Source: Chloroherpetonaceae bacterium (lineage in GTDB: Bacteria > Bacteroidota > Chlorobiia > Chlorobiales > Chloroherpetonaceae). Taken from it: a DNA stretch of 64,000 nucleotides. A model generated the notes under the pieces. It saw only the letters and a list, made by a program, of their open reading frames with translations, was not told the DNA's origin and did not search any database. Where the stretch lies: contig JANQGG010000063.1 of the NCBI GenBank assembly GCA_028277445.1, positions 62,001-126,000 of the forward strand. Direction: 5' to 3'. The position numbers were made by a program, and so were the translations under genes. This document shows positions 1 to 64,000 of this stretch, piece after piece; positions within the stretch are counted from its first letter, which is position 1, and each line of letters starts with the position of its first letter.

Positions 1-161
1 TAACTTATTTCAGAATTGTTTTAGATACTTCATTGCATCTTTCTCATCTTAAGATCACCCTAGTGGCAATTCATGAATTTCGATTACAATGAGATTGCGT
101 TTCTGCATTTAATTATGCTTCACTGAGCCTTCACCAAAAGGGAAATAGTATTTAAAAACAC

Positions 162-887
162 CTACTTTCCAAATCCGCCAAAACTTCGGCTACGGTACGT
201 GCTCTGAGTGCCGCGATTGACACGTGATTTAAACTTATTCAAAAAATTGCTGCGTTGGGTTTGCTGACGAACTTGTTTGCGTTGAAAGAAATTCGGATTT
301 GTTTTCTTGGTTGCCGTACCAAAAGTCCCGTACCTGTTATTTTTACCATAATAGGGCCGGTTACTGGCACGGTAATCGCGATAGGTATTCCAATCGTTAC
401 GATAAATTGGGCCGCCGCCAAGCAAACCAAAAACCTGGCTCATCAATGCATATTTACCGTAAAACTCCCAAAATGATGTCCCGTCAGAATTTTGACGCCA
501 TTGACCATACTGCGGATTGCCGACATACTGGTAACCCGGCGGAAATTTATCGTTGGATGTTTTACCGTCGCGGGATTTTGAAGCCAGTACCATCCCCAGG
601 TAATTCTGATTATCCTTGTAATATTGCTCTGAAACTTCCATCCAATTGGTCATATTTGAAAGAAACACCAAGCTATCGGGTTTGTTAGGGTCTGGCGTTG
701 CATAAACCAATTTGTAGCGATGTAAATACTTTGGGAATACACTGCCATCCTGACGCATATCCTGCAACAAAATGGAATATTCCGGAAATTGATCTAGCTC
801 TTTTTGCAATCGATCCAGAGGCGACTGTAAACCACAGGCCGTAAAAATGATCATTAGACCCAGACATGCAATAAGATGTTTAACCAT
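162..887 (-). CDS. Predicted lipoprotein, unknown function
   Basis: The N-terminus has a short hydrophobic stretch ending in a lipobox-like TAC (Cys at about residue 18), so this is probably a lipoprotein anchored by its acylated cysteine. I chose the ATG at 887 rather than the upstream in-frame starts because an AGGA lies about six bases before it and the signal peptide then has normal length. The mature part is about 220 residues. Its C-terminal third is rich in Arg, Asn, Tyr, Gly and Ser, low complexity and basic, with no catalytic motif I recognise. It may form a pair with the downstream DUF4178-like gene, although there is no overlap. Function unknown. Confidence 0.75.
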   Translation of the reverse strand: MVKHLIACLGLMIIFTACGLQSPLDRLQKELDQFPEYSILLQDMRQDGSVFPKYLHRYKLVYATPDPNKPDSLVFLSNMTNWMEVSEQYYKDNQNYLGMVLASKSRDGKTSNDKFPPGYQYVGNPQYGQWRQNSDGTSFWEFYGKYALMSQVFGLLGGGPIYRNDWNTYRDYRASNRPYYGKNNRYGTFGTATKKTNPNFFQRKQVRQQTQRSNFLNKFKSRVNRGTQSTYRSRSFGGFGK

Positions 888-968
888 TGAAATCCTCATG
901 AAGAACCTCATTAACGTTTTATTTTTAATTAATCACAACATGATTTGCTCATAGCGCTTAAGAGCAAA

Positions 969-1526
969 TTATTCGTTTGGATTTTGCTCCCCCGGGAGAA
1001 TATTTGAGAATTGATACTCTTCCACTTCTTTTCCAACCGAGGCCTCAAATTCTGTTTCGCCCCATTGCTCAATCGTTACTGAATTTTTTTCATCATCATC
1101 AACAAAGCTCCAATAAATAAATTCTATACCACGGCCCAAACCATTTTTATAAAAAAATCCCGCACCTGATTCATCAAGGTAATAAGACTTTCCTTCTAAA
1201 GTGATCTGTTCGGGTGGATCTTCGTTATCTATGATGTATTTGCGAATTCCCCCTTCAATCTTTCCAATAGGAATTTTTTTGGAGATCGACCAGTATACTT
1301 CATCATCTTCTTCTCGCTCCAGATAAACCACTTCTTTGCTAGATGTTAATTCCCACTCAAAAATTTCATGCCCTTCTATATCATATTTATTGAACTCAGT
1401 AACGGTCCATGATTTCATATCATAATCCAACAAGTAGCCAACCTTAAGCTTGGAAAGCGTCAAATCGCGCAGAGGATCAAATTCAGGTTCTTGCTCTTTC
1501 TTTTTAAAAAACGATTTAAACGGCAT
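969..1526 (-). CDS. DUF4178-like protein
   Basis: A soluble acidic protein of 185 residues. After a basic, charged N-terminus (residues 1-15) it has one or two beta-rich units with the pattern of DUF4178: a leucine-rich strand (LKVGYLLDYD), a W-T-V strand, then a WEL/YLERE strand near residues 58-72. DUF4178 proteins in other genomes often sit beside small membrane proteins and spermidine-synthase-like genes, but here the neighbour is only a lipoprotein. No signal peptide or catalytic residue is visible. The family assignment rests on overall pattern and is moderate; the molecular role is unknown. Confidence 0.6.
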   Translation of the reverse strand: MPFKSFFKKKEQEPEFDPLRDLTLSKLKVGYLLDYDMKSWTVTEFNKYDIEGHEIFEWELTSSKEVVYLEREEDDEVYWSISKKIPIGKIEGGIRKYIIDNEDPPEQITLEGKSYYLDESGAGFFYKNGLGRGIEFIYWSFVDDDEKNSVTIEQWGETEFEASVGKEVEEYQFSNILPGEQNPNE

Positions 1527-1685
1527 AGATTATGAATAAATTAGGATTTATATAAACTTACTTTAAAAACCATTTGGCATTTTGAACTTTTTGTTCTCAT
1601 GGGGAGATAATATATTCAGCTATGAGAAATTTACAATATCCTCTTAGAAAACTTAATAAATCCTTGAATTAATCTCAATTTAGTT

Positions 1686-2114
1686 ATGGCAAATCAGGCT
1701 CCTTCTGAAAAATCACTTAAAAAAATCGAACGTTTTGTTCAGCATTTTTGTGAAAAATCCGGGATGAACACTCATTCCGATAAAAGTATTACCGATAGTA
1801 TCGTTAAAGGCCTTGCGGCTAATCTTGAAGAACTTGGCAAACCGCTTTGTCCATGCCGGTTCTACCCTGATAAAAAAGAAGAAGCTAAACATCGCACATG
1901 GATATGCGCATGCGATGACATGCAGGTTTATAAATACTGCCACTGCCTGCTGTTTGTTACACCTGAGGGATTTCCGGTTACCGAGTATTTACCTGAAGAT
2001 CACGAAGGTCGCTCTACCTATGGTTTAGTTAAAGACCCAACTCCAGAGCTAGGCCGCAAGCTTCGCGATCATGCCGAAGCTCGCGAAAAAGAACGCCGTG
2101 AACGCCATTCATAA
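1686..2114 (+). CDS. ftrB: Ferredoxin:thioredoxin reductase, catalytic (beta) subunit
   Basis: The three cysteine motifs of the FTR catalytic subunit are present with exact spacing: CPC (55-57), 16 residues, CAC (74-76), 8 residues, CHC (85-87). In the family, four of these cysteines bind a [4Fe-4S] cluster and two form the redox-active disulfide that reduces thioredoxin with electrons from ferredoxin. The middle motif is usually CPC, so the proline-to-alanine change is unusual, but both cysteines remain. An N-terminal extension and a charged tail (RDHAEAREKERRERHS) flank the core. No variable (alpha) subunit gene is nearby, as in many non-plant FTRs. A terminator follows immediately. Confidence 0.92.
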   Translation: MANQAPSEKSLKKIERFVQHFCEKSGMNTHSDKSITDSIVKGLAANLEELGKPLCPCRFYPDKKEEAKHRTWICACDDMQVYKYCHCLLFVTPEGFPVTEYLPEDHEGRSTYGLVKDPTPELGRKLRDHAEAREKERRERHS

Positions 2115-2120
2115 GTAAGC

Positions 2121-2146
2121 AAAGCCACTTTACCGGGTGGCTTTTT
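2121..2146 (+). terminator. Rho-independent terminator after ftrB
   Basis: An 8-bp perfect stem, AAAGCCAC (2121-2128) with GTGGCTTT (2137-2144), has an 8-base loop and runs into a T-stretch. It lies just after the ftrB stop codon and before the MntA-type gene. Confidence 0.8.
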
Positions 2147-2224
2147 CATTTTAGTAAAGTACATTTCGGGTTAAATAAATTTATATTGTAAGCAAATGAT
2201 TTACCACCTAATATCATTTAATTG

Positions 2225-2512
2225 ATGAAAACTGAAGAGATTGAATGCAAAATCAGAGACTTAAAACCGGTTTTATCAAAAAAGTTTCATGTTGATAAAA
2301 TTGGTTATTTTGGTTCTTATGCCAGAAACGAACAAACGCTAACATCTGATATTGATATTTTGGTTTCATTTAGGAAACCTCTGGGTTGGTCTTTTTTTGA
2401 TCTGCAAGACTTGTTGGAACAAGAATTAAATATAAATGTCGATCTGATTTCAATAAATGCTCTTAAAGATCAATTAAAACAAGATATCCTTCGTGAAGTG
2501 AAATATATATGA
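2225..2512 (+). CDS. mntA: MntA-type minimal nucleotidyltransferase (antitoxin)
   Basis: A 95-residue minimal nucleotidyltransferase with the family signature GS (30-31) followed by a D-I-D (42-44) metal-binding pair. In characterised HEPN/MNT modules this enzyme adds AMP groups to the HEPN partner and so neutralises it. The ATG at 2225 is preferred; an in-frame TTG lies one codon upstream. The stop codon overlaps the ATG of the next gene by 4 bp, the coupling expected for this two-gene system. Function is inferred from family and neighbour. Confidence 0.85.
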   Translation: MKTEEIECKIRDLKPVLSKKFHVDKIGYFGSYARNEQTLTSDIDILVSFRKPLGWSFFDLQDLLEQELNINVDLISINALKDQLKQDILREVKYI

Positions 2513-2865
2513 CACCCAAGTCAAGGAAATATAGATTTTACTTAGAAGATATGTGCCTTTCTATGGAAAGAATTCAAACTTATATTGAAAACCTGGATTT
2601 TTCCGAATTCAAACATCAAATGATCGTGATTGATGCCGTTGTAAGAAATTTTGAAATCATTGGAGAAGCGGCAAAACACATCCCAGAGCATATTGTCAAT
2701 AAATATCCAGAGATTCCCTGGAAAAAAATGTACCGATTAAGAAATATCATCATTCATGAATATTTCGGACTTGATCTTGAAATGATATGGGAAATAGCCA
2801 ATCACGATTTACCCCAAAACCTTCGTGATTTAAGAAAATTGATGATACAAGAAGAGTTACCTTAA
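2509..2865 (+). CDS. hepT: HepT-type HEPN ribonuclease toxin (DUF86)
   Basis: A 118-residue helical HEPN protein of the DUF86 family. The toxin signature R-x4-H-x-Y is intact (R78, H83, Y85). Known HepT toxins use R and H for RNA cleavage, and the tyrosine is the target of AMP addition by MntA. The gene overlaps the upstream MntA-type gene by 4 bp and no other gene follows on this strand. Both members look complete, so the module is probably active or was recently. Confidence 0.87.
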   Translation: MTPKSRKYRFYLEDMCLSMERIQTYIENLDFSEFKHQMIVIDAVVRNFEIIGEAAKHIPEHIVNKYPEIPWKKMYRLRNIIIHEYFGLDLEMIWEIANHDLPQNLRDLRKLMIQEELP

Positions 2866-3035
2866 GAAGATACTTACCTGCTAAAGCACTGCTTTTTCAA
2901 AAATTCTTCAAGCGCAAGTCTTTAATCTAAATTCGACTAATCCTTAATTGCATTTTTTTCTTCAGAGTGTGAGTTCCAACCAAAAATCATCGTTTTCCGT
3001 CACCCTTGATTTTTAATTTTTTTGATATAATTTAT

Positions 3036-4322
3036 TCATTTAGGCTCACCGGTTTCATATGGATTGTTTGGATCATTACTCCACTCAAACCAGCCGCCAT
3101 CAAACACCGACACGTTCGGCCAGCCCATTAACCAGGCATTCAAAAACGCTTCACTTCCCCGCCAACCTGTGCCGCAATAAAACGCTAAATGTTTATCTGG
3201 CGTAATGCCAACCTGCTGCCATTGTTCGGCGATTTCATGATACTCACGTGTGGTGTGGTCGTGATTTCGATAATTTTCCATGTGATAAGCATCAGTGCCA
3301 CAATTTCCAAAAATCGCCCCCGGGATTCGCCCTTTCTTCTTGATGTAATTGTACCCGCTAACTTCCCCGATAAACTCCGGCCAACTTCGTACGCTAACCA
3401 GCTCTGCATCTTTAGCTTTCAGCATTTCTTTGGCTTTGGGCAAATCAACAATCAGTTCGGGACTAGCTGGTATTGTTGCGCCAAAATCCTTTACGGGCGT
3501 TTTTGGAACATCTTCCGTATGGACTTCGTAGTGCGCATCTTCCCATGATTGAAATCCTCCGTTCAACACACGCACGTCTTTTACGCCGGCATACATCATG
3601 ATCATTGCGCAGCGAATTGCGCCTATATGTCCGGCCGCTTTTCCGGGAAACTCATCATCGTTATCGGGCATCAAATATTTACCATAAAGCACAACGGTGG
3701 AATCGGTTGTAATGCCATGCGATTCTAAGGTTTTTTTAAGCTCTTCCGGAGAACGCCGATTCCAGGTTTCAGGCGATTCCAACGACAAGGTGTTGATATC
3801 TATGGCCCCAGGAATGTGTCCGGTTAAATACGCCTCTCGATTTCGATAATGTGCATGGCAAATAACCGTGTTCTTGCCCGGAAACTCTTCCGGCGTAACA
3901 CCATCCACGATATTTTTCACCCACTCGGCAGGCACTAAATGTTGATATCGCCCTAGCTTTTCCATAGGCAGATCAGGATTAGTCGTCCACTCCTCACAAA
4001 ACCTCGGATAAATTAAAACCTTAGGGTAACCTGATTGAACCAATAAGCTGCCCATCATTTGGATATCAGAAAGTGAGTGCCCATAGAGAACCAGGGTTTG
4101 ATCCGGCAATATGGATTTGGCTTTTAAGATATCTTCCCAATTTTCAAGAAGCGTCCATTGCATGGGCATTGATTTTGCGCCTTTAATATGCCCCCCTCTT
4201 TTTTCCCCGTTCAGTTTCCAGCCATTGTATGCATCGATAGACCGGATATCTAAAATCATTGTATCCTTATGATCAAGCATTTCTAAAAGTTCGGATGTGG
4301 ATACTTCTTTAATGTTTTTCAT
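3036..4322 (-). CDS. Multi-domain rhodanese-family sulfurtransferase
   Basis: The 428-residue protein carries three rhodanese-like units in a row: about 1-120, 130-270 and 295-428. Each repeats the D/S-I/V-R, 'GHIxGA' and 'GGxxxW' landmarks. Only the last unit has a catalytic-loop cysteine (C383 in CGTGWRG); the equivalent loop in unit 1 reads YGHSLSD and in unit 2 YGKYLMPD, so these are probably inactive or structural. Rhodaneses move sulfane sulfur from thiosulfate or a persulfide to an acceptor. Two-domain forms of about 280 residues are common, so the extra unit is notable. No signal peptide, so cytoplasmic. The substrate cannot be told from sequence. Confidence 0.85.
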   Translation of the reverse strand: MKNIKEVSTSELLEMLDHKDTMILDIRSIDAYNGWKLNGEKRGGHIKGAKSMPMQWTLLENWEDILKAKSILPDQTLVLYGHSLSDIQMMGSLLVQSGYPKVLIYPRFCEEWTTNPDLPMEKLGRYQHLVPAEWVKNIVDGVTPEEFPGKNTVICHAHYRNREAYLTGHIPGAIDINTLSLESPETWNRRSPEELKKTLESHGITTDSTVVLYGKYLMPDNDDEFPGKAAGHIGAIRCAMIMMYAGVKDVRVLNGGFQSWEDAHYEVHTEDVPKTPVKDFGATIPASPELIVDLPKAKEMLKAKDAELVSVRSWPEFIGEVSGYNYIKKKGRIPGAIFGNCGTDAYHMENYRNHDHTTREYHEIAEQWQQVGITPDKHLAFYCGTGWRGSEAFLNAWLMGWPNVSVFDGGWFEWSNDPNNPYETGEPK

Positions 4323-4385
4323 AAAGTCTTCTCAGGTTTTGAAGGTTTTAAGAGGTACCAAATGGCTAAACCTATGGCAAGTAAA

Positions 4386-4715
4386 TTACACGGAAATGGC
4401 TTTATCACGTGTATTCTCAAAAATCCAATCCAAATAGGTACTCAATCCGTTTTGAATGGGTAGCTCAATAATTTCAGGTACGCTGTAACTATGGTGAGAT
4501 CTGATAAACGTTTCAACTTCGGGGTAAAGTTCATGCCGGGTTTTAATTAAAAGCTTGATTTCGGGCTCATGGCACGCTTTACCTTCCCAAATGTAGTAAC
4601 TTTCTATGTTGCTAAGTTGTACGCAGGCTGCAAGCTTTTCTTTAATCAAAAGCGTTGCCAGTTGTTTGGCTTCGTCTATATTTGGGCATGTGGTAATGAT
4701 TACGGAGCATGTCAT
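4386..4715 (-). CDS. cutA: CutA divalent-ion tolerance protein
   Basis: This matches the CutA1 family throughout: an N-terminal strand ending in TTCP, 'LAACVQ' near residue 30, 'YYIWEGK', and 'RSHHSYSVPEI' near residue 72. CutA forms a very stable trimer; its link to copper tolerance is old and its true role unclear. I place the start at the ATG at 4715, giving 109 residues as is usual for the family. The frame stays open upstream, but only to a TTG just beyond the stop of the DUF502 gene. It is probably co-transcribed with that gene. Confidence 0.88.
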   Translation of the reverse strand: MTCSVIITTCPNIDEAKQLATLLIKEKLAACVQLSNIESYYIWEGKACHEPEIKLLIKTRHELYPEVETFIRSHHSYSVPEIIELPIQNGLSTYLDWIFENTRDKAISV

Positions 4716-4780
4716 TGGATCACGGATTTTAGTTAGCCGGTCAGTTAAACTACGACTTCCTAACAAAACAGGCAACCCAT

Positions 4781-5392
4781 TTACTCTATTGTATGATAAT
4801 TTCGAACAAATTCAGGACCGATAATACCGCACGATATCACCATTTGCATGGCTTCTTCAACGCTCCAACCGGGATCCAACCACTCATTTTCATTCACGAA
4901 AATCAAATGACCCGATGCCGGATTTGGCGGAAGGGGCACAAAAACTTTTACTTTTTTTTCCTGGGTTTGTTCATCATAAATCGTACCGGTAATAAATCCA
5001 ATGGTGTTAAATCCGGTTTTCATGAAGTCAATTAACACCGCTTTTTTAAACACCTGTTTTTCCGGGAGCGACAAAGTGTTTGAAATTTGCTTTCCGACTT
5101 TGTAAATCGCACCAATTAATGGAATGTTATTGGCCAGATTTTCAAGATTGCTGAGAAACCATCGACCAATAATATTGCTTGAAAAAATGCCCAGTGCATA
5201 CAAAAAAATGATCGTGAAAAGAATCCCTAAACCCGGAACACGAACGCCAATCACTTCATAGACGACATCCATCACATTAACATCAATTCCGATATATATG
5301 AATCGGATCACGAGATAAACTAAAAAAATCGGAATGAACGCCAGAGTACCTCTTAAGAAGTAATTTCGTAAATGAGAGACAATGTTTTTCAT
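4781..5392 (-). CDS. DUF502 family membrane protein
   Basis: A 203-residue inner-membrane protein with two strong transmembrane segments (about 15-35 and 52-75) and a soluble C-terminal half. That half has the DUF502 landmarks: 'FVPLPPNPASG', then a segment around residue 175 reading VEEAMQMVISCG. No biochemical role is established for the family. It lies directly upstream of cutA on the same strand. Confidence 0.85.
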   Translation of the reverse strand: MKNIVSHLRNYFLRGTLAFIPIFLVYLVIRFIYIGIDVNVMDVVYEVIGVRVPGLGILFTIIFLYALGIFSSNIIGRWFLSNLENLANNIPLIGAIYKVGKQISNTLSLPEKQVFKKAVLIDFMKTGFNTIGFITGTIYDEQTQEKKVKVFVPLPPNPASGHLIFVNENEWLDPGWSVEEAMQMVISCGIIGPEFVRNYHTIE

Positions 5393-5493
5393 TGGTTTAA
5401 ATCCGTTAATCTTTGATTAATAGTACTATTTTTAGAATCGGTTTCAAATTCTTTCAATTTGGTATTGGATAGAGGGGCTATGAATTGGGGAAA

Positions 5494-6072
5494 TCACATC
5501 ACAAAACACATCTTGATATTCATTCTAAACTCTTTTAATACGGATGATAAAAGTTCACCTTGCTTTTCAAGATGTTGATTTAAATAAAATTTACCGTCTT
5601 TTAAGAAATAAACATCTACAGCTTCCAAATCCGGATCAACGATCCAATATTCCTTGACGCCATACGTTTCATAAATGACTTTCTTTTTATTTCGGTCGTT
5701 ATCTTGTGAAGAAGGTGAAAGGATTTCGATTAACAAATCCGGTGAGCCTTGCACATTATCCTCAGTAATGATTTCTAAGTTGTCATTAGAAATAAAAATA
5801 ATATCGGGCTCAACCACATTATCCTGACTTAATATCACATCGTATGGGGCGCCAAAAACTTTTCCAATTTTATTCTTCTTAAGAAATAAAAAGATTTCAA
5901 CAAGAAGATTACGACTAACAACTTGATGTTTGGTTTTCGGGGAAGGGGTCATCTGTAATTCTCCTTCTAATATTTCATAACGATTGCCATCATTAGGCAA
6001 TAAGGTGTATTCCCAATAGGTGAGGTCACGTTTTTTAGAGAGATAATCAACAACAGGTTCCAGGATTGCCAT
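5494..6072 (-). CDS. Uma2 family protein (DUF820, PD-(D/E)XK nuclease fold)
   Basis: A 192-residue member of the Uma2/DUF820 family. The order is typical: 'YEILEGEL', 'H...V' helix, 'VEPDIIFI', 'PDLLIEILSPSS', then 'KKVIYETYGVKEYWIVDP'. The acidic and lysine residues in 'EPD', 'IEILS' and 'KK..YE' fit a PD-(D/E)XK active site. Family members are very numerous in cyanobacteria and some Bacteroidota and Chloroflexota, and no member has a settled function. The gene stands alone. Confidence 0.85.
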   Translation of the reverse strand: MAILEPVVDYLSKKRDLTYWEYTLLPNDGNRYEILEGELQMTPSPKTKHQVVSRNLLVEIFLFLKKNKIGKVFGAPYDVILSQDNVVEPDIIFISNDNLEIITEDNVQGSPDLLIEILSPSSQDNDRNKKKVIYETYGVKEYWIVDPDLEAVDVYFLKDGKFYLNQHLEKQGELLSSVLKEFRMNIKMCFVM

Positions 6073-6198
6073 AATTACGAAATTTGTTTTTCACAATATC
6101 ATAAATTCTACGAAAGGAATCAAAACCGGTTTTCACGGATTTTTTCAATAAAAGAGGCCTCCTAAATGGCGGCTCAAAATCCATAAAAACTATTCCGG

Positions 6199-7041
6199 TT
6201 AAGCTTCTTGCGTTTGCTTCATCGGTCTGAAAATATAGGCTTGCTGCTTGAAGTAGTTCAGGAAATCCTGCCAAAATTGGGCTAAAATCGGCGCGTTGCT
6301 ATCGCTCAACGGATAAGGATCAGTTATGCCATAACCTTTCGGTTTTTCTTTCGGCAACACCAATGTCCCGAACATGGTATCCCAAATGGCTAGTTTAGTG
6401 CCATAATTTATACCGCCTGATTTGATTTCAATTGCATGATGCCACCGGTGCTGTTCAGGACCATTGATAATATAAACGAGCGGCCCGGATTTCACATCAA
6501 TGTTGGCATGAATATACATACCCAAAACGGCATCAATAACTCCCTTATACAGGGCGACTTCAGGCGCAGCCCCCAATAATACAATCGGTGCAAATTCTAC
6601 CGTTTGATTAACCAAAATCTCAAAGGAATGCGAACGAGAGCCTGCCAACCAGTCGACAGCAGTAACCGAGTGATGGGCTTCGTGCATTCGCCACAAGTAT
6701 TTACTTCGGTGCTGCCATCGATGAAACCAATAGATGTAGAAATCATGCAGAATGGTAAAAAACACAAGCTGCGCCCACACTGGCCAATCCGATACCAATT
6801 GAAGACGTGAGAGCCCGGATGTATCGTCCATCCATTTGATCAAAAAGTTAATTGCAAAAGCAAGCACGTAACTCTGAAACAAGGTATACATGACCAGGTC
6901 GTTAAAAAACCCGTTGCGTAGAAACTTGTGATCTTTGGAATATGGGAAAAATCGCTCCAACGTTATAAACATACCCGCTGAAGCAATAATAATCAGGGTT
7001 GAAATTGCTTCGGGCGTTTTTAACATCTCCAGGAAATCCAT
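6199..7041 (-). CDS. Sterol desaturase / fatty acid hydroxylase family protein
   Basis: An integral-membrane di-iron enzyme of the fatty acid hydroxylase superfamily. The histidine clusters are visible: H99, H107-x3-H111, H120-x2-HH (123-124), H178, and H198-x2-HH (201-202). Hydrophobic segments lie at about 12-30, 45-68 and 85-105. Such enzymes hydroxylate or desaturate fatty acyl chains, sterols or carotenoids. Substrate is unknown. Its position at the end of the minus-strand surface-sugar cluster, 24 bp after the NeuB-like gene, hints at modification of a lipid carrier or lipid A, but that is inference. Confidence 0.85.
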   Translation of the reverse strand: MDFLEMLKTPEAISTLIIIASAGMFITLERFFPYSKDHKFLRNGFFNDLVMYTLFQSYVLAFAINFLIKWMDDTSGLSRLQLVSDWPVWAQLVFFTILHDFYIYWFHRWQHRSKYLWRMHEAHHSVTAVDWLAGSRSHSFEILVNQTVEFAPIVLLGAAPEVALYKGVIDAVLGMYIHANIDVKSGPLVYIINGPEQHRWHHAIEIKSGGINYGTKLAIWDTMFGTLVLPKEKPKGYGITDPYPLSDSNAPILAQFWQDFLNYFKQQAYIFRPMKQTQEA

Positions 7042-7064
7042 TACATCAATCGTTTGTTATTTCA

Positions 7065-7952
7065 CTAGGTTGTCGGTAACGATTGAACCCGGCGCAATTT
7101 TTTACGCGGGCCTAACTCGCTCTCATACACTTTTTTAACCCCGTCGCCTAGTGCAACTTCAATATCACGAATGTTAGAGACCAAACGCATCATACCGCCA
7201 ATTTCTACGGAAGCCGCCTGATCCGAGCCCCACATGGCACGATCCAACGTGATGTGTCGTTCAACAAACGTCGCGCCTAAAGTCACTGCCGCCCAGGTGG
7301 TTGAAAGTCCGACTTCATGACCGGAGTATCCAATTGGACAATCGGGGTACAATCCTTTAAGCGTATTTATCATTTTTAAGTTCAATTCCTGAACCGGGCA
7401 TGGATAAGTAGATGTTGAATGGGCAATTAACAAATTGCCGGTACCAATGGTTTCAACCGCGCCTTTGATCTCATCCATTGATGACATCCCTGTAGAGATC
7501 ATCAACGGGCGGCCGGTTCCTTTTTTCTTTTTTAATAATTCTATATCGGTTAATGATGCTGAAGCCGCTTTATAGAATGGCGGATTGAACTGTTCCAAAA
7601 AATCAACGGCTTCTTCATCCCAGCACGAAGCGGTCCAATCCAGGCCTTTATCCTTACAATAACGATCAATTTCTGCGTAATCGTCTTTGGTAAATTCTAC
7701 TTTATGACGGTAGTCTATATAAGTCATGCGTCCCCAAGGGGTATCGCGTTCAATTTCCCATTGATCCTTGGGCACGCAAATTTCAGGCGTTCGTTTTTGA
7801 AATTTAACGGCATCGCATCCGGAAAGCGCTGCGCCATCAATAAGCTTTTTTGCAATATCCAGTGAGCCGTTATGATTAATACCAATTTCAGCGATCACAT
7901 AACATGGATGTCCATCACCCACAAGTCTTTGTCCTATTTTAACTTCTGCCAT
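7065..7952 (-). CDS. NeuB-family synthase (sialic-acid-synthase-like) without SAF domain
   Basis: A TIM-barrel PEP-dependent synthase. It shows 'AEIGINHNGS' (21-30), 'AVKFQ', 'STGMSS', 'HSTSTYPCP' and 'IGYSGHEVG', all typical of NeuB/SpsE enzymes, which condense PEP with an aldose to make a nine-carbon (or related) 2-keto-3-deoxy sugar acid. At 295 residues it stops at the end of the barrel and lacks the C-terminal SAF (antifreeze-like) domain normally present in about 340-residue NeuB proteins, where SAF covers the partner active site. The substrate may therefore differ from ManNAc. It sits in one operon with KdsC-like, SDR and, beyond an insertion, transketolase and cytidylyltransferase genes. 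Confidence 0.85.
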   Translation of the reverse strand: MAEVKIGQRLVGDGHPCYVIAEIGINHNGSLDIAKKLIDGAALSGCDAVKFQKRTPEICVPKDQWEIERDTPWGRMTYIDYRHKVEFTKDDYAEIDRYCKDKGLDWTASCWDEEAVDFLEQFNPPFYKAASASLTDIELLKKKKGTGRPLMISTGMSSMDEIKGAVETIGTGNLLIAHSTSTYPCPVQELNLKMINTLKGLYPDCPIGYSGHEVGLSTTWAAVTLGATFVERHITLDRAMWGSDQAASVEIGGMMRLVSNIRDIEVALGDGVKKVYESELGPRKKLRRVQSLPTT

Positions 7953-7999
7953 GAGAAATAATTTTCATTTAGTGTTAAAAAACCGATATAACGATCGAT

Positions 8000-8560
8000 T
8001 TACTGTTGTCTTAAAGAAATAATAAGTTCGGCAAATTCACGAAACGCGCCATATCCGCCCACGGCTTTGCATTTGTAATGCACCATTTCCTGAATAACCG
8101 GCATAGCGTCGCCGGGGCAAGCCGTTAAACCCGAGGGACTAATGGCTTCAATAATTCGCCGGTCGTTTGTATCATCGCCAATATAGGCTAATTCATCTAT
8201 GGCGTAGCCAGTTTCTTTTAAAATAACATCCAATTTAGCCAGCTTATCTTTAACGCCAAGGTAAAGATACGGTAATTTTAATTTTTCAGCACGTGTTTTC
8301 ACACTCCCTGAATTCTCTCCGGTGATAATTGCCGTTTGCACGCCAATGTTTCTTAATCGTTCAACGCCCATACCATCACGAATTGAAAAGCGCTTCATGA
8401 CTTCACCCCGATCATTATAATAAACACCGGTATCGGTTAATACACCGTCATTATCCGATAAAACTAATTTTAAGCGTTTAGCACGCGATAAAAATTCCTG
8501 TTGTTGCAAAATTTTAATGATTTTTAAGTTACCAAGCCGTCCACCCGCCATCAACCACAA
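8000..8560 (-). CDS. KdsC-like HAD phosphatase
   Basis: A small cap-less HAD hydrolase of the KdsC/YrbI group. The nucleophile motif reads LSDNDGVLTD; motif II is 'AIITGENSG', motif III is 'K' within 'GVKDKL', and motif IV is 'YIGDDTNDRR'. KdsC removes phosphate from 3-deoxy-octulosonate-8-phosphate; relatives act on sialic-acid and KDN phosphates. Its neighbour NeuB-like synthase suggests it dephosphorylates that product. The start is uncertain: ATGs at 8560 and 8551 both overlap the end of the SDR gene by 20-32 bp, and no later ATG precedes the domain. The usual D-x-D reads D-N-D, which keeps both aspartates. Confidence 0.87.
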   Translation of the reverse strand: MWLMAGGRLGNLKIIKILQQQEFLSRAKRLKLVLSDNDGVLTDTGVYYNDRGEVMKRFSIRDGMGVERLRNIGVQTAIITGENSGSVKTRAEKLKLPYLYLGVKDKLAKLDVILKETGYAIDELAYIGDDTNDRRIIEAISPSGLTACPGDAMPVIQEMVHYKCKAVGGYGAFREFAELIISLRQQ

Positions 8561-9341
8561 GGTTTGCCCCTGTCATGTATGACGAAGCGTCGCTGGCTAA
8601 AAATACGACCGCCCCTTTGTAATCCGTTGGCTCTGCCATTCTGCCTAAAGGGGTACGCTGAGCGTAATTTTTCATAAAGTACTCATCCTGATTATTTTCC
8701 ACACCACCCGGAGAAAGCGTATTTACGCGAACGCCTTTTGAACCCCAATACGCTGCTAAAAAGCGGGTGAAATTTATAATGGCGCCTTTTGTAACCGGGT
8801 AAGCTGCCGATTTATAAAAACTTTGCGAGCCGTCGGGCTGTTTGTAGATGGATTGATCCGGCCCGACCATACCATAGGTTGAAGCCACATTAATAATACT
8901 TCCCTTACCTCTTTCAGCCATTGCCGAACCATACACCTGTGCGCATAAAAACGATCCGGTTACATTAACCTGAAGTGATCTTTCAAACAGCTCTAAAGGA
9001 TAATTCTCAAATTTGGATTGCTCGGCTGCTGCCGTTGGATTTTCAAACATATCATTAATGGCCGCATTGTTTACCAAAACATCAATACGCGCAAATTTAT
9101 CAAGGATTTCGATTCTTGATTGTTCAACAGCATTTTTATTGGTTATATCCAACCCGATACCTAATGCTTCCGGGTAATCGTTGGAAATTTCAGTGGCTAA
9201 TGCCTTGCTTTTTTCACCGTTTAGATCAACCACCACCACATGAGCGCCTGCTTCTGCTAAAGCCATGCAATGGTTTTTTCCAATTAATCCTAATGCACCG
9301 GTAACAATAGCCACTCTACCGGATAAATCAAATTCATTCAT
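8529..9341 (-). CDS. Short-chain dehydrogenase/reductase
   Basis: A classical SDR of 270 residues. The NAD(P)-binding motif is TGALGLIG (15-22), an acidic residue follows in 'VVVDLNG' suggesting NAD preference, 'NNAA' marks strand 4, and the catalytic set is Ser in 'INVAST', then Y-x3-K in 'YPVTKGA'. It probably oxidises or reduces a sugar hydroxyl in the same pathway as the NeuB-like and KdsC-like genes. Its 3' end overlaps the KdsC-like gene. The exact substrate is not visible. Confidence 0.87.
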   Translation of the reverse strand: MNEFDLSGRVAIVTGALGLIGKNHCMALAEAGAHVVVVDLNGEKSKALATEISNDYPEALGIGLDITNKNAVEQSRIEILDKFARIDVLVNNAAINDMFENPTAAAEQSKFENYPLELFERSLQVNVTGSFLCAQVYGSAMAERGKGSIINVASTYGMVGPDQSIYKQPDGSQSFYKSAAYPVTKGAIINFTRFLAAYWGSKGVRVNTLSPGGVENNQDEYFMKNYAQRTPLGRMAEPTDYKGAVVFLASDASSYMTGANLVVDGGWTAW

Positions 9342-9381
9342 TGCAATAACGGATGTTAGATTAAAATTTTAAAGCACAAGT

Positions 9382-10254
9382 TTAAGACTTTAATGTAAAT
9401 TCCCCAAAAACTGGGTAATGATCTGAAAATTTAAAGTCTTTGAGTACTTCGTAGTTCTCAACATTCCAGTGATCGGAATAGAGAATGTAGTCTAATGTTC
9501 GGTTTGGCAATCCGGTTGGATAGGTATAAAACGCATCGAGATCGCTGTGTTTTACCATTGATAAGCCGGAATCGATTAGAATTTCAAGGGTTTTATCATT
9601 TTTGTAACTAAAGTCATCCCGCGCACCTGCTTTAAATCCATTGACCCGGCAGCCCGGCGGTACGGTGTTTAAATCGCCCATAAAAATAACCGGTTCCCCT
9701 TTTAATTTTTTGATTTCATGTGCAATGGATTTGGCCTGCCTGGCCCGATCAAACGGATTATAGGGATGCAAATGCGTATTACCAATCCAAACAACTTTTT
9801 CCTTGTACATAAAAGGCGCCAGGGTAAAACCCGAAGCCGCCAAAAACATAATACGGCCGGGCAGCAAAAAATTAATTTGTTTGTGCGCCAGAACCTGCAT
9901 TTGGCTAAGCATTAAATTTTCATAACGAAACCCTGCAAACCCTACGCCATGGGAGATTGTGGAGCGAAATCCACCTATTAAACGGTAATGATCGCGCTGT
10001 CGGAATTTTTTAAAGAGCCGATCGCCAAATCCCATAATGCCATTGAATACCTCTTGCAGGCCCACCACATCATAATCGTTGTGATGCTCTTGCAACCAAT
10101 CGGCGATGTAATACGTGTAAGCCCTTGTTTCGTGAAGAAGTTCTATGCGTTCGGCTTCATCCAATGGAGACTGTGCAAGAAGATACGGGAGCTTAGGCCC
10201 TCTTCCGCGGTGTGTGTTTATGGTGAGGCATCTGAGTGTTTTCTGCTCGCTCAT
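9382..10254 (-). CDS. Endonuclease/exonuclease/phosphatase (EEP) family protein
   Basis: The 290-residue protein has the EEP-fold metal-binding landmarks in order: 'NTHRG' near the N-terminus, 'LQEVF' (E about 68), 'GNTHLHPY', 'MGDLNTVP', 'RTLDYIL' and C-terminal 'SDHYPVFGEF'. Enzymes of this fold hydrolyse phosphodiesters in nucleic acids, phospholipids or phosphoinositides. The sequence is not of the ExoIII DNA-repair type, and a lipid or sugar-phosphate target is possible given the surrounding surface-sugar genes. It is the last cluster gene before the inserted block that begins near 10.26 kb. Confidence 0.85.
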   Translation of the reverse strand: MSEQKTLRCLTINTHRGRGPKLPYLLAQSPLDEAERIELLHETRAYTYYIADWLQEHHNDYDVVGLQEVFNGIMGFGDRLFKKFRQRDHYRLIGGFRSTISHGVGFAGFRYENLMLSQMQVLAHKQINFLLPGRIMFLAASGFTLAPFMYKEKVVWIGNTHLHPYNPFDRARQAKSIAHEIKKLKGEPVIFMGDLNTVPPGCRVNGFKAGARDDFSYKNDKTLEILIDSGLSMVKHSDLDAFYTYPTGLPNRTLDYILYSDHWNVENYEVLKDFKFSDHYPVFGEFTLKS

Positions 10255-10533
10255 AAGAGCGTCTTTGAAGTCTTTGAGTTTATAAAACCGATAACGTTGA
10301 ATGCTTTCCGATAGCTTTAAACCGTAAGATAACTATAGGGTATAGAAGCATTCACCATGATGGGGTTGAATATAGGGTATTTTAATGCTCTAACGAGAGG
10401 TCTTTGTATTAACGAATGGTTAAATTATTGGGTTGTAATACCGTCACCGACGCCGTACTTGATGATGTCCAGGTTTGGCAGAGCCGTTCCCTCGATAGTG
10501 TTTATCCGATTGTCTATTTCGACTGTATTGATT
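10255..10533. other. Junction region between cluster and inserted block; orphan short coding tail
   Basis: A gap of 279 bp. On the minus strand, just after the HD/ATPase gene and overlapping its end in another frame, about 38 codons stay open down to a TAA at 10425-10427. The predicted tail reads [17 protein letters not shown] and then VGDGITTQ, which looks protein-like, but no ATG, GTG or TTG precedes it. The plus strand has a 10-bp direct repeat TATAGGGTAT (10334-10343 and 10371-10380). No convincing attC site was found, although an RYYYAAC-like ATTTAAC and a GTTAGAG lie about 35 bp apart on the minus strand. Confidence 0.4.
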
Positions 10534-13239
10534 TCAATTTTTAGTTTTTAGGTCGGTATGTTGGAGAATTATTCTTTCTAGAGATGCAAGTGCATCAGAA
10601 ACATCAAGGCAGAGTAGTTTTATGTAAGCCTTTGCGATCTCCTTGAGCTCAGGCCCAACTTTCAGGGATTCATCTTGAAGTCTCGCAATGACTTTAACGA
10701 CATCATTGTGTAGCAGATTTATGTACCTTTTACCTCCCATTGCGAATAAACACCTTACATTTAAATCCGACTTGCAGCAAGAGATGTTGTTTTCAAAACC
10801 TAATGAACGAATGAACTCACCTGCTTTTATGATGTCTGAATCCTGCGAGTACCGAGCCTCCTCATCCACATATTTCGGCTCGTAGGGGACTACTTCATAT
10901 CCGTGCATTTTCCAATACTGATCGTAGATATCTCGCCGTATGAACTGCTTATCGTAGAGTTCTTCACTAGTATTAGAACCAATCTGGTATGTTGTAAAAC
11001 ACAACTCCTCATTGCGCTTAAGGAGTTCACCCATAGCACGAACTAGGCGAGGTAAAATACCGACCCAATATCCTTCGATCTCAACGCGTGCAACGAAGTC
11101 ATAGTAGTGCCGATGCTCGATAAGGTGATACACTTTTGTTTTACCTTTTCCTGTCCATCTTTCGCGTAAATCGCCGAGAGACACCTCTTGAAAGTCTTCA
11201 TCCAGTACGTGAATATGTGATTCGAATTCAGCGAAATACTGTTTACAATCATCCTTGTTAGCACAACTATTGAACTGGCGATTGAGTTGGTAGATCAACG
11301 GTTGTTCGTATTCACCGTAGTTAGTGTTAATATTAATTGGGTAACTTAGAAGGACTTTTTTGAGCAAATCGCTAAAAAGTCTATTCAAGTTTTGTTTTAG
11401 GGTAGAATATTTCGAGTCTAGCTTCACATCACTTCGGCTAGCTGTCAGCTCAATGACCCCTGCTGGCAAATTCACTTCGCCACGATAGCCAACAAAGTTT
11501 TCAGGAATAAGATCTAGCCGCTCGGCCACGAAAACACCTTCCTGGCACAAAAACATGCGGTTCTCTGACTCCCCTGGAAAATAACCTATCACTCCTTCGA
11601 AACCGTGCTCTTTGTAAGTCAGTTTGAGTCGATGAGCCGATGATGCCTCTGCACCCAAGAAAGGGCTTGAAACAGCGTCAACTTTATGCGCGGCCTTACT
11701 TTCATCGCTCCAATGAGGTATTTCGCCATTTTTCGTACGCTTTTCATAACTGATAGAAACTTGTGTATGACGACAGTATTTTTTCACGGCTTCTGGTATT
11801 AAAACATCTCGCCCCTGGCTATTCAAATAGATAATCACACTAGTGCCAGCATCAAGCAAGAGGCTAGATTGCTGACCTTCCAGTCGGTCAACCTGAACCT
11901 GCTGCCTTTCGAATTCAGCATATTCACCGCTGTAGTCCGGGAATTCAATGCGAAGCGGGGAAAAGTTGTGTTTATGAGTCTCTACAACAATCCTATTGGC
12001 AAGACGTAGATTGGCCAGGAATCCAATCCCAAACTTGGCGATCAGTGAGTCATTCGTGGATTCAAGAAGCTCTTGAACGCGTTTCGACTGGGCAATACCA
12101 GTGCCAATTTGAAGGAAAAAGTTCTCTACATCTGTTTGATCCATGCCGATACCGTTATCACACACTTTTACAGCAATAGGCTTTGAGTTTCCCTCTACTT
12201 GCTCATCGTAGTACAAAACCACTTTTATATTCGGCTCATAATGAATATGGTCTTTTTGCAAAACCCTGGTTCTAATCTTGCATGCGTCAAGGGAGTTCTG
12301 TATAAGCTCACGTACAAACACGTCGCGTGATTGGTATATGTGTTCACACAGAAGAGCACTGATCTCGGGAGTGGGCACATCAATGGTCTTCCATTTTGGA
12401 ATGGTCTCAATGAAATTTCGCTCGACTCTATCATGAATCTGCCACCCATTTTTTGCGAAAATAACCTTGGTTAATTCGAGTTCTTCGTCAATAGAGTCAG
12501 CAAGACTATTGAGACGACTTAGATCATCTTCGCCCTTATACGATGCTTGAAGAGTGATTGGATGCACACCAATGTCTTTAGGTGCGATGCCTTCCACGTT
12601 CAGATGAGTTTCCCAATAACTCTTGCTTACTGGATTGAAAACATAACGGTCAAAAACATACTGCGGAGTTCGGTCCGATGTGACGTGACAAATGTCACAG
12701 AGGCGTAGAATCGAAGAAAGAAGCTTCAGCCGAACACTTGGCTTTGTACCAAGGGAGTGTTCGTCTCGAAGACTGGAAAACTCTGAACGATTTAGACAAT
12801 GGCTCCGACATATTATTGCTAACGCCCTTCGAATGCTTGGGTCGTTTGTGAAGCTAAAGATCTTAGACTCGATACGGTTGAAGATTCTCTTGTGATGATC
12901 CTTTCTGACATCCTCAATCGACTGCTTGTCATGGTCTGGAACCATACCTCCGTCATGAAGCCATAGTGCTAAAACCAGAAGATGAAGCTCGTCCCATGAG
13001 AGGGCTTTTAATACAGTAGCCGGCACTAGAATGGAAGCTAACTCTTCGAGCTTAAGCGAGTGTGTAAAATCATGGCTTGAGTAAGGAAGCTGTATTACAT
13101 TCTTCAGGTAGGTCTCGATTTCTTCACGGATCGATCCGTACAGCTTGTCAGTATCAGTCGTTCCAGAGGGCAGGTCGACTGCCACCCGTTTAGCTTTCTC
13201 CTTTTCAGCCAGGCACTTCCGAAGGTGTGATTCTACCAT
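10534..13239 (-). CDS. HD-domain plus Hsp90-like ATPase protein (candidate conflict/defence protein)
   Basis: A 901-residue fusion. Residues about 30-200 form an HD-type metal-dependent phosphohydrolase module: H56 in HDFTHS, H95-D96 in WLHDGG, HH115-116, H147 and D182. Residues about 290-530 form a GHKL/Hsp90-type ATPase: N-box ELIQNSLDA (311-319), G1 DNGIGM (361-366), G2 KFGIGFLA (402-409). The remaining 370 residues match nothing I know. HD domains cleave phosphoesters or nucleotides; Hsp90-like ATPases couple ATP-driven clamping to partner activity. Such fusions are known from bacterial conflict systems, so antiphage activity is plausible but inferred. The gene seems richer in G+C than its neighbours and starts about 60 bp after an integron-like GTTAGAC core site, suggesting horizontal gain. 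Confidence 0.8.
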
Positions 13240-13295
13240 TGTATACCTCTTACGGATTCTGTTATAACAAATTTCAAAGGCTCACGACATTCAGC

Positions 13296-13302
13296 GTCTA
13301 AC
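13296..13302 (-). other. Integron-type core site GTTAGAC upstream of the HD/ATPase gene
   Basis: On the minus strand GTTAGAC fits the recombination core GTTRRRY exactly. It lies 6 bp after the stop of the integrase-like fragment and about 60 bp before the ATG of the HD/ATPase gene, where the left boundary of a gene cassette would be. A 7-mer of this degeneracy occurs often by chance, so its weight comes from position. Confidence 0.4.
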
Positions 13303-13307
13303 ATTGA

Positions 13308-13514
13308 TTAGATAGTTTCTATATAATACCCCTTATTATTTATTCTAAAGATCGTCGATAGGACTCTTGAGCCCTTACCACCCCGGTTCAAAACATGGGC
13401 GTAAATCATAGTAATATTAACATCATCTTGCTCGAGCAAATGACTAACAAAAGTGTATCTGAGAGTATGAAAACCTGTTATAGGGATTGTGGTTAATATT
13501 GGGGTTTCGCTCAT
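13308..13514 (-). pseudogene. Decayed integron-integrase-like tyrosine recombinase, C-terminal fragment 1
   Basis: A 68-codon open frame. It contains GFHTLRYTFVSHLLE followed directly by TMIYAHVLNRGGKG. Integron integrases have the same two blocks (HTLRHSFATHLLE and TTMIYTHVLNRGG) but with about 15 residues between them that include the catalytic GH. Here the H-x2-R motif and the nucleophile Tyr remain while the GH segment is deleted in frame, and the whole N-terminal half is missing. The fragment cannot be an active recombinase. It lies on the same strand as the HD/ATPase gene, next to an attC-like site and a GTTAGAC core. Confidence 0.75.
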
Positions 13515-13580
13515 GTTTTTTGAGTTCGGGTTTAAACTCTGTAAAAAAACCTAACACGTAATTTTAACAAAAATATGTTT

Positions 13581-13683
13581 ACCCAACAAATAAAAAAAGC
13601 GCAGCCCTTTTTCAAGATTAGTACGCTGGCATTTTAACTTATTATACTCCCGACCTTATACTGTGGCTTTCTTTTAGTTGGGT
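13581..13683 (-). repeat. attC-like recombination site downstream of the VapBC pair
   Basis: ACCCAAC (13581-13587) and GTTGGGT (13677-13683) are perfect complements and fit the RYYYAAC ... GTTRRRY core sites of integron attC elements. The 103-bp length is within the attC range. The inner flanks, an A-rich stretch ending in AAAGCGCAG and the opposite CTGTGGCTTTC, pair imperfectly with an unpaired base, as attC hairpins do. The site starts 40 bp after the vapC stop codon on the minus strand, where a cassette's attC belongs. Confidence 0.55.
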
Positions 13684-13723
13684 TGATATGGAAGTTATTG
13701 AATGAACTGTTAATCAATATCAT

Positions 13724-14107
13724 TCACACTCTAATTATATTGCCATTATATTTTGCCACTATAGAATCACATGTAACCAAATGCAATGGCTCAACATTGC
13801 TTTGGGCAATCAACATGCGATCAAATGGGTCTCTATGGTGCTCTTCCAAATCAACAAGCTTGATCACGTGATCCGGTTTTACATGCAAAATCTCAAAACC
13901 GCTTTGTTTAATCACCTGAATTAAATCATGAACATTTACTTTAATATCAAGTTTTCCAATAGATAGCTTGATAATAATTTCCCAAATATTAACCGTACTC
14001 GCATAAACTTCATCGGCTGATAAAACCAATTGGCGCGCTTTATCAGGTAAATTATTGCTTTCTTCCAGTGCCCATAGCAGAATATGTGTATCCAGTAATA
14101 TTCTCAC
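13724..14107 (-). CDS. PIN-domain toxin, VapC type
   Basis: A 127-residue PIN-domain ribonuclease of VapC type. The acidic active-site residues are present: D6 in LLDTHILLW, E in NIWEIIIK (about 43), D in HHRDPFDRMLIAQ (about 93-96), and a D in 'VTCDSI'. VapC toxins cut tRNA or rRNA. The gene overlaps the upstream antitoxin by 4 bp (ATGA). Together they form a compact unit followed by an attC-like site, the usual form of a toxin-antitoxin cassette in chromosomal integrons. Confidence 0.9.
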   Translation of the reverse strand: MRILLDTHILLWALEESNNLPDKARQLVLSADEVYASTVNIWEIIIKLSIGKLDIKVNVHDLIQVIKQSGFEILHVKPDHVIKLVDLEEHHRDPFDRMLIAQSNVEPLHLVTCDSIVAKYNGNIIRV

Positions 14108-14346
14108 AGGCTTCGTCCATAAAAATCATCGATTATTTTTTGCGGCAAAGGGGCATCAAAATCCTGGCTGATATTGATCTTTCCCTTTAACATTCCCAAT
14201 TTTATCTTTTTTTTGCCGCTATCTATAGGAACCAATTTCATTTTAGGTTTACCTGCTTTTGCCACAATAATTTCTTCACCGGCTGCAACCTCTTCAGCAA
14301 TGCGAGATAAATTTGTTTTTGCTTCATGCATATTTATCAATCTCAT
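14104..14346 (-). CDS. Phd/YefM-family antitoxin
   Basis: An 80-residue Phd/YefM-type antitoxin. The N-terminal DNA-binding part reads MHEAKTNLSRIAEEV, then GEEIIVAKAGKP, the two signatures of the family. The acidic C-terminal tail with FDAPLPQKIIDDFYG is the part that usually wraps the PIN toxin. It probably represses its own promoter in the AT-rich stretch just upstream. It is translationally coupled to the PIN toxin gene. Confidence 0.9.
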   Translation of the reverse strand: MRLINMHEAKTNLSRIAEEVAAGEEIIVAKAGKPKMKLVPIDSGKKKIKLGMLKGKINISQDFDAPLPQKIIDDFYGRSL

Positions 14347-14405
14347 TTTTTTCCCATATTTAAATTATAAAGACTAAACTAAACTTAGTTTAAAATATAA
14401 CTAAA

Positions 14406-14472
14406 ATCTAATCCCTCAAAAAAGGCTTACCTTTGTCAAGATAAGCGCATTAAAAAAATTTTGGGATTAGCT
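14406..14472 (-). repeat. Degenerate attC-like inverted repeat after the GGDEF gene
   Basis: CTAATCCC (14408-14415) and GGGATTAG (14463-14470) form a perfect 8-bp inverted repeat about 47 bp apart. On the minus strand the outer edges read AGCTAAT and ATTAGAT, each close to the RYYYAAC and GTTRRRY cores but with one or two mismatches. The middle shares CTTT-TCAAGAT-A-G with the better attC-like site at 13.6 kb. It lies between the GAF-GGDEF gene and the antitoxin gene, where a cassette boundary would fall. Confidence 0.4.
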
Positions 14473-14547
14473 TAAAACTAGACATTTACCTTTTGCAAAG
14501 GATTCTAAAATTCTTTACAGTAAGAGTCGCAACTGACTCCGTCCTCT

Positions 14548-15525
14548 CTAATCACTTTGGCAATGTTTTCGACGAGTTTTGTCTTCGTACATCTCTTTGT
14601 CCGCAACATCAAAAGCGTATTTCAGTCCACGTTTAGAATCACGGCGTGCCCAACCGATTGATGCTTTCACGGATGCTTTACTGAGGTTCAGCTTAATTCT
14701 TTGTAGTAAAGGAGACGGGTCAATAGCTATTGTTCCTTCAACAAGTAATCCGAACTCGTCCCCACCCAAACGCGCCACCACATCATTCGGACGACCTGCA
14801 TTCTTCAGCGCCTGAGCTGCTGATAGGATATATGTATCACCCGCCGAGTGTCCTTGCGTGTCGTTGATCTGTTTCAAACCATCTAAGTCGACCACAATTA
14901 TGGCGGCCGGCTCGCCCAACGTTCGGCACTTCGTTTCCTGCTGTTCTAAGAGTGTGTCCCACGCATGACGGTTCAAGAGGCATGTCAACTTGTCGTGGAA
15001 GGCAACATCTTCCAGTTTGGCAATCCTGTCTTTCAATTCGGTCGACTTTAGTTCATCGTTAAGAGCAAGGGAGAGGTACTTGGCTAGAATCACGAATAAC
15101 GCCTCATCAGCTTGGATTTCCTCAGGTTTCGGCTCAGGATCTATCGCGCACAACGTTCCGAATAATGAACCATCTCCTGCAACTAACGGAAAACCAACAT
15201 AAGACTTGATCTGAAACGCTTGACGAATTGGCGTCCTTGCGTACGAGTCTACAAGATCAGATTGGGGTGCGATATGGGGACCTTTGTCGCGGATCATTTG
15301 ATAGCAGAAGCTATCGCTCCAACGAAATACTTCGCCATCGTTAACACCGTATGTCTTGTCATTTGCTTTGAGAACTATCCAATCGTCCTGTATGGTTCGA
15401 GTTATCATCCACAGTCCGAATCCGTATTTCTGGCGAAGGAATGCCAGTGTTTCAGCCGCTGCTTCCTCAAAATTTCGAAAAGACTGGTAATTGGGCAGCG
15501 ATGGGTACAAAGAAGTGTTTTCCAT
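14548..15525 (-). CDS. GAF-GGDEF diguanylate cyclase
   Basis: 325 residues. A GAF sensor domain (about 20-155, with 'SYVGFPLVAGDGSLFGTLCAIDP' features) is joined by a short coiled coil to a GGDEF domain (about 170-320). The active-site loop is ARLGGDEFGLL with the metal-binding Asp in VVDLDGLK, so cyclic di-GMP synthesis is expected. The domain ends early (GWARRDSKRG, then KEMYEDK). No RxxD inhibitory site was seen. Codon use looks more GC-rich than that of the neighbouring sugar genes. The gene stands alone between an integrase remnant and a degenerate attC-like repeat, so it may be a captured cassette. Confidence 0.88.
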   Translation of the reverse strand: MENTSLYPSLPNYQSFRNFEEAAAETLAFLRQKYGFGLWMITRTIQDDWIVLKANDKTYGVNDGEVFRWSDSFCYQMIRDKGPHIAPQSDLVDSYARTPIRQAFQIKSYVGFPLVAGDGSLFGTLCAIDPEPKPEEIQADEALFVILAKYLSLALNDELKSTELKDRIAKLEDVAFHDKLTCLLNRHAWDTLLEQQETKCRTLGEPAAIIVVDLDGLKQINDTQGHSAGDTYILSAAQALKNAGRPNDVVARLGGDEFGLLVEGTIAIDPSPLLQRIKLNLSKASVKASIGWARRDSKRGLKYAFDVADKEMYEDKTRRKHCQSD

Positions 15526-15972
15526 TTGTCATATCCCCCTGAGTTACTCTTTTAATTGTAACTTTCTCTGTTCGCTAGTATAACTCGTGACGGTAATGGC
15601 TCGATTCTGGCATTGGTTTAGGGTGATCCACCTAAATCATCTATTCCATATCAACAGTGTTTTTTTAAAACCGTACCCGCTTTTTCTTAAAACATGTTCA
15701 TAAATCATCGATGTGCTTACGTGTTTATGACCATCAATTCCTGAAGGATTCGAATATGATTACAAGCCTTATAATGCTTCTGTTTTGAATCAGAAACTTT
15801 AAGAAATAAGTTGTCTGTTAAACGATTTTATGAGATCTAAGGACATTTTGGAGGCGCATATATAGTTTTTCTGAGTCAGGGTTAAAACTTCGTCAAAACA
15901 TAATGCTTTATTATACTAATTTTTTTTCTCCACAAAAAAAGCGTTATCTAAAGAGCGTTTTAAGCGGAAAAG
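15526..15972. other. Noncoding stretch with integrase debris
   Basis: A 447-bp gap. The block 15662-15776 is integrase-derived and is listed separately. The block 15865-15900 resembles 13515-13547, which lies just upstream of the other integrase fragment: both read GTTTTT, then GAG or GAGTC, then GGGTTTAAA or GGGTTAAAA, then C-rich to A-rich sequence. The rest, 15526-15660, shows nothing I recognise apart from a possible GTTATAC core on the minus strand. Confidence 0.45.
15662..15776 (-). pseudogene. Decayed integron-integrase-like fragment 2 (frameshifted)
   Basis: Translating the minus strand gives IRILQEL, then after a one-base frameshift GHKHVSTSMIYEHVLRKSG. This matches the integron-integrase C-terminus (IRTVQELLGHxxVSTTMIYTHVLNRGG), including the catalytic GH and Tyr. 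It is too short and frameshifted to act. The segment it covers overlaps and complements the piece deleted from fragment 1 at 13.3 kb, so there were once at least two integrase copies or one duplicated copy. Confidence 0.7.
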
Positions 15973-16158
15973 CTAACGCCATTTGTATTCTATTTTGCGC
16001 TTGGCATCTTTTGGGTTTATGTACTCGACGCCGCCTGTTTTAGAAACAACAACCGGTGAATTGCAGCTTAGCTTAAATAAAATCATCTTTTGATACGCAA
16101 GCTCTAAGCCTTTTACAATGTCATTCCTTTGTTTAAGTAAATCTTTATTATTGTTCAT
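15973..16158 (-). CDS. Small partner protein of the zeta-toxin-like gene
   Basis: A 61-residue basic protein with a helical N-terminus (MNNNKDLLKQRNDIVKGLE) and a C-terminal strand region SPVVVSKTGGVEYINP. Small proteins of this shape lie beside predicted ABC-type ATPase/zeta-toxin genes in other bacteria and are the likely antitoxin or accessory partner. It overlaps the end of the toxin-like gene by 11 bp. Function inferred from position. Confidence 0.6.
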   Translation of the reverse strand: MNNNKDLLKQRNDIVKGLELAYQKMILFKLSCNSPVVVSKTGGVEYINPKDAKRKIEYKWR

Positions 16159-16726
16159 GATACGCTTGTTTTAAGGTGAGCCAAATTTCTTGATTTAATA
16201 CATCAATGTTTTTTCCGTTTCCTTCGGCAATAACTTGGTAAGGCTCTCCTGAGTTATCAATAAACATCCAATCATCAACCAGCGGTAAATATAAGTTAAA
16301 AAAATTCTTTAACCCTTGTTTGTATCTTCGTTTAATGATATGGTTAGCAATATCATGCCCACCTTCAGAAACGCGAATTTTTACTCTTGCAATTGCCAGC
16401 TCAAACGAATTTAGCCAAAAATAAATCAGCAATATTTTATAACGACACCGTTTTGCTTTTTGAATAAGATTGATATAAGTTTTCGCCGCGAGCGTGGTTT
16501 CAAAAGCAAATGATTGATTAGTTTCAAGTAGTTGCATAATTTTTTTTAGCATCAATCGTCCCGCTTGAATCCCAACCTTATCAGGTTCTATAGGCGAAAT
16601 GCCTTTTGCAATTTCGTCGGCGTTTATAAAAATTTTACAGTTTAGTATTTCCGGTAAAATTGTATTTGAAACCGTTGTTTTACCAGAACCATTACATCCG
16701 GCTAAAATGAATATTCTCTTTTCAAT
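16148..16726 (-). pseudogene. Zeta-toxin-like P-loop kinase without a canonical start codon
   Basis: The open frame encodes FILAGCNGSGKTT, then NADEIAKGISP, then SFAFETTLAAKTY, then GGHDIANHIIKRRY. This is the order of zeta-toxin/predicted ABC-type ATPase (COG4185) proteins: Walker A, substrate-binding Asp, 'FETT' segment and Arg-rich lid. The first ATG or TTG in frame is at 16552-16555, which would remove the Walker A motif at about 16675-16700. The frame upstream is open to a TAA but has no ATG, GTG or TTG, and the N-terminus would need an ATT near 16726. The gene may be dead by loss of its start, or start on ATT/ATA. Confidence 0.7.
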
Positions 16727-16740
16727 ATCCGTTAAAGTTT

Positions 16741-18084
16741 TTAAACGTTTGCCTTTTGTTTTGGTTTTGTATGGAAATTAATTGTTTTGCGGAATACGGC
16801 TTCCACAGGCTCGCCTTTCAAATAACCTGCCACGTTTTTCTCATCCACGGCTTTTTTAAGAATTGGAAGAACTTCACTGTAAACCGAAAGTGTATAGTCA
16901 ATATCCTCATCCGTATGAGAATAAGACATATTATGAAATCCACCCCATAAAATGCCGCGTTTAATCAGTTCCTGTTGCACAAGCGATTTCATCTCCAACG
17001 GATTACCCGCAGAAGCATCAAACGTCATAATGGTGCGGCAATCAAATCCTGAGCATTTGGTGTAATCTATTCCCAATTGCTCGGCGATGGCATTGTAACC
17101 GTCTTTCAACTTTCTACCTTTTTCAGCCAGATACTGAGGCACATTTTTATCACGCAATTCTTCAATAGTGGCTTTGGTTGCCGCAAGTGATAAGGCCTCG
17201 CCGCCAAATGTGGTAAAAAAGAAAATATCTTTTTCACAAAGCTGCATCACGTCTTTTCTGCCGGTTAGTACCGAAATCGGCATGCCGTTAGCGACAGCTT
17301 TTGAAAAACATGCCAGATCGGCCTTCACGCCAAAGTATTCCTGAGCGCCGCCCACAGCAAGTCTGAAACCGGTCCACATTTCATCAAAAATCAACACAAT
17401 ACCATTATCGTCGCATATTTTACGAAGTTTATGCAAGAAATCGTCTTTAGGCGCTTCAAAGACCACAGGTTCAAGAATTATGCAGGCAATCTCGTCATCA
17501 ATAGAATCAATCACCGAATCAATGTCGTTATAATTGATGGTATAGGTAAGCTCCTGAGCTTGTTCCGGGATGCCTTTATTCCGATCGGTAACGCTGATAT
17601 ACCAATCATGCCAGCCATGATAACCGCAACAAAGCACTTTGGATTTTCCGGTGTAAGCTCTTGCCAAACGAATGGCCGCTGAAGTAACATCCGCACCGGT
17701 TTTGCTATAACGAACCATTTCTGCATTGGGCACCACGTCGCGAATCAACTCCGCTACTTCAACTTCCAGCGGATGAACCAACGAATACACAATGCCATCT
17801 TCCATTTGGGCTTTAATGGCATTATCAACCTTATCATAACGATAGCCCAGCGATAATGGCCCAATCCCCATGTTATAATCGATGTATTCGTTTCCATCAA
17901 CATCCCAAACATGGGAGCCTTTACCATTTTTCACAAAAACAGGCGCAACGCCTTTAACATATTGACCGGGACCCTTAGCAAGTGTTTGGGCAATAGCCGG
18001 GATTAATCCTTTTGCGCGTTCATAATAGGTTTGAGAAACGGTAATATTTGGATAGGATCCATTAAACGAAACAGTATTTGGCAT
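16741..18084 (-). CDS. Class III aminotransferase, glutamate-1-semialdehyde aminomutase-like
   Basis: A 447-residue PLP enzyme of fold type I, class III. The PLP motif is FDEMWTGFRLA (Asp about 238) and the Schiff-base Lys is in ACFSKAVANGMP (about 265). 'YSKTGADVTSAAIRLAR' and 'GYHGWHDW' are typical of GSA aminomutase relatives. Its clustering with sugar genes makes a sugar aminotransferase role more likely than tetrapyrrole synthesis. The extended C-terminus is basic (FHTKPKQKANV). It begins the part of the minus-strand cluster upstream of the inserted block. Confidence 0.87.
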   Translation of the reverse strand: MPNTVSFNGSYPNITVSQTYYERAKGLIPAIAQTLAKGPGQYVKGVAPVFVKNGKGSHVWDVDGNEYIDYNMGIGPLSLGYRYDKVDNAIKAQMEDGIVYSLVHPLEVEVAELIRDVVPNAEMVRYSKTGADVTSAAIRLARAYTGKSKVLCCGYHGWHDWYISVTDRNKGIPEQAQELTYTINYNDIDSVIDSIDDEIACIILEPVVFEAPKDDFLHKLRKICDDNGIVLIFDEMWTGFRLAVGGAQEYFGVKADLACFSKAVANGMPISVLTGRKDVMQLCEKDIFFFTTFGGEALSLAATKATIEELRDKNVPQYLAEKGRKLKDGYNAIAEQLGIDYTKCSGFDCRTIMTFDASAGNPLEMKSLVQQELIKRGILWGGFHNMSYSHTDEDIDYTLSVYSEVLPILKKAVDEKNVAGYLKGEPVEAVFRKTINFHTKPKQKANV

Positions 18085-18155
18085 AATCGTTTGATATAAT
18101 TGTTGATTAAAACTGACGACGCTGATCTAATTGTGTTGGAATAGAAATCTTAAAT

Positions 18156-19076
18156 TTACAACATAGTATGGCTAGCATCCTTAATGTACGCATTGACCTG
18201 CTCAAAAATTTTTTCGCCGGTAAACCCTTCATATTCCAAAACATCCGGCAATAACGCGGGTTTAAACCATGTCTTTAAGGCTAGTGGAAGCACATTAACC
18301 GGCGTTTGCTCATGCACCAATAACTCAGAAACGATAGAATACAAGCCGCCCGTTATAAAGTGATCTTCCACAGTTACAAGCAACCGTGTTTCGCGTGCAG
18401 CTTTTAAAACGGCGTCTTTATCAATTGGTTTTGGGGTCCTGACATTAACCAGCGTAACGCTGAGACCACTTTTTTCCAATAATTCTTTAGCCACAAGCGC
18501 TTCTTTCAGTAAAAATCCATAGACCAAAATGCCTACATCCATGCCTTCAGAAATCACTTCGGCTTTGCCAATTTGAAATGGTTCATTAGACTCATGGCTT
18601 GCGGGAGCAGCATTGTAACGCACATACCATGGCGAAGGATCGTCAATAATTTGGCGCATGCCATCAACAAGTTCCAGAGCATTTGCCGGGCAAAATACGT
18701 TCATATTTGGAATGCCTCTCATTAAGGCAATATCTTCAATGGCTTGATGGGTTGGTCCGTTTCCATCCGATAAAAATCCCGGTACGCCGCCAACCAGTTT
18801 AACCGGGAGATTAGCAATACCTACATCAGTGCGAATAAATTCAAATGCACGCAAAGTTAAAAATGTTGATAAAGCATGAACAACCGGAATGCGTCCTCGT
18901 TTGGCCAATCCGGCCGCAGCGCCAATCATGGTCTGTTCAGCGATTCCTACATCAATAAAACGATCAGGCATTTTATTGGGTAATCCTCTGATAGCCGCCC
19001 TGTTTTCGGCAGTCATTACAACCAGATTCTCATTTGATTTTGCAATATCTAAGAGGGTCTCTTCGTAGGATATCAT
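18156..19076 (-). CDS. Transketolase, C-terminal subunit
   Basis: The C-terminal half of a split transketolase (306 residues): the pyrimidine-binding domain with 'RFIDVGIAEQTMIGAAAGLAKRG', whose Glu activates thiamine diphosphate, and a C-terminal domain. The N-terminal subunit is the next upstream gene. Split pairs replace full-length transketolase in many bacteria and archaea and are also found in secondary pathways. Here it lies between aminotransferase and cytidylyltransferase genes, so it may transfer a two-carbon unit to make an unusual sugar rather than serve central metabolism. Confidence 0.87.
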   Translation of the reverse strand: MISYEETLLDIAKSNENLVVMTAENRAAIRGLPNKMPDRFIDVGIAEQTMIGAAAGLAKRGRIPVVHALSTFLTLRAFEFIRTDVGIANLPVKLVGGVPGFLSDGNGPTHQAIEDIALMRGIPNMNVFCPANALELVDGMRQIIDDPSPWYVRYNAAPASHESNEPFQIGKAEVISEGMDVGILVYGFLLKEALVAKELLEKSGLSVTLVNVRTPKPIDKDAVLKAARETRLLVTVEDHFITGGLYSIVSELLVHEQTPVNVLPLALKTWFKPALLPDVLEYEGFTGEKIFEQVNAYIKDASHTML

Positions 19077-19117
19077 ATTGGTAAAACTCTTTGTTTTTTG
19101 AAGTTATACAGGCTTCT

Positions 19118-19975
19118 TTAACGAACCATTAACGTTTCGGATGTGAGCTTGGTTTGATCCCCACCATGGAGTTCTTTTAACAAATCTTCCACTTCCTGAT
19201 GTGAGAAATTCACAAACCAGCGATCAGCGCGTTTTTCTATACTCGGCAAACCTTTTCCTCGCACCGTATCCAAAATCACAATCGAGGGCTTATTTTCTTC
19301 GAAAGGCATACATGTAAAACAACACTCCATTGCATTAAAATCGTGGCCGTCACCACGTTTGACTTTCCAACCAAACGATTCAAATCGAGGTTCAAGGGGC
19401 TCTAAAGGACTCAAATCTTCGGTTTGCATGTTCGCCTGAAACGCATTGCGATCAACAACGGCGACCAAGTTATCCAGTTTATGCGATGCTGCAACCTGGC
19501 AGGCTTCCCAAACCGTACCTTCATTGAGCTCGCCATCACCGAGTACCACATACACTTTGTTATTTCCACCACGCATTTTAATATCCATTGCAATGCCAAT
19601 AGATACGGAAAGCAAATGACCTAGCGAACCGGAATGAAACTCAATACCAGGAATTGAGGTATTCGGATGCCAATAGATTGAATCGGTGGTTTTCAGATGA
19701 TTTTTTAAACGCTCGCGCTCAATGTAGCCTAGTTCAGCTAATGTGCCATATAATGCGGGTACATCATGACCCTTGGAAAGCAAAAAATAATCACGATTCG
19801 GATTATCAACCGTTTCGGGTGAAATGTTCAGAACTTCTTTATACATGTACACAATAAGATCAGCACAGGATAGTGATGCACCGATAAAACAACCGCCATC
19901 GGTTGACATGCGAATGATATGCTCTCTTACTTTTAGCGCCAAGGCGCTTAATTCATCCAGTTTAGCTTGATTCAT
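19118..19975 (-). CDS. Transketolase, N-terminal subunit
   Basis: The thiamine-diphosphate-binding half of a split transketolase (285 residues). It has 'STDGGCFIGASLS', 'LSKGHDVPALYG', 'GSLGHLLSVSIGIA' and the ThDP motif GDGELNEGTVWEA, ending in NAFQANMQ. Together with the C-terminal subunit, 41 bp downstream, it would form an active enzyme moving a C2 ketol group between sugar phosphates. Same strand and spacing as its neighbours indicate one operon. Confidence 0.88.
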   Translation of the reverse strand: MNQAKLDELSALALKVREHIIRMSTDGGCFIGASLSCADLIVYMYKEVLNISPETVDNPNRDYFLLSKGHDVPALYGTLAELGYIERERLKNHLKTTDSIYWHPNTSIPGIEFHSGSLGHLLSVSIGIAMDIKMRGGNNKVYVVLGDGELNEGTVWEACQVAASHKLDNLVAVVDRNAFQANMQTEDLSPLEPLEPRFESFGWKVKRGDGHDFNAMECCFTCMPFEENKPSIVILDTVRGKGLPSIEKRADRWFVNFSHQEVEDLLKELHGGDQTKLTSETLMVR

Positions 19976-19992
19976 ATCTTTGACTTTTCAAT

Positions 19993-20793
19993 TTAGATCG
20001 TTCGGGTTTCGTTAGAAGAAACGGTTTTCAATTCGTTTAAATGATTTCTATACCAATTCACTCCGGCATATTTAGCATTAATTTGATAAACTTCGGGATG
20101 TTTTTCTAAAAAACGCAGAATATCTTCTAAAGAAAAGATCGGGGACGACTCGGTGCAACATCCTTCATAAACGTGATTGATAAACTCATAATCCTCAGGA
20201 TAGTCAATGGTGAATCTATGACTCATGGAAAAGTTTTTTCCGGATCCCCACTCAACATTTTTTAACCGAAACCGCTCCGGTCGCTCCCAAATAAATGGGG
20301 TGGTATGCTGGCGTTCCATTTCCAAAGAAGCTTCTTTCCATGCCGTTTCAAGCATAGCCATTGGCATTACTTCAACATCATTGCCATCCGGGTATGTTGC
20401 CGGATGCAGGTTGCTCATATAATCGCACTCTGTTTGAACGTCCTTAAAAGCATATAACACTCTGTCTATGATATTAGGATCTATCAGCGGGCAATCGGAA
20501 GGAATTTTTACAACCACATCTGCTTTTTTTTGCAACGCCGCCTGGTAGTGGCGATCCAGCAAATCCGTTGGGTGTCCGCGAAAACACGACGTCTTACTTA
20601 CATCACAAAGGTCAACGATTGGATCATCAACGGAATCGGTTGTGGTTGCCACAACAAGATCGGCTGGAAATTTAATGGCTTTTATGCGCTCCAACATTCG
20701 AACAAGTAAGGGCTTGCCAACAAGCGGCAACATGACTTTATTGGGTAATCTTGAAGAACCGGTCCTGGCTTGTATAACAATCAGTGTTTTCAT
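19993..20793 (-). CDS. SpsF-like cytidylyltransferase-family protein
   Basis: A 266-residue nucleotidyltransferase-fold protein. It starts MKTLIVIQARTGSSRLPNKVM, the CMP-sugar/SpsF signature, and continues with 'VVKIPSDCPLIDPNII' and 'DYPEDYEFI'. In sialic-acid-like and other 2-keto-3-deoxy sugar pathways, members of this family activate the sugar with CMP. The reading frame overlaps the start of the downstream glycosyltransferase-like gene region by 4 bp (20790-20793). It fits as the activation step of the cluster. Confidence 0.85.
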   Translation of the reverse strand: MKTLIVIQARTGSSRLPNKVMLPLVGKPLLVRMLERIKAIKFPADLVVATTTDSVDDPIVDLCDVSKTSCFRGHPTDLLDRHYQAALQKKADVVVKIPSDCPLIDPNIIDRVLYAFKDVQTECDYMSNLHPATYPDGNDVEVMPMAMLETAWKEASLEMERQHTTPFIWERPERFRLKNVEWGSGKNFSMSHRFTIDYPEDYEFINHVYEGCCTESSPIFSLEDILRFLEKHPEVYQINAKYAGVNWYRNHLNELKTVSSNETRTI

Positions 20794-21860
20794 GAATTTT
20801 TCAAAAACAAACTTTGCACGAGCTGATTATAACCGGATTTTATCTCCTCGCGCAAAGGCCGCGGTTCGATATTATGGGGATGGTGATGTTTCTTCTTTGG
20901 CTCGCCGTTTAAAAGCTCACGGCAATACTCCGATATATTCTTAGCTGCACAATTGTTTTGAATCGGTGTCATGCGTTTGAGTTCATTGACATCAAAATCA
21001 GAATAAACTTCTTTTCCTAGGGCCAAACCAACATAAACGGTTGTAGAAAAACGAGTGATCAACACATCGCTATTGGCTATCATTTCTTCAGTGTTTCCTG
21101 ATGAATAAACTAACGCGCCTGGCGCATACTTGTTAATTTCGCGGGTGGCGCGCCTGAAATTCTCATTCGGATGCAGTTTAAAAATCAACTGTTTACCGTT
21201 GGCTATCGACTTACATTTTTCAATAAACTTCTTTCTATTTTCATACTTGTATGTTTCCCGAGTATCCGAAGTGCAAACCAGAACATAATGTTTATGTGGA
21301 AACGTGTTATCATTAAACCTTTTGCAATTATCGAAATTGGGAATACCCGTAACTTTAATTTTTTCAGGTTTTACACCTTTTCGAATAAACAAATCTCTAT
21401 ATCCTTCACTGGCGACACAAAAATAATCGTACTGATCGCTCAGGCCGGTAGTAGCGGTACTGGCAATCCAACGTGGAACCGATTTAACGCGTTTTGCGAT
21501 ATGGTACATGATGTTTTCAGGATCGGTCATCCCTTCCTGAACCAGGATCACTTTTTTATCCAGAATGTTTTTCTGAATGATCAGATCAGAACATGTTAAA
21601 ACCAAGTCATAATCTTTTTGCTCTCCACACAAATCAATGTTCAGGTCGTTTAACTTTAAATATGCCAAACAACGATTTCTTAATTTTTCGCCAAGTATGG
21701 TATTTTCAAGCAATCCTTTGTTTCTCAAGGTTTCCATAAATCCATCAGTATAATAAGGGGAATAAAAATGATCGTATTCGGGTAAATACTGAGCAATCTG
21801 ATGCATTTGCGTGGTTTGATTAATAGAACCACAAATAAACAAAACCTTTTTCTTCTTCAT
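20790..21860 (-). CDS. GT-B-like transferase, CDP-glycerol or polysialyl type
   Basis: 356 residues. The start at 21860 (MKKKKVLFICGS) follows AAGAGA at good spacing and avoids overlap with the UPF0104 gene. The fold looks GT-B: an N-terminal Rossmann-like unit with 'QMHQIAQYLPEYDHFY', and a C-terminal unit with 'KLHPNENFRRATR', 'IANSDVLITRFSTTVYVGLALGK' resembling CDP-glycerol glycerophosphotransferases and related capsule transferases. It probably transfers the sugar made by this operon to a surface polymer. Acceptor and donor are not visible. Confidence 0.7.
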   Translation of the reverse strand: MKKKKVLFICGSINQTTQMHQIAQYLPEYDHFYSPYYTDGFMETLRNKGLLENTILGEKLRNRCLAYLKLNDLNIDLCGEQKDYDLVLTCSDLIIQKNILDKKVILVQEGMTDPENIMYHIAKRVKSVPRWIASTATTGLSDQYDYFCVASEGYRDLFIRKGVKPEKIKVTGIPNFDNCKRFNDNTFPHKHYVLVCTSDTRETYKYENRKKFIEKCKSIANGKQLIFKLHPNENFRRATREINKYAPGALVYSSGNTEEMIANSDVLITRFSTTVYVGLALGKEVYSDFDVNELKRMTPIQNNCAAKNISEYCRELLNGEPKKKHHHPHNIEPRPLREEIKSGYNQLVQSLFLKNS

Positions 21861-21870
21861 ATTCTCTTGT

Positions 21871-22923
21871 TTAGGTAGTTTGAGCTTCAATCTCCTTAAT
21901 ACGCGTTCCAGAAATAACCAGTGTAATGTAACCTAAGCTAATCCAGCAAATTTCTTTAAATCTTTTGAGTAAAACAAATGCTCCTCCAACAACTAAAGGA
22001 TCCGGTATTCCAACGGCGCTAAAAAATGCAACATAGCCTACATCCTGAATACCCAGACCGGCAGGGACAAAAAATACAACTGACCGAATAAACGATAAAA
22101 TTGATTCAAAAGCAAGTACTTCAATAAACGAAATATCAACCCCTAACACCCAAAGAATTACAATAGCATCCAGTGTTTCCGAAAGCCATCCGCTTAAAAA
22201 CGAAAGTATTGACAATCCGGTTTTTTTTGCACCTATGCCATTAAATTTCTTTAAACTGTGATCGATTTCAAGAAACTTTTCTTCAGTTTTCAGCAGCCAG
22301 TTTTTTATAAACAAAATAGGAATTTTAACGAGCATGCTATGAAATCGTTGCGCCACACCCCCATGCACCAAAGCAAATGTTGCAAATCCGAAGATAACAA
22401 ACATCCCCATACCAAGCGCTAATACACCAAATTCCAGCCCGCTAAACCCCAGAAAAGTATTTGAGCTTTGTTTTAGAATATGATAACCCAATACAGCGCT
22501 TAATAGGATATATATGCCTTGAGCTACCCCTAAAAGCATTTTTTTTAAGGCGATACTGGCTACGCCTTCGGCAGTCGGAACGCCCATCTTACGTTTTAAT
22601 AACAGCAGCTTCATCGCTTCCGATACCGCAATACCGGCAGGAAGACTCATTAGAAGGGCTTCTGTGATAAAACGGAATGAAAGTAACTTTACGTAAGGAA
22701 TTTCTCGTTGTGAGTTCGGAAAAGACAATTTCCAACCTAAGGCATCAAAGCAGCTAACAAAAAAAAACGGAATGAAAATGAAGAAAATATTATTTCCAAT
22801 CCCATAAATTAATGCAAATGTTTTTTCGAGTTCAATTTTGCTCAGTAGCCAGAATAACAAGAGCCCCCCAAATGCAAATCCAGCTACTTTTAAAATTAAA
22901 TCCAAATACCTTGATTTTTTCAA
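21871..22923 (-). CDS. UPF0104/AglD-like flippase-like membrane protein
   Basis: A 350-residue inner-membrane protein with about eight hydrophobic segments. 'ITEALLMSLPAGIAVSEAMKL' near residue 90 and 'FVPAGLGIQDVGYVAFFSAVG' near residue 295 are hallmarks of the lysylphosphatidylglycerol synthetase TM-region/UPF0104 family. Members are proposed to move or modify lipids or polyprenyl-linked sugars. It is the first gene of the minus-strand sugar cluster, so export of the product is a reasonable guess. Confidence 0.82.
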   Translation of the reverse strand: MKKSRYLDLILKVAGFAFGGLLLFWLLSKIELEKTFALIYGIGNNIFFIFIPFFFVSCFDALGWKLSFPNSQREIPYVKLLSFRFITEALLMSLPAGIAVSEAMKLLLLKRKMGVPTAEGVASIALKKMLLGVAQGIYILLSAVLGYHILKQSSNTFLGFSGLEFGVLALGMGMFVIFGFATFALVHGGVAQRFHSMLVKIPILFIKNWLLKTEEKFLEIDHSLKKFNGIGAKKTGLSILSFLSGWLSETLDAIVILWVLGVDISFIEVLAFESILSFIRSVVFFVPAGLGIQDVGYVAFFSAVGIPDPLVVGGAFVLLKRFKEICWISLGYITLVISGTRIKEIEAQTT

Positions 22924-23072
22924 CGTCTACACGGTTTCAAGCATTCATCAAAAATGAGCGCAAATTCAACCCATACATCAAGCTATGGTTTGTTTCATGT
23001 ACAGGTTTATATAAAAGTTACAAATATAATTTTTTTAGCGGTTTAACATAGTTATCTAATGGTTTATTTACA

Positions 23073-24299
23073 TCAATTTAGCTTAGTAAAAATTCGTGTT
23101 CCAATTAGGCATACTTTCTTTCCTCGAGCAAGCGTTGTAAAGCAAATGACTTTTTTCCGGCTTTCTTTCAGTTTAAACATCGTTCTGAGTTGATCAGAGG
23201 AAAAAGGAAAGTTTCGCTTCATCACACTGGCTTCTTTAATTTGATGATCCCTGAAGTAGTGATGTAATAACTTTTTGTTAAATGTTAGAACAGCTTCTAC
23301 TTCAAAAATCCTGCCTGGAAATGCATCCATTTTTTCTTCCGAGGTTAACAAATTAATGGCCGGGTTAAACAAATGTAATCCGAATTCTTTAGCCAATTGA
23401 TCTCTTAAGCCTGCTTTTACAATAGCGGGATCCGGGTCATATACATATTGTTTGATTTCGGTTATTTTTGGGGCTGAAATTTTTGCCTGTTCATCAATGC
23501 GATAACCTTCGCTCGTATGTTTAGTATCAAGAACCACTGCTGAAGTAACCGAGGTTTGCCAATGTGCATTTCGATCCAAAATCAACAACACTTCTTTGCA
23601 CTCCCCATCAACTGAAACCACAATTAACGCGGTTATTGAAGAAAACTGTTTTTTGCATTTTGTTAAATCCATTAATGGCGAAGCTTTGATGCAGACCTTT
23701 TTAGCTTTTTGCAATAATACTGATTCCAATGTTGTTATGTTTGGTGAAGATTGGGCCAGATCAAAAACCCTTTTACCAGGTACTCTTCGGGAGGGATCCA
23801 CATAAATCCAATCATAACTGTCATCCGGAACCTTTTCTAAAAACTCTACCCCATCCTGGAGATGGCACTTGATATGATTGAATCCTAACACATTAAAATT
23901 ATGTTTGGCAACGCTCAGCAGATCAGGGTTGATCTCGCAAACATCCACAGCCTTGAAACGCTCGGCCAAAAACAAGGCATCTATGCCTAAGCCGCAGCTT
24001 AAATCAAGCAAGCGATCACCTTGCATGAACGTTTTCTTGAACCTGGCAGCGCTTTCGCCTGAGGATTGTTCAAACGACGATGATAGAAACACCAGGTTTT
24101 TCCCCAATAAGGATGGGCATTTCTGAGCCACTTTCGGGTAGCATTTCATTTGTTCGGCCATTAACCGAACCGGAAATTTTAAACCTGATGGCGGATTTAA
24201 AACAAAATCGTATGAAGATTTCTGATAATTTGAGCGAAGAAAGTCCTGAAACTCAGGATTGGAAATGATACTAAGATCATTGGCTGTCATCTTAACCAT
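23073..24299 (-). CDS. THUMP-like-domain SAM-dependent methyltransferase
   Basis: 408 residues from the ATG at 24299, chosen because AAAGGAG lies five bases upstream. The SAM-binding motif I is LLDLSCGLGIDALFLA, followed by an acidic 'DVCEINPD' and 'YVDPSRR', a DPPR-like catalytic motif typical of base methyltransferases. The C-terminal part resembles the THUMP-like/PUA units attached to these enzymes in Bacteroidetes. It probably methylates RNA. It stands alone. Confidence 0.85.
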   Translation of the reverse strand: MVKMTANDLSIISNPEFQDFLRSNYQKSSYDFVLNPPSGLKFPVRLMAEQMKCYPKVAQKCPSLLGKNLVFLSSSFEQSSGESAARFKKTFMQGDRLLDLSCGLGIDALFLAERFKAVDVCEINPDLLSVAKHNFNVLGFNHIKCHLQDGVEFLEKVPDDSYDWIYVDPSRRVPGKRVFDLAQSSPNITTLESVLLQKAKKVCIKASPLMDLTKCKKQFSSITALIVVSVDGECKEVLLILDRNAHWQTSVTSAVVLDTKHTSEGYRIDEQAKISAPKITEIKQYVYDPDPAIVKAGLRDQLAKEFGLHLFNPAINLLTSEEKMDAFPGRIFEVEAVLTFNKKLLHHYFRDHQIKEASVMKRNFPFSSDQLRTMFKLKESRKKVICFTTLARGKKVCLIGTRIFTKLN

Positions 24300-24478
24300 T
24301 AATTCTCCTTTAGCCAAACTTCTTTTGCAACTTAGTTCTATTTCAGTTTAACTGCATTTCATTATTATTTATAGCCCAGATAATTTCCAGGGGTTCTTTT
24401 TGATTCATAACTTAATTTATTAAGTTAATGTTATAGTATTGTTAGGTTTTCGGCCAACCCTAAAAACATCTAACAGTT

Positions 24479-26302
24479 ATGGGACTTATCAATTCATCAT
24501 TCACTACTCTGCCAGAACTATTTGATGGCGTATTTAGCAGTTTCGAAAATTCAACAACCCATCATCCTTATGCAAGAAAAGTTGATGGCAGTTATCAAAA
24601 TATCAGTTATAAAGCGTTAAAAGAAAATGTAACAGCCATTTCAGCATTTTTAAAATCAATCGGTATTGATAACGGCGACAGGGTTGCCATTCTATCTGAA
24701 AACCGACTGGAATGGGCTATTTCCGACATGGGCATTTTAAAAGCCGGCGCTATTGATGTACCAATTTATCCAACATTGCCGCCTAACCAAATATCCTATA
24801 TCCTAACAAATTCGGAATGCAAAGCAATTTTTGTTTCAACTGAGCTTCAATTGCGAAAAATATTAAAAATAAAATCTGAAGTTCCGACGTTATCAACAAT
24901 TATTTCATTTCAGCCCTTAACTGAACCGGATGATAAGTTAATTGAGTTTCATGTGGCAATTTCCGAAGGCCGAAACGTGTTGGAACAACATCCCAACATT
25001 TTAAGCCATGTCAATCCCAAGCCAGAAGATGTGGCCACATTAATTTATACTTCCGGCACAACCGGAAGTCCAAAAGGCGTTATGCTTACCCATAAAAACT
25101 TGTGCGAAAACGTAAAATCCTGTTCGGACGTGCTTCGATTGGATCAAACCGACTCGTGTTTGTCTTTTTTACCCTTATCTCACGCGTATGAGCGAACCGC
25201 AGGTTATTACCTCATGTTTGCATGCGGTGCAAAAATATATTTTGCCGAAAGCATTGAAACGGTGAGCTTAAACATCAGCGAAGCCAAACCTACTGTTATC
25301 ATAACCGTGCCCAGGTTATTTGAACGGATCAAATCAAGTATGTTAAAAACCATTGATGCAGGAAGCCCGATTCGTAAAAAATTATTCTACTGGGCTCTGA
25401 ATTTAGGCAGCACATATCATAAAAATTTACGGGAAGGTAAAACAAGCATTATGAATACCTCTCAACTTAAAATTGCCGAGTCGCTGGTGCTTTCCAAGAT
25501 CAAAGCTCGCTTTGGCGGCCGGTTGCGATTTTTTGTTTCTGGTGGCGCTGCCTTGCCTCAACAAACCGGCGAATTTTTTGAGGCCATCGGCATCATCATT
25601 TTGGAAGGGTTCGGTTTAACCGAAACTTCACCGGTTACGCATGTTAACCGACCTGGAAAAATAAAATTCGGAGCTGTGGGCTTTCCAATTAAAAATGTCG
25701 AAGCTAAAATTGCCGAAGATGGCGAAATCCTCTTAAAAGGCCCAAACATTATGAAAGGTTATTGGCGTGATGAGGAAGCAACCAAACAGGTTATTAAAGA
25801 TGGATGGTTTCATACCGGAGATATCGGCACAATAGATAGTGAGGGTATTTTAAAAATTACGGATCGGAAAAAACATATTATTGTAAGCTCGGGTGGTAAA
25901 AATATTGCCCCGCTCCCTATTGAAAACTTGTTTGGAAACGACCAATATGTAGATCAAGTGATGATTTATGGTGAAAAACGCCCGTTTTTAGTGGCGCTGA
26001 TCGTTCCGAATTATGAGAACCTCGAAGAGTTTGCCACATCAAACCAGATCAGTTTTTCGACGCATCAGGATTTAATCAATCACGAAAAAATACAGGCTCA
26101 TTATACAAAACTGCTTCGGGAAGTCTCCCAACAACTGGCCACTCATGAAAAAGTTCGTAAATATCTGTTGATTTTAGAGCCATTTACGGTCGAAAATGGG
26201 CACATGACTCCAACCTTAAAGCTAAAACGAAAAACCATTGAAGATCGATACAAATCTCAAATTAATGAGCTTTATTCCGGTACGGTCTATGAAGGCGAAT
26301 GA
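24479..26302 (+). CDS. AMP-dependent long-chain acyl-CoA synthetase
   Basis: A 607-residue acyl-adenylate-forming enzyme, FadD15-like. The P-loop YTSGTTGSPKGVMLTH lies near residue 190, 'GFGLTETSPV' near 385, 'GWFHTGDIG' near 445 and 'ITDRKKHIIVSSGGK' with the hinge and C-terminal domain. It activates fatty acids to acyl-CoA via an acyl-AMP. About 600 residues is normal for this group. It is convergent with the MBL gene. Confidence 0.9.
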   Translation: MGLINSSFTTLPELFDGVFSSFENSTTHHPYARKVDGSYQNISYKALKENVTAISAFLKSIGIDNGDRVAILSENRLEWAISDMGILKAGAIDVPIYPTLPPNQISYILTNSECKAIFVSTELQLRKILKIKSEVPTLSTIISFQPLTEPDDKLIEFHVAISEGRNVLEQHPNILSHVNPKPEDVATLIYTSGTTGSPKGVMLTHKNLCENVKSCSDVLRLDQTDSCLSFLPLSHAYERTAGYYLMFACGAKIYFAESIETVSLNISEAKPTVIITVPRLFERIKSSMLKTIDAGSPIRKKLFYWALNLGSTYHKNLREGKTSIMNTSQLKIAESLVLSKIKARFGGRLRFFVSGGAALPQQTGEFFEAIGIIILEGFGLTETSPVTHVNRPGKIKFGAVGFPIKNVEAKIAEDGEILLKGPNIMKGYWRDEEATKQVIKDGWFHTGDIGTIDSEGILKITDRKKHIIVSSGGKNIAPLPIENLFGNDQYVDQVMIYGEKRPFLVALIVPNYENLEEFATSNQISFSTHQDLINHEKIQAHYTKLLREVSQQLATHEKVRKYLLILEPFTVENGHMTPTLKLKRKTIEDRYKSQINELYSGTVYEGE

Positions 26303-26370
26303 TTTAGTTTTAAGAGGTTTTAAAGACTATGCAATTGAAATCCCCCTTGAAACTATTTTAACGAAACCTT

Positions 26371-27222
26371 TTAGATTTCAAGCAATTTCACGTTTTGATC
26401 CATGACAATTCCTTTTTCAGATGCTTTAACTGTAATGGCTTCTACAAGCGGATCGTGTTCAAAACAAATCACCCAATTTTCATTGAGAGCTTGAGTTAAT
26501 AATGCTTGTTTTTCTTCCATCAATTCAATGGGATACAAATCGTAACCCATCACCCAGGGCAACCGAAGATGTGATGAGGTTGGAATTAAATCTGCGGCAT
26601 AACACAGCATTTGTTTTTCATCGGTAATTGTAAGCCACTGCTGGCCTTTTGTGTGTGCATTGGACACGTGAAGTTTTATGCCGGGGTAAAGTTCAGTTTG
26701 GCCCTCATGAAAAATAAACTTCCCTGATTCTTCAATAGGCATAAAATGAGGTTTTAAATAACTGGCCTTTTCACGAAGATTTGGGTTGCATGCCTGTTCA
26801 AAATTGGCTTTCTGGACATGATGCTTGGCATTGGGAAACGTTAATTGTATTTCGTCCGCCTCTTGGGAAATCGCTCCGCCGATATGATCAAAATGCAAAT
26901 GTGTGATAATAACGTCCGAAACATCGGAAGGTGTAAGCCCGAGTTTTTGAAGCTCAGTTTGAAGTGTTGTTGGAGAAACATTGTATATCGATTTAAACTT
27001 TTCATCCCATACCTGGCCAATGCCAGTATCAACCAAAATCACTTTTTCATGGCCAACTATCACAAGAGAGCGTGTAACCAACTCAACGCGGTTTTTCTCA
27101 TCGGCGGGATGTTTTCGCTCCCAAAGCACTTTCGGAACCGTACCAAACATAGCCCCGCCATCCAACCAAAAATGCTCGCATATTATCGGGTAAATCTTGT
27201 AGCCGTTGATTGTCATAGCCAT
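26371..27222 (-). CDS. MBL-fold metallo-hydrolase
   Basis: A 283-residue metallo-beta-lactamase-fold protein. The metal site THLHFDHIGG (H108, H110, D112, H113), a downstream His in 'VSNAHTKGQ', Asp in 'YAADLIPT' and His in 'CFEHDPLV' are all present. The sequence resembles lactonase-type members such as quorum-quenching-like enzymes. No partner gene is nearby; the substrate is unknown. Confidence 0.87.
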   Translation of the reverse strand: MAMTINGYKIYPIICEHFWLDGGAMFGTVPKVLWERKHPADEKNRVELVTRSLVIVGHEKVILVDTGIGQVWDEKFKSIYNVSPTTLQTELQKLGLTPSDVSDVIITHLHFDHIGGAISQEADEIQLTFPNAKHHVQKANFEQACNPNLREKASYLKPHFMPIEESGKFIFHEGQTELYPGIKLHVSNAHTKGQQWLTITDEKQMLCYAADLIPTSSHLRLPWVMGYDLYPIELMEEKQALLTQALNENWVICFEHDPLVEAITVKASEKGIVMDQNVKLLEI

Positions 27223-27236
27223 CCTCGAAAGGTTTA

Positions 27237-27266
27237 AACAAAAAACCCGGATTTGAATCCGGGTTT
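27237..27266 (-). terminator. Terminator after rplS
   Basis: A perfect inverted repeat, AAACCCGGATT (27243-27253) and AATCCGGGTTT (27256-27266). Read on the minus strand it is followed by a T-rich run, so it ends the ribosomal operon. Confidence 0.85.
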
Positions 27267-27282
27267 CAACAAGGCTCTAAAC

Positions 27283-27651
27283 TTATGCCGGTTGTGCTGA
27301 TTTTTTAGTAGCTTCTTTAACTTTCATCGCCGCTTTACCTTTTCGGTTTCTTAAGTAGAACAACTTAGCCCGGCGAACTTTACCTTGCTTGGCAATCTCT
27401 ATGTGATCAATGGTCGGTGAATGAAGCGGAAAAATACGCTCAACACCAACGCCATGTGATATTTTTCTAACCGTAAATGTTTTAGACATCCCTTCACCAC
27501 GGATGTTAATCAATATACCTTGAAACAACTGAATACGTTCTTTATCACCCTCAATAACTTTCACATAAACCTTTAATGTATCACCGGGTTTCATATCCGG
27601 TACATCGGCTCTATATTGGGTGGCTTCGATAAGGTTAATTTTCTGATTCAT
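27283..27651 (-). CDS. rplS: 50S ribosomal protein L19
   Basis: L19, 122 residues, begins with '[19 protein letters not shown]' and has the family core '[17 protein letters not shown]', '[18 protein letters not shown]', ending in a short basic tail. It sits at the 30S-50S interface. It is the last gene of ffh-rpsP-rimM-trmD-rplS, a widespread order. The tail ends in a short Ala/Thr/Ser/Lys segment. Confidence 0.97.
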
Positions 27652-27699
27652 GATACAAACAACCCCGAAATAGTTTTCTTTAATTTTAAAAAAAGGAAT

Positions 27700-28383
27700 T
27701 TACAAATTTTTTATCAAATCAGGACGATTTTTTTTCGTTCTGCCCTCCGAATTTTTCTCTCGCCACTGTTGAATTCGTTTATGATCACCCGATAATAAAG
27801 CATCAGGTACTTTCTGACCTCTAAATTCAGCAGGCCTTGTATAATAGGCGCAATCCAATGCGCCTTTTTGAAAGGAATCCAACAACATGGATTCCGAATC
27901 ATTTAATACACCCGGTAAAAGTCTTGCTACACTATCCATAAATACTAAAGCCGGCAATTCACCACCCGATAACACATAATCACCGATGGAAACCGTACGC
28001 GTAACAAAGGTTTCACGAATACGCTCATCAATGGCCTTATAATGCCCGCAAAGCAATATCAGATTTGACTTTAAAGCAAATTCATTAGCCAGATTTTGGT
28101 CATACACTTCACCATCCGGGGATAAAAAAATAACATCATCGTAGTCTCTTTCCTTCTTTAAGGCTTCAATGCAAGCAAAAAACGGCTCAACTCTAAGCAC
28201 CATTCCTGCCCCTCCTCCAAAGGGCGTATCATCAACTTGCTTGTATTTCCCTAATCCGTAATCTCTTAGATTATGGACATGAACCTCAATGCGCTGTTTT
28301 TGCCTGGCTATTCTTAAAAGACCATGCTCCAACGGACTTTGAAAGAAATCGGGCAATACCGTTATCACATCTATCCTCATCAT
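27700..28383 (-). CDS. trmD: tRNA (guanine37-N1)-methyltransferase
   Basis: TrmD, a SPOUT-fold enzyme that makes m1G37 in tRNA. The family landmarks are '[13 protein letters not shown]', '[17 protein letters not shown]', '[14 protein letters not shown]', '[14 protein letters not shown]', and '[25 protein letters not shown]'. I prefer the ATG at 28383; the frame is open 27 bp further upstream from a TTG. Confidence 0.96.
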
Positions 28384-28413
28384 GGTACGATTGTTTTCAA
28401 ATCCATTCAACTA

Positions 28414-28920
28414 TTATGATAAAAACTCATCAAAACGATCCACATAAATCACCTGGTTTTCCACATCAATCTTCACAACAAATTCATAAGTTGCAGGAAT
28501 TAAAACGGATCGGCCTTCATAATCAACATCATAGACATCATTTGCCGGCATGTGAATCACAGCTTTAAGTATTCCACATTGCACATCGTTGGTATTTATC
28601 ACCTTAAACCCGATAAGTTGATGATCGTAATAATAATCCTTGTCAGGCACAGTCAAGTCCGATTCATCAACAAATAAAAACTGTTCTCTCAATAATTCAG
28701 CGTCTTCCAATGAGTCAATACCTTTAAACTTAATAAGAACTATACCCTGATGAAGCTGTGCGAATTCTACGTGCAGATGCGTTTTAGTATCTGTAGTCAA
28801 ACCAACCCAATAGGCATCTCTATCTTTAAAACGCTCGGGAAAATCGGTTAAGATTTGCACCTTTAGCTCACCCTTTAAGCCTCTAGGTTTGAGTACTTTT
28901 CCTACAATAAATTTTTCCAC
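28414..28920 (-). CDS. rimM: 16S rRNA processing protein RimM
   Basis: RimM assists 30S maturation and binds S19. The sequence has the N-terminal beta-barrel 'VGKVLKPRGLKGELKV', 'EDAELLREQFLFVDESDL' and the PRC-barrel part 'YYYDHQLIGFKVIN', 'VLIPATYEFVVKID'. No ATG is available; by comparison with family starts (MEKFVVGKV) I place it at the GTG at 28920. An alternative TTG at 28941 is possible. A hairpin and 158 bp separate it from rpsP. Confidence 0.92.
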   Translation of the reverse strand: MEKFIVGKVLKPRGLKGELKVQILTDFPERFKDRDAYWVGLTTDTKTHLHVEFAQLHQGIVLIKFKGIDSLEDAELLREQFLFVDESDLTVPDKDYYYDHQLIGFKVINTNDVQCGILKAVIHMPANDVYDVDYEGRSVLIPATYEFVVKIDVENQVIYVDRFDEFLS

Positions 28921-28989
28921 CGATACGCAACGAGAATTCAACGATGAATAAAGCTAAAAAATGGCGACTAAGGTTTGAACTAATACTAA

Positions 28990-29010
28990 GGGCGACCTAG
29001 ACAGTCGCCC
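28990..29010. promoter_or_regulatory. Hairpin in the rpsP-rimM gap
   Basis: GGGCGAC (28990-28996) and GTCGCCC (29004-29010) form a perfect 7-bp stem with a 7-base loop. No T-run follows on either strand, so it is not a classical terminator; it may act in mRNA processing or translation of rimM. Confidence 0.5.
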
Positions 29011-29077
29011 ATTACTTAGATTACTTTATTTGCTTTAATGCCGGATACTTTTTCGGTTAAAATTAACCACTCCAGGT

Positions 29078-29509
29078 TTACTCAGAATCGGACGGCGCTT
29101 CGGCTTCAGCAGGCTCTGCCTCTTTTGCTTCAGTTTCTTTCTTTCGTTTGCGACGAATTGATTTGATTTCCAAACGTCGTTTTAATCGTGATTCCCGACG
29201 CTGATTCCAGGCATCCATTTCTGTTTGAATTTCCTCTTCACTTTTACCTTTTTTTCTGAGGTAATTTTCAAACAACAATCCTGAAGTTTTCAGAATATTG
29301 TAGGCAGTTTGAGTGGGTTGCGCCCCAACAGACAGCCAGTAATTGACTCGGCCGGAATTTAAGGAAATTGCATGCGGCTTCTTTGTAGGCTCATACTTTC
29401 CAATAATTTCAAGATAACGACCATCACGAGGCGCTCTTGAATCAGCCGCCACAAGATGATATATTGGCAATTTTTTGCGTCCAGCTCTTCGTAATCGAAT
29501 TTTAACCAA
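29078..29509 (-). CDS. rpsP: 30S ribosomal protein S16
   Basis: S16 core: 'KIRLRRAGRKKLPIYHLVAADSRAPRDGR' followed by 'IGKYEPT' and 'RVNYWLSVGAQPTQTAYNILK'. At 143 residues it is longer than the usual 80-90, with a basic then acidic low-complexity C-terminal tail (RRKRKKETEAKEAEPAEAEAP). The only canonical start in frame is a TTG at 29509; an in-frame TAA lies a few codons upstream. Confidence 0.93.
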   Translation of the reverse strand: MVKIRLRRAGRKKLPIYHLVAADSRAPRDGRYLEIIGKYEPTKKPHAISLNSGRVNYWLSVGAQPTQTAYNILKTSGLLFENYLRKKGKSEEEIQTEMDAWNQRRESRLKRRLEIKSIRRKRKKETEAKEAEPAEAEAPSDSE

Positions 29510-29539
29510 AGTAGTCTTATGTTTTTAGGTTTAATAAGT

Positions 29540-30892
29540 TTAGTTATTCATCAATTTATTTAAAGGCAGATTATTTGCAGTAATCTTTCTTCCCGATTTT
29601 GCCATCTTAGTTACCGACTTCATCATTTTTTTCATTTCCATAAACTGCTTGAGTAGCATATTTACATCCTGAACTTTCGTACCACTGCCTTTTGCAATTC
29701 GCGACCGGCGACTTCCATTGATAACTTCGGGCGACTGCCTTTCCTGAATAGTCATAGAATTTATAATCGCCTCTATAACCTTCAGATTGGATTCATCAAT
29801 ATCTTGTTTAGGGATTGCTTTATTTAAGCCCGGAATCATTTCAACCAAATTTTGTAGCGATCCCATCTTTTTGAGTTCCTGTAGCTGTTCAAAAAAGTCT
29901 TCAAGATTGAACTCATTTTCAATTAAGCGCTTTTGTAATTTCTGAGTTTTTTCAAGGTCTAAGGTTTCCTGAGCTTTTTCAACAAAGCTTACCACATCAC
30001 CCATTCCCAGAATACGGTTAGCCATACGGTCGGGGTAAAAAATATCCAAGTCATCGACTTTTTCACCCTGACTGATGAACTTAATCGGCTTTTCCACAAC
30101 TTGTTTAATCGACAATGCCGCGCCACCGCGCGTATCACCATCCATTTTGGTCAGAACAACCCCATCAAAATCCAAACGCTCGTTAAACACTTTTGCCGTA
30201 TTAACAGCTTCCTGCCCAATCATAGAATCCACCACAAAAAGAATCTCCTCAGGATTAAGCTCTTTTTTGATAGACTCAGCTTCGGCCATCATTTCTTCAT
30301 CAATCTGTAACCTGCCAGCGGTATCCAAAATCACTACATTTCTGGATTCGGATCGTGCAAAGTCAACGCCCGCTTGAGCAACTGTTAATACATTCTTTTC
30401 ATCGGGTATCGAAAATACTGGAACATCTATTGATTCGCCCAACGTTTTGAGCTGATCAATAGCCGCAGGGCGATACACGTCGCCAGCTACCAACAATGGG
30501 TTTCTACCCTTTTTTTGCAATAACTTGGCTAACTTTGCCGAAAATGTGGTTTTACCGGAGCCTTGTAACCCGGCAACCATAATTACTGCTGGCGTGCGTT
30601 GGGTTAGCAAATTTAAATCCTTTTGCTCGCCGCCCATTACATCCACAAGCTCATCATGAACAATCTTTACGATCATCTGAGCCGGTGAAACACTCTTTAT
30701 AACATCTTCACCTAACGCTTTTTTTCTGACGTCTTCAACAAATCCTTTGGTAACCTTATAATTAACATCGGCATCAAGCAATGCACGCTTAATATCACGC
30801 ATTGCCATACCAATATTAACTTCATTGATTTTTGACTGCCCTGAAAGCTTTTTTAAAGCTACCTCTAATTTGTCGCTTAAAGATTCAAACAT
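29540..30892 (-). CDS. ffh: Signal recognition particle protein Ffh
   Basis: Ffh (SRP54), 450 residues from the ATG at 30892. N domain (about 1-85), GTPase G domain with '[15 protein letters not shown]', '[12 protein letters not shown]', 'DTAGRLQID', '[14 protein letters not shown]', and a methionine-rich M domain (about 325-450) with '[11 protein letters not shown]' RNA-binding region. It targets ribosomes making membrane proteins to FtsY. First gene of the ribosomal-protein operon. Confidence 0.96.
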
Positions 30893-31009
30893 GTAAAATG
30901 CATATCCTATATCCAAAAAATACGAGCTTTGAATATAAGAAAAAGAGCTCTAATGCCAAACCAAATATGATTGTTTGAACATACTTTTTAGATCGCCTTT
31001 AAAAAAAGA

Positions 31010-31231
31010 CTACTTTCTATAAACGATCTTGCGAATCGTATCAAACTGCAAATAAGGATATTCAGCTTGAACAGATTCTATGGCATCAGCAGCAGATAAT
31101 TTTTTTGAACGGGCGTGCCTGAAAATTTGGCGGATATGATAATCACGAAGTTGCTTTTCATCAAGCAGGCGTTGGGATCTTAATTGTGAAAAAACTTCGT
31201 CTGAAACAAGTTCTGAAATTGGATTGTGCAT
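31010..31231 (-). CDS. Small hypothetical protein, helical
   Basis: A 73-residue charged, probably all-helical protein. A strong Shine-Dalgarno-like AAGGAG lies upstream of the ATG at 31231, which supports it as real. No domain is recognised; a possible helix-turn-helix-like pattern (KKLSAADAIESVQAEYP) is visible but weak. It lies upstream of ffh on the same strand. Function unknown. Confidence 0.6.
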   Translation of the reverse strand: MHNPISELVSDEVFSQLRSQRLLDEKQLRDYHIRQIFRHARSKKLSAADAIESVQAEYPYLQFDTIRKIVYRK

Positions 31232-31536
31232 TTCGAAAATCTCCTTAAAATTTAATTAACAGATATAGAAATGTTAAAAACACATAATCGTAGAACTGTT
31301 TCTATGCACAACTCCTTTTTAAGAGATTACTAATTTTAGAATGTTTGATGTCCTTAACGAAAAGAATCTAGGTTTGTTTCTCTACATAAAGTTCACATAA
31401 TATAAATCAATAATAAAGTTATTTAAAATCTTTACGCGTGATTTTTATCACAATTTAAAACCATAAATAGCATCAATTCTCTTATGACTTTTCCCTATAT
31501 TTTGTGCTTTCTCAGAACATATTTTAAAAAACTTTT
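31232..31536. other. AT-rich divergent intergenic region
   Basis: A 305-bp divergent gap between the small helical gene and the heptose kinase gene. It presumably carries both promoters. No clear operator, repeat or RNA structure was seen. Confidence 0.4.
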
Positions 31537-32520
31537 ATGAAATCAGAGGATTTAACACAGCTTTTTGAGTCGTTTAATCATCATACCATTGCTGTCGTTG
31601 GCGATGTTATGCTTGATAAATACATTTTTGGATCAGTTTCTCGCATTTCTCCTGAAGCTCCGGTGCCGGTCATAGATGTCCATGAAGAAAGTTTTCGCTT
31701 AGGAGGCGCTGCTAACGTGGCAATGAATTTGCACTCACTTGGCGCAAATGTCAGTTTATTCGGTATCACCGGAGACGATTCGGCAAGAGAAACCCTCCTT
31801 GAGGAAATGATTAAGCAAGATTTTTCACCCGATAATTTAGTGAAAGATACCTCAAGAAAAACCACCTGTAAAACAAGAGTCATTGCTCAAAACCATCATA
31901 TTGTTCGTGTAGATTCGGAAACAAAATCCTTCATAAACGATACTATTGAAACACAATTGATTGATCAGTTTAAAATGAATTCCGAACATTTCCGGGCTTT
32001 GATTTTTGAAGATTATAACAAAGGGCTTTTAACAGCTTCGTTAATAGAAAGGCTTATAAAAATATCGCGGGAAAAAAATCTACCCACTCTGGTAGACCCA
32101 AAAAAACTCCACTTTTTTGATTATAAAAACTGCACGGTTTTTAAACCCAATTTAAAAGAAACTTCCGAGGCCTTGAGCACATCATTTAACAATACGGATA
32201 AAGATGCCGCAACCGCTTGCGAGATTTTGAAAGACCGAATTAATTGCAATTATGTGGTTTTAACACGAGGTGAAAAAGGCCTAAGCATATTGAACGATCG
32301 CTCAATTCACCATATCCCATCCGTTGCATTGGATGTTGCAGATGTTTCCGGGGCCGGAGACACTGTTATCAGCGTTCTTGCAATGGCATTATGCAGTGGC
32401 TTAAGCATTGAAGATAGCGGAAAACTAGCTAACTTTGCGGCTGGTATCGTTTGTAGTGAAGTTGGGGCTGTTTCAATCAATAAAAGAAAACTGATGGATT
32501 ATTGCTTGGTAAATTTTTAA
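31537..32520 (+). CDS. hldE1: D-glycero-beta-D-manno-heptose-7-phosphate kinase
   Basis: A 327-residue PfkB-family kinase of the RfaE domain I type. Motif 1 'GDVMLDKYIFGSVSRISPEAPVPV' is typical of HldA/RfaE1, followed by 'GGAANVAMNLHSLGANV' and motif 2 'DVSGAGDTVISVLAMAL' with the catalytic Asp. It phosphorylates C1 of heptose-7-phosphate for ADP-heptose, an LPS-core precursor. The adenylyltransferase domain is not fused here and must be elsewhere. An imperfect hairpin follows. Confidence 0.9.
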   Translation: MKSEDLTQLFESFNHHTIAVVGDVMLDKYIFGSVSRISPEAPVPVIDVHEESFRLGGAANVAMNLHSLGANVSLFGITGDDSARETLLEEMIKQDFSPDNLVKDTSRKTTCKTRVIAQNHHIVRVDSETKSFINDTIETQLIDQFKMNSEHFRALIFEDYNKGLLTASLIERLIKISREKNLPTLVDPKKLHFFDYKNCTVFKPNLKETSEALSTSFNNTDKDAATACEILKDRINCNYVVLTRGEKGLSILNDRSIHHIPSVALDVADVSGAGDTVISVLAMALCSGLSIEDSGKLANFAAGIVCSEVGAVSINKRKLMDYCLVNF

Positions 32521-32546
32521 GGTTGCAGGAAAAAATTCCTACAACC
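32521..32546. terminator. Hairpin between the heptose kinase and a small ORF
   Basis: GGTTG-AGGAA and TTCCT-CAACC pair with one mismatch across an A-rich loop directly after the kinase stop codon. It lacks a long T-run, so terminator strength is uncertain. It could serve both convergent genes. Confidence 0.5.
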
Positions 32547-32562
32547 TCATTATTAAATAAAA

Positions 32563-32712
32563 TTAAATGTTCTTCTTTTCGCCTTGATTTAACACAAATT
32601 TTGAAAGTTTAATGACAATTGTTGAAAATATAATAGGTATTGCCACAAACGGAATTAATGACGATTTCAAGGCGTTTTCAGGTAATTCCAATAATTCTTC
32701 GCTATACTTCAT
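32563..32712 (-). CDS. Very small membrane protein (49 aa)
   Basis: The frame encodes MKYSEELLELPENALKSS, then a hydrophobic stretch of about 20 residues (LIPFVAIPIIFSTIVIKL), then a basic tail. AGGAG stands five bases before the ATG at 32712, good support for translation. One transmembrane segment, N-terminal acidic end. Unknown function; see the neighbouring 61-aa protein. Confidence 0.6.
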   Translation of the reverse strand: MKYSEELLELPENALKSSLIPFVAIPIIFSTIVIKLSKFVLNQGEKKNI

Positions 32713-32853
32713 GATTACTCCTATTTAATTACGAACTGTACTTTGATTAAACATTCCTTCTAATAACAAGAGTTTCAAAAAGCGTGAATTACCTATCAAT
32801 CCAATAAAAAAAGCTATCAACGATAGAAAAAAACAAAAACGAGCTGACTATTT

Positions 32854-33039
32854 TTAACCAGATACCACATTCTTTGCCTGATTAAATATCAAGCCCGCGC
32901 CTTGAGCCAAAAAGCCTAACGCTTTAAAAGCTACTAAACCAAACAAATAAGGGATACCTATTGATGGAATAATCATCAGACCTGTCCCTACAATTTTACC
33001 AAAATCTGGTGTCTTACTTTTACTACTTGACATGATCAT
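32854..33039 (-). CDS. Small hydrophobic protein (61 aa)
   Basis: 61 residues with a polar N-terminus (SSSKSKTPDFGK) and two or one long hydrophobic stretch (GTGLMIIPSIGIPYLFGLVA, then FKALGFLAQGAGLIF). Gly-rich membrane segments suggest oligomer packing. No family recognised. The start is ATG at 33039 or 33033 and no strong RBS was seen, so support is weaker than for the 49-aa gene 141 bp downstream on the same strand. Both precede the ctpA gene's 3' end in map order. Confidence 0.55.
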   Translation of the reverse strand: MIMSSSKSKTPDFGKIVGTGLMIIPSIGIPYLFGLVAFKALGFLAQGAGLIFNQAKNVVSG

Positions 33040-33274
33040 TGAATTTTGGATTAACTAAACTATCTATTAATTGATTTTTAAACCCAAAATCAACGATAAA
33101 AAATTTCAATGACAACACTTTTTATGTGTTTCCAATTACGCTTGTGTATAGCTAAATTATTTTTATATAGACTTTTAGGGTAGGCGCTTTGATCTGCACG
33201 TACAATAAATGTGTTGCGAGATTTACCATTTGTGCTTTGACTTGTCAAAAGAAGTTCTGACCCATTTTATTTTT

Positions 33275-34915
33275 TTAGGGCTTATTGCCTGCTAATTGAA
33301 TAGCCTTTGGGAATAAATCAACAGCTTGGTTTAAAACATTATCAACTTTAGTTAAAACGGCAATTTCACCCTTAAATCCCCATAATTGACGAGCAATCTT
33401 ACTTTTTATAATTACTTTAATTACTTCTTTATCTTTCTTATAATCACGCTCGTCAAATGCAATGCCATTTTGATTTGCCATCGTTAAAAAACGCGTAAGG
33501 TCTTCCGATTTAATGTTATAATCTTTCATAAATTTCAAATAATTATCCTTAAACGTTTTGCGTAGATGTTTTCCCTTAGTAGCTAATTGTTTCATAGCAA
33601 ACTCCGAAAACAATCGATTTTTTCTAAGAAGACGTGTGTATGGCGTCAATGTGTCGCTTTTAACCTCATAATCCGGTATTATACCTCCGCCGCCAATGAT
33701 TTTTCTCCCGGAAGTTGTTGTAAATACTGGCTTATCAGCCACATTAGTGACCGACGATATATCGTTGCTTGTGGAATCCGATTGCGCGTTTTCAGTTGAT
33801 TTATTTCTATGATAAGCTTTTGCATAATATTCAAAACGGCCTTCGGATCCTGTTTCATAATCTCTTTGAATGCGCCGACCCAGCGGTGAATAATAACGAG
33901 ATACCGTGACTCTTAATGCTGAACCATCAGAAAGTGAATATTGTCGTTGAACCAGACCTTTTCCAAATGTCCGTTCTCCAACAACCAATGCTCTATCATG
34001 ATCTTGCAAAGCGCCTGAAACAATCTCTGATGCCGAAGCGCTCCCTTTATCCACTAATACAATAACGCCACCCGACTCGAACTGCCCATTGGGTTGAGCA
34101 AACTCTGTTTGTTGCATATTGGAAATTCGGCTTTTAGTATATACTATCTTCAGGCCGCCTCGAATGAATTCATCTGCAATTAAAATCGCTTGATTTAAAA
34201 GCCCTCCGGGATTTCCCCTTAAATCCAAAATCAGTTGTTCAAGACCCTCGGATTTAAGCTTTTTAACTGCATCAGTAAACTCTTGATGCGAGCTTTCAAC
34301 ATACTTGCTTAACTTGATATAACCGGTTTTTTGATCAAGCATCATTGCCAAATCAATGCTGAATGTTGGAATTTTATCTCGAATGATATCAAATGATAGA
34401 AGTTCAAATTCTTCCGGCCTGGAAATTTTAACATTAACCGACGTGCCTTTTTTACCACGAAGTTTTTTTATCACTTCCATATTCGTAATACCAATAGCCG
34501 ATGAATCATCTATTTGTACAATTCTGTCGCCAGCTAGTATTCCTAAAGCCTCGCTTGGTCCGCCAGAAATCGGCGCCACAACGATAAGAGTATCATCAAC
34601 AATATCAAATTCAATACCGATACCTTCGAAATTGCCTTGAAATTCTTCATTAGCTAAACGCACCTGTTCAGCGCTTAAATACGTTGAGTGTGGATCCAAT
34701 GAATTGAGCATGCCTTGAATAGCTTCAACGGTAAGTTTATCTTGCTCAAGATCATCAACATAATTATTCTTAATAACCTTGTAGGCCTCAGAAAGCTTAT
34801 TGGCGCCGCTTTCACCTACAATTGAAAACGAAAAATTAGATGCAAATTTGTAACCAAAAAATAAGCCAAAAAATAATACGGCTACCATTAATAAAAATAT
34901 ATAAACCCGTTGCAT
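33275..34915 (-). CDS. ctpA: C-terminal processing protease (S41, CtpA type)
   Basis: A 546-residue periplasmic protease. A single N-terminal hydrophobic anchor/signal (about 5-25), a PDZ domain (about 90-180) with 'GIGIEF', 'GDRIVQIDD', and an S41 catalytic domain. The Ser/Lys pair lies in GSASASEI (about 290-297) and FGKG (about 318). It trims C-termini of exported proteins. The C-terminal region beyond residue 380 carries a Ser/Thr/Asn-rich linker and a further helical part, longer than in the shortest CtpA forms. Confidence 0.9.
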   Translation of the reverse strand: MQRVYIFLLMVAVLFFGLFFGYKFASNFSFSIVGESGANKLSEAYKVIKNNYVDDLEQDKLTVEAIQGMLNSLDPHSTYLSAEQVRLANEEFQGNFEGIGIEFDIVDDTLIVVAPISGGPSEALGILAGDRIVQIDDSSAIGITNMEVIKKLRGKKGTSVNVKISRPEEFELLSFDIIRDKIPTFSIDLAMMLDQKTGYIKLSKYVESSHQEFTDAVKKLKSEGLEQLILDLRGNPGGLLNQAILIADEFIRGGLKIVYTKSRISNMQQTEFAQPNGQFESGGVIVLVDKGSASASEIVSGALQDHDRALVVGERTFGKGLVQRQYSLSDGSALRVTVSRYYSPLGRRIQRDYETGSEGRFEYYAKAYHRNKSTENAQSDSTSNDISSVTNVADKPVFTTTSGRKIIGGGGIIPDYEVKSDTLTPYTRLLRKNRLFSEFAMKQLATKGKHLRKTFKDNYLKFMKDYNIKSEDLTRFLTMANQNGIAFDERDYKKDKEVIKVIIKSKIARQLWGFKGEIAVLTKVDNVLNQAVDLFPKAIQLAGNKP

Positions 34916-34981
34916 AGACCGTTTAACTTAATAATTAGAAATAGCGTTTTATCAAAAATTTGCTCGATGAGTTTCATCTAT

Positions 34982-35009
34982 AAAAAATAAAAGCGCCTTT
35001 TTGGCGCTT
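34982..35009 (-). terminator. Terminator after the roadblock gene pair
   Basis: AAGCGCC and GGCGCTT (34991-34997, 35003-35009) pair perfectly with a five-base loop. Read on the minus strand the stem runs into a T-rich stretch (TTTTATTTTTT). Confidence 0.85.
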
Positions 35010-35042
35010 ATAGGTTTCAATCAAACTCAAAAAAAACTGTGA

Positions 35043-35561
35043 TTAAGAATCCGCATTATCACCAAGCGTTTTATTCAATTGCTCATCAAGCAATGCGTTG
35101 AAATTATCATCAAAAATATTTGAAAAATCGACCTCAAACTCTTCCGATGAGATAATTTCAAGAAGTTTTTCTTTGGCTTTCTTAGAATAAATTCGGATAG
35201 TTCCGGGAGGGATGGATGCTTTAAAAATAATTTCCAGGATATAACGATCATTAATGCTAAGTAAGTAAATGCTTCGTTTTTCTCCTTCGTGAAAAAGAAT
35301 TTCAAATGAAGTTTGCTCACCGATCTGTTTTGCCATTTCAGCAGTTGCTGCGAAGTTAGATGCAGCTAAAACGCTAAAAACTTCTAAATCACGATCTAAT
35401 AACCCACCATGTTTGGCAAGCAATTGACCGGTCATATCTCCAAGAATTACTGCAGAGGCACCTGTTTTCGTAGCAAATTCCTTCAAAACCTTCTCCGCGG
35501 CTTGCAGCTGATTTTCAGTTAAAATTATCTTTCTGAAATCTTCTTTTTCAGTCGAACTCAT
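35043..35561 (-). CDS. Roadblock/LC7 family protein (long)
   Basis: 172 residues. The central part, about 18-130, has the roadblock pattern: a helix, 'GASAVILGDMTGQLLAKHGG' strand pair, a long helix 'SVLAASNFAATAEMAKQIGE', then strands 'SFEILFHEGEKRSIYLLSI' and 'YILEIIFK'. A C-terminal acidic helix follows (FEVDFSNIFDDNF). Roadblock proteins such as MglB regulate small GTPases. It lies beside a second roadblock gene and divergent from the chemosensory locus. Confidence 0.75.
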   Translation of the reverse strand: MSSTEKEDFRKIILTENQLQAAEKVLKEFATKTGASAVILGDMTGQLLAKHGGLLDRDLEVFSVLAASNFAATAEMAKQIGEQTSFEILFHEGEKRSIYLLSINDRYILEIIFKASIPPGTIRIYSKKAKEKLLEIISSEEFEVDFSNIFDDNFNALLDEQLNKTLGDNADS

Positions 35562-35572
35562 TGTAATTATGA

Positions 35573-35932
35573 TTATAATTGTTTTTGAATTTCAGGCATC
35601 AACTTTGACACTTGATAACGAATATTCCCCAGCATAGTCGTTTGATCTGCAACAACCGTTAAAATTGTTGCGCCGTCTGAACTTATTTTAGACAATAAGA
35701 TTCCATTGTCATATTCTACCATATTCTGTTCAACTTTCCCAACATTTAATTCGCTCCCAATACTTTCAGAACTTTGCAATCCACCGATAACTATCGCACC
35801 AACCGTTTCCATATCAATATCAGGATTACTTGATTGTTGATTGATTACAAATCCGTCTGAGCCTATTAATGCCGCAGCCTGAATACCATCAACCGTTAAA
35901 AGCGTATTTAATAAATCATTTATTTGAGGCAT
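35573..35932 (-). CDS. Roadblock/LC7 (MglB-like) protein
   Basis: 119 residues with a clear roadblock fold: 'LLTVDGIQAAALIGSDGFVINQQSS', a helix with 'VGAIVIGGLQSSESIGSEL', and strands 'NMVEYDNGILLSKISSDGATILTVVAD' followed by a C-terminal helix 'LGNIRYQVSKLM'. It resembles MglB and other GTPase regulators. It ends 12 bp upstream of the other roadblock gene, so they form an operon that ends at the terminator near 35.0 kb. Confidence 0.85.
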   Translation of the reverse strand: MPQINDLLNTLLTVDGIQAAALIGSDGFVINQQSSNPDIDMETVGAIVIGGLQSSESIGSELNVGKVEQNMVEYDNGILLSKISSDGATILTVVADQTTMLGNIRYQVSKLMPEIQKQL

Positions 35933-36489
35933 GTGTGATAAGGAGTTAACGAATTAAGCCCGAAATGTGATAAATATGAAATTTAACAATTTTGACTATA
36001 ATTAAAATAAGACGATCTTAGAGCTGTTATGACATAGACTTTTAGCTCTATTACATAACTTTTGTGCATACCGTTAGGGAGGTAAAAACCCTTAGAAAAT
36101 ATATTTTTTGGGCTATAATACAAAATTATTTGACGTTATTAAAAAACAATTGACTATCCAATAAAGCGTGATGCAATAAATTAAACATATAATTTAGTTA
36201 ATTGTTAATTTGCAACAAAGCAAAATTTTTCCTTAATTGCAAGAGGTTTAAAAGGTTATCGCTCCAAATGATATTGCGCAATTGTTTGTTTATAGCAATG
36301 CGTTTTAGGTGTTTTTAAGCTTTTAAAATTAAGTGTTGCAAATCTGTTGCCATATCCGGTACGCCCCAAAAAATTTCTTACCAATAGGTGTTATACATTT
36401 TCTAATCATTAAATGGAAATAAATTAAATTTTTCATTTATTAGTTAATAGATTTCAATTAAGGATTATTAGTATAAAACGAAATAACTT
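35933..36489. other. Divergent regulatory region between the two chemosensory units
   Basis: 557 bp without a convincing ORF and very AT-rich, between the minus-strand roadblock pair and the plus-strand MCP gene. A small hairpin, TTAGGG and CCCTTA, lies near 36080-36100. No recognisable riboswitch or operator was seen. Promoters of both units must be here. Confidence 0.5.
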
Positions 36490-39198
36490 ATGGCAGATTC
36501 AGTAGCTAATCTATTCTCTAAAAACAGTGTAAAAGGTAAACTTCTCAGAGATTTTACCATAGCTATCTCCGCATCGGTGATTGCTGTTGGTATTTTTTTA
36601 GTAATTGCCATTTATTTTTTGAATAGAAATCAAGTAGAAAAAGCAACATATGAAATTGAAAAACAAGGGCAAGAGCGTTTATCCGAACAAACCAAAGTAC
36701 TTGAAGATGTTATAAATTCCGAACTATCTCAATTAGAAATTCAACTAGCTACTGATGTTTCATCAAAAGGTGTTCTTTCGTCAAAATTATCAACTTTCCT
36801 CAAATCGCCTTCAAATGCAAAATCTCGCCAAAATCGCAAAAAATTATATGATGCGGCATTAGAATCCATGGTTCAGCAAAAGCTGAGCATGCTTACTATT
36901 TTAGATACCGACGGCATTGTGGTTACACGTGCAACAAACCCCTCCCTTTATGGCGATGACATTTTCATTCGTGATTATAGCAAAGCGCAGCGACCCGTAA
37001 GCCCGATTATCAAAAGCATAACAAGTGCGCTTCAAATGAAATCCAAAACCGGGTTAATGATATTTCCTCGCGAAATTCTATCAACAGAGCTTGTTAATTT
37101 TGCAAATGCAATTAGTGGCGTAACCGTTGCTGGAAAAAATAACCTAGCCGATCAAGCACGAATTGCCGTTATGGGACAATCTCAACCCGAAACTCGAGGT
37201 TTGATGATGTGTTCCATTAAACCCGTTTTATCATCCGAAGGTACTCCGATAGGCATAGCTATCGCCGGAAAGCTCTTAAATCGAAACCCCAAAGTTGTTT
37301 TAAACAATTTTCATAAAGTTATTCCAAACAGCATTGCAAAGTCATCGTTAACCATAACTAACGTTAGGGTTATTACAACCGAAAGTTTGCCAAATGGCAA
37401 TCCATCTTTAGGCTATGAAATCCCAAACGAAATTTGGGAAGTGGTTCAACAAGATGATCGGTCTTATCTCAAACGCGCTTCAACAGGTGTTTTGGAAAAA
37501 GCGTATGCCCAATTTTTATCTTTAAAAGATGTTGATGGAAAAACCATCGGCGCTATTGTTGTTGCAACCGACTACCGTTATTACGCCGGGATTTTAGCCG
37601 ACCAGGAAAAAACATCAAACAGTATCATTTTCTTTACAATCGGTATTGTTTTTATTGTGCTTATCATTGGCGTTGGCGGTGGATTCTTTTTTGCCAAAGC
37701 TCGTTCCGACCTTATTACCCAAGCCCTGGATGAAATTAAATCGTTGATGAACAGCGTTTTATCCGGTGATTTCAACGCTCGATCTAATATTACAACAGGT
37801 GATGAGTTCGAAGAGCTCTCCGTTTTATTTAATGAGATGATCCGCAGATTATCGGCATTGATTGAAACAGAAACCGAGCGAGATGCCATGCAAAAGCAGC
37901 TCACCGATCTTTTGATTGTTGTATCTAATTCTGCCGACGGTGATTTTACGCAGCGAGCCGTTGTAACAGAGGGTGCGCTTGGCGCCTTGGCCGATTCATT
38001 TAATCTTATGGTTGATGATCTTGGCACTTTAATCAGGGAAGTACAATCAGCGGCACTCCAGGTAGGTGATGCCGGAACTGAAATTTTAAGCTCAACCGAA
38101 CAAATGGCACATGGCGCTGAAGAACAGTCCGTTCAGGTTGCCAATGCCTCGGCTGCTGTTGAAGAAATGGCCGCATCAATCCGACAAGTAGCCATGAATG
38201 CCGACTCTGCAGCTGAAGCCGCTCAACGCGCAACCCAGGTTGCTCAAACCGGTGGTAAAACCGTAGAAGAAACCATTGAGGGTATGAGACGCATACACTC
38301 TTCCGTACAAGACTCGGCTCAAAAGATCAAATCACTGGGTGAATCATCCTTAGAAATTTCAAAAATCGTTCAAACCATTGAAGATATTGCCAACCAAACC
38401 AACCTTTTGGCTTTGAATGCTACGATTGAAGCGGCTCGCGCCGGGGAAGCCGGTCGTGGTTTTGCCGTGGTTGCCGATCAGGTTCGTGAACTTGCTGAGC
38501 GTTCTTCTAAAGCGACAAATGATATCTCTCAGCTTGTGCAAACCATTCAATCTGAAACCCAGGATTCTGTATCTGCGATGGAACGCGGAACTATTGAAGT
38601 GGAACGAGGTACAAAATTAGCCGACTCTGCTTCCAGAGCATTGGAAGAAATCCGAAATGTGGTCACCCAATCTACTGAGCTAATTCAGGAAATTTCATTG
38701 GCCGCGAAACAGCAAGATATTGCTTCGAGCGGTGTTGTGAGCGCTATGACAGAAGTATCGCAAATTGCCAAACAATCTTTGCTTGGGGCTAAACAATCTG
38801 CGTCTTTAGCCACTCGCCTGAACTCCATTACGGAACAGCTTGCCAAATCAGTTTCTCGTTTTAAAATACCGGCCGGTGTGTTCCAATCGGATAAACCGTT
38901 CCAGGAACAACTTCAAGAAAATCTTATGATTTCTGATACTATTGAATCGTCTTCCGAATCTGAACTTCCTGAAGCTCAAAAACAAGAAGAATCCGTTGAT
39001 GAAAGCATGATTCAAGCCAGTGAAGAATTATTTACCAAAGAAGATTTCGAGAAAAATCCTGAAGCAATAATGAGCAATTTGGATTTCGATCCGGATAACT
39101 TTGACCCTGAGAAAGTTTTCATTACAAACCCCAAAGATAACGAAAACTTACCCGATCTTGATTTTGGAGAAAATGACCCGGACAAAACAACCTCTTAA
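36490..39198 (+). CDS. Methyl-accepting chemotaxis protein
   Basis: 902 residues. TM1 at about 17-40, a periplasmic sensor domain (about 40-375), TM2 at about 376-400, HAMP-like linkers (about 400-520, apparently two in tandem), and a cytoplasmic signalling domain with a hairpin tip '[21 protein letters not shown]' near residue 635. It has an acidic C-terminal extension of about 100 residues (after 795) with no methylation-type pentapeptide seen. It binds CheA and CheW and modulates kinase activity. It is transcribed with the giant CheA. Confidence 0.93.
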
Positions 39199-39279
39199 TT
39201 TCATGGTTGTTCTGTATTATACTATGAACAAGTATAGATAATGTAAGACCGAACTCGACACCGATAATATTTGAAGCTT

Positions 39280-42200
39280 ATGTCAAATCCTGATTTATCT
39301 CAGAAACAAAATGTTAGTCAAGGAAAAAGCTCTCAATTTTTTGGGAATTTTCTTGACAAATCCGAAACGTGGGGCGCTGATAATCAAGATGCTCATGAAT
39401 TTGGTCTGTACTTTATCAAGCTCTTTTTAATTGATCTTGCTGATCGGCTCAAAGAATTGCGTCGAAATAAAACAACACGCACCACCCAAAACATCATTGA
39501 GTTTTTAACCAGGCTTTCGGTTGATGAAAACCCTGTTGAAACTTTAACCGTTTTGAACATTCATGAATTAAATGAGTTTCAAACGTTTATTGAAAACACG
39601 CAAAACAACCTTGAAAAAGAGTTTCAACAGGATCATGTGCCTCATGCCTATCAAGTTTTAACTGAAAACTTGGAAACCACTGCCGAGTATGTCAATAACA
39701 TTTTTTTGAGCATTGAAAAGAATCCTACGGATATTGAGACTATAAACAAATTTATATCTACAAATTTGTTTGATACGGTTAAAACGGATATCGAACAGCA
39801 AGCATCAACTCAGGATAATGTTTGGCACCAGCCTGTTGATCCTGAAACTGAAATACCTCACGAATCGATCGGCAACATTCCCAAACAATTTTCATCACCG
39901 GTTGCGGATTTCGGGTTTGAACTCTCATCATTATTTTCTAATGGGGAAACTGCTCAAACGACTTCTTCCCTGGTGCTTACGCCAAAGGATAAATCAACTC
40001 CGAAAATCGTTTCGGATCAAGAGCCTGCAGCTGATTCAAAAACTGAGGATTTACCTACCAATATCTTATCGTTATCAAAAGCGCAGGAAATTTTCAAAAC
40101 CATCGGTGCGAAAGCTACAAAAGAGTCAAAATCCGATAGAATTATTGATTTCTTTAAAACCCTTTCAAACTCTTCCGATTATTTAAACGATCTTGGTCGT
40201 TTTTATTCAATACCTGAGTTTCCGGGATTTCTTGAATTCATAACCATGATCGATCAACAGGAATCCTATGAAATTTCTTCAAAAGAACTTGATGAGATAT
40301 CCGATCATATCATTAAGATTTTAGAAAACGCGTTATCCGATCCAAACATTACTGAGAATATTGATAATTATATTCATTCCGGCGAGTTGGAGGACTTCAG
40401 CCAATTAGACCAATCTGATTTTGACAAATCATTACCTGATCTTTCCGATTCGGTTTTGGAACCCGATAACATTGAAGCGCTTTCCGAAGATGCTTTAAAA
40501 GAATTCACCTCAGAATTGGAAGATAGTACAACGGTTTCCAAACCGGAGACCGCACCGGAAAAACCAAAGCATTCAGAAATTGATGATATTAGTTTCTCTA
40601 ACTATGCCAAAGGTATTTTATTAAAAGTATCAAGCGACCTTCCGGATACTGATTCAGGGAAACTTGCCGAAACAGCGCTTTCCAATTTAATTAACCGATC
40701 AGAAATTATTGATGCGCTTGTTGTTACCGGGTTGCCCGGATTATCCGATTTTGGGCAGTTCATTCAAAACGCATTAATCAATCGAAACAAACTTGATGAT
40801 ATCACAAACTACTCTAATGATATTATCATAGAAATTCGCAAAAAATTGTTGGCTCATTTTGATGAAGGTGGCCAGTTGGATTTGGAAGATACGGCTGTTG
40901 AAAGTGATTTTGAAAAAGATGTCAGAAAACAAGCTGCTGAAGAAACAGAGAAAAGCATTCAGAATTATGAATCTTATGTATTTACAATTTTAGATCAGGT
41001 AAAAATTCAACTGCAAGAGAATTCTGAACTTGTCTCTTATTTAAATGACATCTCTATAAAAGCGCATATTTTAGATACTTTATTGGCGTCTGATATTGTT
41101 TGTTTGAAAAATTTTGCTCAATTCACCAAAGATGCCATAACTAATGGTATATCTGTTGATGAATTAACGTCCAATGCCGATCAGATCATTTCAACGTTGG
41201 TTGCCGAGTTACAATCATCTGATAACATCTTATCAACCCCAGAAACAGAAGAATTTGATAAAGCCGTTGATTCTTTAAAAGAAAACTTGGAAGAACCCGA
41301 AGCCATAGAATTACCAAGTTTAACCGATTTTGACTTTGATAACGAAGATTTGCCTTTTGAAACACCCGCACAACAAGAAAAATCTATAGACGTTTCACAA
41401 GCTGAAGGCGATAGGGTTGAGGCTGATTATGTCCAAACCTTCGCCAGTTCCCTTCTTAAAGAATTACAGCAACTGGTTAAAGAAAACAATAACGCTGTTG
41501 AATACATCCGGCAAATGATTAATTCAACGGATATCATAGAACAACTGCAAAATTCCACATTAACCAGTTTCAAAGAATTTTCGGCGTTCCTTAATCATGC
41601 GATAACATCTTCACTATCTATTTCTGAGCTTGAATCAAATAAATCCGATATTCTCAACGTCTTATTTGATGATATTAACTCTAAAGCCGATCAGCTTGAA
41701 GTTGAGCCACCGGCTCAAACTCATACAGAAACCGCAGACTCCAACAAGCAATTGCCCTCAGCATCCATTGATGACAGTTTCTCTCTGGGTGATCTTTTTA
41801 TAGACCAAGCTGGCGATTCTGATCAAGATTTGCCCGCTAAAACAGATGCAAACTCCGCCTCATCTGAAATTGATGCGTCTTTAGCAAGCGAAAAACTTTC
41901 TGATGATGTTTTCAGCAACGAATCCTTGCCATCTGAAGAAGCGTTGGGTGAACCGGAAGAGAAATCTCAAACTCAAGACGTCTTAGATTCAAGTTCTGAA
42001 ACTCTGGATGATCTTCAGCTGCCCGATGGATTCATTATTTCTGAAGAGCCAAATGAAACGGATGCTCCTACCCTTCCTGATGATCCAGGGCTGACGGATT
42101 TTCTAAATACAGACAATGACTCCGAGCAATTACTCGACGATTCCGACACGTTACTAGAGCTTGATTCTGATCTCGTAGTAGATGAAGACGATAAGAAATC

Positions 42201-45200
42201 CCCGGAAACACCTGTTCCCGATACGGAAAATATTAGTCAGGATTTTTTTAACGAAGATATGTCTTTGCTCTCTGATCACGACTATTTTGATAATATGCCT
42301 GAAGTTTCGGATATAACTCCTGAAACGCAAGCTTCAGAAACGACAAAAGAAGAGCCATTGGCAGATCAATCCCGTGATGAGACATCCGATACAATATCTT
42401 CCGAGCCTTCTTCTATTGAAGAATTACCAACTGAAGATTTAACATTAGATGATACCATCAGTTTGGATGATTCCGAGTCAGAACTACTTGAGCCTGAAAT
42501 AACAAATCCTCAAGATGATTTATCATCAATTAATACCGATGAAAGCTTACCTGAAAATCAAGATCAGTCTGAGTCATCTGAAGTTGATGATTTGTTCGTA
42601 AAAGAACCTGCATCCGATATACACGCTGAAACGGATGAACTTGTCGGGTTTGATAGTAGCGATTTGATTTTGGATGATTCTCAGTTGGTTGTAGAAGAAT
42701 CTGACAAAGAACACGCGGAATCATTAGATTTTAATGAGTCCCTGGAAAATTTTGATGACGATCTGGATCTATCATTATCAGATACCATCTATAACCCCGA
42801 TGAATTGAGCGATAGCCAAGCAAAACCAACCGATGATGATTTAACGTTGCCGGAATCACCGCAGGTCGAAGAATTGGATTCAATTCAAGAAAGTATTGTT
42901 GATGATAATGCCGATAGCGATTCAGAGTCAAACACTCAGGATATAGAGTCCCTGAATGAATCTCTTGATGATTCTCTGAATGATGCTCTTGATAACTTAT
43001 CCGATGGTTCTGAACGTGAAGACGAGCCAAAACATGAAGGAATTGAAACGTCCGAATCTTCACAAGACATCGTGCAACCCGAAACGCTATTGACGCTTGA
43101 CGATACTTTTCTGAATTCAGATGATCTTATCCTGGATGATAGCCCGGAAATTATCTCTGAACAACCCACAGAGTCTTTAGCAGCAGAAGAAAGTCACCAA
43201 GAAACAGATTCATTCCAACCCGATGAAATCCAACAAGTATTCCTTGAAGAAGCTAATGAATACATAGAAAAACTTAATGCCGATCTCTTAGAGCTTGATA
43301 AGGTTGCCGATTCAGTTCAACCCGAACTGGTTAATAAAGTCCTGCGCGGCTCTCACACCATTAAGGGTTCTGCTGCAATGGTTCAACTTAAAAACATTAG
43401 TGATCTTGCCCATAAAATGGAAGACTCACTGCAAGTTGTTCGTGATAAAAACTTACCGATCCCGCATGTATTAATTGATCGCTTGTTCCAATCGGCTGAT
43501 GCGATTTCAGCAATGCTCCAACATTTCCGGCAAAGCGGTAGTGATAAAGCTGGGGATTATTCGAAGCTTACCGAAACGTTGATTTTTTATTCATCTCAGC
43601 TTCAGGAAAGCGGCCAGATCACCCAGTTTGATCTTCCATCATCAGAAAAGCCCGAGGACGATTTCGAGCTCAACGAAATCCAGCAGGTTTTCTTGGAAGA
43701 AGCTTTGGAGTATGTTGAAAAACTTAATGCAGATCTACTTGAACTGGATAAACACATCGATACCCAACAGCCCGAATTAATCAATAAAGTTTTAAGAGGC
43801 TCTCATACCATTAAGGGCTCTGCTGCAATGGTTCAACTCAGCCAACTGAGCGATTTGGCTCATAAAATGGAAGATTCGTTGCAGATTATTCGAGATAAAA
43901 ATCTTAAAGTCCCTCGTTTGTTGATCGATGTCTTATTCCAGTCTGTTGATGCAATTTCTGAAATGCTTCAAAATTTCAGACGTACCGGTAAAGATATTTA
44001 TGATACCCAAAAGCCTTTGGTAGAAACATTGTTGTTTTATCAAACACAACTGGAAGAAAAAGGTGAAATTACCGAAGAGTTTAAAGGTCAGGCTAGCGCT
44101 GCCAAATCCGAATCCACCCAGAAGACGCCGCCAAAAGCTGCTCAATCCAGTGTTGCCGAGCAAACCGTTCGTATTGATATTGCCGCGCTGAACAGTTTGG
44201 TAAACCTTTCTGCTGAACTTGTTATTGCTCGTAACCGATTGAACAACGAACTTGGCTCTGTAGAAAAACTGGCATCCAAATTTTTGAAAGAACGTCAATC
44301 ACTGAGCCAAATCAGTAAGAAAATTGGTGAAAGTGTTCAAAAAACATCAAAACCAAAAAAAGACAGCGATCAGGAAAACTCATCTGATAATAAGACGGTC
44401 ATAAGTTCCGAACTGGAAGAAAATACGGATGTTCTGGAAGAGTTTTCTGAAAGCGAATTCGACCGTTTCAGTGAGTTCGATATTATCTCTCGTGATATTA
44501 AGTCGAGTATGTTAAACTTTGAAGACTCCATTAAAGAACTCCGCGAGTTTTCTTCATTCCTCAATCAAAATATTGTAAAGGTTTCTACCATCGCAAACGA
44601 CCTTAACCGTGTTATTGTGGATATGCGTATGGTTCCGGTTAAACAGATGTTTATCCGGTTTAGCCGTTCAGTGAGAGATATTGCGAAATCAGAGAATAAA
44701 AAGATTAATTTTATTACTGAAGGCGAAGATACCAAGCTTGATAAAATGGTGATGGAAGAAGTTATTGAGCCTATGATGCATATTGTTAGAAACTCCATCG
44801 GTCACGGTATCGAATCACCCGAAAAACGTCTTGAATCGGATAAGCCTGAAGTTGGCGAAGTTACCCTGCGCGCTTATCAAAAAGGCAACCGCGTCATCTT
44901 GGAAGTTGATGATGATGGCGCAGGCATTTCGATTGACAAAGTCAAGAAGAAGGCGTTGGAAAAACACCTCATCACGGAATCGGAAGCTGAAAAAATGACG
45001 CCTGAAGAAGCTTCGGCCATTATCTTCAAACCCGGATTTAGCACTGCTGAGCAAATTACATCGCTACATGGTCGCGGCGTTGGCCTTGATGTTGTTCATA
45101 ATACCATTCGTAAACTCAAAGGATTTGTAAATATTGATTCCAAAGAAGGCGTTGGTACGAAATTTATCATCTCATTGCCTTTAACCCTTGCTATCAGTGA

Positions 45201-46068
45201 TGCGTTACTGGTTGAAGCTGAAGGATTTAAATATGCCATTCCTCTGGATATGGTCTTTGAAACGGTCAACTTCCCTTCCGAATACATCGAATATATTGAT
45301 GACAAACGCTTTATTGAAATTCGCGGCGAGCAATTTGAACTGGTATACTTAAATGATTTGCTTGGATACGAATCCGATGTTTTGCATTTCAAAGCAACAC
45401 TGCCGGTTGCCGTTATTGAGCTGGAAAATAAAAAAGTAGCTGTTGGCGTTGAAAAACTTTTTGGCAAAGAAGAAATTGTTGTAAAAGCTTTAGGCTCACA
45501 TTTAAGAAATGTTAGAGGCGTCATTGGCGCTACAATTCGCGGCGATGGGCAGGTTATTTTGATTTTGGACATGAATTATTTGCTTAGTCCCGAAGAGGAA
45601 AAAGGTAAAGACCTTTACGTGACGATTGAAAAGCCGGATACGGATGTTTTGGAATCCCAGGAGCCAAAGCTTCCCGAACGCACAAAACGAAAACGTAAAT
45701 CCGAAAAAATCTGTGTGTTGGCAGCTGATGATTCACCCAGCGTTCGAAAATATATTCAATCTATTTTACAACAACACGATATTGAAGTCATTAGCGTTGA
45801 TGATGGGCTTAACGCCTTGAATAAACTACCAACTTCGAAATGCGATATTATTATCACCGATCTTGAAATGCCAAGAATGAATGGTTTTGAGCTTGTATCG
45901 GAAGTAAGAAAAATGCCTCAATACAACGACCTGCCGATTGTTATCGTAACGGCTCGTGCCGGTGATAAGCATCGCAGAAAAGGTATTGAACTAGGCGCTA
46001 ATGCATTTATCAATAAACCGTTTGATCCTTCGCAGCTAGTTGAGACTATTGAGAGTTTCGTCTCATAG
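39280..46068 (+). CDS. cheA: Giant hybrid CheA with tandem HPt domains and receiver
   Basis: A 2262-residue kinase. N-terminal region (about 1-810) with at least five divergent helical units, centred near residues 89, 305, 480, 601 and 756, each with a 'L-x-S/D-F-x2-F' type core. Then an Asp/Glu/Ser-rich linker of about 500 residues. Two HPt domains, with phospho-acceptor H1359 and H1509, spaced exactly 150 residues. A dimerisation and ATPase part (N-box 'MHIVRNSIGHGIE', 'DDDGAGI', 'HGRGVGLDVV'), a CheW-like domain, and a C-terminal receiver with phospho-acceptor in 'IIITDLEMP'. It resembles PilL/ChpA hybrid kinases of twitching and gliding systems. ATG at 39280 is used; TTG at 39271 is unlikely. 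Confidence 0.92.
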   Translation: MSNPDLSQKQNVSQGKSSQFFGNFLDKSETWGADNQDAHEFGLYFIKLFLIDLADRLKELRRNKTTRTTQNIIEFLTRLSVDENPVETLTVLNIHELNEFQTFIENTQNNLEKEFQQDHVPHAYQVLTENLETTAEYVNNIFLSIEKNPTDIETINKFISTNLFDTVKTDIEQQASTQDNVWHQPVDPETEIPHESIGNIPKQFSSPVADFGFELSSLFSNGETAQTTSSLVLTPKDKSTPKIVSDQEPAADSKTEDLPTNILSLSKAQEIFKTIGAKATKESKSDRIIDFFKTLSNSSDYLNDLGRFYSIPEFPGFLEFITMIDQQESYEISSKELDEISDHIIKILENALSDPNITENIDNYIHSGELEDFSQLDQSDFDKSLPDLSDSVLEPDNIEALSEDALKEFTSELEDSTTVSKPETAPEKPKHSEIDDISFSNYAKGILLKVSSDLPDTDSGKLAETALSNLINRSEIIDALVVTGLPGLSDFGQFIQNALINRNKLDDITNYSNDIIIEIRKKLLAHFDEGGQLDLEDTAVESDFEKDVRKQAAEETEKSIQNYESYVFTILDQVKIQLQENSELVSYLNDISIKAHILDTLLASDIVCLKNFAQFTKDAITNGISVDELTSNADQIISTLVAELQSSDNILSTPETEEFDKAVDSLKENLEEPEAIELPSLTDFDFDNEDLPFETPAQQEKSIDVSQAEGDRVEADYVQTFASSLLKELQQLVKENNNAVEYIRQMINSTDIIEQLQNSTLTSFKEFSAFLNHAITSSLSISELESNKSDILNVLFDDINSKADQLEVEPPAQTHTETADSNKQLPSASIDDSFSLGDLFIDQAGDSDQDLPAKTDANSASSEIDASLASEKLSDDVFSNESLPSEEALGEPEEKSQTQDVLDSSSETLDDLQLPDGFIISEEPNETDAPTLPDDPGLTDFLNTDNDSEQLLDDSDTLLELDSDLVVDEDDKKSPETPVPDTENISQDFFNEDMSLLSDHDYFDNMPEVSDITPETQASETTKEEPLADQSRDETSDTISSEPSSIEELPTEDLTLDDTISLDDSESELLEPEITNPQDDLSSINTDESLPENQDQSESSEVDDLFVKEPASDIHAETDELVGFDSSDLILDDSQLVVEESDKEHAESLDFNESLENFDDDLDLSLSDTIYNPDELSDSQAKPTDDDLTLPESPQVEELDSIQESIVDDNADSDSESNTQDIESLNESLDDSLNDALDNLSDGSEREDEPKHEGIETSESSQDIVQPETLLTLDDTFLNSDDLILDDSPEIISEQPTESLAAEESHQETDSFQPDEIQQVFLEEANEYIEKLNADLLELDKVADSVQPELVNKVLRGSHTIKGSAAMVQLKNISDLAHKMEDSLQVVRDKNLPIPHVLIDRLFQSADAISAMLQHFRQSGSDKAGDYSKLTETLIFYSSQLQESGQITQFDLPSSEKPEDDFELNEIQQVFLEEALEYVEKLNADLLELDKHIDTQQPELINKVLRGSHTIKGSAAMVQLSQLSDLAHKMEDSLQIIRDKNLKVPRLLIDVLFQSVDAISEMLQNFRRTGKDIYDTQKPLVETLLFYQTQLEEKGEITEEFKGQASAAKSESTQKTPPKAAQSSVAEQTVRIDIAALNSLVNLSAELVIARNRLNNELGSVEKLASKFLKERQSLSQISKKIGESVQKTSKPKKDSDQENSSDNKTVISSELEENTDVLEEFSESEFDRFSEFDIISRDIKSSMLNFEDSIKELREFSSFLNQNIVKVSTIANDLNRVIVDMRMVPVKQMFIRFSRSVRDIAKSENKKINFITEGEDTKLDKMVMEEVIEPMMHIVRNSIGHGIESPEKRLESDKPEVGEVTLRAYQKGNRVILEVDDDGAGISIDKVKKKALEKHLITESEAEKMTPEEASAIIFKPGFSTAEQITSLHGRGVGLDVVHNTIRKLKGFVNIDSKEGVGTKFIISLPLTLAISDALLVEAEGFKYAIPLDMVFETVNFPSEYIEYIDDKRFIEIRGEQFELVYLNDLLGYESDVLHFKATLPVAVIELENKKVAVGVEKLFGKEEIVVKALGSHLRNVRGVIGATIRGDGQVILILDMNYLLSPEEEKGKDLYVTIEKPDTDVLESQEPKLPERTKRKRKSEKICVLAADDSPSVRKYIQSILQQHDIEVISVDDGLNALNKLPTSKCDIIITDLEMPRMNGFELVSEVRKMPQYNDLPIVIVTARAGDKHRRKGIELGANAFINKPFDPSQLVETIESFVS

Positions 46069-46112
46069 CTTGTTATTGTTTTCACTTGTTTCAATTCATA
46101 TTATTTTGTTCT

Positions 46113-46595
46113 ATGCCGTCTTCTGAAAGCAACCGAGCAGATCAAAAGATCAATGAATCAACCATTTTACTATGTCAGATCAGTGGGCGGCTATTTGGAC
46201 TCCAAGCCAGCCATATTCGAATTATTACCGAATTTTCGATCACGGATAGCCGCGTTATTTTAGAATCAAATATTGGTTCTATAAAACTTTCCGATAGTAA
46301 AATTCCTTTATTCAATATTTCTGATTTTCTTGAACTTAACTCTATTACATCTCCTCAAAAGTTTTCGGCCATTATCGTAACATTTGATGGCAAATCATTT
46401 TATGCTCTGCTGGCGGAAAAAATATTAGGCGTTATTAACGTCGAAACTTTTTATTCGATACCTAAAAACGGGTTAAAATATCAGAACATCTATAAATCGT
46501 TATTTTATTTTCAAGAAAAGCTGATATTGCTCGTTGATCTTGAGCAAATATTTTCAAAAATTGTGAATAAAGAGCGTCTTTTAGGACACCTTTAA
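46113..46595 (+). CDS. CheW-like protein 1
   Basis: 160 residues from the ATG at 46113. It shows a CheW-type beta pattern: 'ILLCQISGRLFGLQASHIRIITEF', 'IPLFNISDFLEL', 'KFSAIIVTFDGKSFYALLAEKILGVINVETF', 'LILLVDLEQIF'. CheW couples receptors to CheA. It has diverged strongly from classical CheW. It lies 44 bp after cheA and 7 bp before the second CheW-like gene. Confidence 0.75.
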   Translation: MPSSESNRADQKINESTILLCQISGRLFGLQASHIRIITEFSITDSRVILESNIGSIKLSDSKIPLFNISDFLELNSITSPQKFSAIIVTFDGKSFYALLAEKILGVINVETFYSIPKNGLKYQNIYKSLFYFQEKLILLVDLEQIFSKIVNKERLLGHL

Positions 46596-46602
46596 CAAAC
46601 AC

Positions 46603-47052
46603 ATGTCTCAATTTTTAGTTATTCGCATTGGTCGTTACTATTTTGCGATACCGTCAAAAAATGTACGACGCGCTATGCCTGTTTTACCTCATCAACCATT
46701 GCCTTTACTTAAACCAATGGTTTTAGGTTTGGTATTTTACAATAAGCGGTTTATATGTAAAATTGCTTTGGATAGCTTGTTGGAACTAGGATTGTATAAG
46801 AGTTTCACTGAAATGAACTCAGATGCCACGTTGATTATCGAAACCAAACGACAAACATTTTGTGCAACGGTAAATGATGTGGAAAATATCGTCAATATTA
46901 ATTCCGCCGAAATACTGCCGGTTGATAAGTCGCCGGAATTAGCCAATGAAATATTCCCAAATAAAACTTATTTAAACGGTTATTTTGAATTGGAGCATAA
47001 GTTTGTCTATATATTAGATATCTCGCAGGTTTATTCGAATTGTTTTGAATAG
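46603..47052 (+). CDS. CheW-like protein 2
   Basis: A 149-residue CheW-like protein: 'FLVIRIGRYYFAIPSKNVRRAMP', 'VLGLVFYNKRFICKIALDSLL', 'ATLIIETKRQTFCATVNDVENIV', 'KFVYILDISQVY'. It is divergent, like the one before it. Two CheW paralogues in tandem suggest alternative coupling or one receptor-side and one kinase-side adaptor. Confidence 0.75.
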   Translation: MSQFLVIRIGRYYFAIPSKNVRRAMPVLPHQPLPLLKPMVLGLVFYNKRFICKIALDSLLELGLYKSFTEMNSDATLIIETKRQTFCATVNDVENIVNINSAEILPVDKSPELANEIFPNKTYLNGYFELEHKFVYILDISQVYSNCFE

Positions 47053-47081
47053 AAATCAGTAACTAAACACTTAAAACCTCT

Positions 47082-48254
47082 ATGAGTTCTACTGAGTCTG
47101 GCAAAAAAAAACGACAAATATTAGTCGTCGATGATGAGCAAAGTATTGCCATCGGCATTCTAAAAATGTTAAATCAGGAACCCGATACTGAAGCTGTTCA
47201 TGCATTAAGTGGCGAACAAGCTCAAGACATATTAAATAACCAACCGTATGATTTGGTGATTACAGATATTAGAATGCCCGGAATTAATGGTATTGATTTG
47301 TTAAAACATGTCAGAAGCCACTTTCCGAATATTGGCGTCATTATCATGACTGCCTACGGCTCCCCGGAAGTTCAGGAAGAAGCTTCAAGGAGAGGCTCAT
47401 TATTTTACATAGAAAAACCATTTGATCTTCAAAAACTTAAAAGCATCATCAACGACTTCTTTTCTAAAAAAGAAGGTAGCAAAGGCGCTGCTCAAGCTGA
47501 ATCCGATAGTGATATTCAAGGGGTTATACCTGGGTTGCAATTGATGGATGTGGTTCAAATGAACTGCCTTTCGCGAATGACATGTACATTACTGATTAAA
47601 AATTCCGAAGAAAATAAACAAGGCATTATATGTTTTAAGCGCGGCGATATCACTCATGCCGAAACTCATACTTCATCCGGCTCCAGATCAGGTAAAGATG
47701 CTTTTTTTGAAATTGCTTCATGGAGCGGCGGTAGCTTTGATACACTTTCCGAAATTCCCGAAACTGTGACGATTGTAGATAATTGGGAACAACTTCTTAT
47801 TGAATCGCTTGCACATGTTAAGGAAGAAGAAAACGACAGCGCAAAACAAAATCAAAAGCCTAAAATACAAACCGAAGTTGCACAAGAAAATGATAGCGGC
47901 GATACCACGAACATGCTGGATCGTATCATGGCTTCTGCAACTGCAGATGCGGTTTTCATAATTACGCAAGATGGTTTTGTTATTGATAAACGCTTGAAAT
48001 CCGATAAGTTGGATTTGGACAAATCAAGCGATCAGATTTCAAAAATGCTCCCGAATATTGTTGAAGTTAGTCAAGCAATTCATGGCGGCGAAGTCAATGA
48101 GATTAATTTACGTTTTAAAGAAAGCATTATGATGGTGAGAAATGTTGAAAGTAGCGATTTAATGATCATTGTCATATCGCCTTCCAATGTGGCTTCTGGC
48201 AACATGTACAAGGCCATTGAGCGAGAATCAGAAAATCTCAAGAAAATCATTTAA
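47082..48254 (+). CDS. Response regulator fused to DUF4388 and roadblock domains
   Basis: 390 residues. A receiver domain (about 12-125) with acidic pair 'VVDDEQ', phospho-acceptor Asp in 'LVITDIRMPG', and 'TAYG' with Lys in 'IEKPFD'. Then a DUF4388/PATAN-like domain (about 145-250) with 'GVIPGLQLMDVVQMNCLSRMTCTL', and a roadblock/LC7 domain (about 285-385) with 'DAVFIITQDGFVIDKRL'. Output is therefore probably protein-protein contact with an Mgl-type GTPase system rather than DNA binding. It could be the target of the CheA kinase next door. Confidence 0.85.
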   Translation: MSSTESGKKKRQILVVDDEQSIAIGILKMLNQEPDTEAVHALSGEQAQDILNNQPYDLVITDIRMPGINGIDLLKHVRSHFPNIGVIIMTAYGSPEVQEEASRRGSLFYIEKPFDLQKLKSIINDFFSKKEGSKGAAQAESDSDIQGVIPGLQLMDVVQMNCLSRMTCTLLIKNSEENKQGIICFKRGDITHAETHTSSGSRSGKDAFFEIASWSGGSFDTLSEIPETVTIVDNWEQLLIESLAHVKEEENDSAKQNQKPKIQTEVAQENDSGDTTNMLDRIMASATADAVFIITQDGFVIDKRLKSDKLDLDKSSDQISKMLPNIVEVSQAIHGGEVNEINLRFKESIMMVRNVESSDLMIIVISPSNVASGNMYKAIERESENLKKII

Positions 48255-48331
48255 GTAACTTTTTTATTAGACGCTTTTTTTTTTAATTTGAAATAAATCT
48301 TAACACTGCCCAATAGATCACAATTATCAAC

Positions 48332-48700
48332 ATGGGGACAAATTTTAGTGATGTGATTTCTGAATTCAATGAATTGGATTCAATAGAAGGTGTCTTGGTT
48401 ATTGATACTGATGGGTTAGTTATGGCTAGTTCATTTGAAACTCAGGGGTATACCGAGTCAGCTGCACCCATGTATTTGAAGCTGATATCGGATATACATA
48501 CCAACATGCAAACATTACAAGAAACAACAAATCAGGTTTGCCTGGTATTAAATGAAAAATTGGTTTTAATCCAACCTGTTTTTGATCTAATTTTGATTGT
48601 TTATTCAAAAAAGAATAACCTGGATATTTTGCAAAAGAAAATAAAATCAGCAGTGCTTCTCTTGCAACAAATCAGTAAGCATGAAATTATAAACTCATAA
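48332..48700 (+). CDS. mglB: Roadblock/LC7 protein (MglB-like)
   Basis: 122 residues with the roadblock pattern: 'LDSIEGVLVIDTDGLVMASSF', helix 'MYLKLISDIHTNMQTL', strands 'NQVCLVLNEKLVLIQPVFDLILIVYS'. It directly precedes the MglA-type GTPase by 14 bp, the order found for MglB-MglA pairs, where MglB is the GTPase-activating protein. Confidence 0.85.
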   Translation: MGTNFSDVISEFNELDSIEGVLVIDTDGLVMASSFETQGYTESAAPMYLKLISDIHTNMQTLQETTNQVCLVLNEKLVLIQPVFDLILIVYSKKNNLDILQKKIKSAVLLLQQISKHEIINS

Positions 48701-48714
48701 AAACAGTAATTACA

Positions 48715-49416
48715 ATGGCTAATATTAATTACGCTAATAAGGAAATCATCATTAAAATTGTGTATTATGGTCCAGGCATGAGCGGCAAAACCACCAATCT
48801 CCAGGTCATACATCAAATGGTTCCTCAAAATGCTGCCAGTAAGATGATTTCATTAGCTACTGAGCAAGATCGTACTTTATTTTTTGACTTATTACCGCTT
48901 TCCTTGGGTTCCGTTAAAGGATTTAACACAAAATTTCAGCTTTACACTGTTCCAGGTCAAGTCTATTACAACACAACCCGTAAGTTGGTCTTAAACGGCG
49001 TCGATGGCGTTGTATTTGTTGCCGATTCTCAAAAAGATAAAATGGATGAAAACATCGAAAGTTTAAATAACCTTAAAGAGAATCTGGAAGAGTATGGCGT
49101 AGACATGGCTAATTTTGCCGTTGTGCTTCAATACAACAAACGTGATTTGCCAGACCTCGCTACAGTTCAGGAGCTTGAAAGCGCATTGAATTCATATGGT
49201 TTCCCATATACCGAAGCTGTTGCCGTAAAAGGCACCGGTCTTATGGAAACCCTTAAACTTATAAGCAAAATCACCTTAGCGAGAATTGGTCAAAAAACCG
49301 GCACTACTCAAAAACCCGCGCCACAGCCACAAGCGCAACAACCGGCACAAAATTCTCAAGACCCTCAAAAAAGCAGTGAGTTCTTTAAGAATCTCATGAA
49401 TAAGATGAATAAATAG
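48715..49416 (+). CDS. mglA: MglA-type Ras-like GTPase
   Basis: 233 residues. P-loop GPGMSGKTT (19-27), and a G3 motif with Thr in place of the usual Asp (TVPGQ), a hallmark of MglA/bacterial small GTPases. NKRD supplies the guanine-specificity motif. The C-terminal 40 residues are Pro/Gln/Ala-rich, unlike short MglA, and may tether effectors. MglA-type GTPases set cell-pole identity and drive gliding or twitching reversals. Confidence 0.92.
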   Translation: MANINYANKEIIIKIVYYGPGMSGKTTNLQVIHQMVPQNAASKMISLATEQDRTLFFDLLPLSLGSVKGFNTKFQLYTVPGQVYYNTTRKLVLNGVDGVVFVADSQKDKMDENIESLNNLKENLEEYGVDMANFAVVLQYNKRDLPDLATVQELESALNSYGFPYTEAVAVKGTGLMETLKLISKITLARIGQKTGTTQKPAPQPQAQQPAQNSQDPQKSSEFFKNLMNKMNK

Positions 49417-49477
49417 TTTTTCTGCTTTTTATAAGTATCAAAAGAGCCCGTCTCAAATGGGCGGTGAAAATGTTAGT

Positions 49478-49506
49478 AAAAAGGCTGCCTTGGTGGTAGC
49501 CTTTTT
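49478..49506. terminator. Bidirectional terminator after mglA
   Basis: AAAAAGGCT (49478-49486) and AGCCTTTTT (49498-49506) are perfect complements with an inner GCC/GGT extension. A T-run exists on both strands, so it can stop transcription both ways. Confidence 0.85.
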
Positions 49507-49674
49507 GCATTTCGATGAGAACAGCATTTCCTCTATCTTAATGTCATCACCCAGTTTATTCGCGCAATCCATTCAAAACAAGTTATCATACAAATCAACC
49601 CACTTGGGATTATTATTTTCAATCACGTTTATTTTTCATTGTCGTGGATTTCATTTTTAGCCAATTATTACCGG

Positions 49675-49697
49675 ATCACCCGGTCAAGCCGTGTGAT
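49675..49697. repeat. Palindrome resembling a dispersed intergenic element
   Basis: ATCAC-c-CGG and CCG-t-GTGAT form a 9-bp stem with one mismatch and a five-base loop. The surrounding text (ending GTGATGAC) looks like other intergenic REP-like elements. No other copy in this window. Confidence 0.4.
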
Positions 49698-49721
49698 GAC
49701 AACTCTAAGAACAATAATCAT

Positions 49722-49757
49722 GAAGCCATCTCAAAAGAGTATTTTTGAGACAGCCTC
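49722..49757 (-). terminator. Hairpin downstream of the orphan secreted protein gene
   Basis: GAAGCCATCTCAAAA (49722-49736) pairs with TTTTGAGACAGCCTC (49743-49757), with few mismatches. It lies seven bases after the minus-strand gene's stop and may terminate it, though no long T-run follows. Confidence 0.5.
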
Positions 49758-49763
49758 TTATTT

Positions 49764-50831
49764 TTAGGATTTACTCAGAAAAAACTGAACGATTTCAACG
49801 TTTTTGGACGTATCCAAAATGATCTCAAAAATATCATCATTACGTTGGATGGTTTGGTATAACACTCGAGACGTTTGATGCAATCCTTCCAACTTTTCAT
49901 AAAGCTTCGTTACAATTAACTCTTTTGACATATTTTTATACCGCTTGGTTTTTAAGCCTAGACGCATGGCTATGCTTTTTAATTCTGCAGCCACCTGATT
50001 TGTTTTTTTTCCTTCCCGGATCATTTCTTTGATGGCTTCATAGGCGGCTTCGTTGGTGCCATAATTTAAAATGGCAATTAAATCCGATAGCTTTTGAGCC
50101 GATTGATCCAGTTGATCCACCAAGTATGTATAGTACGTCAGTTCAACGTTGATTTCTTCAGCCATGACTCTCGATATGGCGTATTTAACGCTTAAGTCGT
50201 GGATTTTTTTGGCGTGAATACCGATATGTTGAAGATCGCCATCGTCGTTTTCCATTACTTCTAAGGTTTGCTCTTGCACATCTGAATTAACGCCGGGAAA
50301 TCCTGTCAGAAAATCTATAAAATTAGCACCTGCCAAAGCGCCGGCAGTCATTTCAAGACCATCATCCATAGATCCCATTGCAACAGCTCCGGCAACACCG
50401 GTAACGGCTAAATCGCCTAAACCTTTAAACCACGAGTATTGCGCTTCTTTAGGTAAGGGGTAACGCCAAACCGAAGAATCTATGGCAAACGATTCGTTCA
50501 ACTTTTGTTGATCAAGCGTTTCAACCAAAGACGATAAAAACGTTGTGGTGTTTTTTGAATACGTTTTTAAAGCGTCGTAATAAGCAGCGGCAATATCCGA
50601 AAGTACTTTTTCTTCTGCTTGCTTTGCGTTACGATTGGCGTATTGAGGTGCTCGCCCCATTACCCTGCCCAACGACTGAACAAATTCCAAATCCAATTTG
50701 AAAATTTCTATCACACGAGCGCTTTCCTTAAAGGCTTCCTGATCGCCAGTTGTCCATTCTAATGAATTTGCCAAAGATACCTGCCAGGAGAAACAAAGGG
50801 TGATAGTGGTTAAAATTTTAAATTTCATCAT
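49764..50831 (-). CDS. Secreted protein of unknown function
   Basis: 355 residues with a clear signal peptide (ILTTITLCFSWQVSLA, cut near residue 21). The mature part is mostly helical and may contain coiled coils in its C-terminal half (YLVDQLDQSAQKLSDL, then LKTKRYKNMSKEL). A glycine/alanine-rich hydrophobic stretch at about 141-175 (GVAGAVAMG, AGALAGANFIDFL) may insert in a membrane or pack in an oligomer. No family recognised. No conserved neighbours. Confidence 0.7.
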   Translation of the reverse strand: MMKFKILTTITLCFSWQVSLANSLEWTTGDQEAFKESARVIEIFKLDLEFVQSLGRVMGRAPQYANRNAKQAEEKVLSDIAAAYYDALKTYSKNTTTFLSSLVETLDQQKLNESFAIDSSVWRYPLPKEAQYSWFKGLGDLAVTGVAGAVAMGSMDDGLEMTAGALAGANFIDFLTGFPGVNSDVQEQTLEVMENDDGDLQHIGIHAKKIHDLSVKYAISRVMAEEINVELTYYTYLVDQLDQSAQKLSDLIAILNYGTNEAAYEAIKEMIREGKKTNQVAAELKSIAMRLGLKTKRYKNMSKELIVTKLYEKLEGLHQTSRVLYQTIQRNDDIFEIILDTSKNVEIVQFFLSKS

Positions 50832-51017
50832 TAAAAGATCGTTTAGTTTTTAGGTCTAATTGGAGAAGTTAATGTACTAAGCAAAAAATTATGGTATTAT
50901 GAAATTATTCAAAATCTCATCAGCAAGAGATAAAATATCGGAATCTAAGAAATCAAGTATTATATTCCTCTGAAACCTGATTATGTAATACCTTTCTAAA
51001 ATTAAATTTTTCAACTT

Positions 51018-52094
51018 ATGAGCACAGATGTTCTCAACGCAGTAGTTTCAACGGATATTGAAGGTGTTCTTGGCAGTGAAGCCAAAGACCTCCTTGAATA
51101 CAAGGCTAAGGTTTCCAGTGATGATTTGCATTTGCCCGGCCCCGATTTTGTAGATCGCATTTGGATCAACAGTGACCGTTCGGTAAATGTATTGCGGAAT
51201 CTTCAAACCATCTACAATACCGGTCGACTTGCAAATACAGGATACTTATCAATTCTGCCCGTTGATCAGGGTATTGAGCACTCTGCTGGCGCTTCGTTTG
51301 CCCCAAATCCGATTTATTTTGATCCTGAAAATATTGTAAAATTAGCCATTGAAGGCGGTTGCAATGCCGTAACTTCAACATTAGGCGTTTTAGGAGCGGT
51401 TTCAAGGAAATATGCCCATAAAATCCCGTTTGTGCTTAAGCTTAATCACAACCAACTTATGACCTATCCCAACCAGTTTGATCAAATCATGTTTGCTGAA
51501 GTTGATCAGGCCTTTGAAATGGGTGCGGTTGGCGTTGGTGCTACCATTTATTTTGGCTCCGATGAATCATCCCGACAAATCATTGAAGTTTCGGAAGCCT
51601 TTAAATATGCCCACGATCTTGGTCTTGTTACTATTCTTTGGTGCTACCTTCGCAATCCAGGCTTTAAAACCAAAGAGCGCGACTATCATGTCGCTTCCGA
51701 TTTAACCAGTCAGGCCAACCATCTTGGCGTTACCATTCAGGCTGATATTATCAAGCAAAAAATGCCGGAAACAAACAATGGCTTTGTTGATATTGGTTTT
51801 GGTAAAACGCATAAAAAAGTTTATTCCGACCTGACTTCCGACAACCCAATTGATTTAACCCGTTACCAAGTTATGAACTGCTACATGGGTCGTTCCGGTT
51901 TGATTAACTCCGGTGGCGCATCGGGTTCTAACGACATGTTTGACGCCATTAAAACGGCGGTTATTAACAAACGCGCCGGCGGTATGGGATTAATTTCGGG
52001 ACGAAAAGCATTCCAAAAGCCAATGGATGAAGGCGTTAATATCTTGAACGCCATTCAAGATGTCTATTTATCCAAAGACGTGACCATTGCTTAA
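51018..52094 (+). CDS. fbaB: Class I fructose-bisphosphate aldolase, archaeal/DhnA type
   Basis: A 358-residue DhnA/FbaB-family aldolase. '[17 protein letters not shown]', '[12 protein letters not shown]', '[12 protein letters not shown]' and '[13 protein letters not shown]' are family landmarks. Class I enzymes form a Schiff base with a Lys and need no metal. The family has roles in glycolysis, gluconeogenesis and, as DhnA relatives, in aromatic or deoxy-sugar pathways. The length of about 350 residues is usual for the bacterial type. A strong terminator follows. Confidence 0.9.
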
Positions 52095-52114
52095 AATCCG
52101 TTAATTCGTTTAAG

Positions 52115-52141
52115 AAAAGAGCGCTGTTTGGGCGCTCTTTT
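52115..52141 (+). terminator. Terminator after fbaB
   Basis: AAAAGAGCGC (52115-52124) and GCGCTCTTTT (52132-52141) are perfect complements with a seven-base loop. The next gene is convergent and starts its 3' end 3 bp further on. Confidence 0.9.
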
Positions 52142-52144
52142 GGT

Positions 52145-53131
52145 TTAAGCCAATTCTTTGGGCAAATCCCGATTCAGTCCGATAATGGGGTAAATGGTGT
52201 TGGCAAACTGGGTTATATTCTGAAGCATGGTGGGCTCTTTAGCCGCCATCAGTTTAAGGCGTTGTTTAAGCAATGAATCTTCGCAATAACTACAATCAAC
52301 CTTTTTCCAAATCGGCAGAACATTTTCTTCAATCCATTGCCAACGGTCTTCGGAAACCGTTACGCTTTTTTGCCCTGAAAGCGTGGTCATATTTCCAAAA
52401 TGCTCACTAAACGAGGCCATATTGTTATGACCATCTTCCAGTGCGCCTGTGAAATCCAATGTGCTTCCAAACGAAACAATGATTTTACCTAACGGGCTGA
52501 TACGATCAAAAATGGGTTGAAGAGTATTGAGCTGCTCATGTCGTAAAAGTTTAATATTACCTTCAGTGATCAATTGCCAGGCTTTTTCATCTTTTGGGTC
52601 AGCTTTAAGCATTCCGGCGCCCTCATCAATCATTTGAAAACCTTTTAGCATATACTCTTTTTCATGTTCCGAAACATTTTGTTCAACCTCTTTAATGCCA
52701 CATTCTACATAAGCTGCATGTGCCCAGGCGATATCATTAAAAATTTCATCGTTGCCGTTTTTAATCTCCGTTAAATCATTTAAAAGCAACTCCCGTGTGG
52801 CCAGATCGTGCAACGCTACCGGTAAGGCTACAAGGGCTTTTAAAGCATGGTGATAAAGATTTTGGAGACTGTCTAAAATACTTTCAGCAGGTTTTTCATC
52901 TTTATTGTTCATCATTTGGTCTGGGCCAGAAAGTAATTCGGCTAAAGCTAAAGCCACCCCAACCTGATAAGATGCAAAAGCCGCCATCCCCGACCATTTT
53001 AGCTTGGCGGGATGCTCCAAATACCATGAAGCATAAGTTGCCGTAATGGCTTTATTTCGTTCAATAAACTGCTCTTTTGAAGGCAAAATTTCCTCCAATT
53101 GCCTGCGCCATTCTTCTTTGGTGTGTTTCAT
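52145..53131 (-). CDS. Helical protein of unknown function
   Basis: 328 residues, soluble, no signal. Landmarks: 'RNKAITATYASWYLEHP', 'KWSGMAAFASYQVGVALALAELL', and 'IFNDIAWAHAAYVECGIKEVEQ'. The pattern recalls bacterial DUF2515-type proteins, but I cannot confirm the family. No catalytic motif is seen. A Cys-rich piece (KKVDCSYCEDSLL) lies near the C-terminus. It is convergent with fbaB. Confidence 0.55.
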   Translation of the reverse strand: MKHTKEEWRRQLEEILPSKEQFIERNKAITATYASWYLEHPAKLKWSGMAAFASYQVGVALALAELLSGPDQMMNNKDEKPAESILDSLQNLYHHALKALVALPVALHDLATRELLLNDLTEIKNGNDEIFNDIAWAHAAYVECGIKEVEQNVSEHEKEYMLKGFQMIDEGAGMLKADPKDEKAWQLITEGNIKLLRHEQLNTLQPIFDRISPLGKIIVSFGSTLDFTGALEDGHNNMASFSEHFGNMTTLSGQKSVTVSEDRWQWIEENVLPIWKKVDCSYCEDSLLKQRLKLMAAKEPTMLQNITQFANTIYPIIGLNRDLPKELA

Positions 53132-53193
53132 AACTAAAAATTGATGTGGTAATTAAAGAATACAAATGGGTCAGTTGATCGTGTTGATAATTT

Positions 53194-54414
53194 TTAATCC
53201 AAATCTTTTAAATACTTGATCGCTAAATAACTCATGAAACCCATGCCATGGCGTATGGCTTGTTCATCAATATCAAATTTTGAAGAGTGCATGTTATGAA
53301 CAATCCCTTTTTCGGCATTACTCACACCCAATTGCCAATAGGAACCCGGTACAACGTTTAAAAAATTTGAAAAGTCTTCCGCAGCCATAAACGGCTCGGC
53401 ATGAATGGTCTGCTCAAGTCCCATATATTCCTGTGAAGCTTTAAACGCAAATTCGGTGGCATTTTTGTCGTTAACCACTGCCGGGAAGCCTTTTCGTATT
53501 TCCAATTCAGCCTCTACCCCCAATGCTTTTGCCGTGTGTTCAACAATTCCTTCCATACGCTTATGCCCTAAAACCCTGATCTGCTCATTCATCGTTCGGT
53601 AAGTTCCTTTTAGAGATACCGTATTTGGAATAACATTGGTGGCGCTTCCACCGTTAATCGCGCCAATAGTTAATACAGCCGGTTCATAAGGCGGAAAATT
53701 GCGACTGATAATGGTTTGAAGATTTACCACAATTTGGCAGGCTGCTACAATCGGATCTGTGGCTTTATGAGGCGCTGAAGCATGCCCTCCCTTGCCAATA
53801 ACATCAATATAAATTTCATCAGCCGCGGCCATCATCGGCCCGCTTACAAAACCAATTTTACCCACCGGTAATTGCGGAATACAATGCTGACCAAAAATAA
53901 CATCAGGGACCCTGTCTTTAAAAACGCCCTCGTCAATCATCACTTTAGCGCCTCCCGGAGCAATTTCTTCGGATGGCTGAAAAATAAACTGGATATCCCC
54001 TTCTATTTCATCGACAAGGCTGGAGAGAATCTTTGCCGTGCCTAACAACATAGCCGTATGTGCATCGTGACCGCATGCGTGCATTTTATTTGGCGTAAGC
54101 GAACAAAAGTCATGTGAATTTTCTTCATTCATGGGCAAGGCATCCATATCGGCGCGAAACGCCAATAATTTCCCATTCATTGCGGGCGATTGTCCTTTTA
54201 ACATACCAACCACGCCTGTTTTAGCAATGCCGGTTTTTACTTCAATATTGCAAGCTTTTAAATACTCAGCCACAATACCTGCAGTGCGGGTTTCTTCAAA
54301 GGCTAGCTCAGGATGCCGATGGATATCGCGTCGGATTTCCACAATATCCTCATATATTTCGTTGGTTACGTTTTTTACCTGTTCTCTTATTTGTTGTAAA
54401 AGCTGTGATGACAT
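53194..54414 (-). CDS. M20-family amidohydrolase
   Basis: A 406-residue metal-dependent aminoacylase of the IAA-amino-acid hydrolase/HipO type. Metal-site motifs: 'MHACGHDAHTAMLLGTA' (about residue 112), 'IFQPSEEIAPGGAKVMIDEG', 'GQHCIPQLPVG', and the C-terminal 'AEPFMAAEDFSNFL'. A dimerisation insert lies in the middle. It removes acyl groups from amino acids such as hippurate or N-acyl amino acids. Substrate is unknown. Confidence 0.92.
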   Translation of the reverse strand: MSSQLLQQIREQVKNVTNEIYEDIVEIRRDIHRHPELAFEETRTAGIVAEYLKACNIEVKTGIAKTGVVGMLKGQSPAMNGKLLAFRADMDALPMNEENSHDFCSLTPNKMHACGHDAHTAMLLGTAKILSSLVDEIEGDIQFIFQPSEEIAPGGAKVMIDEGVFKDRVPDVIFGQHCIPQLPVGKIGFVSGPMMAAADEIYIDVIGKGGHASAPHKATDPIVAACQIVVNLQTIISRNFPPYEPAVLTIGAINGGSATNVIPNTVSLKGTYRTMNEQIRVLGHKRMEGIVEHTAKALGVEAELEIRKGFPAVVNDKNATEFAFKASQEYMGLEQTIHAEPFMAAEDFSNFLNVVPGSYWQLGVSNAEKGIVHNMHSSKFDIDEQAIRHGMGFMSYLAIKYLKDLD

Positions 54415-54483
54415 ACTACTGATGTTAATATTGCATTAGGACTTCGGTAAGATATGAAAAACATGGCGACCAATACCAAAAAA

Positions 54484-54507
54484 GCCCAACAGAAAAAACT
54501 ATTGGGC
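54484..54507 (-). terminator. Terminator copy 1 (after the CBS remnant)
   Basis: GCCCAA (54484-54489) and TTGGGC (54502-54507) form a stem; the minus strand then runs into T6. The stem and its loop are identical to a copy at 55502-55525, so this terminator was duplicated together with adjacent coding sequence. Confidence 0.75.
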
Positions 54508-54529
54508 ATAAAACTCACGAAAACTGTTA

Positions 54530-54640
54530 AAAAGTTTAGATTTCAAGATATTTTAGAAATTTGCGGGCTTTTAAAGCAATATTATCCAGAAATTCAACTG
54601 ATTTTGTAACAGCTTTCTTTAAAAAGAGTTTGTGAATGAA
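54530..54640 (-). pseudogene. Truncated 3' copy of the CBS-domain gene
   Basis: On the minus strand the short frame encodes KSVEFLDNIALKARKFLKYLEI then stop. The CBS-domain gene at 55553 ends NTVNFLDDVSFKAQEFMKYLEI. The match covers the last 22 residues and continues to the terminator beyond the stop codon. No start codon and nothing upstream of this piece resembles the rest of the CBS gene. It lies directly downstream of the UPF0175/PIN module. Confidence 0.7.
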
Positions 54641-54646
54641 ATATCT

Positions 54647-55126
54647 TTACTCGCCAACTTGATTAAGAATTTCAATAATAAACTTTTCATCAATCCAGAC
54701 ATCTTTTTTGGTTAGCTCATGTAGTAACGGTTTTAATTCTGTTATTAATCCATCAGATTTAGCTTTAACCAAAACTCCAATTGTACCTGTAACTTTTAAA
54801 TCGGCATGTTTAGCATAAAATCTGCCTAATTTTTCATCAAGTATTATTAGATCAGCATCAATCTCACTTGCCAGTACTATCGCTTCCGCTTCGCCTAAAT
54901 CAAGATCTATGAAATTTTTAATAGCCTGCTTACCTTTAATTTCAATAATTTTTATCCAATCAATTTTAGATACATCCTGATAATATTTTTTATTTTTTCC
55001 TGCCTCAAGTTCCTGAAAAACAGCTGTGGGGATAAGTATTTCGGAATAAAGTTCTTTTAGAAGTTCAAGTTGTGAGAGTTTAAACAATGAAATAATCGGC
55101 GTAGTATTCGAAACAACTTTAAGCAT
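54647..55126 (-). CDS. PIN-like toxin (DUF3368 type)
   Basis: 159 residues. The PIN-like acidic residues are in 'VVSNTTPIISLFKLSQLELL', 'AVFQELEAGK', 'DLGEAEAIVLASEIDADLIILDEKLGRFYA'. DUF3368 proteins are predicted RNases and pair with UPF0175 antitoxins, as here. I take the ATG at 55126 but 55138 is also possible; both overlap the antitoxin gene. It ends 6 bp before the CBS remnant. Confidence 0.82.
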   Translation of the reverse strand: MLKVVSNTTPIISLFKLSQLELLKELYSEILIPTAVFQELEAGKNKKYYQDVSKIDWIKIIEIKGKQAIKNFIDLDLGEAEAIVLASEIDADLIILDEKLGRFYAKHADLKVTGTIGVLVKAKSDGLITELKPLLHELTKKDVWIDEKFIIEILNQVGE

Positions 55127-55376
55127 TGGATATATCATCTTTCAAATCAGCCGGATCAGTCCCGCCAAAAACTGATACTTGATATTTGGCTAGGAGGTCT
55201 ATAAAATCTAATCTTGAAATTCCTAAAACCTTGGCGGCTATTCCCGAAGAAATCCTGCCTAACTCATACTGCTTAACTAAAGCGCTCGTTTTCATTTCTT
55301 CTTCAAACGCTTTGCCGCTTAATTTTAAAGTAGCAGCCAAAGATTCCGGGTATTCAATATTTATCATACCATTCAT
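55119..55376 (-). CDS. UPF0175 family antitoxin
   Basis: 85 residues. The core 'KTSALVKQYELGRISSGIAAKVLGISRLDFIDLLAKYQVSVF' is characteristic of UPF0175, which contains a helix-turn-helix-like unit and is the usual partner of DUF3368 PIN toxins. Its gene overlaps the toxin gene. The pair probably regulates its own transcription. Confidence 0.85.
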   Translation of the reverse strand: MNGMINIEYPESLAATLKLSGKAFEEEMKTSALVKQYELGRISSGIAAKVLGISRLDFIDLLAKYQVSVFGGTDPADLKDDISNA

Positions 55377-55501
55377 ATTTTTGAGCTAATCTTTATCTAT
55401 TATCGCTCAGAGCTTTCGAGACACAATTAAAATAAAAATGATAGTTTAAGATAAAAAGACCACATCATTAAAGGCGACCTATTTTTTATTCAAATCAAAA
55501 A

Positions 55502-55525
55502 GCCCAACAGAAAAAACTATTGGGC
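55502..55525 (-). terminator. Terminator copy 2 (after the CBS-domain gene)
   Basis: GCCCAA (55502-55507) and TTGGGC (55520-55525), with T-rich sequence after the stem on the minus strand. It ends the rpiB-CBS region and matches the copy at 54484-54507. Confidence 0.8.
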
Positions 55526-55552
55526 TTCTAAAGAACAGATTCAATTCAAAAA

Positions 55553-56230
55553 CTAAATTTCAAGATACTTCATAAATTCTTGCGCCTTAAATGAAACATC
55601 ATCTAAAAAGTTGACCGTATTTGCCGATGAATACACAACCGGGTAACCCAACCTTTCAAGCGTATGTTGCAAACGGAACGGTTCCTGAGTTTGCAATTTA
55701 CAGGTTACGATTTGAGCTGATGGCGTTTTCTTGGAAGGTCTGGACGTCATACTTAAAACTTGGGCATCATTTTGCTCAATAACTTTTATCATTTCTGATA
55801 ACCGGAATTGCTCTACCGGGACTTCAAACTCCATAACCGAGCCTTCTTCCAACACCCTGAAAACATCGCTAAGCTCATCGACCAAATCCTCTTTATAAAC
55901 AACCCCTAAATAACGATCATTACTATCAAGAACCGGTAAATAACAATACGGAACATTATCAAAATTTTTCAGGATTTCATAAGCATGGATATCTAAGCGC
56001 GTAAAGTATGGTTTTTCTAAATCTATAGAACTAACTTTATCTTCCGGTTTACAATTCCCTTCCTGAAGATGAAATTCAATGTCTGAAGTTAAAATAATAC
56101 CCACAAGTTTTTCATCTTGAACAACAGGCAATCCATCTACACGAAGTTGCTTAAGAATGTCCAAAGATTCCCGAATGGTATTTTCAAGTGAAATAACAGG
56201 AATATTTTTATGTACAACTCGTTTATCCAT
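55553..56230 (-). CDS. CBS-domain pair protein
   Basis: 225 residues. Two CBS domains (about 1-55 and 75-125) with 'RVDGLPVVQDEKLVGIILTSDI' and 'YLPVLDSNDRYLGVVYKEDLVDEL', then a C-terminal region (about 140-225) of two strands and helices with an ACT-like look ('MEFEVPVEQFRLSEMIKVIEQNDAQVLSMT'). CBS pairs bind adenosyl ligands. Regulatory role likely; partner unknown. A decayed copy of its 3' end lies about 0.9 kb downstream. Confidence 0.8.
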   Translation of the reverse strand: MDKRVVHKNIPVISLENTIRESLDILKQLRVDGLPVVQDEKLVGIILTSDIEFHLQEGNCKPEDKVSSIDLEKPYFTRLDIHAYEILKNFDNVPYCYLPVLDSNDRYLGVVYKEDLVDELSDVFRVLEEGSVMEFEVPVEQFRLSEMIKVIEQNDAQVLSMTSRPSKKTPSAQIVTCKLQTQEPFRLQHTLERLGYPVVYSSANTVNFLDDVSFKAQEFMKYLEI

Positions 56231-56313
56231 CACATATTTTGTAATTAATTAACTCCCTTTGGATGAATAATACCGCAGTTACCTTAATATTAACTAACCG
56301 ATGAATAAGTTAA

Positions 56314-56745
56314 TTATACGGCTTCCAACTTATCAACCCGTCTTTGGTGCCTTCCACCCTCAAAAGAAGCTTCAAACCAATTTTTTAAACACCCTTTTAT
56401 CTCTGATTCGTTCATAAATCGTGCGGGCAAACACATAATATTAGCATTATTGTGCTGACGCGCAAGTGATGCGATCTCCGTATTATAGACCAACGCCGCA
56501 CGAATTCCTTTTACTTTATTGGCCGCAATAGAAACGCCTACCCCACTTCCACAAAGCAAAATCCCCTGATCAGCTTCTTGATTTGCCACTGATAAGGCAA
56601 CTTTATGGGCATAATCGGGATAATCGACCGAGTCTTCCGTAAATGGCCCATGATCGATAGTTTCGTACCCATTGTCTTCCAGCCACGACTTGATCATCGC
56701 TTTTTCTGAAACACCCGCATGATCGCATCCTAATGCTAATTTCAT
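56314..56745 (-). CDS. rpiB: Ribose-5-phosphate isomerase B
   Basis: 143 residues, RpiB/LacAB type. 'LGCDHAGV', 'DYAHKVA', 'GILLCGSGVGVSIAANKVKGIRAALVYN', 'NNANIMCLPARF' are the landmarks, with the catalytic Cys in the 'CGSGVG' loop. It interconverts ribose-5-phosphate and ribulose-5-phosphate. It lies 12 bp downstream of ppk1 on the same strand. Confidence 0.94.
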   Translation of the reverse strand: MKLALGCDHAGVSEKAMIKSWLEDNGYETIDHGPFTEDSVDYPDYAHKVALSVANQEADQGILLCGSGVGVSIAANKVKGIRAALVYNTEIASLARQHNNANIMCLPARFMNESEIKGCLKNWFEASFEGGRHQRRVDKLEAV

Positions 56746-56757
56746 GAACGTTATAAT

Positions 56758-58884
56758 TTAATTTGTTTGAAAATGTTGTCCGGTTATTAAAATTTTTTGA
56801 CTGTTGATAACTGTTGTTTCATCCGTAGAAACTTTCCTAAATGAACCATCAGAACCAAGTTCCCAAGCTTTTTGATTATCATTCAACATCAAATCCAAAT
56901 CCGATTTCACGCGTGCTTTTAATTCCAGGTCTTTTACTGGAAACACCACTTCAACACGGCGGTCTAAATTTCTCTGCATAACATCGGCGCTTCCTAAATA
57001 GACTTCATCATCTCCATTGTTGTTAAAATAAAATACCCTGCTGTGTTCCAAAAACCGACCTACAATACTAATCACACGAATTCTTTCACTTAAACCATCA
57101 ATACCCGGTTTTAATATGCAAACGCCACGAATAATCAAATCAATTTTTACGCCCTCCTGAGATGCTTTATACAATGCTTTAATGGTTTTTGTATCAACAA
57201 GAGAATTACATTTTATAATGATGCGGCCATTTTGATGGGCTTTTTGATGCTCTGTTTCACGTTCAATCATTTCAATGATTCGTGGCCGAGTATTATATGG
57301 CGAAACAATAAGCTCCTGGTATGTTTTTCGATTCGAATAACCGGTTAAGTAATTAAACACTTCCGATGCATCGGCGGTTAATTTTGAATCACATGTTAAA
57401 AAACTGTAGTCGGTATAGATTTTAGCCGTCGATGGATTGTAATTACCTGTTCCTAAATGCACGTACCGCCTCAAGCCGCTTGCTTCGCGCCGGACAACCA
57501 AAGCCACTTTTGCATGCACTTTCAACCCAATCAACCCATACACCACATGTACGCCAACCTTTTCAAGCGCGCGCGCCCACACAATATTATTTTCTTCATC
57601 AAAACGAGCCTTTAACTCCACCAAAACAGCAACTTGTTTGCCACGCTCAGCCGCTTCTATCAACGCTTTAACAATGGGTGAATTATCGCCTACCCTGTAC
57701 AAGGTTTGTTTAATAGCCAGTACATCGGGGTCTTCAGCCGCCTGTTGAATAAAATCAACCACCGGTTGAAAAGAATCGTAAGGGTGATACAATAAAATAT
57801 GACGACGTTTAATTTCATCAAATATGCTTAAGCGCTCCTCAAGATGATCTTTCGGAACAAATGGTTCGTCTTTTAAATCGGGCCGATTAACTTTTAACAG
57901 CTCTATGACGCTAGTTAGATTTAACGACCGACTGATTTCATAGACCTTACGATCCGACACCCTGAGATTGTCCATTAGAATTCGCTTGATGTATTCCGGC
58001 ATTCCTGGATTTACATCCAAGCGGACAACCGTGCCATAACGCCGTTTGCGAATCCCTTGCTCAATGGTTTCCAGCAAATCCCCGGCCTCATCTTCTTCGA
58101 TTTCAATATCGGCATCACGAATGACCCGAAACGGATGGACTTCCTCGATCTCCAAATCGGGAAACAGTTTGTTTAAATTGCACGCAATTATATCTTCAAG
58201 CCAAACCACACCCAGAGCCCCATTTTCCAGCTCTGCACCCATAATTTTATCCAGACGTACAAGCCGTGGCAATGTACTGGGCACTTTTACACGCGCAAAT
58301 TTGGGTTGCTCACTATCTTTATCTTTAAGCTGAACGGCCAGCGATAATGACAAATTTGAGACATATGGAAACGGGTGTCCCGGATCAAAAGCAAGGGGCG
58401 TAAGTACAGGAAATATTTCAGCATCAAAATAGTCCGATAAGGCATCTTTAACATTTTTTTTCAGCTTTTGATACTCCAGAAACAAAATGCCCTCTTGATG
58501 CAATCTTTTCACAATATCATTATAAAAACACCGGTTTCGCTCTTCAATCATATCAATCGTACGCGCTTTGATTTCTTCAAGCTGCTCGAGAGGCGCGAGC
58601 CCATCCAGCGAACGATCAACAACGCCTGCTTCGTATTGACTTTCCAATCCGGCAACACGAATCATAAAGAATTCATCGAGGTTTGAACTAAAGATTGAAA
58701 TGAACTTAACACGCTCCAACAAAGGATGCTCTTTGGATTGCGCTTCCTTTAATACGCGTTTGTTGAATTCCAACCAACTTGTCTCACGATTGATATATAA
58801 TTTAGGATCATGGAGATCCACCTGTGATTCTTCTATGGAGAGTTCTTCCTCTACGTCTGAACTTTTTAACTCTTGGTTTGTCAT
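56758..58884 (-). CDS. ppk1: Polyphosphate kinase 1
   Basis: 708 residues, typical for PPK1. Landmarks: '[14 protein letters not shown]', 'FFMIRVAGL', '[14 protein letters not shown]', '[17 protein letters not shown]' with the autophosphorylated His in 'HAKVAL', '[14 protein letters not shown]', and '[25 protein letters not shown]'. It makes polyphosphate from ATP at the membrane. An N-terminal extension carries an acidic segment. Confidence 0.95.
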
Positions 58885-58930
58885 ATGTGGGTTCTAACCG
58901 ATTTACTTTCAAAAAAGTCAAGGCCTTTGT

Positions 58931-59539
58931 TTAGCTTTTATGGCAATCAATAACCCCTGATTGGGTAATAACATAGTCTAACGGAACATCTTTATGCTTT
59001 TCAGAATAATGTGTCGGGATGAAATTTACAACCTGAAAATCAAATGCTAATCCGATTTTCACAGGTTTACATGATTTTTGTGTTAAATCCAAAAAATAGC
59101 GATCGTAATAGCCTTTTCCATAACCCAATCGATTCCCTTTATGATCAACGGCAACCAAAGGTGTAATCACAATATCGGGACATAATTCCGAGCATTTGTC
59201 CTCGTTTGGTTCTCGTATTCCTAAACTTGATACAATATATTCCGTTGATGGTAAAATCTCCACTGAAACCAAACGTGAATCTTTAACGACAGGCACAACG
59301 ACGCGCTTATTGTGTTCAAATAGCCATTTAAGCATGGGCTGGGTATCTACTTCACGATTTTTTTCCACAGATAGATACACATGCACGTGTGAGGCCTTTT
59401 GGAGTGGTTCAAACGTTTTAAGCGCTGAAAAAATCGCATGGTTATTTTGATCATATGTTCTCTGATCCATCTCCAGCCGAGCCTTGCAGCTCAGCTTACG
59501 GATAGCCTTTTTTTGTTCCTGAACATGATCATTAGTCAT
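58931..59539 (-). CDS. 5-formyltetrahydrofolate cyclo-ligase
   Basis: A 202-residue ligase of the FAU1/YgfA family with the ATP-binding signature 'NRLGYGKGYYDRYF' near residue 135 and N-terminal 'KKAIRKLSCKAR'. It converts 5-formyl-THF to 5,10-methenyl-THF using ATP. It is the first gene of the ppk1-side minus-strand group. Confidence 0.92.
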   Translation of the reverse strand: MTNDHVQEQKKAIRKLSCKARLEMDQRTYDQNNHAIFSALKTFEPLQKASHVHVYLSVEKNREVDTQPMLKWLFEHNKRVVVPVVKDSRLVSVEILPSTEYIVSSLGIREPNEDKCSELCPDIVITPLVAVDHKGNRLGYGKGYYDRYFLDLTQKSCKPVKIGLAFDFQVVNFIPTHYSEKHKDVPLDYVITQSGVIDCHKS

Positions 59540-59663
59540 AGCGAGCTGAAATATTTGGCGATAAACAAACAGAAAATGACACTCATTTTCTAGTCATGCT
59601 GAGTGAAAATTTTTGGCAATGGAAGCCAAAAAGACAAACAGAGAATGACGAGTAAAGTGGCTA

Positions 59664-59737
59664 GTCATGCTGAACTTGTTTCAGCATCTCTAACAGCTCC
59701 CCTTTATCCGAGACCCTGAAACAAGTTCAGGGTGACC
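59664..59737. repeat. Dispersed palindromic repeat, copy 1
   Basis: It runs from GTCATGCTGAACTTG to a second part with ACCCTGAA and TTCAGGGT, each part able to form its own hairpin (GCTGAAcTTgTTTCAGC; ACCCTGAAacaagTTCAGGGT). Copy 2 starts about 90 bp further on. Confidence 0.75.
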
Positions 59738-59752
59738 AAAAAGGGTAAACTC

Positions 59753-59827
59753 GTCATTAGTAACTTGTTTTCAGCATCTCAACCAAATTGGCATTTTCTC
59801 AGACCCTGAAATTAATTCAGGGTGACC
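59753..59827. repeat. Dispersed palindromic repeat, copy 2
   Basis: Same layout as copy 1: GTCATTAGTAACTTG, TTTTCAGCATCTC, then AGACCCTGAA, ATTAATTCAGGGTGACCAA. It differs from copy 1 by point changes and short gaps, so they are diverged copies, not an assembly artefact. Confidence 0.75.
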
Positions 59828-59955
59828 AATAACGTAAATGCGTCATTGGAAGTCAGGCATTTTGAAAGTCAAAAACATAAATAAGTAATGATGAATTCAT
59901 TAAGTGAAAGTTCATCAACCTACCAGGTCATGCCTTCATTGGTATCCATCTATAG

Positions 59956-60004
59956 GCTCCTGCTTTCGCAGGAGCGACAAAAACAAGGGGTTGCAACCCC
60001 TTGT
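59956..60004. repeat. Two perfect palindromes
   Basis: GCTCCTGC/GCAGGAGC (59956-59975) and ACAAGGGG/CCCCTTGT (59983-60004) lie eight bases apart. Both form perfect stems. The first resembles a hairpin often found dispersed between genes in other bacteria. Confidence 0.7.
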
Positions 60005-60110
60005 TACAGATATACTCATGCGTCATTGGAAGCATATTTTTCCCGAAACTTATGTTCAAACCTACATTTAATTTATTAATTTTGATTTTAACAATTTTTA
60101 TGGACAATTG

Positions 60111-60839
60111 ATGCCTAATATCTCTTTCAACCGGATGCCGGTGAGGGTTGGATCGGTTTATGGATTTTGGAAAACCTATCCGAAACATGCGTCAGAAATG
60201 CGCCAAATGGAAGCCAAAGCCAATGCGCCGGTAGCGCATCCTGAACAACCGGTTGTATTTTCAAAACCTGCCGCATCATTGATCCATAGCGGCGAGTGTG
60301 TGAAAATTCCTATGGTTCAAGGAAAACCTCTCGGCAAAAACCTTCAGCACGAAATAGAACTGGTTTTGCTTGTTGGCAAAACTGCTGAGAATGTTTCTAC
60401 CTCGGAAGCTCTAACATTTATTTCCGGTTATGGTTTAGGACTGGATATGACCTTGCGCGATGTGCAGCTCGAAGCTAAGAAAAACGGGTTGCCTTGGCTA
60501 ATGGGCAAAGGGTTTAAGACTTCAATCGTTGTGTCGGATTTTATCCCCATCGATACTTATCCTCCGGATTTGCTCACCCTCGAACTCCACAAAAACGGAC
60601 AAATAGCTCAAAAAGCACGGACGCTTGAAATGGAATATTCACTTAATTTTTTAATATCTTATTTGTCCGAAATTTTTATTTTAGAACCCGGTGATTTGAT
60701 TTTTACCGGAACGCCTTCCGGTACAAGCCAATGTTTTTCTGGAGATAAACTTGAGGGTTATTTGTATCCTAACGATGAAACCAATGCGTTTAAATCACCT
60801 GTTAACATGCTATGTCAACTAACGATTGATATTGCATAA
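60111..60839 (+). CDS. FAH-family hydrolase/isomerase
   Basis: 242 residues. The fold is fumarylacetoacetate hydrolase-like: 'FSKPAASLIHSGE', metal-binding 'LQHEIELVLLVGK' (E-x-E), 'YGLGLDMTLRDVQ', 'GKGFKTSIVVSDFIPI', and 'LEPGDLIFTGTPSGTS'. Family members hydrolyse or decarboxylate beta-diketo and 2-keto acids, for example oxaloacetate or aromatic ring-cleavage products. The ATG at 60111 is used. Confidence 0.88.
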   Translation: MPNISFNRMPVRVGSVYGFWKTYPKHASEMRQMEAKANAPVAHPEQPVVFSKPAASLIHSGECVKIPMVQGKPLGKNLQHEIELVLLVGKTAENVSTSEALTFISGYGLGLDMTLRDVQLEAKKNGLPWLMGKGFKTSIVVSDFIPIDTYPPDLLTLELHKNGQIAQKARTLEMEYSLNFLISYLSEIFILEPGDLIFTGTPSGTSQCFSGDKLEGYLYPNDETNAFKSPVNMLCQLTIDIA

Positions 60840-60870
60840 GATTTTATTCATCTCGAAAGTTCTTTTTTCT

Positions 60871-61326
60871 ATGAATGAATTTGAAAAATATGAATGCGAA
60901 GAATTTGGATGTGCAGAACAAGACGCTCAAGATAGCAATTCACAAGTCGCGAAAAGTAAAAAACCCTTTTGGAAAAACTATAAAATGCTGATTTTAGCTT
61001 GGATTGTTATTGTCATCCTTGTTGAAATTGGCATATACTTTAATGTGGATAAATTCATCATTGGAAATGTGGTGTTTTTATTCGGCCTGCTTTCATACGC
61101 TTTTACAGGTCTGATTTCGTTATTTGGTTTTATCCCATTTGTTGGTCCGTTAATTGTAAAAGCGCTAGGTATTCCGTTTGTGTGGCTATTGAACGGCGTA
61201 GGTTATCTGGTGTCTTTGATTGCAATTCGGCGCGGGTATACTAAAGATGTTTTAACCTATCGGGGATTAACCATAGCGGTTATGATTGGCATTACGGTCG
61301 GGTATATTTTAGGTAAGCTCATTTAA
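60871..61326 (+). CDS. Small membrane protein of unknown function
   Basis: 151 residues from the ATG at 60871. An acidic soluble N-terminus (about 1-35) is followed by about four hydrophobic segments (about 40-60, 68-90, 92-115, 130-150). No family recognised. It is 31 bp downstream of the FAH-family gene and likely in the same transcript. Confidence 0.6.
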   Translation: MNEFEKYECEEFGCAEQDAQDSNSQVAKSKKPFWKNYKMLILAWIVIVILVEIGIYFNVDKFIIGNVVFLFGLLSYAFTGLISLFGFIPFVGPLIVKALGIPFVWLLNGVGYLVSLIAIRRGYTKDVLTYRGLTIAVMIGITVGYILGKLI

Positions 61327-61622
61327 TGTCTTTCAATTATATCGCCTATTTTAGGCTTTTAAACGCGCTCTTAACATTGATCTGCCGATTTAATTATTAT
61401 TAAGTTTCTGACAAAAGTTTAAAAATAACTCACCTAACAAACTTTTTTCAAATGTAAAATCGCCCTGTCTGGGATAAATCAATTATTTTATGTAAGCTAA
61501 GTAACCTTCCAGGTTAATTCTGCATCACGATGGTTTGATAATAATATGTAAAGACTTGGAATAAAATAATGAAACAGAGTATTTTATAAAGCTTTTCCGT
61601 TGTCTGTTAAACGAAATCTATC

Positions 61623-63503
61623 ATGGCAGATACATCCACTGCAAAACTAAAGCTTTCACTTAATGAAACCGCGAAGCTTTTAATGCCTTACGGTTACGAT
61701 CGTTTCAAAGAACAATTAAGTAGCGTTTGGCTTATTATCACCTATTTGATACTCTTTCAGCTTATCGTTCTCCGAATTCCATTGGTTGATTCTTTGATGA
61801 TTGGTATGGGAATCGGCGTTGTTATTATTGGCTTGATGTTTTTTATGGAAGGTTTAATCCTTGGTTTAATGCCCTTTGGTGAAACCATCGGTACATTATT
61901 GCCTCAAAAAGCCGGCTTAACCATCATCCTGATCTTTGCTTTTGTGGTTGGTATGGGCGCCACGTTTGCAGAACCGGCAATAGCTACACTTCAACTTGCC
62001 GGTAAATCTATCGATCCGAACCAAACCCCGCTACTCTACGATCTACTTAATCAATATTCCTGGCAATTGGTTGTATCGGTGGGCGTAGGTGTAGGGATTG
62101 CCGTCATATTTGGCGTACTTCGTTTTTTGTACGATTGGTCTCTGAAAATACTAATCTACCCTTTGGTTATCATTCTAGCCATACTCACTGTTTTTGCTCA
62201 TTTCAATGATATCCTACACCCGATTATTGGTTTGGCATGGGATTCGGGGGCTGTTACAACAGGTCCAGTAACCGTACCTTTGGTACTGGCTCTTGGAATA
62301 GGCGTATGCCGAATTGTTGGAACAGCCAATAGCGGTAGCGCCGGATTCGGCATAGTAACGCTAGCTTCCTTATTTCCTATTATAGCCGTTTTGTCTCTTG
62401 GCTATTTCCATTACTTTACTGGCAACTACGAAATCAAATCGCTTCCAACAGAGCATTCAGTTGCAAGTTCAACAACAATCTCTCAAAAGAAAAACTTACA
62501 CGGCATTTCCAAGACGGAGTATGAAGATTTTATTAAAACGGGCAAAGTTCCTGAGGATGCCAATCTGATTTATGAAGGAAATAAAGAGTTTTCCGATGGG
62601 AAAATTATCATTACTAATCCAAAACTATTGATCACCAAGAAAGAGGCCGGTGGTATTCTCGGAGAGCACGTCCGTTTTTGGAATCCCGAATTATCAATAG
62701 TTGAAAATGCGCTTTCGGCGCTTATCGGGGCGATTAGAGCCATATTGCCATTAGTGCTTTTCTTTTGGCTGGTGCTGAAATTTGTTCTCAAAGAAAAGAT
62801 ATCGCATGCCGATGAAATTGTACTTGGAATTGGTTTTGCGCTTTTTGGCATGATGCTTTTTATGTTAGGCATTAACTTAGCGCTTGATCCTTTAGGCTCT
62901 CAAGTTGGAACAAATGTGGCAGCCTCATTTTCTTCCATTGAACCATATGGTTTTAAAACGGCTGTTGGGCCGCTTTTTGGAGAAGGGTTTGGGGGCGAAC
63001 TGGTTGCGATTTTATTTGCATTTGTTTTAGGTTATTCGGCAACATTAGCAGAACCCGCCCTGAATGCATTAGGTTCAACCGTAGAAAAAATTACAGTTGG
63101 CGCATTTAAAAAAGGATTATTGATGCAAACAGTAGCTTTTGGCGTGGGAATTGGTATAGCGCTTGGTATCGCTAAAATGATTTACAATATTCCATTAACT
63201 TACTTGTTAATACCGCCATATATTTTGCTCATTTTTATCACATTCATATCCAAAGAAGATTTTGTAAACTTTGCATGGGATAGCGCCGGCGTTACCACGG
63301 GTCCTATTACGGTGCCGCTTGTTTTAGCTATGGGACTCGGCATTGGCGGAGCCGTTGGAATTTTGGAAGGTTTTGGAGTATTGGCGATGGCTTCGGTTAG
63401 CCCGATTTTATCGGTTCTTATTGTCGGTTTATTGGTTGGGAATCAAAAATCAAAAACAATTGAAGCACCTTCAGCTCACTTAGAAAAAAGTGTAAGCGCA
63501 TGA
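61623..63503 (+). CDS. DUF1538 multi-spanning membrane protein
   Basis: 626 residues made of two homologous halves. 'WDSGAVTTGPVTVPLVLALGIG' near residue 205 and 'WDSAGVTTGPITVPLVLAMGLG' near residue 554 mark each DUF1538 unit. Each half has several transmembrane segments; a soluble loop (about 275-345) connects them. Such proteins are usually linked with P-II-like genes, and a transport role has been suggested. It overlaps the next gene by 4 bp. Confidence 0.87.
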   Translation: MADTSTAKLKLSLNETAKLLMPYGYDRFKEQLSSVWLIITYLILFQLIVLRIPLVDSLMIGMGIGVVIIGLMFFMEGLILGLMPFGETIGTLLPQKAGLTIILIFAFVVGMGATFAEPAIATLQLAGKSIDPNQTPLLYDLLNQYSWQLVVSVGVGVGIAVIFGVLRFLYDWSLKILIYPLVIILAILTVFAHFNDILHPIIGLAWDSGAVTTGPVTVPLVLALGIGVCRIVGTANSGSAGFGIVTLASLFPIIAVLSLGYFHYFTGNYEIKSLPTEHSVASSTTISQKKNLHGISKTEYEDFIKTGKVPEDANLIYEGNKEFSDGKIIITNPKLLITKKEAGGILGEHVRFWNPELSIVENALSALIGAIRAILPLVLFFWLVLKFVLKEKISHADEIVLGIGFALFGMMLFMLGINLALDPLGSQVGTNVAASFSSIEPYGFKTAVGPLFGEGFGGELVAILFAFVLGYSATLAEPALNALGSTVEKITVGAFKKGLLMQTVAFGVGIGIALGIAKMIYNIPLTYLLIPPYILLIFITFISKEDFVNFAWDSAGVTTGPITVPLVLAMGLGIGGAVGILEGFGVLAMASVSPILSVLIVGLLVGNQKSKTIEAPSAHLEKSVSA

Positions 63504-64000
63504 CAGCACCACAATTTCAAAATCGTAATAACTATAGTTTAATTACCGCATTTGTTTATAAAGAGCATAGCAATATTGTGGTAAAAAAAGCTATGGAGGC
63601 AGGCGCTAGTATTGGTTCGCTTACCCAAGCCAGAGGTACAATTAAACGAACCAAAATCGGTTTTTTTCCACGCCCAAATATCTCTCCTTCACGGGATATT
63701 CTTCAGTTTATTGTTAATAACGAAAGTGTCGAAAAAGTCTTTAAAACCATTGTCTCAACAGCGCAATTGGAATATTCAGGCGCAGGCGCTGCATTTATTG
63801 CCGATATAGACAACTTGTGGTTTATTGGGGATGCTATCGTTGAAAAACAAACCAACAGTAATTTCTCCAAAGATATTAATACTGAACTAACCAGCGAATT
63901 AGAACTGATTTCCTGCATTTCTCAGCGAGGAAAAGCCGATGATATTGTTGAAGCGGCCATATCTCAGGGAAGTTCTGGTCCGGTTGTAACATACGGTTAT
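63500..64000 (+). CDS. P-II-like protein, tandem (partial at window end)
   Basis: At least 167 codons, open to the window end. Two P-II-like units appear: 'NYSLITAFVYKEHSNIVVKKAMEAGASIGSLTQARGTIK' begins the first and 'LELISCISQRGKADDIVEAAISQGSSGPVVTYGY' the second, each with the betaalphabeta pattern and small-residue-rich turn of the family. P-II proteins bind ATP/ADP and 2-oxoglutarate and control transporters. ATGA overlap with the DUF1538 gene suggests it regulates that protein. The 3' end lies outside the window. Confidence 0.8.
   Translation, partial: MTAPQFQNRNNYSLITAFVYKEHSNIVVKKAMEAGASIGSLTQARGTIKRTKIGFFPRPNISPSRDILQFIVNNESVEKVFKTIVSTAQLEYSGAGAAFIADIDNLWFIGDAIVEKQTNSNFSKDINTELTSELELISCISQRGKADDIVEAAISQGSSGPVVTYGY

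Follow-up and report, generated by a model that had tools for sequence, protein, structure and literature searches.

An HD-CE domain fused to an Hsp90-like ATPase in a Chlorobiales genome: a candidate clamp-gated defence effector

A single gene of a Chlorobiales bacterium (phylum Bacteroidota) was found to join an HD-type phosphohydrolase domain to an Hsp90/HtpG-like ATPase. The gene, here called P0001, occupies positions 10534-13239 on the reverse strand of the window, i.e., the whole stretch of 64,000 nucleotides that was analyzed. It is one intact ORF of 901 amino acids with an ATG start and zero internal stops, recognized as a fusion by its Pfam and NCBIfam matches, and the sequence contains an AGAGG ribosome-binding site 6 nt upstream of the start codon (13246-13250, reverse strand). 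As read from the sequence, an intact HD-CE ligand set of the type H..H-HD-H-H-D precedes an ATPase domain and a middle domain that resemble those of Hsp90/HtpG and in which the ATP-binding residues, the catalytic-type glutamate E311, and the middle-domain arginine R602 are in place. The interpretation that we favor, with reservation, is that P0001 might be a clamp of the Hsp90 type that uses ATP to gate an HD phosphohydrolase of the two-metal type, with a probable role in defence.

The HD-CE domain (residues 53-255; 12475-13083, reverse strand) was assigned by the Pfam profile PF24391, which was matched over positions 4-262 of 263 with 96.7 bits (cut-off 27; E 2.5e-27), and by its invariant metal-ligand residues. 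H56, H60, H95, D96, H115, H147, and D182 were invariant in all 64 aligned HD-CE/GHKL sequences, as were G98, R179, and R190. Two additional histidines between the HD motif and the final aspartate are a sign of a two-metal centre, as in the HD domains of PgpH, HD-GYP proteins, and Cas3, and we infer that the HD domain of P0001 is a phosphohydrolase of the two-metal type. The same ligand pattern occurs in phosphodiesterases, and the matches of the HD part in a PDB profile search, all of them sub-threshold (best E 0.014), were mostly to cyclic-nucleotide phosphodiesterases. Both points would suit a role in signalling instead of defence, in which the Hsp90 part would regulate the breakdown of a second messenger under stress, e.g., the messenger of an adjacent GAF-GGDEF cyclase. 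We regard such a role as unlikely; the GYP motif of the HD-GYP phosphodiesterases is absent from the whole 901-residue sequence, and further arguments on both sides come from the gene neighbourhoods described below.

The ATPase (N) domain of the Hsp90/GHKL type spans residues 285-496 (11752-12387, reverse strand), and a HATPase_c_3 match was found by Pfam at residues 308-425 (E 2.6e-9). All GHKL motifs of the Hsp90/HtpG N-domain are present (Glu, Asn, DxGxG, and GxxGxG), including a DNGIGM motif at residues 361-366 and an FGIGF loop at residues 403-407. E311, N315, D318, D361, G363, G365, G404, and G406 were again invariant in 64 of 64 HD-CE/GHKL sequences. An earlier note, made from the letters of this DNA, had described a fusion of an HD phosphohydrolase with an Hsp90-like ATPase and had called both active sites intact. 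The fusion was confirmed by the two Pfam profiles, and nearly all of the active-site residues that were named turned out to be invariant; the exception was H116, which is retained in just 7 of the 64 homologues, and the invariant residues H60, R179, R190, and E311 had been omitted.

The similarity to HtpG extends well beyond the ATPase domain. The HtpG model of NCBIfam covered residues 285-707 with 90.5 bits (E 9e-26), which is far below the equivalog cut-off of 371, so that P0001 is not classed as an HtpG. When the sequence from residue 430 onward was used alone, the model was still matched (463-707, E 4.7e-5). In a pairwise BLAST alignment of residues 286-630 with an HtpG from Bacteroidia (90.9 bits, E 4e-23), the match spanned VFV...LIP...LTASRSD, with LTASRSDV opposite VFVTEDVKDVLPDYLVLLKGVI...LNVSRSSL. 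Tblastn against Bacteroidia genomes yielded about two dozen HtpG-sized proteins that aligned from about residue 285 to about residues 613-637, and a few HtpG matches reached residues 763-770. R602 was aligned with the arginine of the Hsp90 middle domain that contacts ATP (LNVSRE motif), and P0001 thus has, like Hsp90/HtpG, a middle domain with the arginine of the catalytic type. In a global profile test with full-length HtpGs, residues 496-901 scored against the HtpG middle and C-terminal profile with a z value of 3.6, and none of 400 shuffled sequences scored as high. For the last 206 residues alone (696-901), the z value was 1.8 and was reached by 13 of 400 shuffles. On the basis of these values, the alignments, and the NCBIfam match, the Hsp90-like middle domain (residues 497-707; 11119-11751, reverse strand) can be regarded as established from sequence, whereas a C-terminal domain is only suggested. 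The last 194 residues (708-901; 10537-11118, reverse strand) were colinear with HtpG in a MAFFT alignment and show weak hints of a possible Hsp90 C-terminal dimerization domain; the AlphaFold2 confidence was low over most of them. The HtpG matches up to residue 707 also show that the earlier description of the C-terminal 370 residues as matching no family was mostly wrong: more than half of them form the middle domain, and solely the segment of about 708-901 lacks an assignment. The notion of a unique C-terminal domain was dropped because of the tblastn alignments with HtpGs and the BLAST match to residue 630.

Structure prediction yielded a graded result. With an alignment of 74 sequences, AlphaFold2 was confident for most of residues 1-500, including most of the ATPase domain, and poor past residue 500. 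With an alignment of the Hsp90 part that comprised HtpGs and five HD-CE proteins, an Hsp90-like model was obtained in which pLDDT values of about 65-84 were reached over most of residues 549-628. The top Foldseek matches of this model were N-middle structures of TRAP1/Hsp90 (E 1e-19, about 490 columns). Because HtpGs were present in the alignment, the Hsp90-like model and its Foldseek matches are supportive, but not independent, evidence.

The combination of HD-CE and GHKL domains is common in bacteria, with at least 313 confirmed loci. The 80 loci that were retained span Bacteroidota, Bacillota, Spirochaetota, Planctomycetota, Cyanobacteriota, Actinomycetota, Pseudomonadota, Patescibacteria, and others. 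Within the Chlorobiales, 17 of 98 genomes contained an HD-CE match above the curated cut-off, the weakest of which covers only a part of the profile. The distribution is patchy over many phyla, and the architecture was also found on five predicted viral or proviral contigs. No experiment on an HD-CE protein, no characterized member, and no phage phenotype or activity of any member was found in the searchable literature; the family may already be discussed in the subscription literature. P0001 itself has remote relatives: among the matches listed, the closest were about 28-34% identical in partial alignments (about 30% at best), and a search of genome and viral contigs with peptide patterns revealed no close relative. 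A search of 395 Bacteroidota genomes with residues 480-901 yielded a match in its own genome only, and the tblastn matches to P0001 in phages and plasmids were confined to the Hsp90 part.

The C-terminal regions of 96 HD-CE/GHKL proteins fell into 14 clusters, of which P0001 forms one as a singleton. In each of the seven clusters with at least three members, an invariant arginine was found after the ATPase domain in an LNxxR-like motif. This is consistent with every member being a clamp ATPase, and we infer that the arginine may mark a middle domain of the S5 type with the same arginine as in Hsp90, in which case the whole HD-CE/GHKL family would consist of clamp ATPases. A few other HD-CE proteins, such as L143 and L154, extend into the Hsp90 middle domain to a comparable degree. 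In a tree of ATPase domains, HtpGs and the other HD-CE proteins were cleanly split (support 100/99), and P0001 was attached to the branch between the two groups (84/82). This position would agree with a specialized chaperone, in which the Hsp90 part would fold one specific client, and the fused HD domain would serve as an accessory phosphohydrolase whose substrates are nucleotides or the client's cofactor. The middle domain, which is clearer in P0001 than in most of its relatives, and the presence of the host's ordinary HtpG gene on the same contig point in the same direction. However, the branch of P0001 is long and its placement therefore unsure, and the patchy spread of the family as well as its defence-gene neighbours are unlike what is seen for a housekeeping chaperone. 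In our estimation, such a chaperone is quite improbable.

Genes for HD-CE proteins were found to be enriched beside defence genes in a neighbourhood survey. The 114 immediate neighbours matched 441 PADLOC families, versus 26 for 114 control ORFs; these counts are inflated by overlapping, cross-matching models, the control ORFs were taken at arbitrary places from Bacteroidota genomes only and were shorter on average than the neighbours, and the homologues surveyed are about 20-30% identical to P0001 and lie outside its own lineage. The leading families in the neighbourhoods were mad3, AriA, PDC-S06, LmuB, type I methylases, and specificity subunits, whereas the control families were mostly generic and neither type I restriction subunits nor PDC-S06 were present among 25 of the 26. 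At two loci, the directly adjacent gene encodes Mrr-nSTAND3 (L100) or a NACHT-like protein (L120), and a large gene recurs near ten HD-CE homologues, the scanned member of which is AAA_13/PDC-S06. With respect to the signalling alternative, GGDEF was not among the 25 commonest Pfam families of the neighbourhoods, in which defence proteins are frequent. The homologues of Chlorobiaceae occupy several loci, and their neighbours mostly differ, as do those of the homologues across bacteria. One fixed locus with housekeeping neighbours, which had been named in the earlier note as one of the observations that would refute a defence role, was thus not found. Some of the Chlorobiaceae loci have a flanking pair in common. 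At three of them (L094, L095, L097), the HD-CE gene is accompanied by two small genes of about 272 and 261 aa, which are conserved (75-93% identity from locus to locus) and may belong to one operon with it.

The neighbourhoods also contain integrases, resolvases, and conjugation genes. It is conceivable that P0001, with an unchanged mechanism, defends a mobile element itself, e.g., in competition between elements or in the exclusion of plasmids or proviruses. The five predicted proviral contigs and the mobility genes close to homologues would fit with this possibility, as would the transposase and recombinase relics on both flanks of P0001. Nevertheless, many homologues lie on large genomic contigs, adjacent to genes for restriction or other defence functions. 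Furthermore, one of the provirus calls (L179) seems to be a duplicate of a chromosomal locus (L155), with equal ORF length and match, and the provirus edges may therefore be wrong. We thus rate defence of a mobile element as rather unlikely.

The native locus of P0001 is a cluster for surface sugars that contains genes for NeuB, an aminotransferase, and, as judged by eye, transketolase halves and cytidylyltransferase-like proteins; a defence island was not recognized. The 3' end of P0001 abuts a relic of an IS256/Mutator transposase (Transposase_mut; 10437-10541, forward strand; E 6e-5, 22.5 bits, cut-off 21), which is the only part of the region with a near or distant DNA match in plasmids (78% identical nucleotides in an 81-bp match to a Methylocapsa plasmid). 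Upstream of P0001, a C-terminal relic of a tyrosine recombinase is present (HTLRYTFVSHLLEQDDVNITMIYAHVLNRGG; 13311-13550, reverse strand), which shares 45% identity (E 2e-10) with a further relic of the host genome, and a second one follows at 15640-15759 (reverse strand). Both are below the Pfam threshold. The region between them contains three genes on the reverse strand that were assigned by domain matches: a PIN-domain toxin (13724-14107), a Phd/YefM antitoxin (14104-14346), and a GAF-GGDEF diguanylate cyclase with an intact GGDEF motif (14548-15525). Scattered C-terminal fragments of tyrosine recombinases of 50-80 aa also occur on other contigs of the host genome (G000 C57, C68, C16, and C63; L206, L207, L209, and L210), and some of them resemble the relics beside P0001.

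The codon-usage distance of P0001 was 0.376 (902 codons), compared with 0.139-0.311 for 27 background genes of the window, and the PIN gene (0.400) and the GGDEF gene (0.446, the highest among the genes compared) were deviant as well. Together with the flanking transposase and recombinase relics, these values make it likely that P0001 arrived by lateral transfer. The earlier note had placed the gene in an integron-derived block beside toxin-antitoxin modules and had called it foreign by composition. The adjoining toxin-antitoxin module was verified as Phd/YefM plus PIN, and the foreign character holds for codon usage but not for the G+C content, which is similar to that of the neighbours (0.435). 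An integron origin is partly supported by the tyrosine-recombinase relics, but no attC-like site was detected near P0001 in a strict home-made scan, which carries little weight because shuffled sequences gave none either. The locus bears on two of the alternatives. A role in signalling would gain from the cyclase gene with its intact motif and deviant codon usage at a distance of 1.3 kb, but a recombinase relic and the toxin-antitoxin pair separate it from P0001. The broken transposase and recombinase fragments, together with the lack of a close relative for a comparison of selection, could also indicate that P0001 has no present function and is decaying as a passenger within a degraded mobile block. 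This seems very improbable, as 901 codons are open, all family-invariant residues of the catalytic sites are kept, and a ribosome-binding site is present.

Several further genes of the contig were recorded. The host's ordinary HtpG gene (G000:C52:55487; L079 6066-7931) is located about 17 kb from P0001, outside the window. Within the window, a 118-aa ORF (2509-2865, forward strand) is HEPN/DUF86-like by eye (RLRNIIIHEYFGLDL) and probably encodes the toxin of an MNT-HEPN pair. The region 5494-6072 (reverse strand) encodes a putative endonuclease of the Uma2 family (PF05685, E 8.5e-35). A CheA-type hybrid protein of 2265 aa (39271-46068, forward strand) has, as judged by eye, an N-terminal region of repeated, acidic segments as well as Hpt-like domains, and it ends in a receiver domain.

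The proposal of an ATP-gated clamp that is coupled to an HD hydrolase and serves phage sensing, which had also been put forward in the earlier note, is thus favored by the architecture and by the family's position beside defence genes, whereas P0001 matched none of the families of PADLOC-DB 2.0.0 at E values up to 1 and lies in a surface-polysaccharide cluster. According to this proposal, P0001 would have been acquired horizontally, together with other passengers of a block rich in relics, and would act as a single-gene effector. The protein would form a dimer, and its Hsp90 part would close on ATP as in Hsp90. The cue would most likely be a client-like protein at the middle and C-terminal region, either a phage protein or proteins misfolded upon infection. 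Its binding would alter the clamp cycle and thereby switch on the HD domain, which, being of the two-metal type, would hydrolyze phosphoester bonds, with a nucleotide, a nucleotide signal, or a nucleic acid as the substrate. The infection would be halted, at a cost to the cell. A more specific and rather doubtful version is that P0001 could be a self-contained immune receptor of the chaperone type, in which binding of a phage or infection-damaged protein as an Hsp90 client directly triggers the fused HD domain; P0001 would then be a form intermediate between true Hsp90 and the C-terminally diversified HD-CE/GHKL family. If the clamp indeed gates the HD enzyme, the logic of GHKL-gated effectors, as shown for VcSduA, would be extended to an HD phosphohydrolase, and it would be suggested that Hsp90 itself has been turned into a sensor. 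P0001 lends itself to a study of client binding as the trigger, since its middle domain is clear and Hsp90 biochemistry can be borrowed (sensitivity to geldanamycin or radicicol, mutants of the ATP site and of the arginine).

Two systems were taken as precedents for a GHKL-gated effector and for chaperone-based sensing of phages. In VcSduA of Vibrio cholerae, a Shedu protein of the GHKL type, mutations aimed at ATP hydrolysis by the GHKL domain or at the fused nuclease each abolish anti-phage activity (PMC12137116). As proposed for P0001, a GHKL ATPase is thought to control a phosphoester-cleaving domain within one protein; however, the effector of VcSduA is a PD-(D/E)xK nuclease (DUF4263) instead of an HD domain, and the order of the domains is reversed. 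P0001 is not a member of that family by sequence, and DUF4263 was absent from its Pfam matches. The second precedent is bNACHT25, which senses phage via the chaperone DnaJ (PMC12169576). The common principle is indirect, chaperone-based sensing, but in that case the chaperone is a separate host protein of the Hsp40 type and the sensor is a NACHT protein, and no homology to P0001 is claimed. Neither VcSduA nor bNACHT25 is homologous to P0001 over its full length.

With HtpG, Hsp90, and TRAP1, P0001 has the N and middle domains in common, with E311, N315, D361, and R602 aligned, and from residue 285 onward its length of 617 residues is HtpG-like (about 588-650). In contrast to these proteins, the Hsp90 part of P0001 is fused behind an HD-CE domain, and 'QNS' replaces 'SNAS' in the first motif. 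With the other HD-CE (PF24391)-HATPase_c_3 proteins, it shares the order of an HD-CE domain, a GHKL ATPase with an LREL[IL]QNS[IL]DAC-type motif, the region of the invariant LNxxR arginine, and a variable C-terminus. Unlike many of them, it does not contain a long insert between HD95-96 and H115; it is at best about 30% identical to other members, its Hsp90 middle domain is clear, and no other protein of the set shares its C-terminus. Because Pfam already lists HD-CE by name and fusions of this type are common, P0001 is not a new kind of protein. What seems to be new is the extension of the Hsp90 similarity into the middle domain, a C-terminally diversified family with a conserved clamp-type arginine, and the position of P0001 near the HtpG side of that family.

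What the first reader, a model, noticed from the sequence alone, without database searches (positions are those of the whole stretch)
39280..46068. Giant CheA with tandem HPt domains and five degenerate N-terminal repeats
The two HPt domains share about 70% identity and their acceptor His residues lie exactly 150 apart (H1359, H1509), a clear domain duplication. The N-terminal region holds at least five diverged helical units (near 89, 305, 480, 601, 756), each with a core like 'L-x2-L-x2-F-x2-F' and often 'D-E-L/I-x-S/N'. They may be worn HPt-like or other helical modules. The Asp/Glu/Ser linker of about 500 residues is extraordinary in size.
Basis: partly seen in the sequence, partly recalled or inferred. 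Interest (0 to 1): 0.7.

Follow-up and report, generated by a model that had tools for sequence, protein, structure and literature searches.

The report
Giant gliding-control kinase with helical repeats
This gene encodes an unusually long version of a well-known bacterial navigation kinase, in which five copies of an undescribed helical module sit on long acidic floppy arms; it lies beside the genes of a Ras-like polarity switch, and in its order it occurs in the gliding lineages of green sulfur bacteria and not in their non-motile cousins.

Summary
ORF 39280-46068 (2262 aa) is a CheA with two HPt domains (71% identical, H1359 and H1509 exactly 150 apart), a dimerisation/ATPase/CheW core and a C-terminal REC. 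The five N-terminal units are real repeats: profile-profile probabilities reach 99% (U3-U5), 98% (U3-U4) and 95% (U1-U2), shuffled controls under 3%. AlphaFold2 gives five ordered helical modules between disordered acidic linkers. Sequence profiles do not relate them to HPt (under 1%); no Pfam family or convincing PDB fold was found.
The protein is not an oddity of one genome. Orthologues of about 2000-2700 aa occur in all 12 non-Chlorobiaceae Chlorobiales genomes examined and in none of 49 inferred Chlorobiaceae. A more distant family (f5) has the same operon and a shorter version. The operon is MglB-Roadblock / MCP-CheA-CheW-CheW-RR/DUF4388-Roadblock-Roadblock-MglA, so this is most likely a Frz-like chemosensory hub feeding an MglA/MglB polarity switch for gliding; the N-terminal modules are probably a docking scaffold (inferred). 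The HPt pair shows concerted evolution. New variant of a known kind (multi-HPt CheA) with an undescribed repeat domain.

The parts
39280..46068 (+). Giant CheA, 2262 aa
   Evidence: ORF; Pfam; orthologues
39388..39762 (+). N-terminal helical unit U1 (residues 37-161), best conserved unit
   Evidence: AF2 pLDDT about 65-86; hhalign to U2 94.7%, to U3-5 profile 93%
39907..39936 (+). Linker motif DFGFELSSLF (residues 210-219), conserved in orthologues and in outgroup family f5
40075..40380 (+). Unit U2 (residues 266-367); matches unit 2 of the f5 proteins at 95.5%; carries His343, conserved in 10 of 11 Chlorobiales copies
40573..40875 (+). Unit U3 (residues 432-532)
40909..41223 (+). Unit U4 (residues 544-648), present only in this genome and the nearest relative G001
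41419..41700 (+). Unit U5 (residues 714-807)
41704..43206 (+). Acidic linker predicted disordered by composition, about 500 aa, 31% D+E, with repeated LxLDDS-like motifs
43216..43590 (+). HPt 1, phosphoacceptor H1359
   Evidence: Pfam PF01627
43666..44040 (+). HPt 2, phosphoacceptor H1509
   Evidence: Pfam PF01627
44158..44610 (+). Extended dimerisation region (about 150 aa, with an acidic insert)
   Evidence: PF02895
44767..45186 (+). HATPase_c (CheA P4), with N-, G1- and G2-box motifs
   Evidence: PF02518
45202..45588 (+). CheW-like domain (P5)
   Evidence: PF01584
45715..46050 (+). C-terminal REC domain (D2194 as likely acceptor, from the TDLEMPRMNG motif)
   Evidence: PF00072
36490..39198 (+). 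MCP with Cache-like domain, HAMP and signalling domain
   Evidence: Pfam; orthologues
46086..46595 (+). CheW a
   Evidence: PF01584
46603..47052 (+). CheW b
   Evidence: PF01584
47082..48254 (+). Response regulator: REC - DUF4388 - Roadblock
   Evidence: Pfam (the Roadblock match is weak, below cut-off)
48332..48700 (+). Roadblock protein
   Evidence: PF03259
48715..49416 (+). MglA Ras-like GTPase
   Evidence: PDB MglA 3t12 E 3e-69
35043..35561 (-). MglB-like Roadblock GAP
   Evidence: NF052242 6e-20 (below its cut-off); PDB MglB 6h5b 6e-14
35573..35932 (-). Roadblock protein
   Evidence: PF03259

Best explanation
The protein is the sole CheA of its genome and the hub of a Frz-like chemosensory system wired to an MglA/MglB polarity switch that steers gliding. 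The MCP and CheW proteins would gate the kinase core. ATP would be used to phosphorylate H1359 and H1509 on the tandem HPt. Phosphate would go to the C-terminal REC (sink or relay) and to the neighbouring REC-DUF4388-Roadblock regulator, which would act on MglA/MglB. The 810-residue N-terminus would be a flexible, multivalent docking arm: 3-5 copies of a lineage-specific helical module on acidic disordered tethers with a conserved DFGFxLxxLF motif, holding partners near the kinase rather than carrying phosphate. Shown: domains, repeats, predicted order/disorder pattern, conserved operon, phyletic match with gliding families, sole CheA detected. Inferred: phosphoflow, MglA as output, docking role of the units.
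For: Canonical HPt, kinase, CheW and REC domains with HTIKG, N-, G1- and G2-box motifs. The operon with MCP, CheW, RR/DUF4388, Roadblock and MglA, and divergent MglB and Roadblock, is conserved in Chlorobiales and in family f5. MglA and MglB are identified by match to solved structures. The CheA N-terminus occurs in 12/12 non-f4 genomes and 0/49 f4 genomes; MglA in 12/12 and 0/13; SprA of the type IX/gliding system in 8/8 and 0/5. Chlorobiaceae are non-motile while Chloroherpeton glides and Thermochlorobacter is considered to (PMC9318685). Only one CheA found in the genome. Units are ordered modules in disordered linkers without a family-wide conserved His. Frz acts on the MglA/MglB polarity module in Myxococcus (PMC10329633).
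Against: No experiment. The gliding motor here is unknown: T4P/T2SS-type ATPases were not found in f1-f3, GldL gave only one weak hit and the GldM search had no working control, so the output machine is not identified. SprA also occurs in other genomes of the phylum with ordinary CheA, so it is not specific. Genes absent from Chlorobiaceae are separated by one lineage split, so the co-absence may be a single event. The assignment of family f4 to Chlorobiaceae is by elimination. RR/DUF4388 regulators may have other outputs. Unit function is not tested.
Confidence: 0.62

Rival explanations
1. The N-terminal units are decayed HPt domains (pseudo-HPt), as in ChpA/PilL, retained as spacers or phosphate-free binding bundles.
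For: ChpA of P. aeruginosa has HPt domains without His and an HPt-like bundle not recognised by HHpred (PMC10782961). Units are helical; CheA P1 appears among weak VIA hits (Z 4.7). U2 carries a His (H343) conserved in 10 of 11 Chlorobiales copies.
Against: hhalign unit versus HPt below 1% for all units in both lineages; no HPt hit in Pfam in the region; predicted helix pattern is long-medium-short-medium-long, and H343 lies on the last long helix without the HxxKG motif.
Confidence: 0.15
2. A type IV pilus (twitching) control system of the Pil-Chp kind.
For: Most multi-HPt CheA with C-terminal REC belong to the Tfp or ACF classes (PMC10782961).
Against: No T2SSE/PilT ATPase detected in this genome or in any CheA-bearing Chlorobiales relative tested, with the family found in 3 of 5 f4 relatives and in the control genomes.
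Confidence: 0.08
3. An alternative-function (ACF) system that controls secretion, development or transcription rather than direction of movement, with MglA as a local switch.
For: The response regulator carries DUF4388 (I take it as related to the PATAN domain, from memory), and PATAN proteins lie near some mglA genes without a known fixed output (PMC4316618); no CheR/CheB adaptation genes lie in this operon.
Against: Presence/absence follows the gliding families, together with MglA.
Confidence: 0.15

Closest known systems
ChpA/PilL (Tfp-class multi-HPt CheA, Pseudomonas Pil-Chp)
   Same: Very long CheA, several N-terminal modules, multiple HPt, no P2, C-terminal REC
   Different: Only two HPt, both with His and 71% identical; N-terminal units unrelated by sequence to HPt or to two giant proteobacterial CheA tested; acidic disordered arms; linked to MglA/MglB; no pilus ATPases found
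FrzE / Frz system of Myxococcus xanthus
   Same: CheA with fused REC, MCP and CheW, acts on the MglA/MglB polarity switch in a glider
   Different: All parts in one operon here; the likely output regulator is REC-DUF4388-Roadblock; giant N-terminus and tandem HPt (FrzE layout from general knowledge)
CheA of outgroup family f5 (G061, G065, G069, G073)
   Same: Same operon, kinase region 51-52% identical, N-terminal units and DFGFxLxxLF motif, acidic linkers
   Different: One HPt in CheA plus a separate HPt gene directly upstream; three units instead of five; about 1730-1890 aa

Membership tests
CheA histidine kinase | H-kinase_dim + HATPase_c + CheW in this order, plus HPt | tested here: met
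   Pfam above curated cut-offs
Tfp/ACF multi-HPt CheA class | Two or more HPt and a C-terminal REC | tested here: met
   class features from PMC10782961
Tfp/ACF multi-HPt CheA class | Phylogenomic class assignment by class-specific HMMs | not testable with these tools
   class models not available
Pil-Chp (pilus) system | Type IV pilus ATPases in the genome | tested here: not met
   No T2SSE/PilT match in own genome, G001 or other CheA-bearing relatives tested
HPt domain family (for the N-terminal units) | Sequence-profile similarity to HPt and a conserved HxxKG | tested here: not met
   hhalign under 1%; no HxxKG in units
HPt domain family (for the N-terminal units) | HPt four-helix fold | tested here: inconclusive
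   single-unit folding failed
Frz-like / MglA-coupled chemosensory system | MglA GTPase and MglB GAP encoded with the chemosensory genes | tested here: met
Frz-like / MglA-coupled chemosensory system | Kinase signalling changes MglA polarity and reversals | not testable with these tools
   needs genetics and microscopy

The most novel reading that the evidence does not exclude
The N-terminal repeats are a new docking domain that binds the Ras-like GTPase module (MglA, MglB or the Roadblock regulator) in several copies, so that the chemoreceptor kinase itself recruits the polarity switch; this would be a direct physical link between a chemosensory array and a bacterial Ras-like switch, a link whose mechanism is still unexplained in Myxococcus.
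Probability: 0.22. Interest if true: 0.75.

Novelty: new variant of a known kind. Interest (0 to 1): 0.52.

Why it matters
How green sulfur bacteria such as Chloroherpeton glide and choose direction appears unstudied, as far as the papers searched show. This operon names a compact candidate circuit (receptor, kinase, regulator, Ras-like switch, GAP in about 14 kb) that in the order is present in the gliding families and absent from the non-motile one. It also offers an undescribed repeat domain in CheA, and tandem HPt domains kept nearly identical by repeated homogenisation, a natural test of why kinases keep several equal phosphoacceptors.

Tried and rejected
Foldseek with the 812-aa model gave nothing below E 0.3 in PDB and nothing below 0.003 in BFVD, with no useful TM-score; VIA-align gave only middling Z for generic bundles. 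The profile of the units against PDB sequences found nothing significant. A single-unit AlphaFold job was interrupted and the tool then switched off. A motif DDLF shared between MCP tails and the CheA linker was tested and rejected as shared: it is conserved in 10 of 12 MCP tails but not in CheA orthologues. LPDhxDF motifs recur in the linkers of one genus only. LxLDDS motifs are enriched in the window linker (7 against 0.7 expected) and in several orthologues, but not in f5 or the nearest relative; the motif was picked after looking, so it is only a lead. The GldM search had no working control. Pfam scan of two giant proteobacterial CheA to find a shared N-terminal family: none.

Full report
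What is there. The ORF 39280-46068 encodes 2262 aa. Pfam places two HPt, H-kinase_dim, HATPase_c, CheW and REC above their curated cut-offs and nothing above cut-off in residues 1-1310. The HPt pair is 71% identical over 126 aa with His at 1359 and 1509. The HTIKG, N-, G1- and G2-box motifs are present; the usual NxxDHG reads NxxGHG in this clade, a position that varies elsewhere among CheA too, so I take the kinase to be active (inference). The dimerisation region is extended (about 150 aa), as reported for other Tfp-class CheA (PMC10782961).

The five units. Orthologues from 11 further genomes were aligned. Profiles of the units align with each other far above shuffled controls: U3-U5 99.3%, U3-U4 98.0%, U4-U5 96.9%, U1-U2 94.7%, U1 to the U3-5 profile 93%, U2 to it 79%; controls at most 2.7%. 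U4 exists only in this genome and its nearest relative, so copy number varies, as expected of repeats. AlphaFold2 with six orthologues gives ordered helical modules at 37-161, 266-367, 432-532, 544-648 and 714-807 (pLDDT mostly 65-88) between disordered stretches (25-35). The overall model is poor (pLDDT 60.6, pTM 0.27), so only the order/disorder pattern and helix positions are used. The units do not resemble HPt in sequence (under 1%). Fold searches were inconclusive.

Distribution. The N-terminal region was found in all 12 Chlorobiales genomes outside family f4 and in none of 49 f4 genomes. In a sample of 296 genomes of the phylum it is confined to these, save one marginal hit. Contig lengths tie several handles to Candidatus Thermochlorobacter, Thermochlorobacteriaceae and other Chlorobiales records; f4 is taken as Chlorobiaceae by elimination. 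G001 has the size I recall for Chloroherpeton thalassium (from memory). Chlorobiaceae are described as non-motile, Chloroherpeton as gliding and Thermochlorobacter as considered gliding (PMC9318685). MglA follows the same split, 12/12 and 0/13, as does SprA, 8/8 and 0/5. Pilus-type ATPases were not found in the CheA-bearing genomes.

Neighbourhood. The order MglB and Roadblock (minus strand), then MCP, CheA, CheW, CheW, REC-DUF4388-Roadblock, Roadblock, MglA (plus strand) is conserved in the nearest relatives, with some rearrangement: in f2 genus g3 the two CheW genes are missing from the operon, and in G009 MglA lies elsewhere on the contig. MglA and MglB match solved MglA/MglB structures. 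In family f5, a different lineage of the phylum, the same operon recurs with a CheA of about 1730-1890 aa whose kinase region is 51-52% identical. Its N-terminus holds three units; its second matches U2 at 95.5% over 75 residues, and the linker motif DFGFxLxxLF is shared. So the giant form predates Chlorobiales or was exchanged between the two lineages. There the CheA carries one HPt, and a separate 134-aa HPt gene sits just upstream.

Tandem HPt. Within-protein pairs are closer to each other than expected under one old duplication: in G019 and G005 the two copies are 99% identical in DNA over about 300-410 nt with sharp edges, while the two genomes differ by 13% in the protein. A tree with all first HPt as one clade is rejected (AU p 4.7e-10), likewise all second HPt (p 3e-21). 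This is recurrent duplication or gene conversion. These are draft genomes, so assembly error must be excluded for the 99% pairs. The window's own pair is older (68% DNA identity).

How it most likely works. The parts fit a receptor-kinase core phosphorylating two equivalent HPt, which serve the fused REC and the REC-DUF4388-Roadblock regulator, which acts on MglA/MglB. This parallels Frz acting on the Mgl module in Myxococcus (PMC10329633, PMC4316618). The N-terminal arm, acidic (31% D+E in the last 500-aa linker, net -144), is best seen as a tethered multivalent docking region. Direct evidence for its partner is lacking.

Novelty. CheA with several HPt and a REC are common (18% of CheA have two or more HPt, up to fourteen; PMC10782961), and ChpA is similarly large (general knowledge), so size and HPt number alone are not new. 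New, as far as six literature searches of an open-licence library show, are the repeat family, its operon with the complete Mgl module, and the concerted evolution of the HPt pair.

Noticed in passing
L029 (G019) and L026 (G005), CheA HPt region; window 43216-44040: Tandem HPt copies 99% identical in DNA within two Thermochlorobacter-like genomes with sharp repeat edges, though the genomes differ by 13% in protein: concerted evolution or repeated duplication.
   Followed up: yes
L023 6671-14891 (G001, Chloroherpeton-like): CheA is split by a frameshift inside unit U2 into ORFs of 295 and 2455 aa, and has a third HPt; sequencing error, decay or frameshifting cannot be told apart.
   Followed up: partly
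L153-L156 (family f5): A separate 134-aa HPt gene lies directly upstream of the giant single-HPt CheA.
   Followed up: partly
window 36490-39198 and orthologues, C-terminal tail: MCP tails carry a conserved (D/N)DLF(V/L)ED-like motif in 10 of 12 orthologues (not in this window's MCP); possible docking site.
   Followed up: partly
L028, L030, L031, L033: In one Thermochlorobacteraceae-like genus the two CheW genes are missing between CheA and the response regulator.
   Followed up: no
own genome and relatives f1-f3: SprA is present, pilus-type ATPases and GldL were not found: the motor of gliding in these bacteria is not identified.
   Followed up: partly
window 40306-40308 (His343 codon): A His on the last helix of U2 is conserved in 10 of 11 Chlorobiales copies but not in f5.
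   Followed up: no
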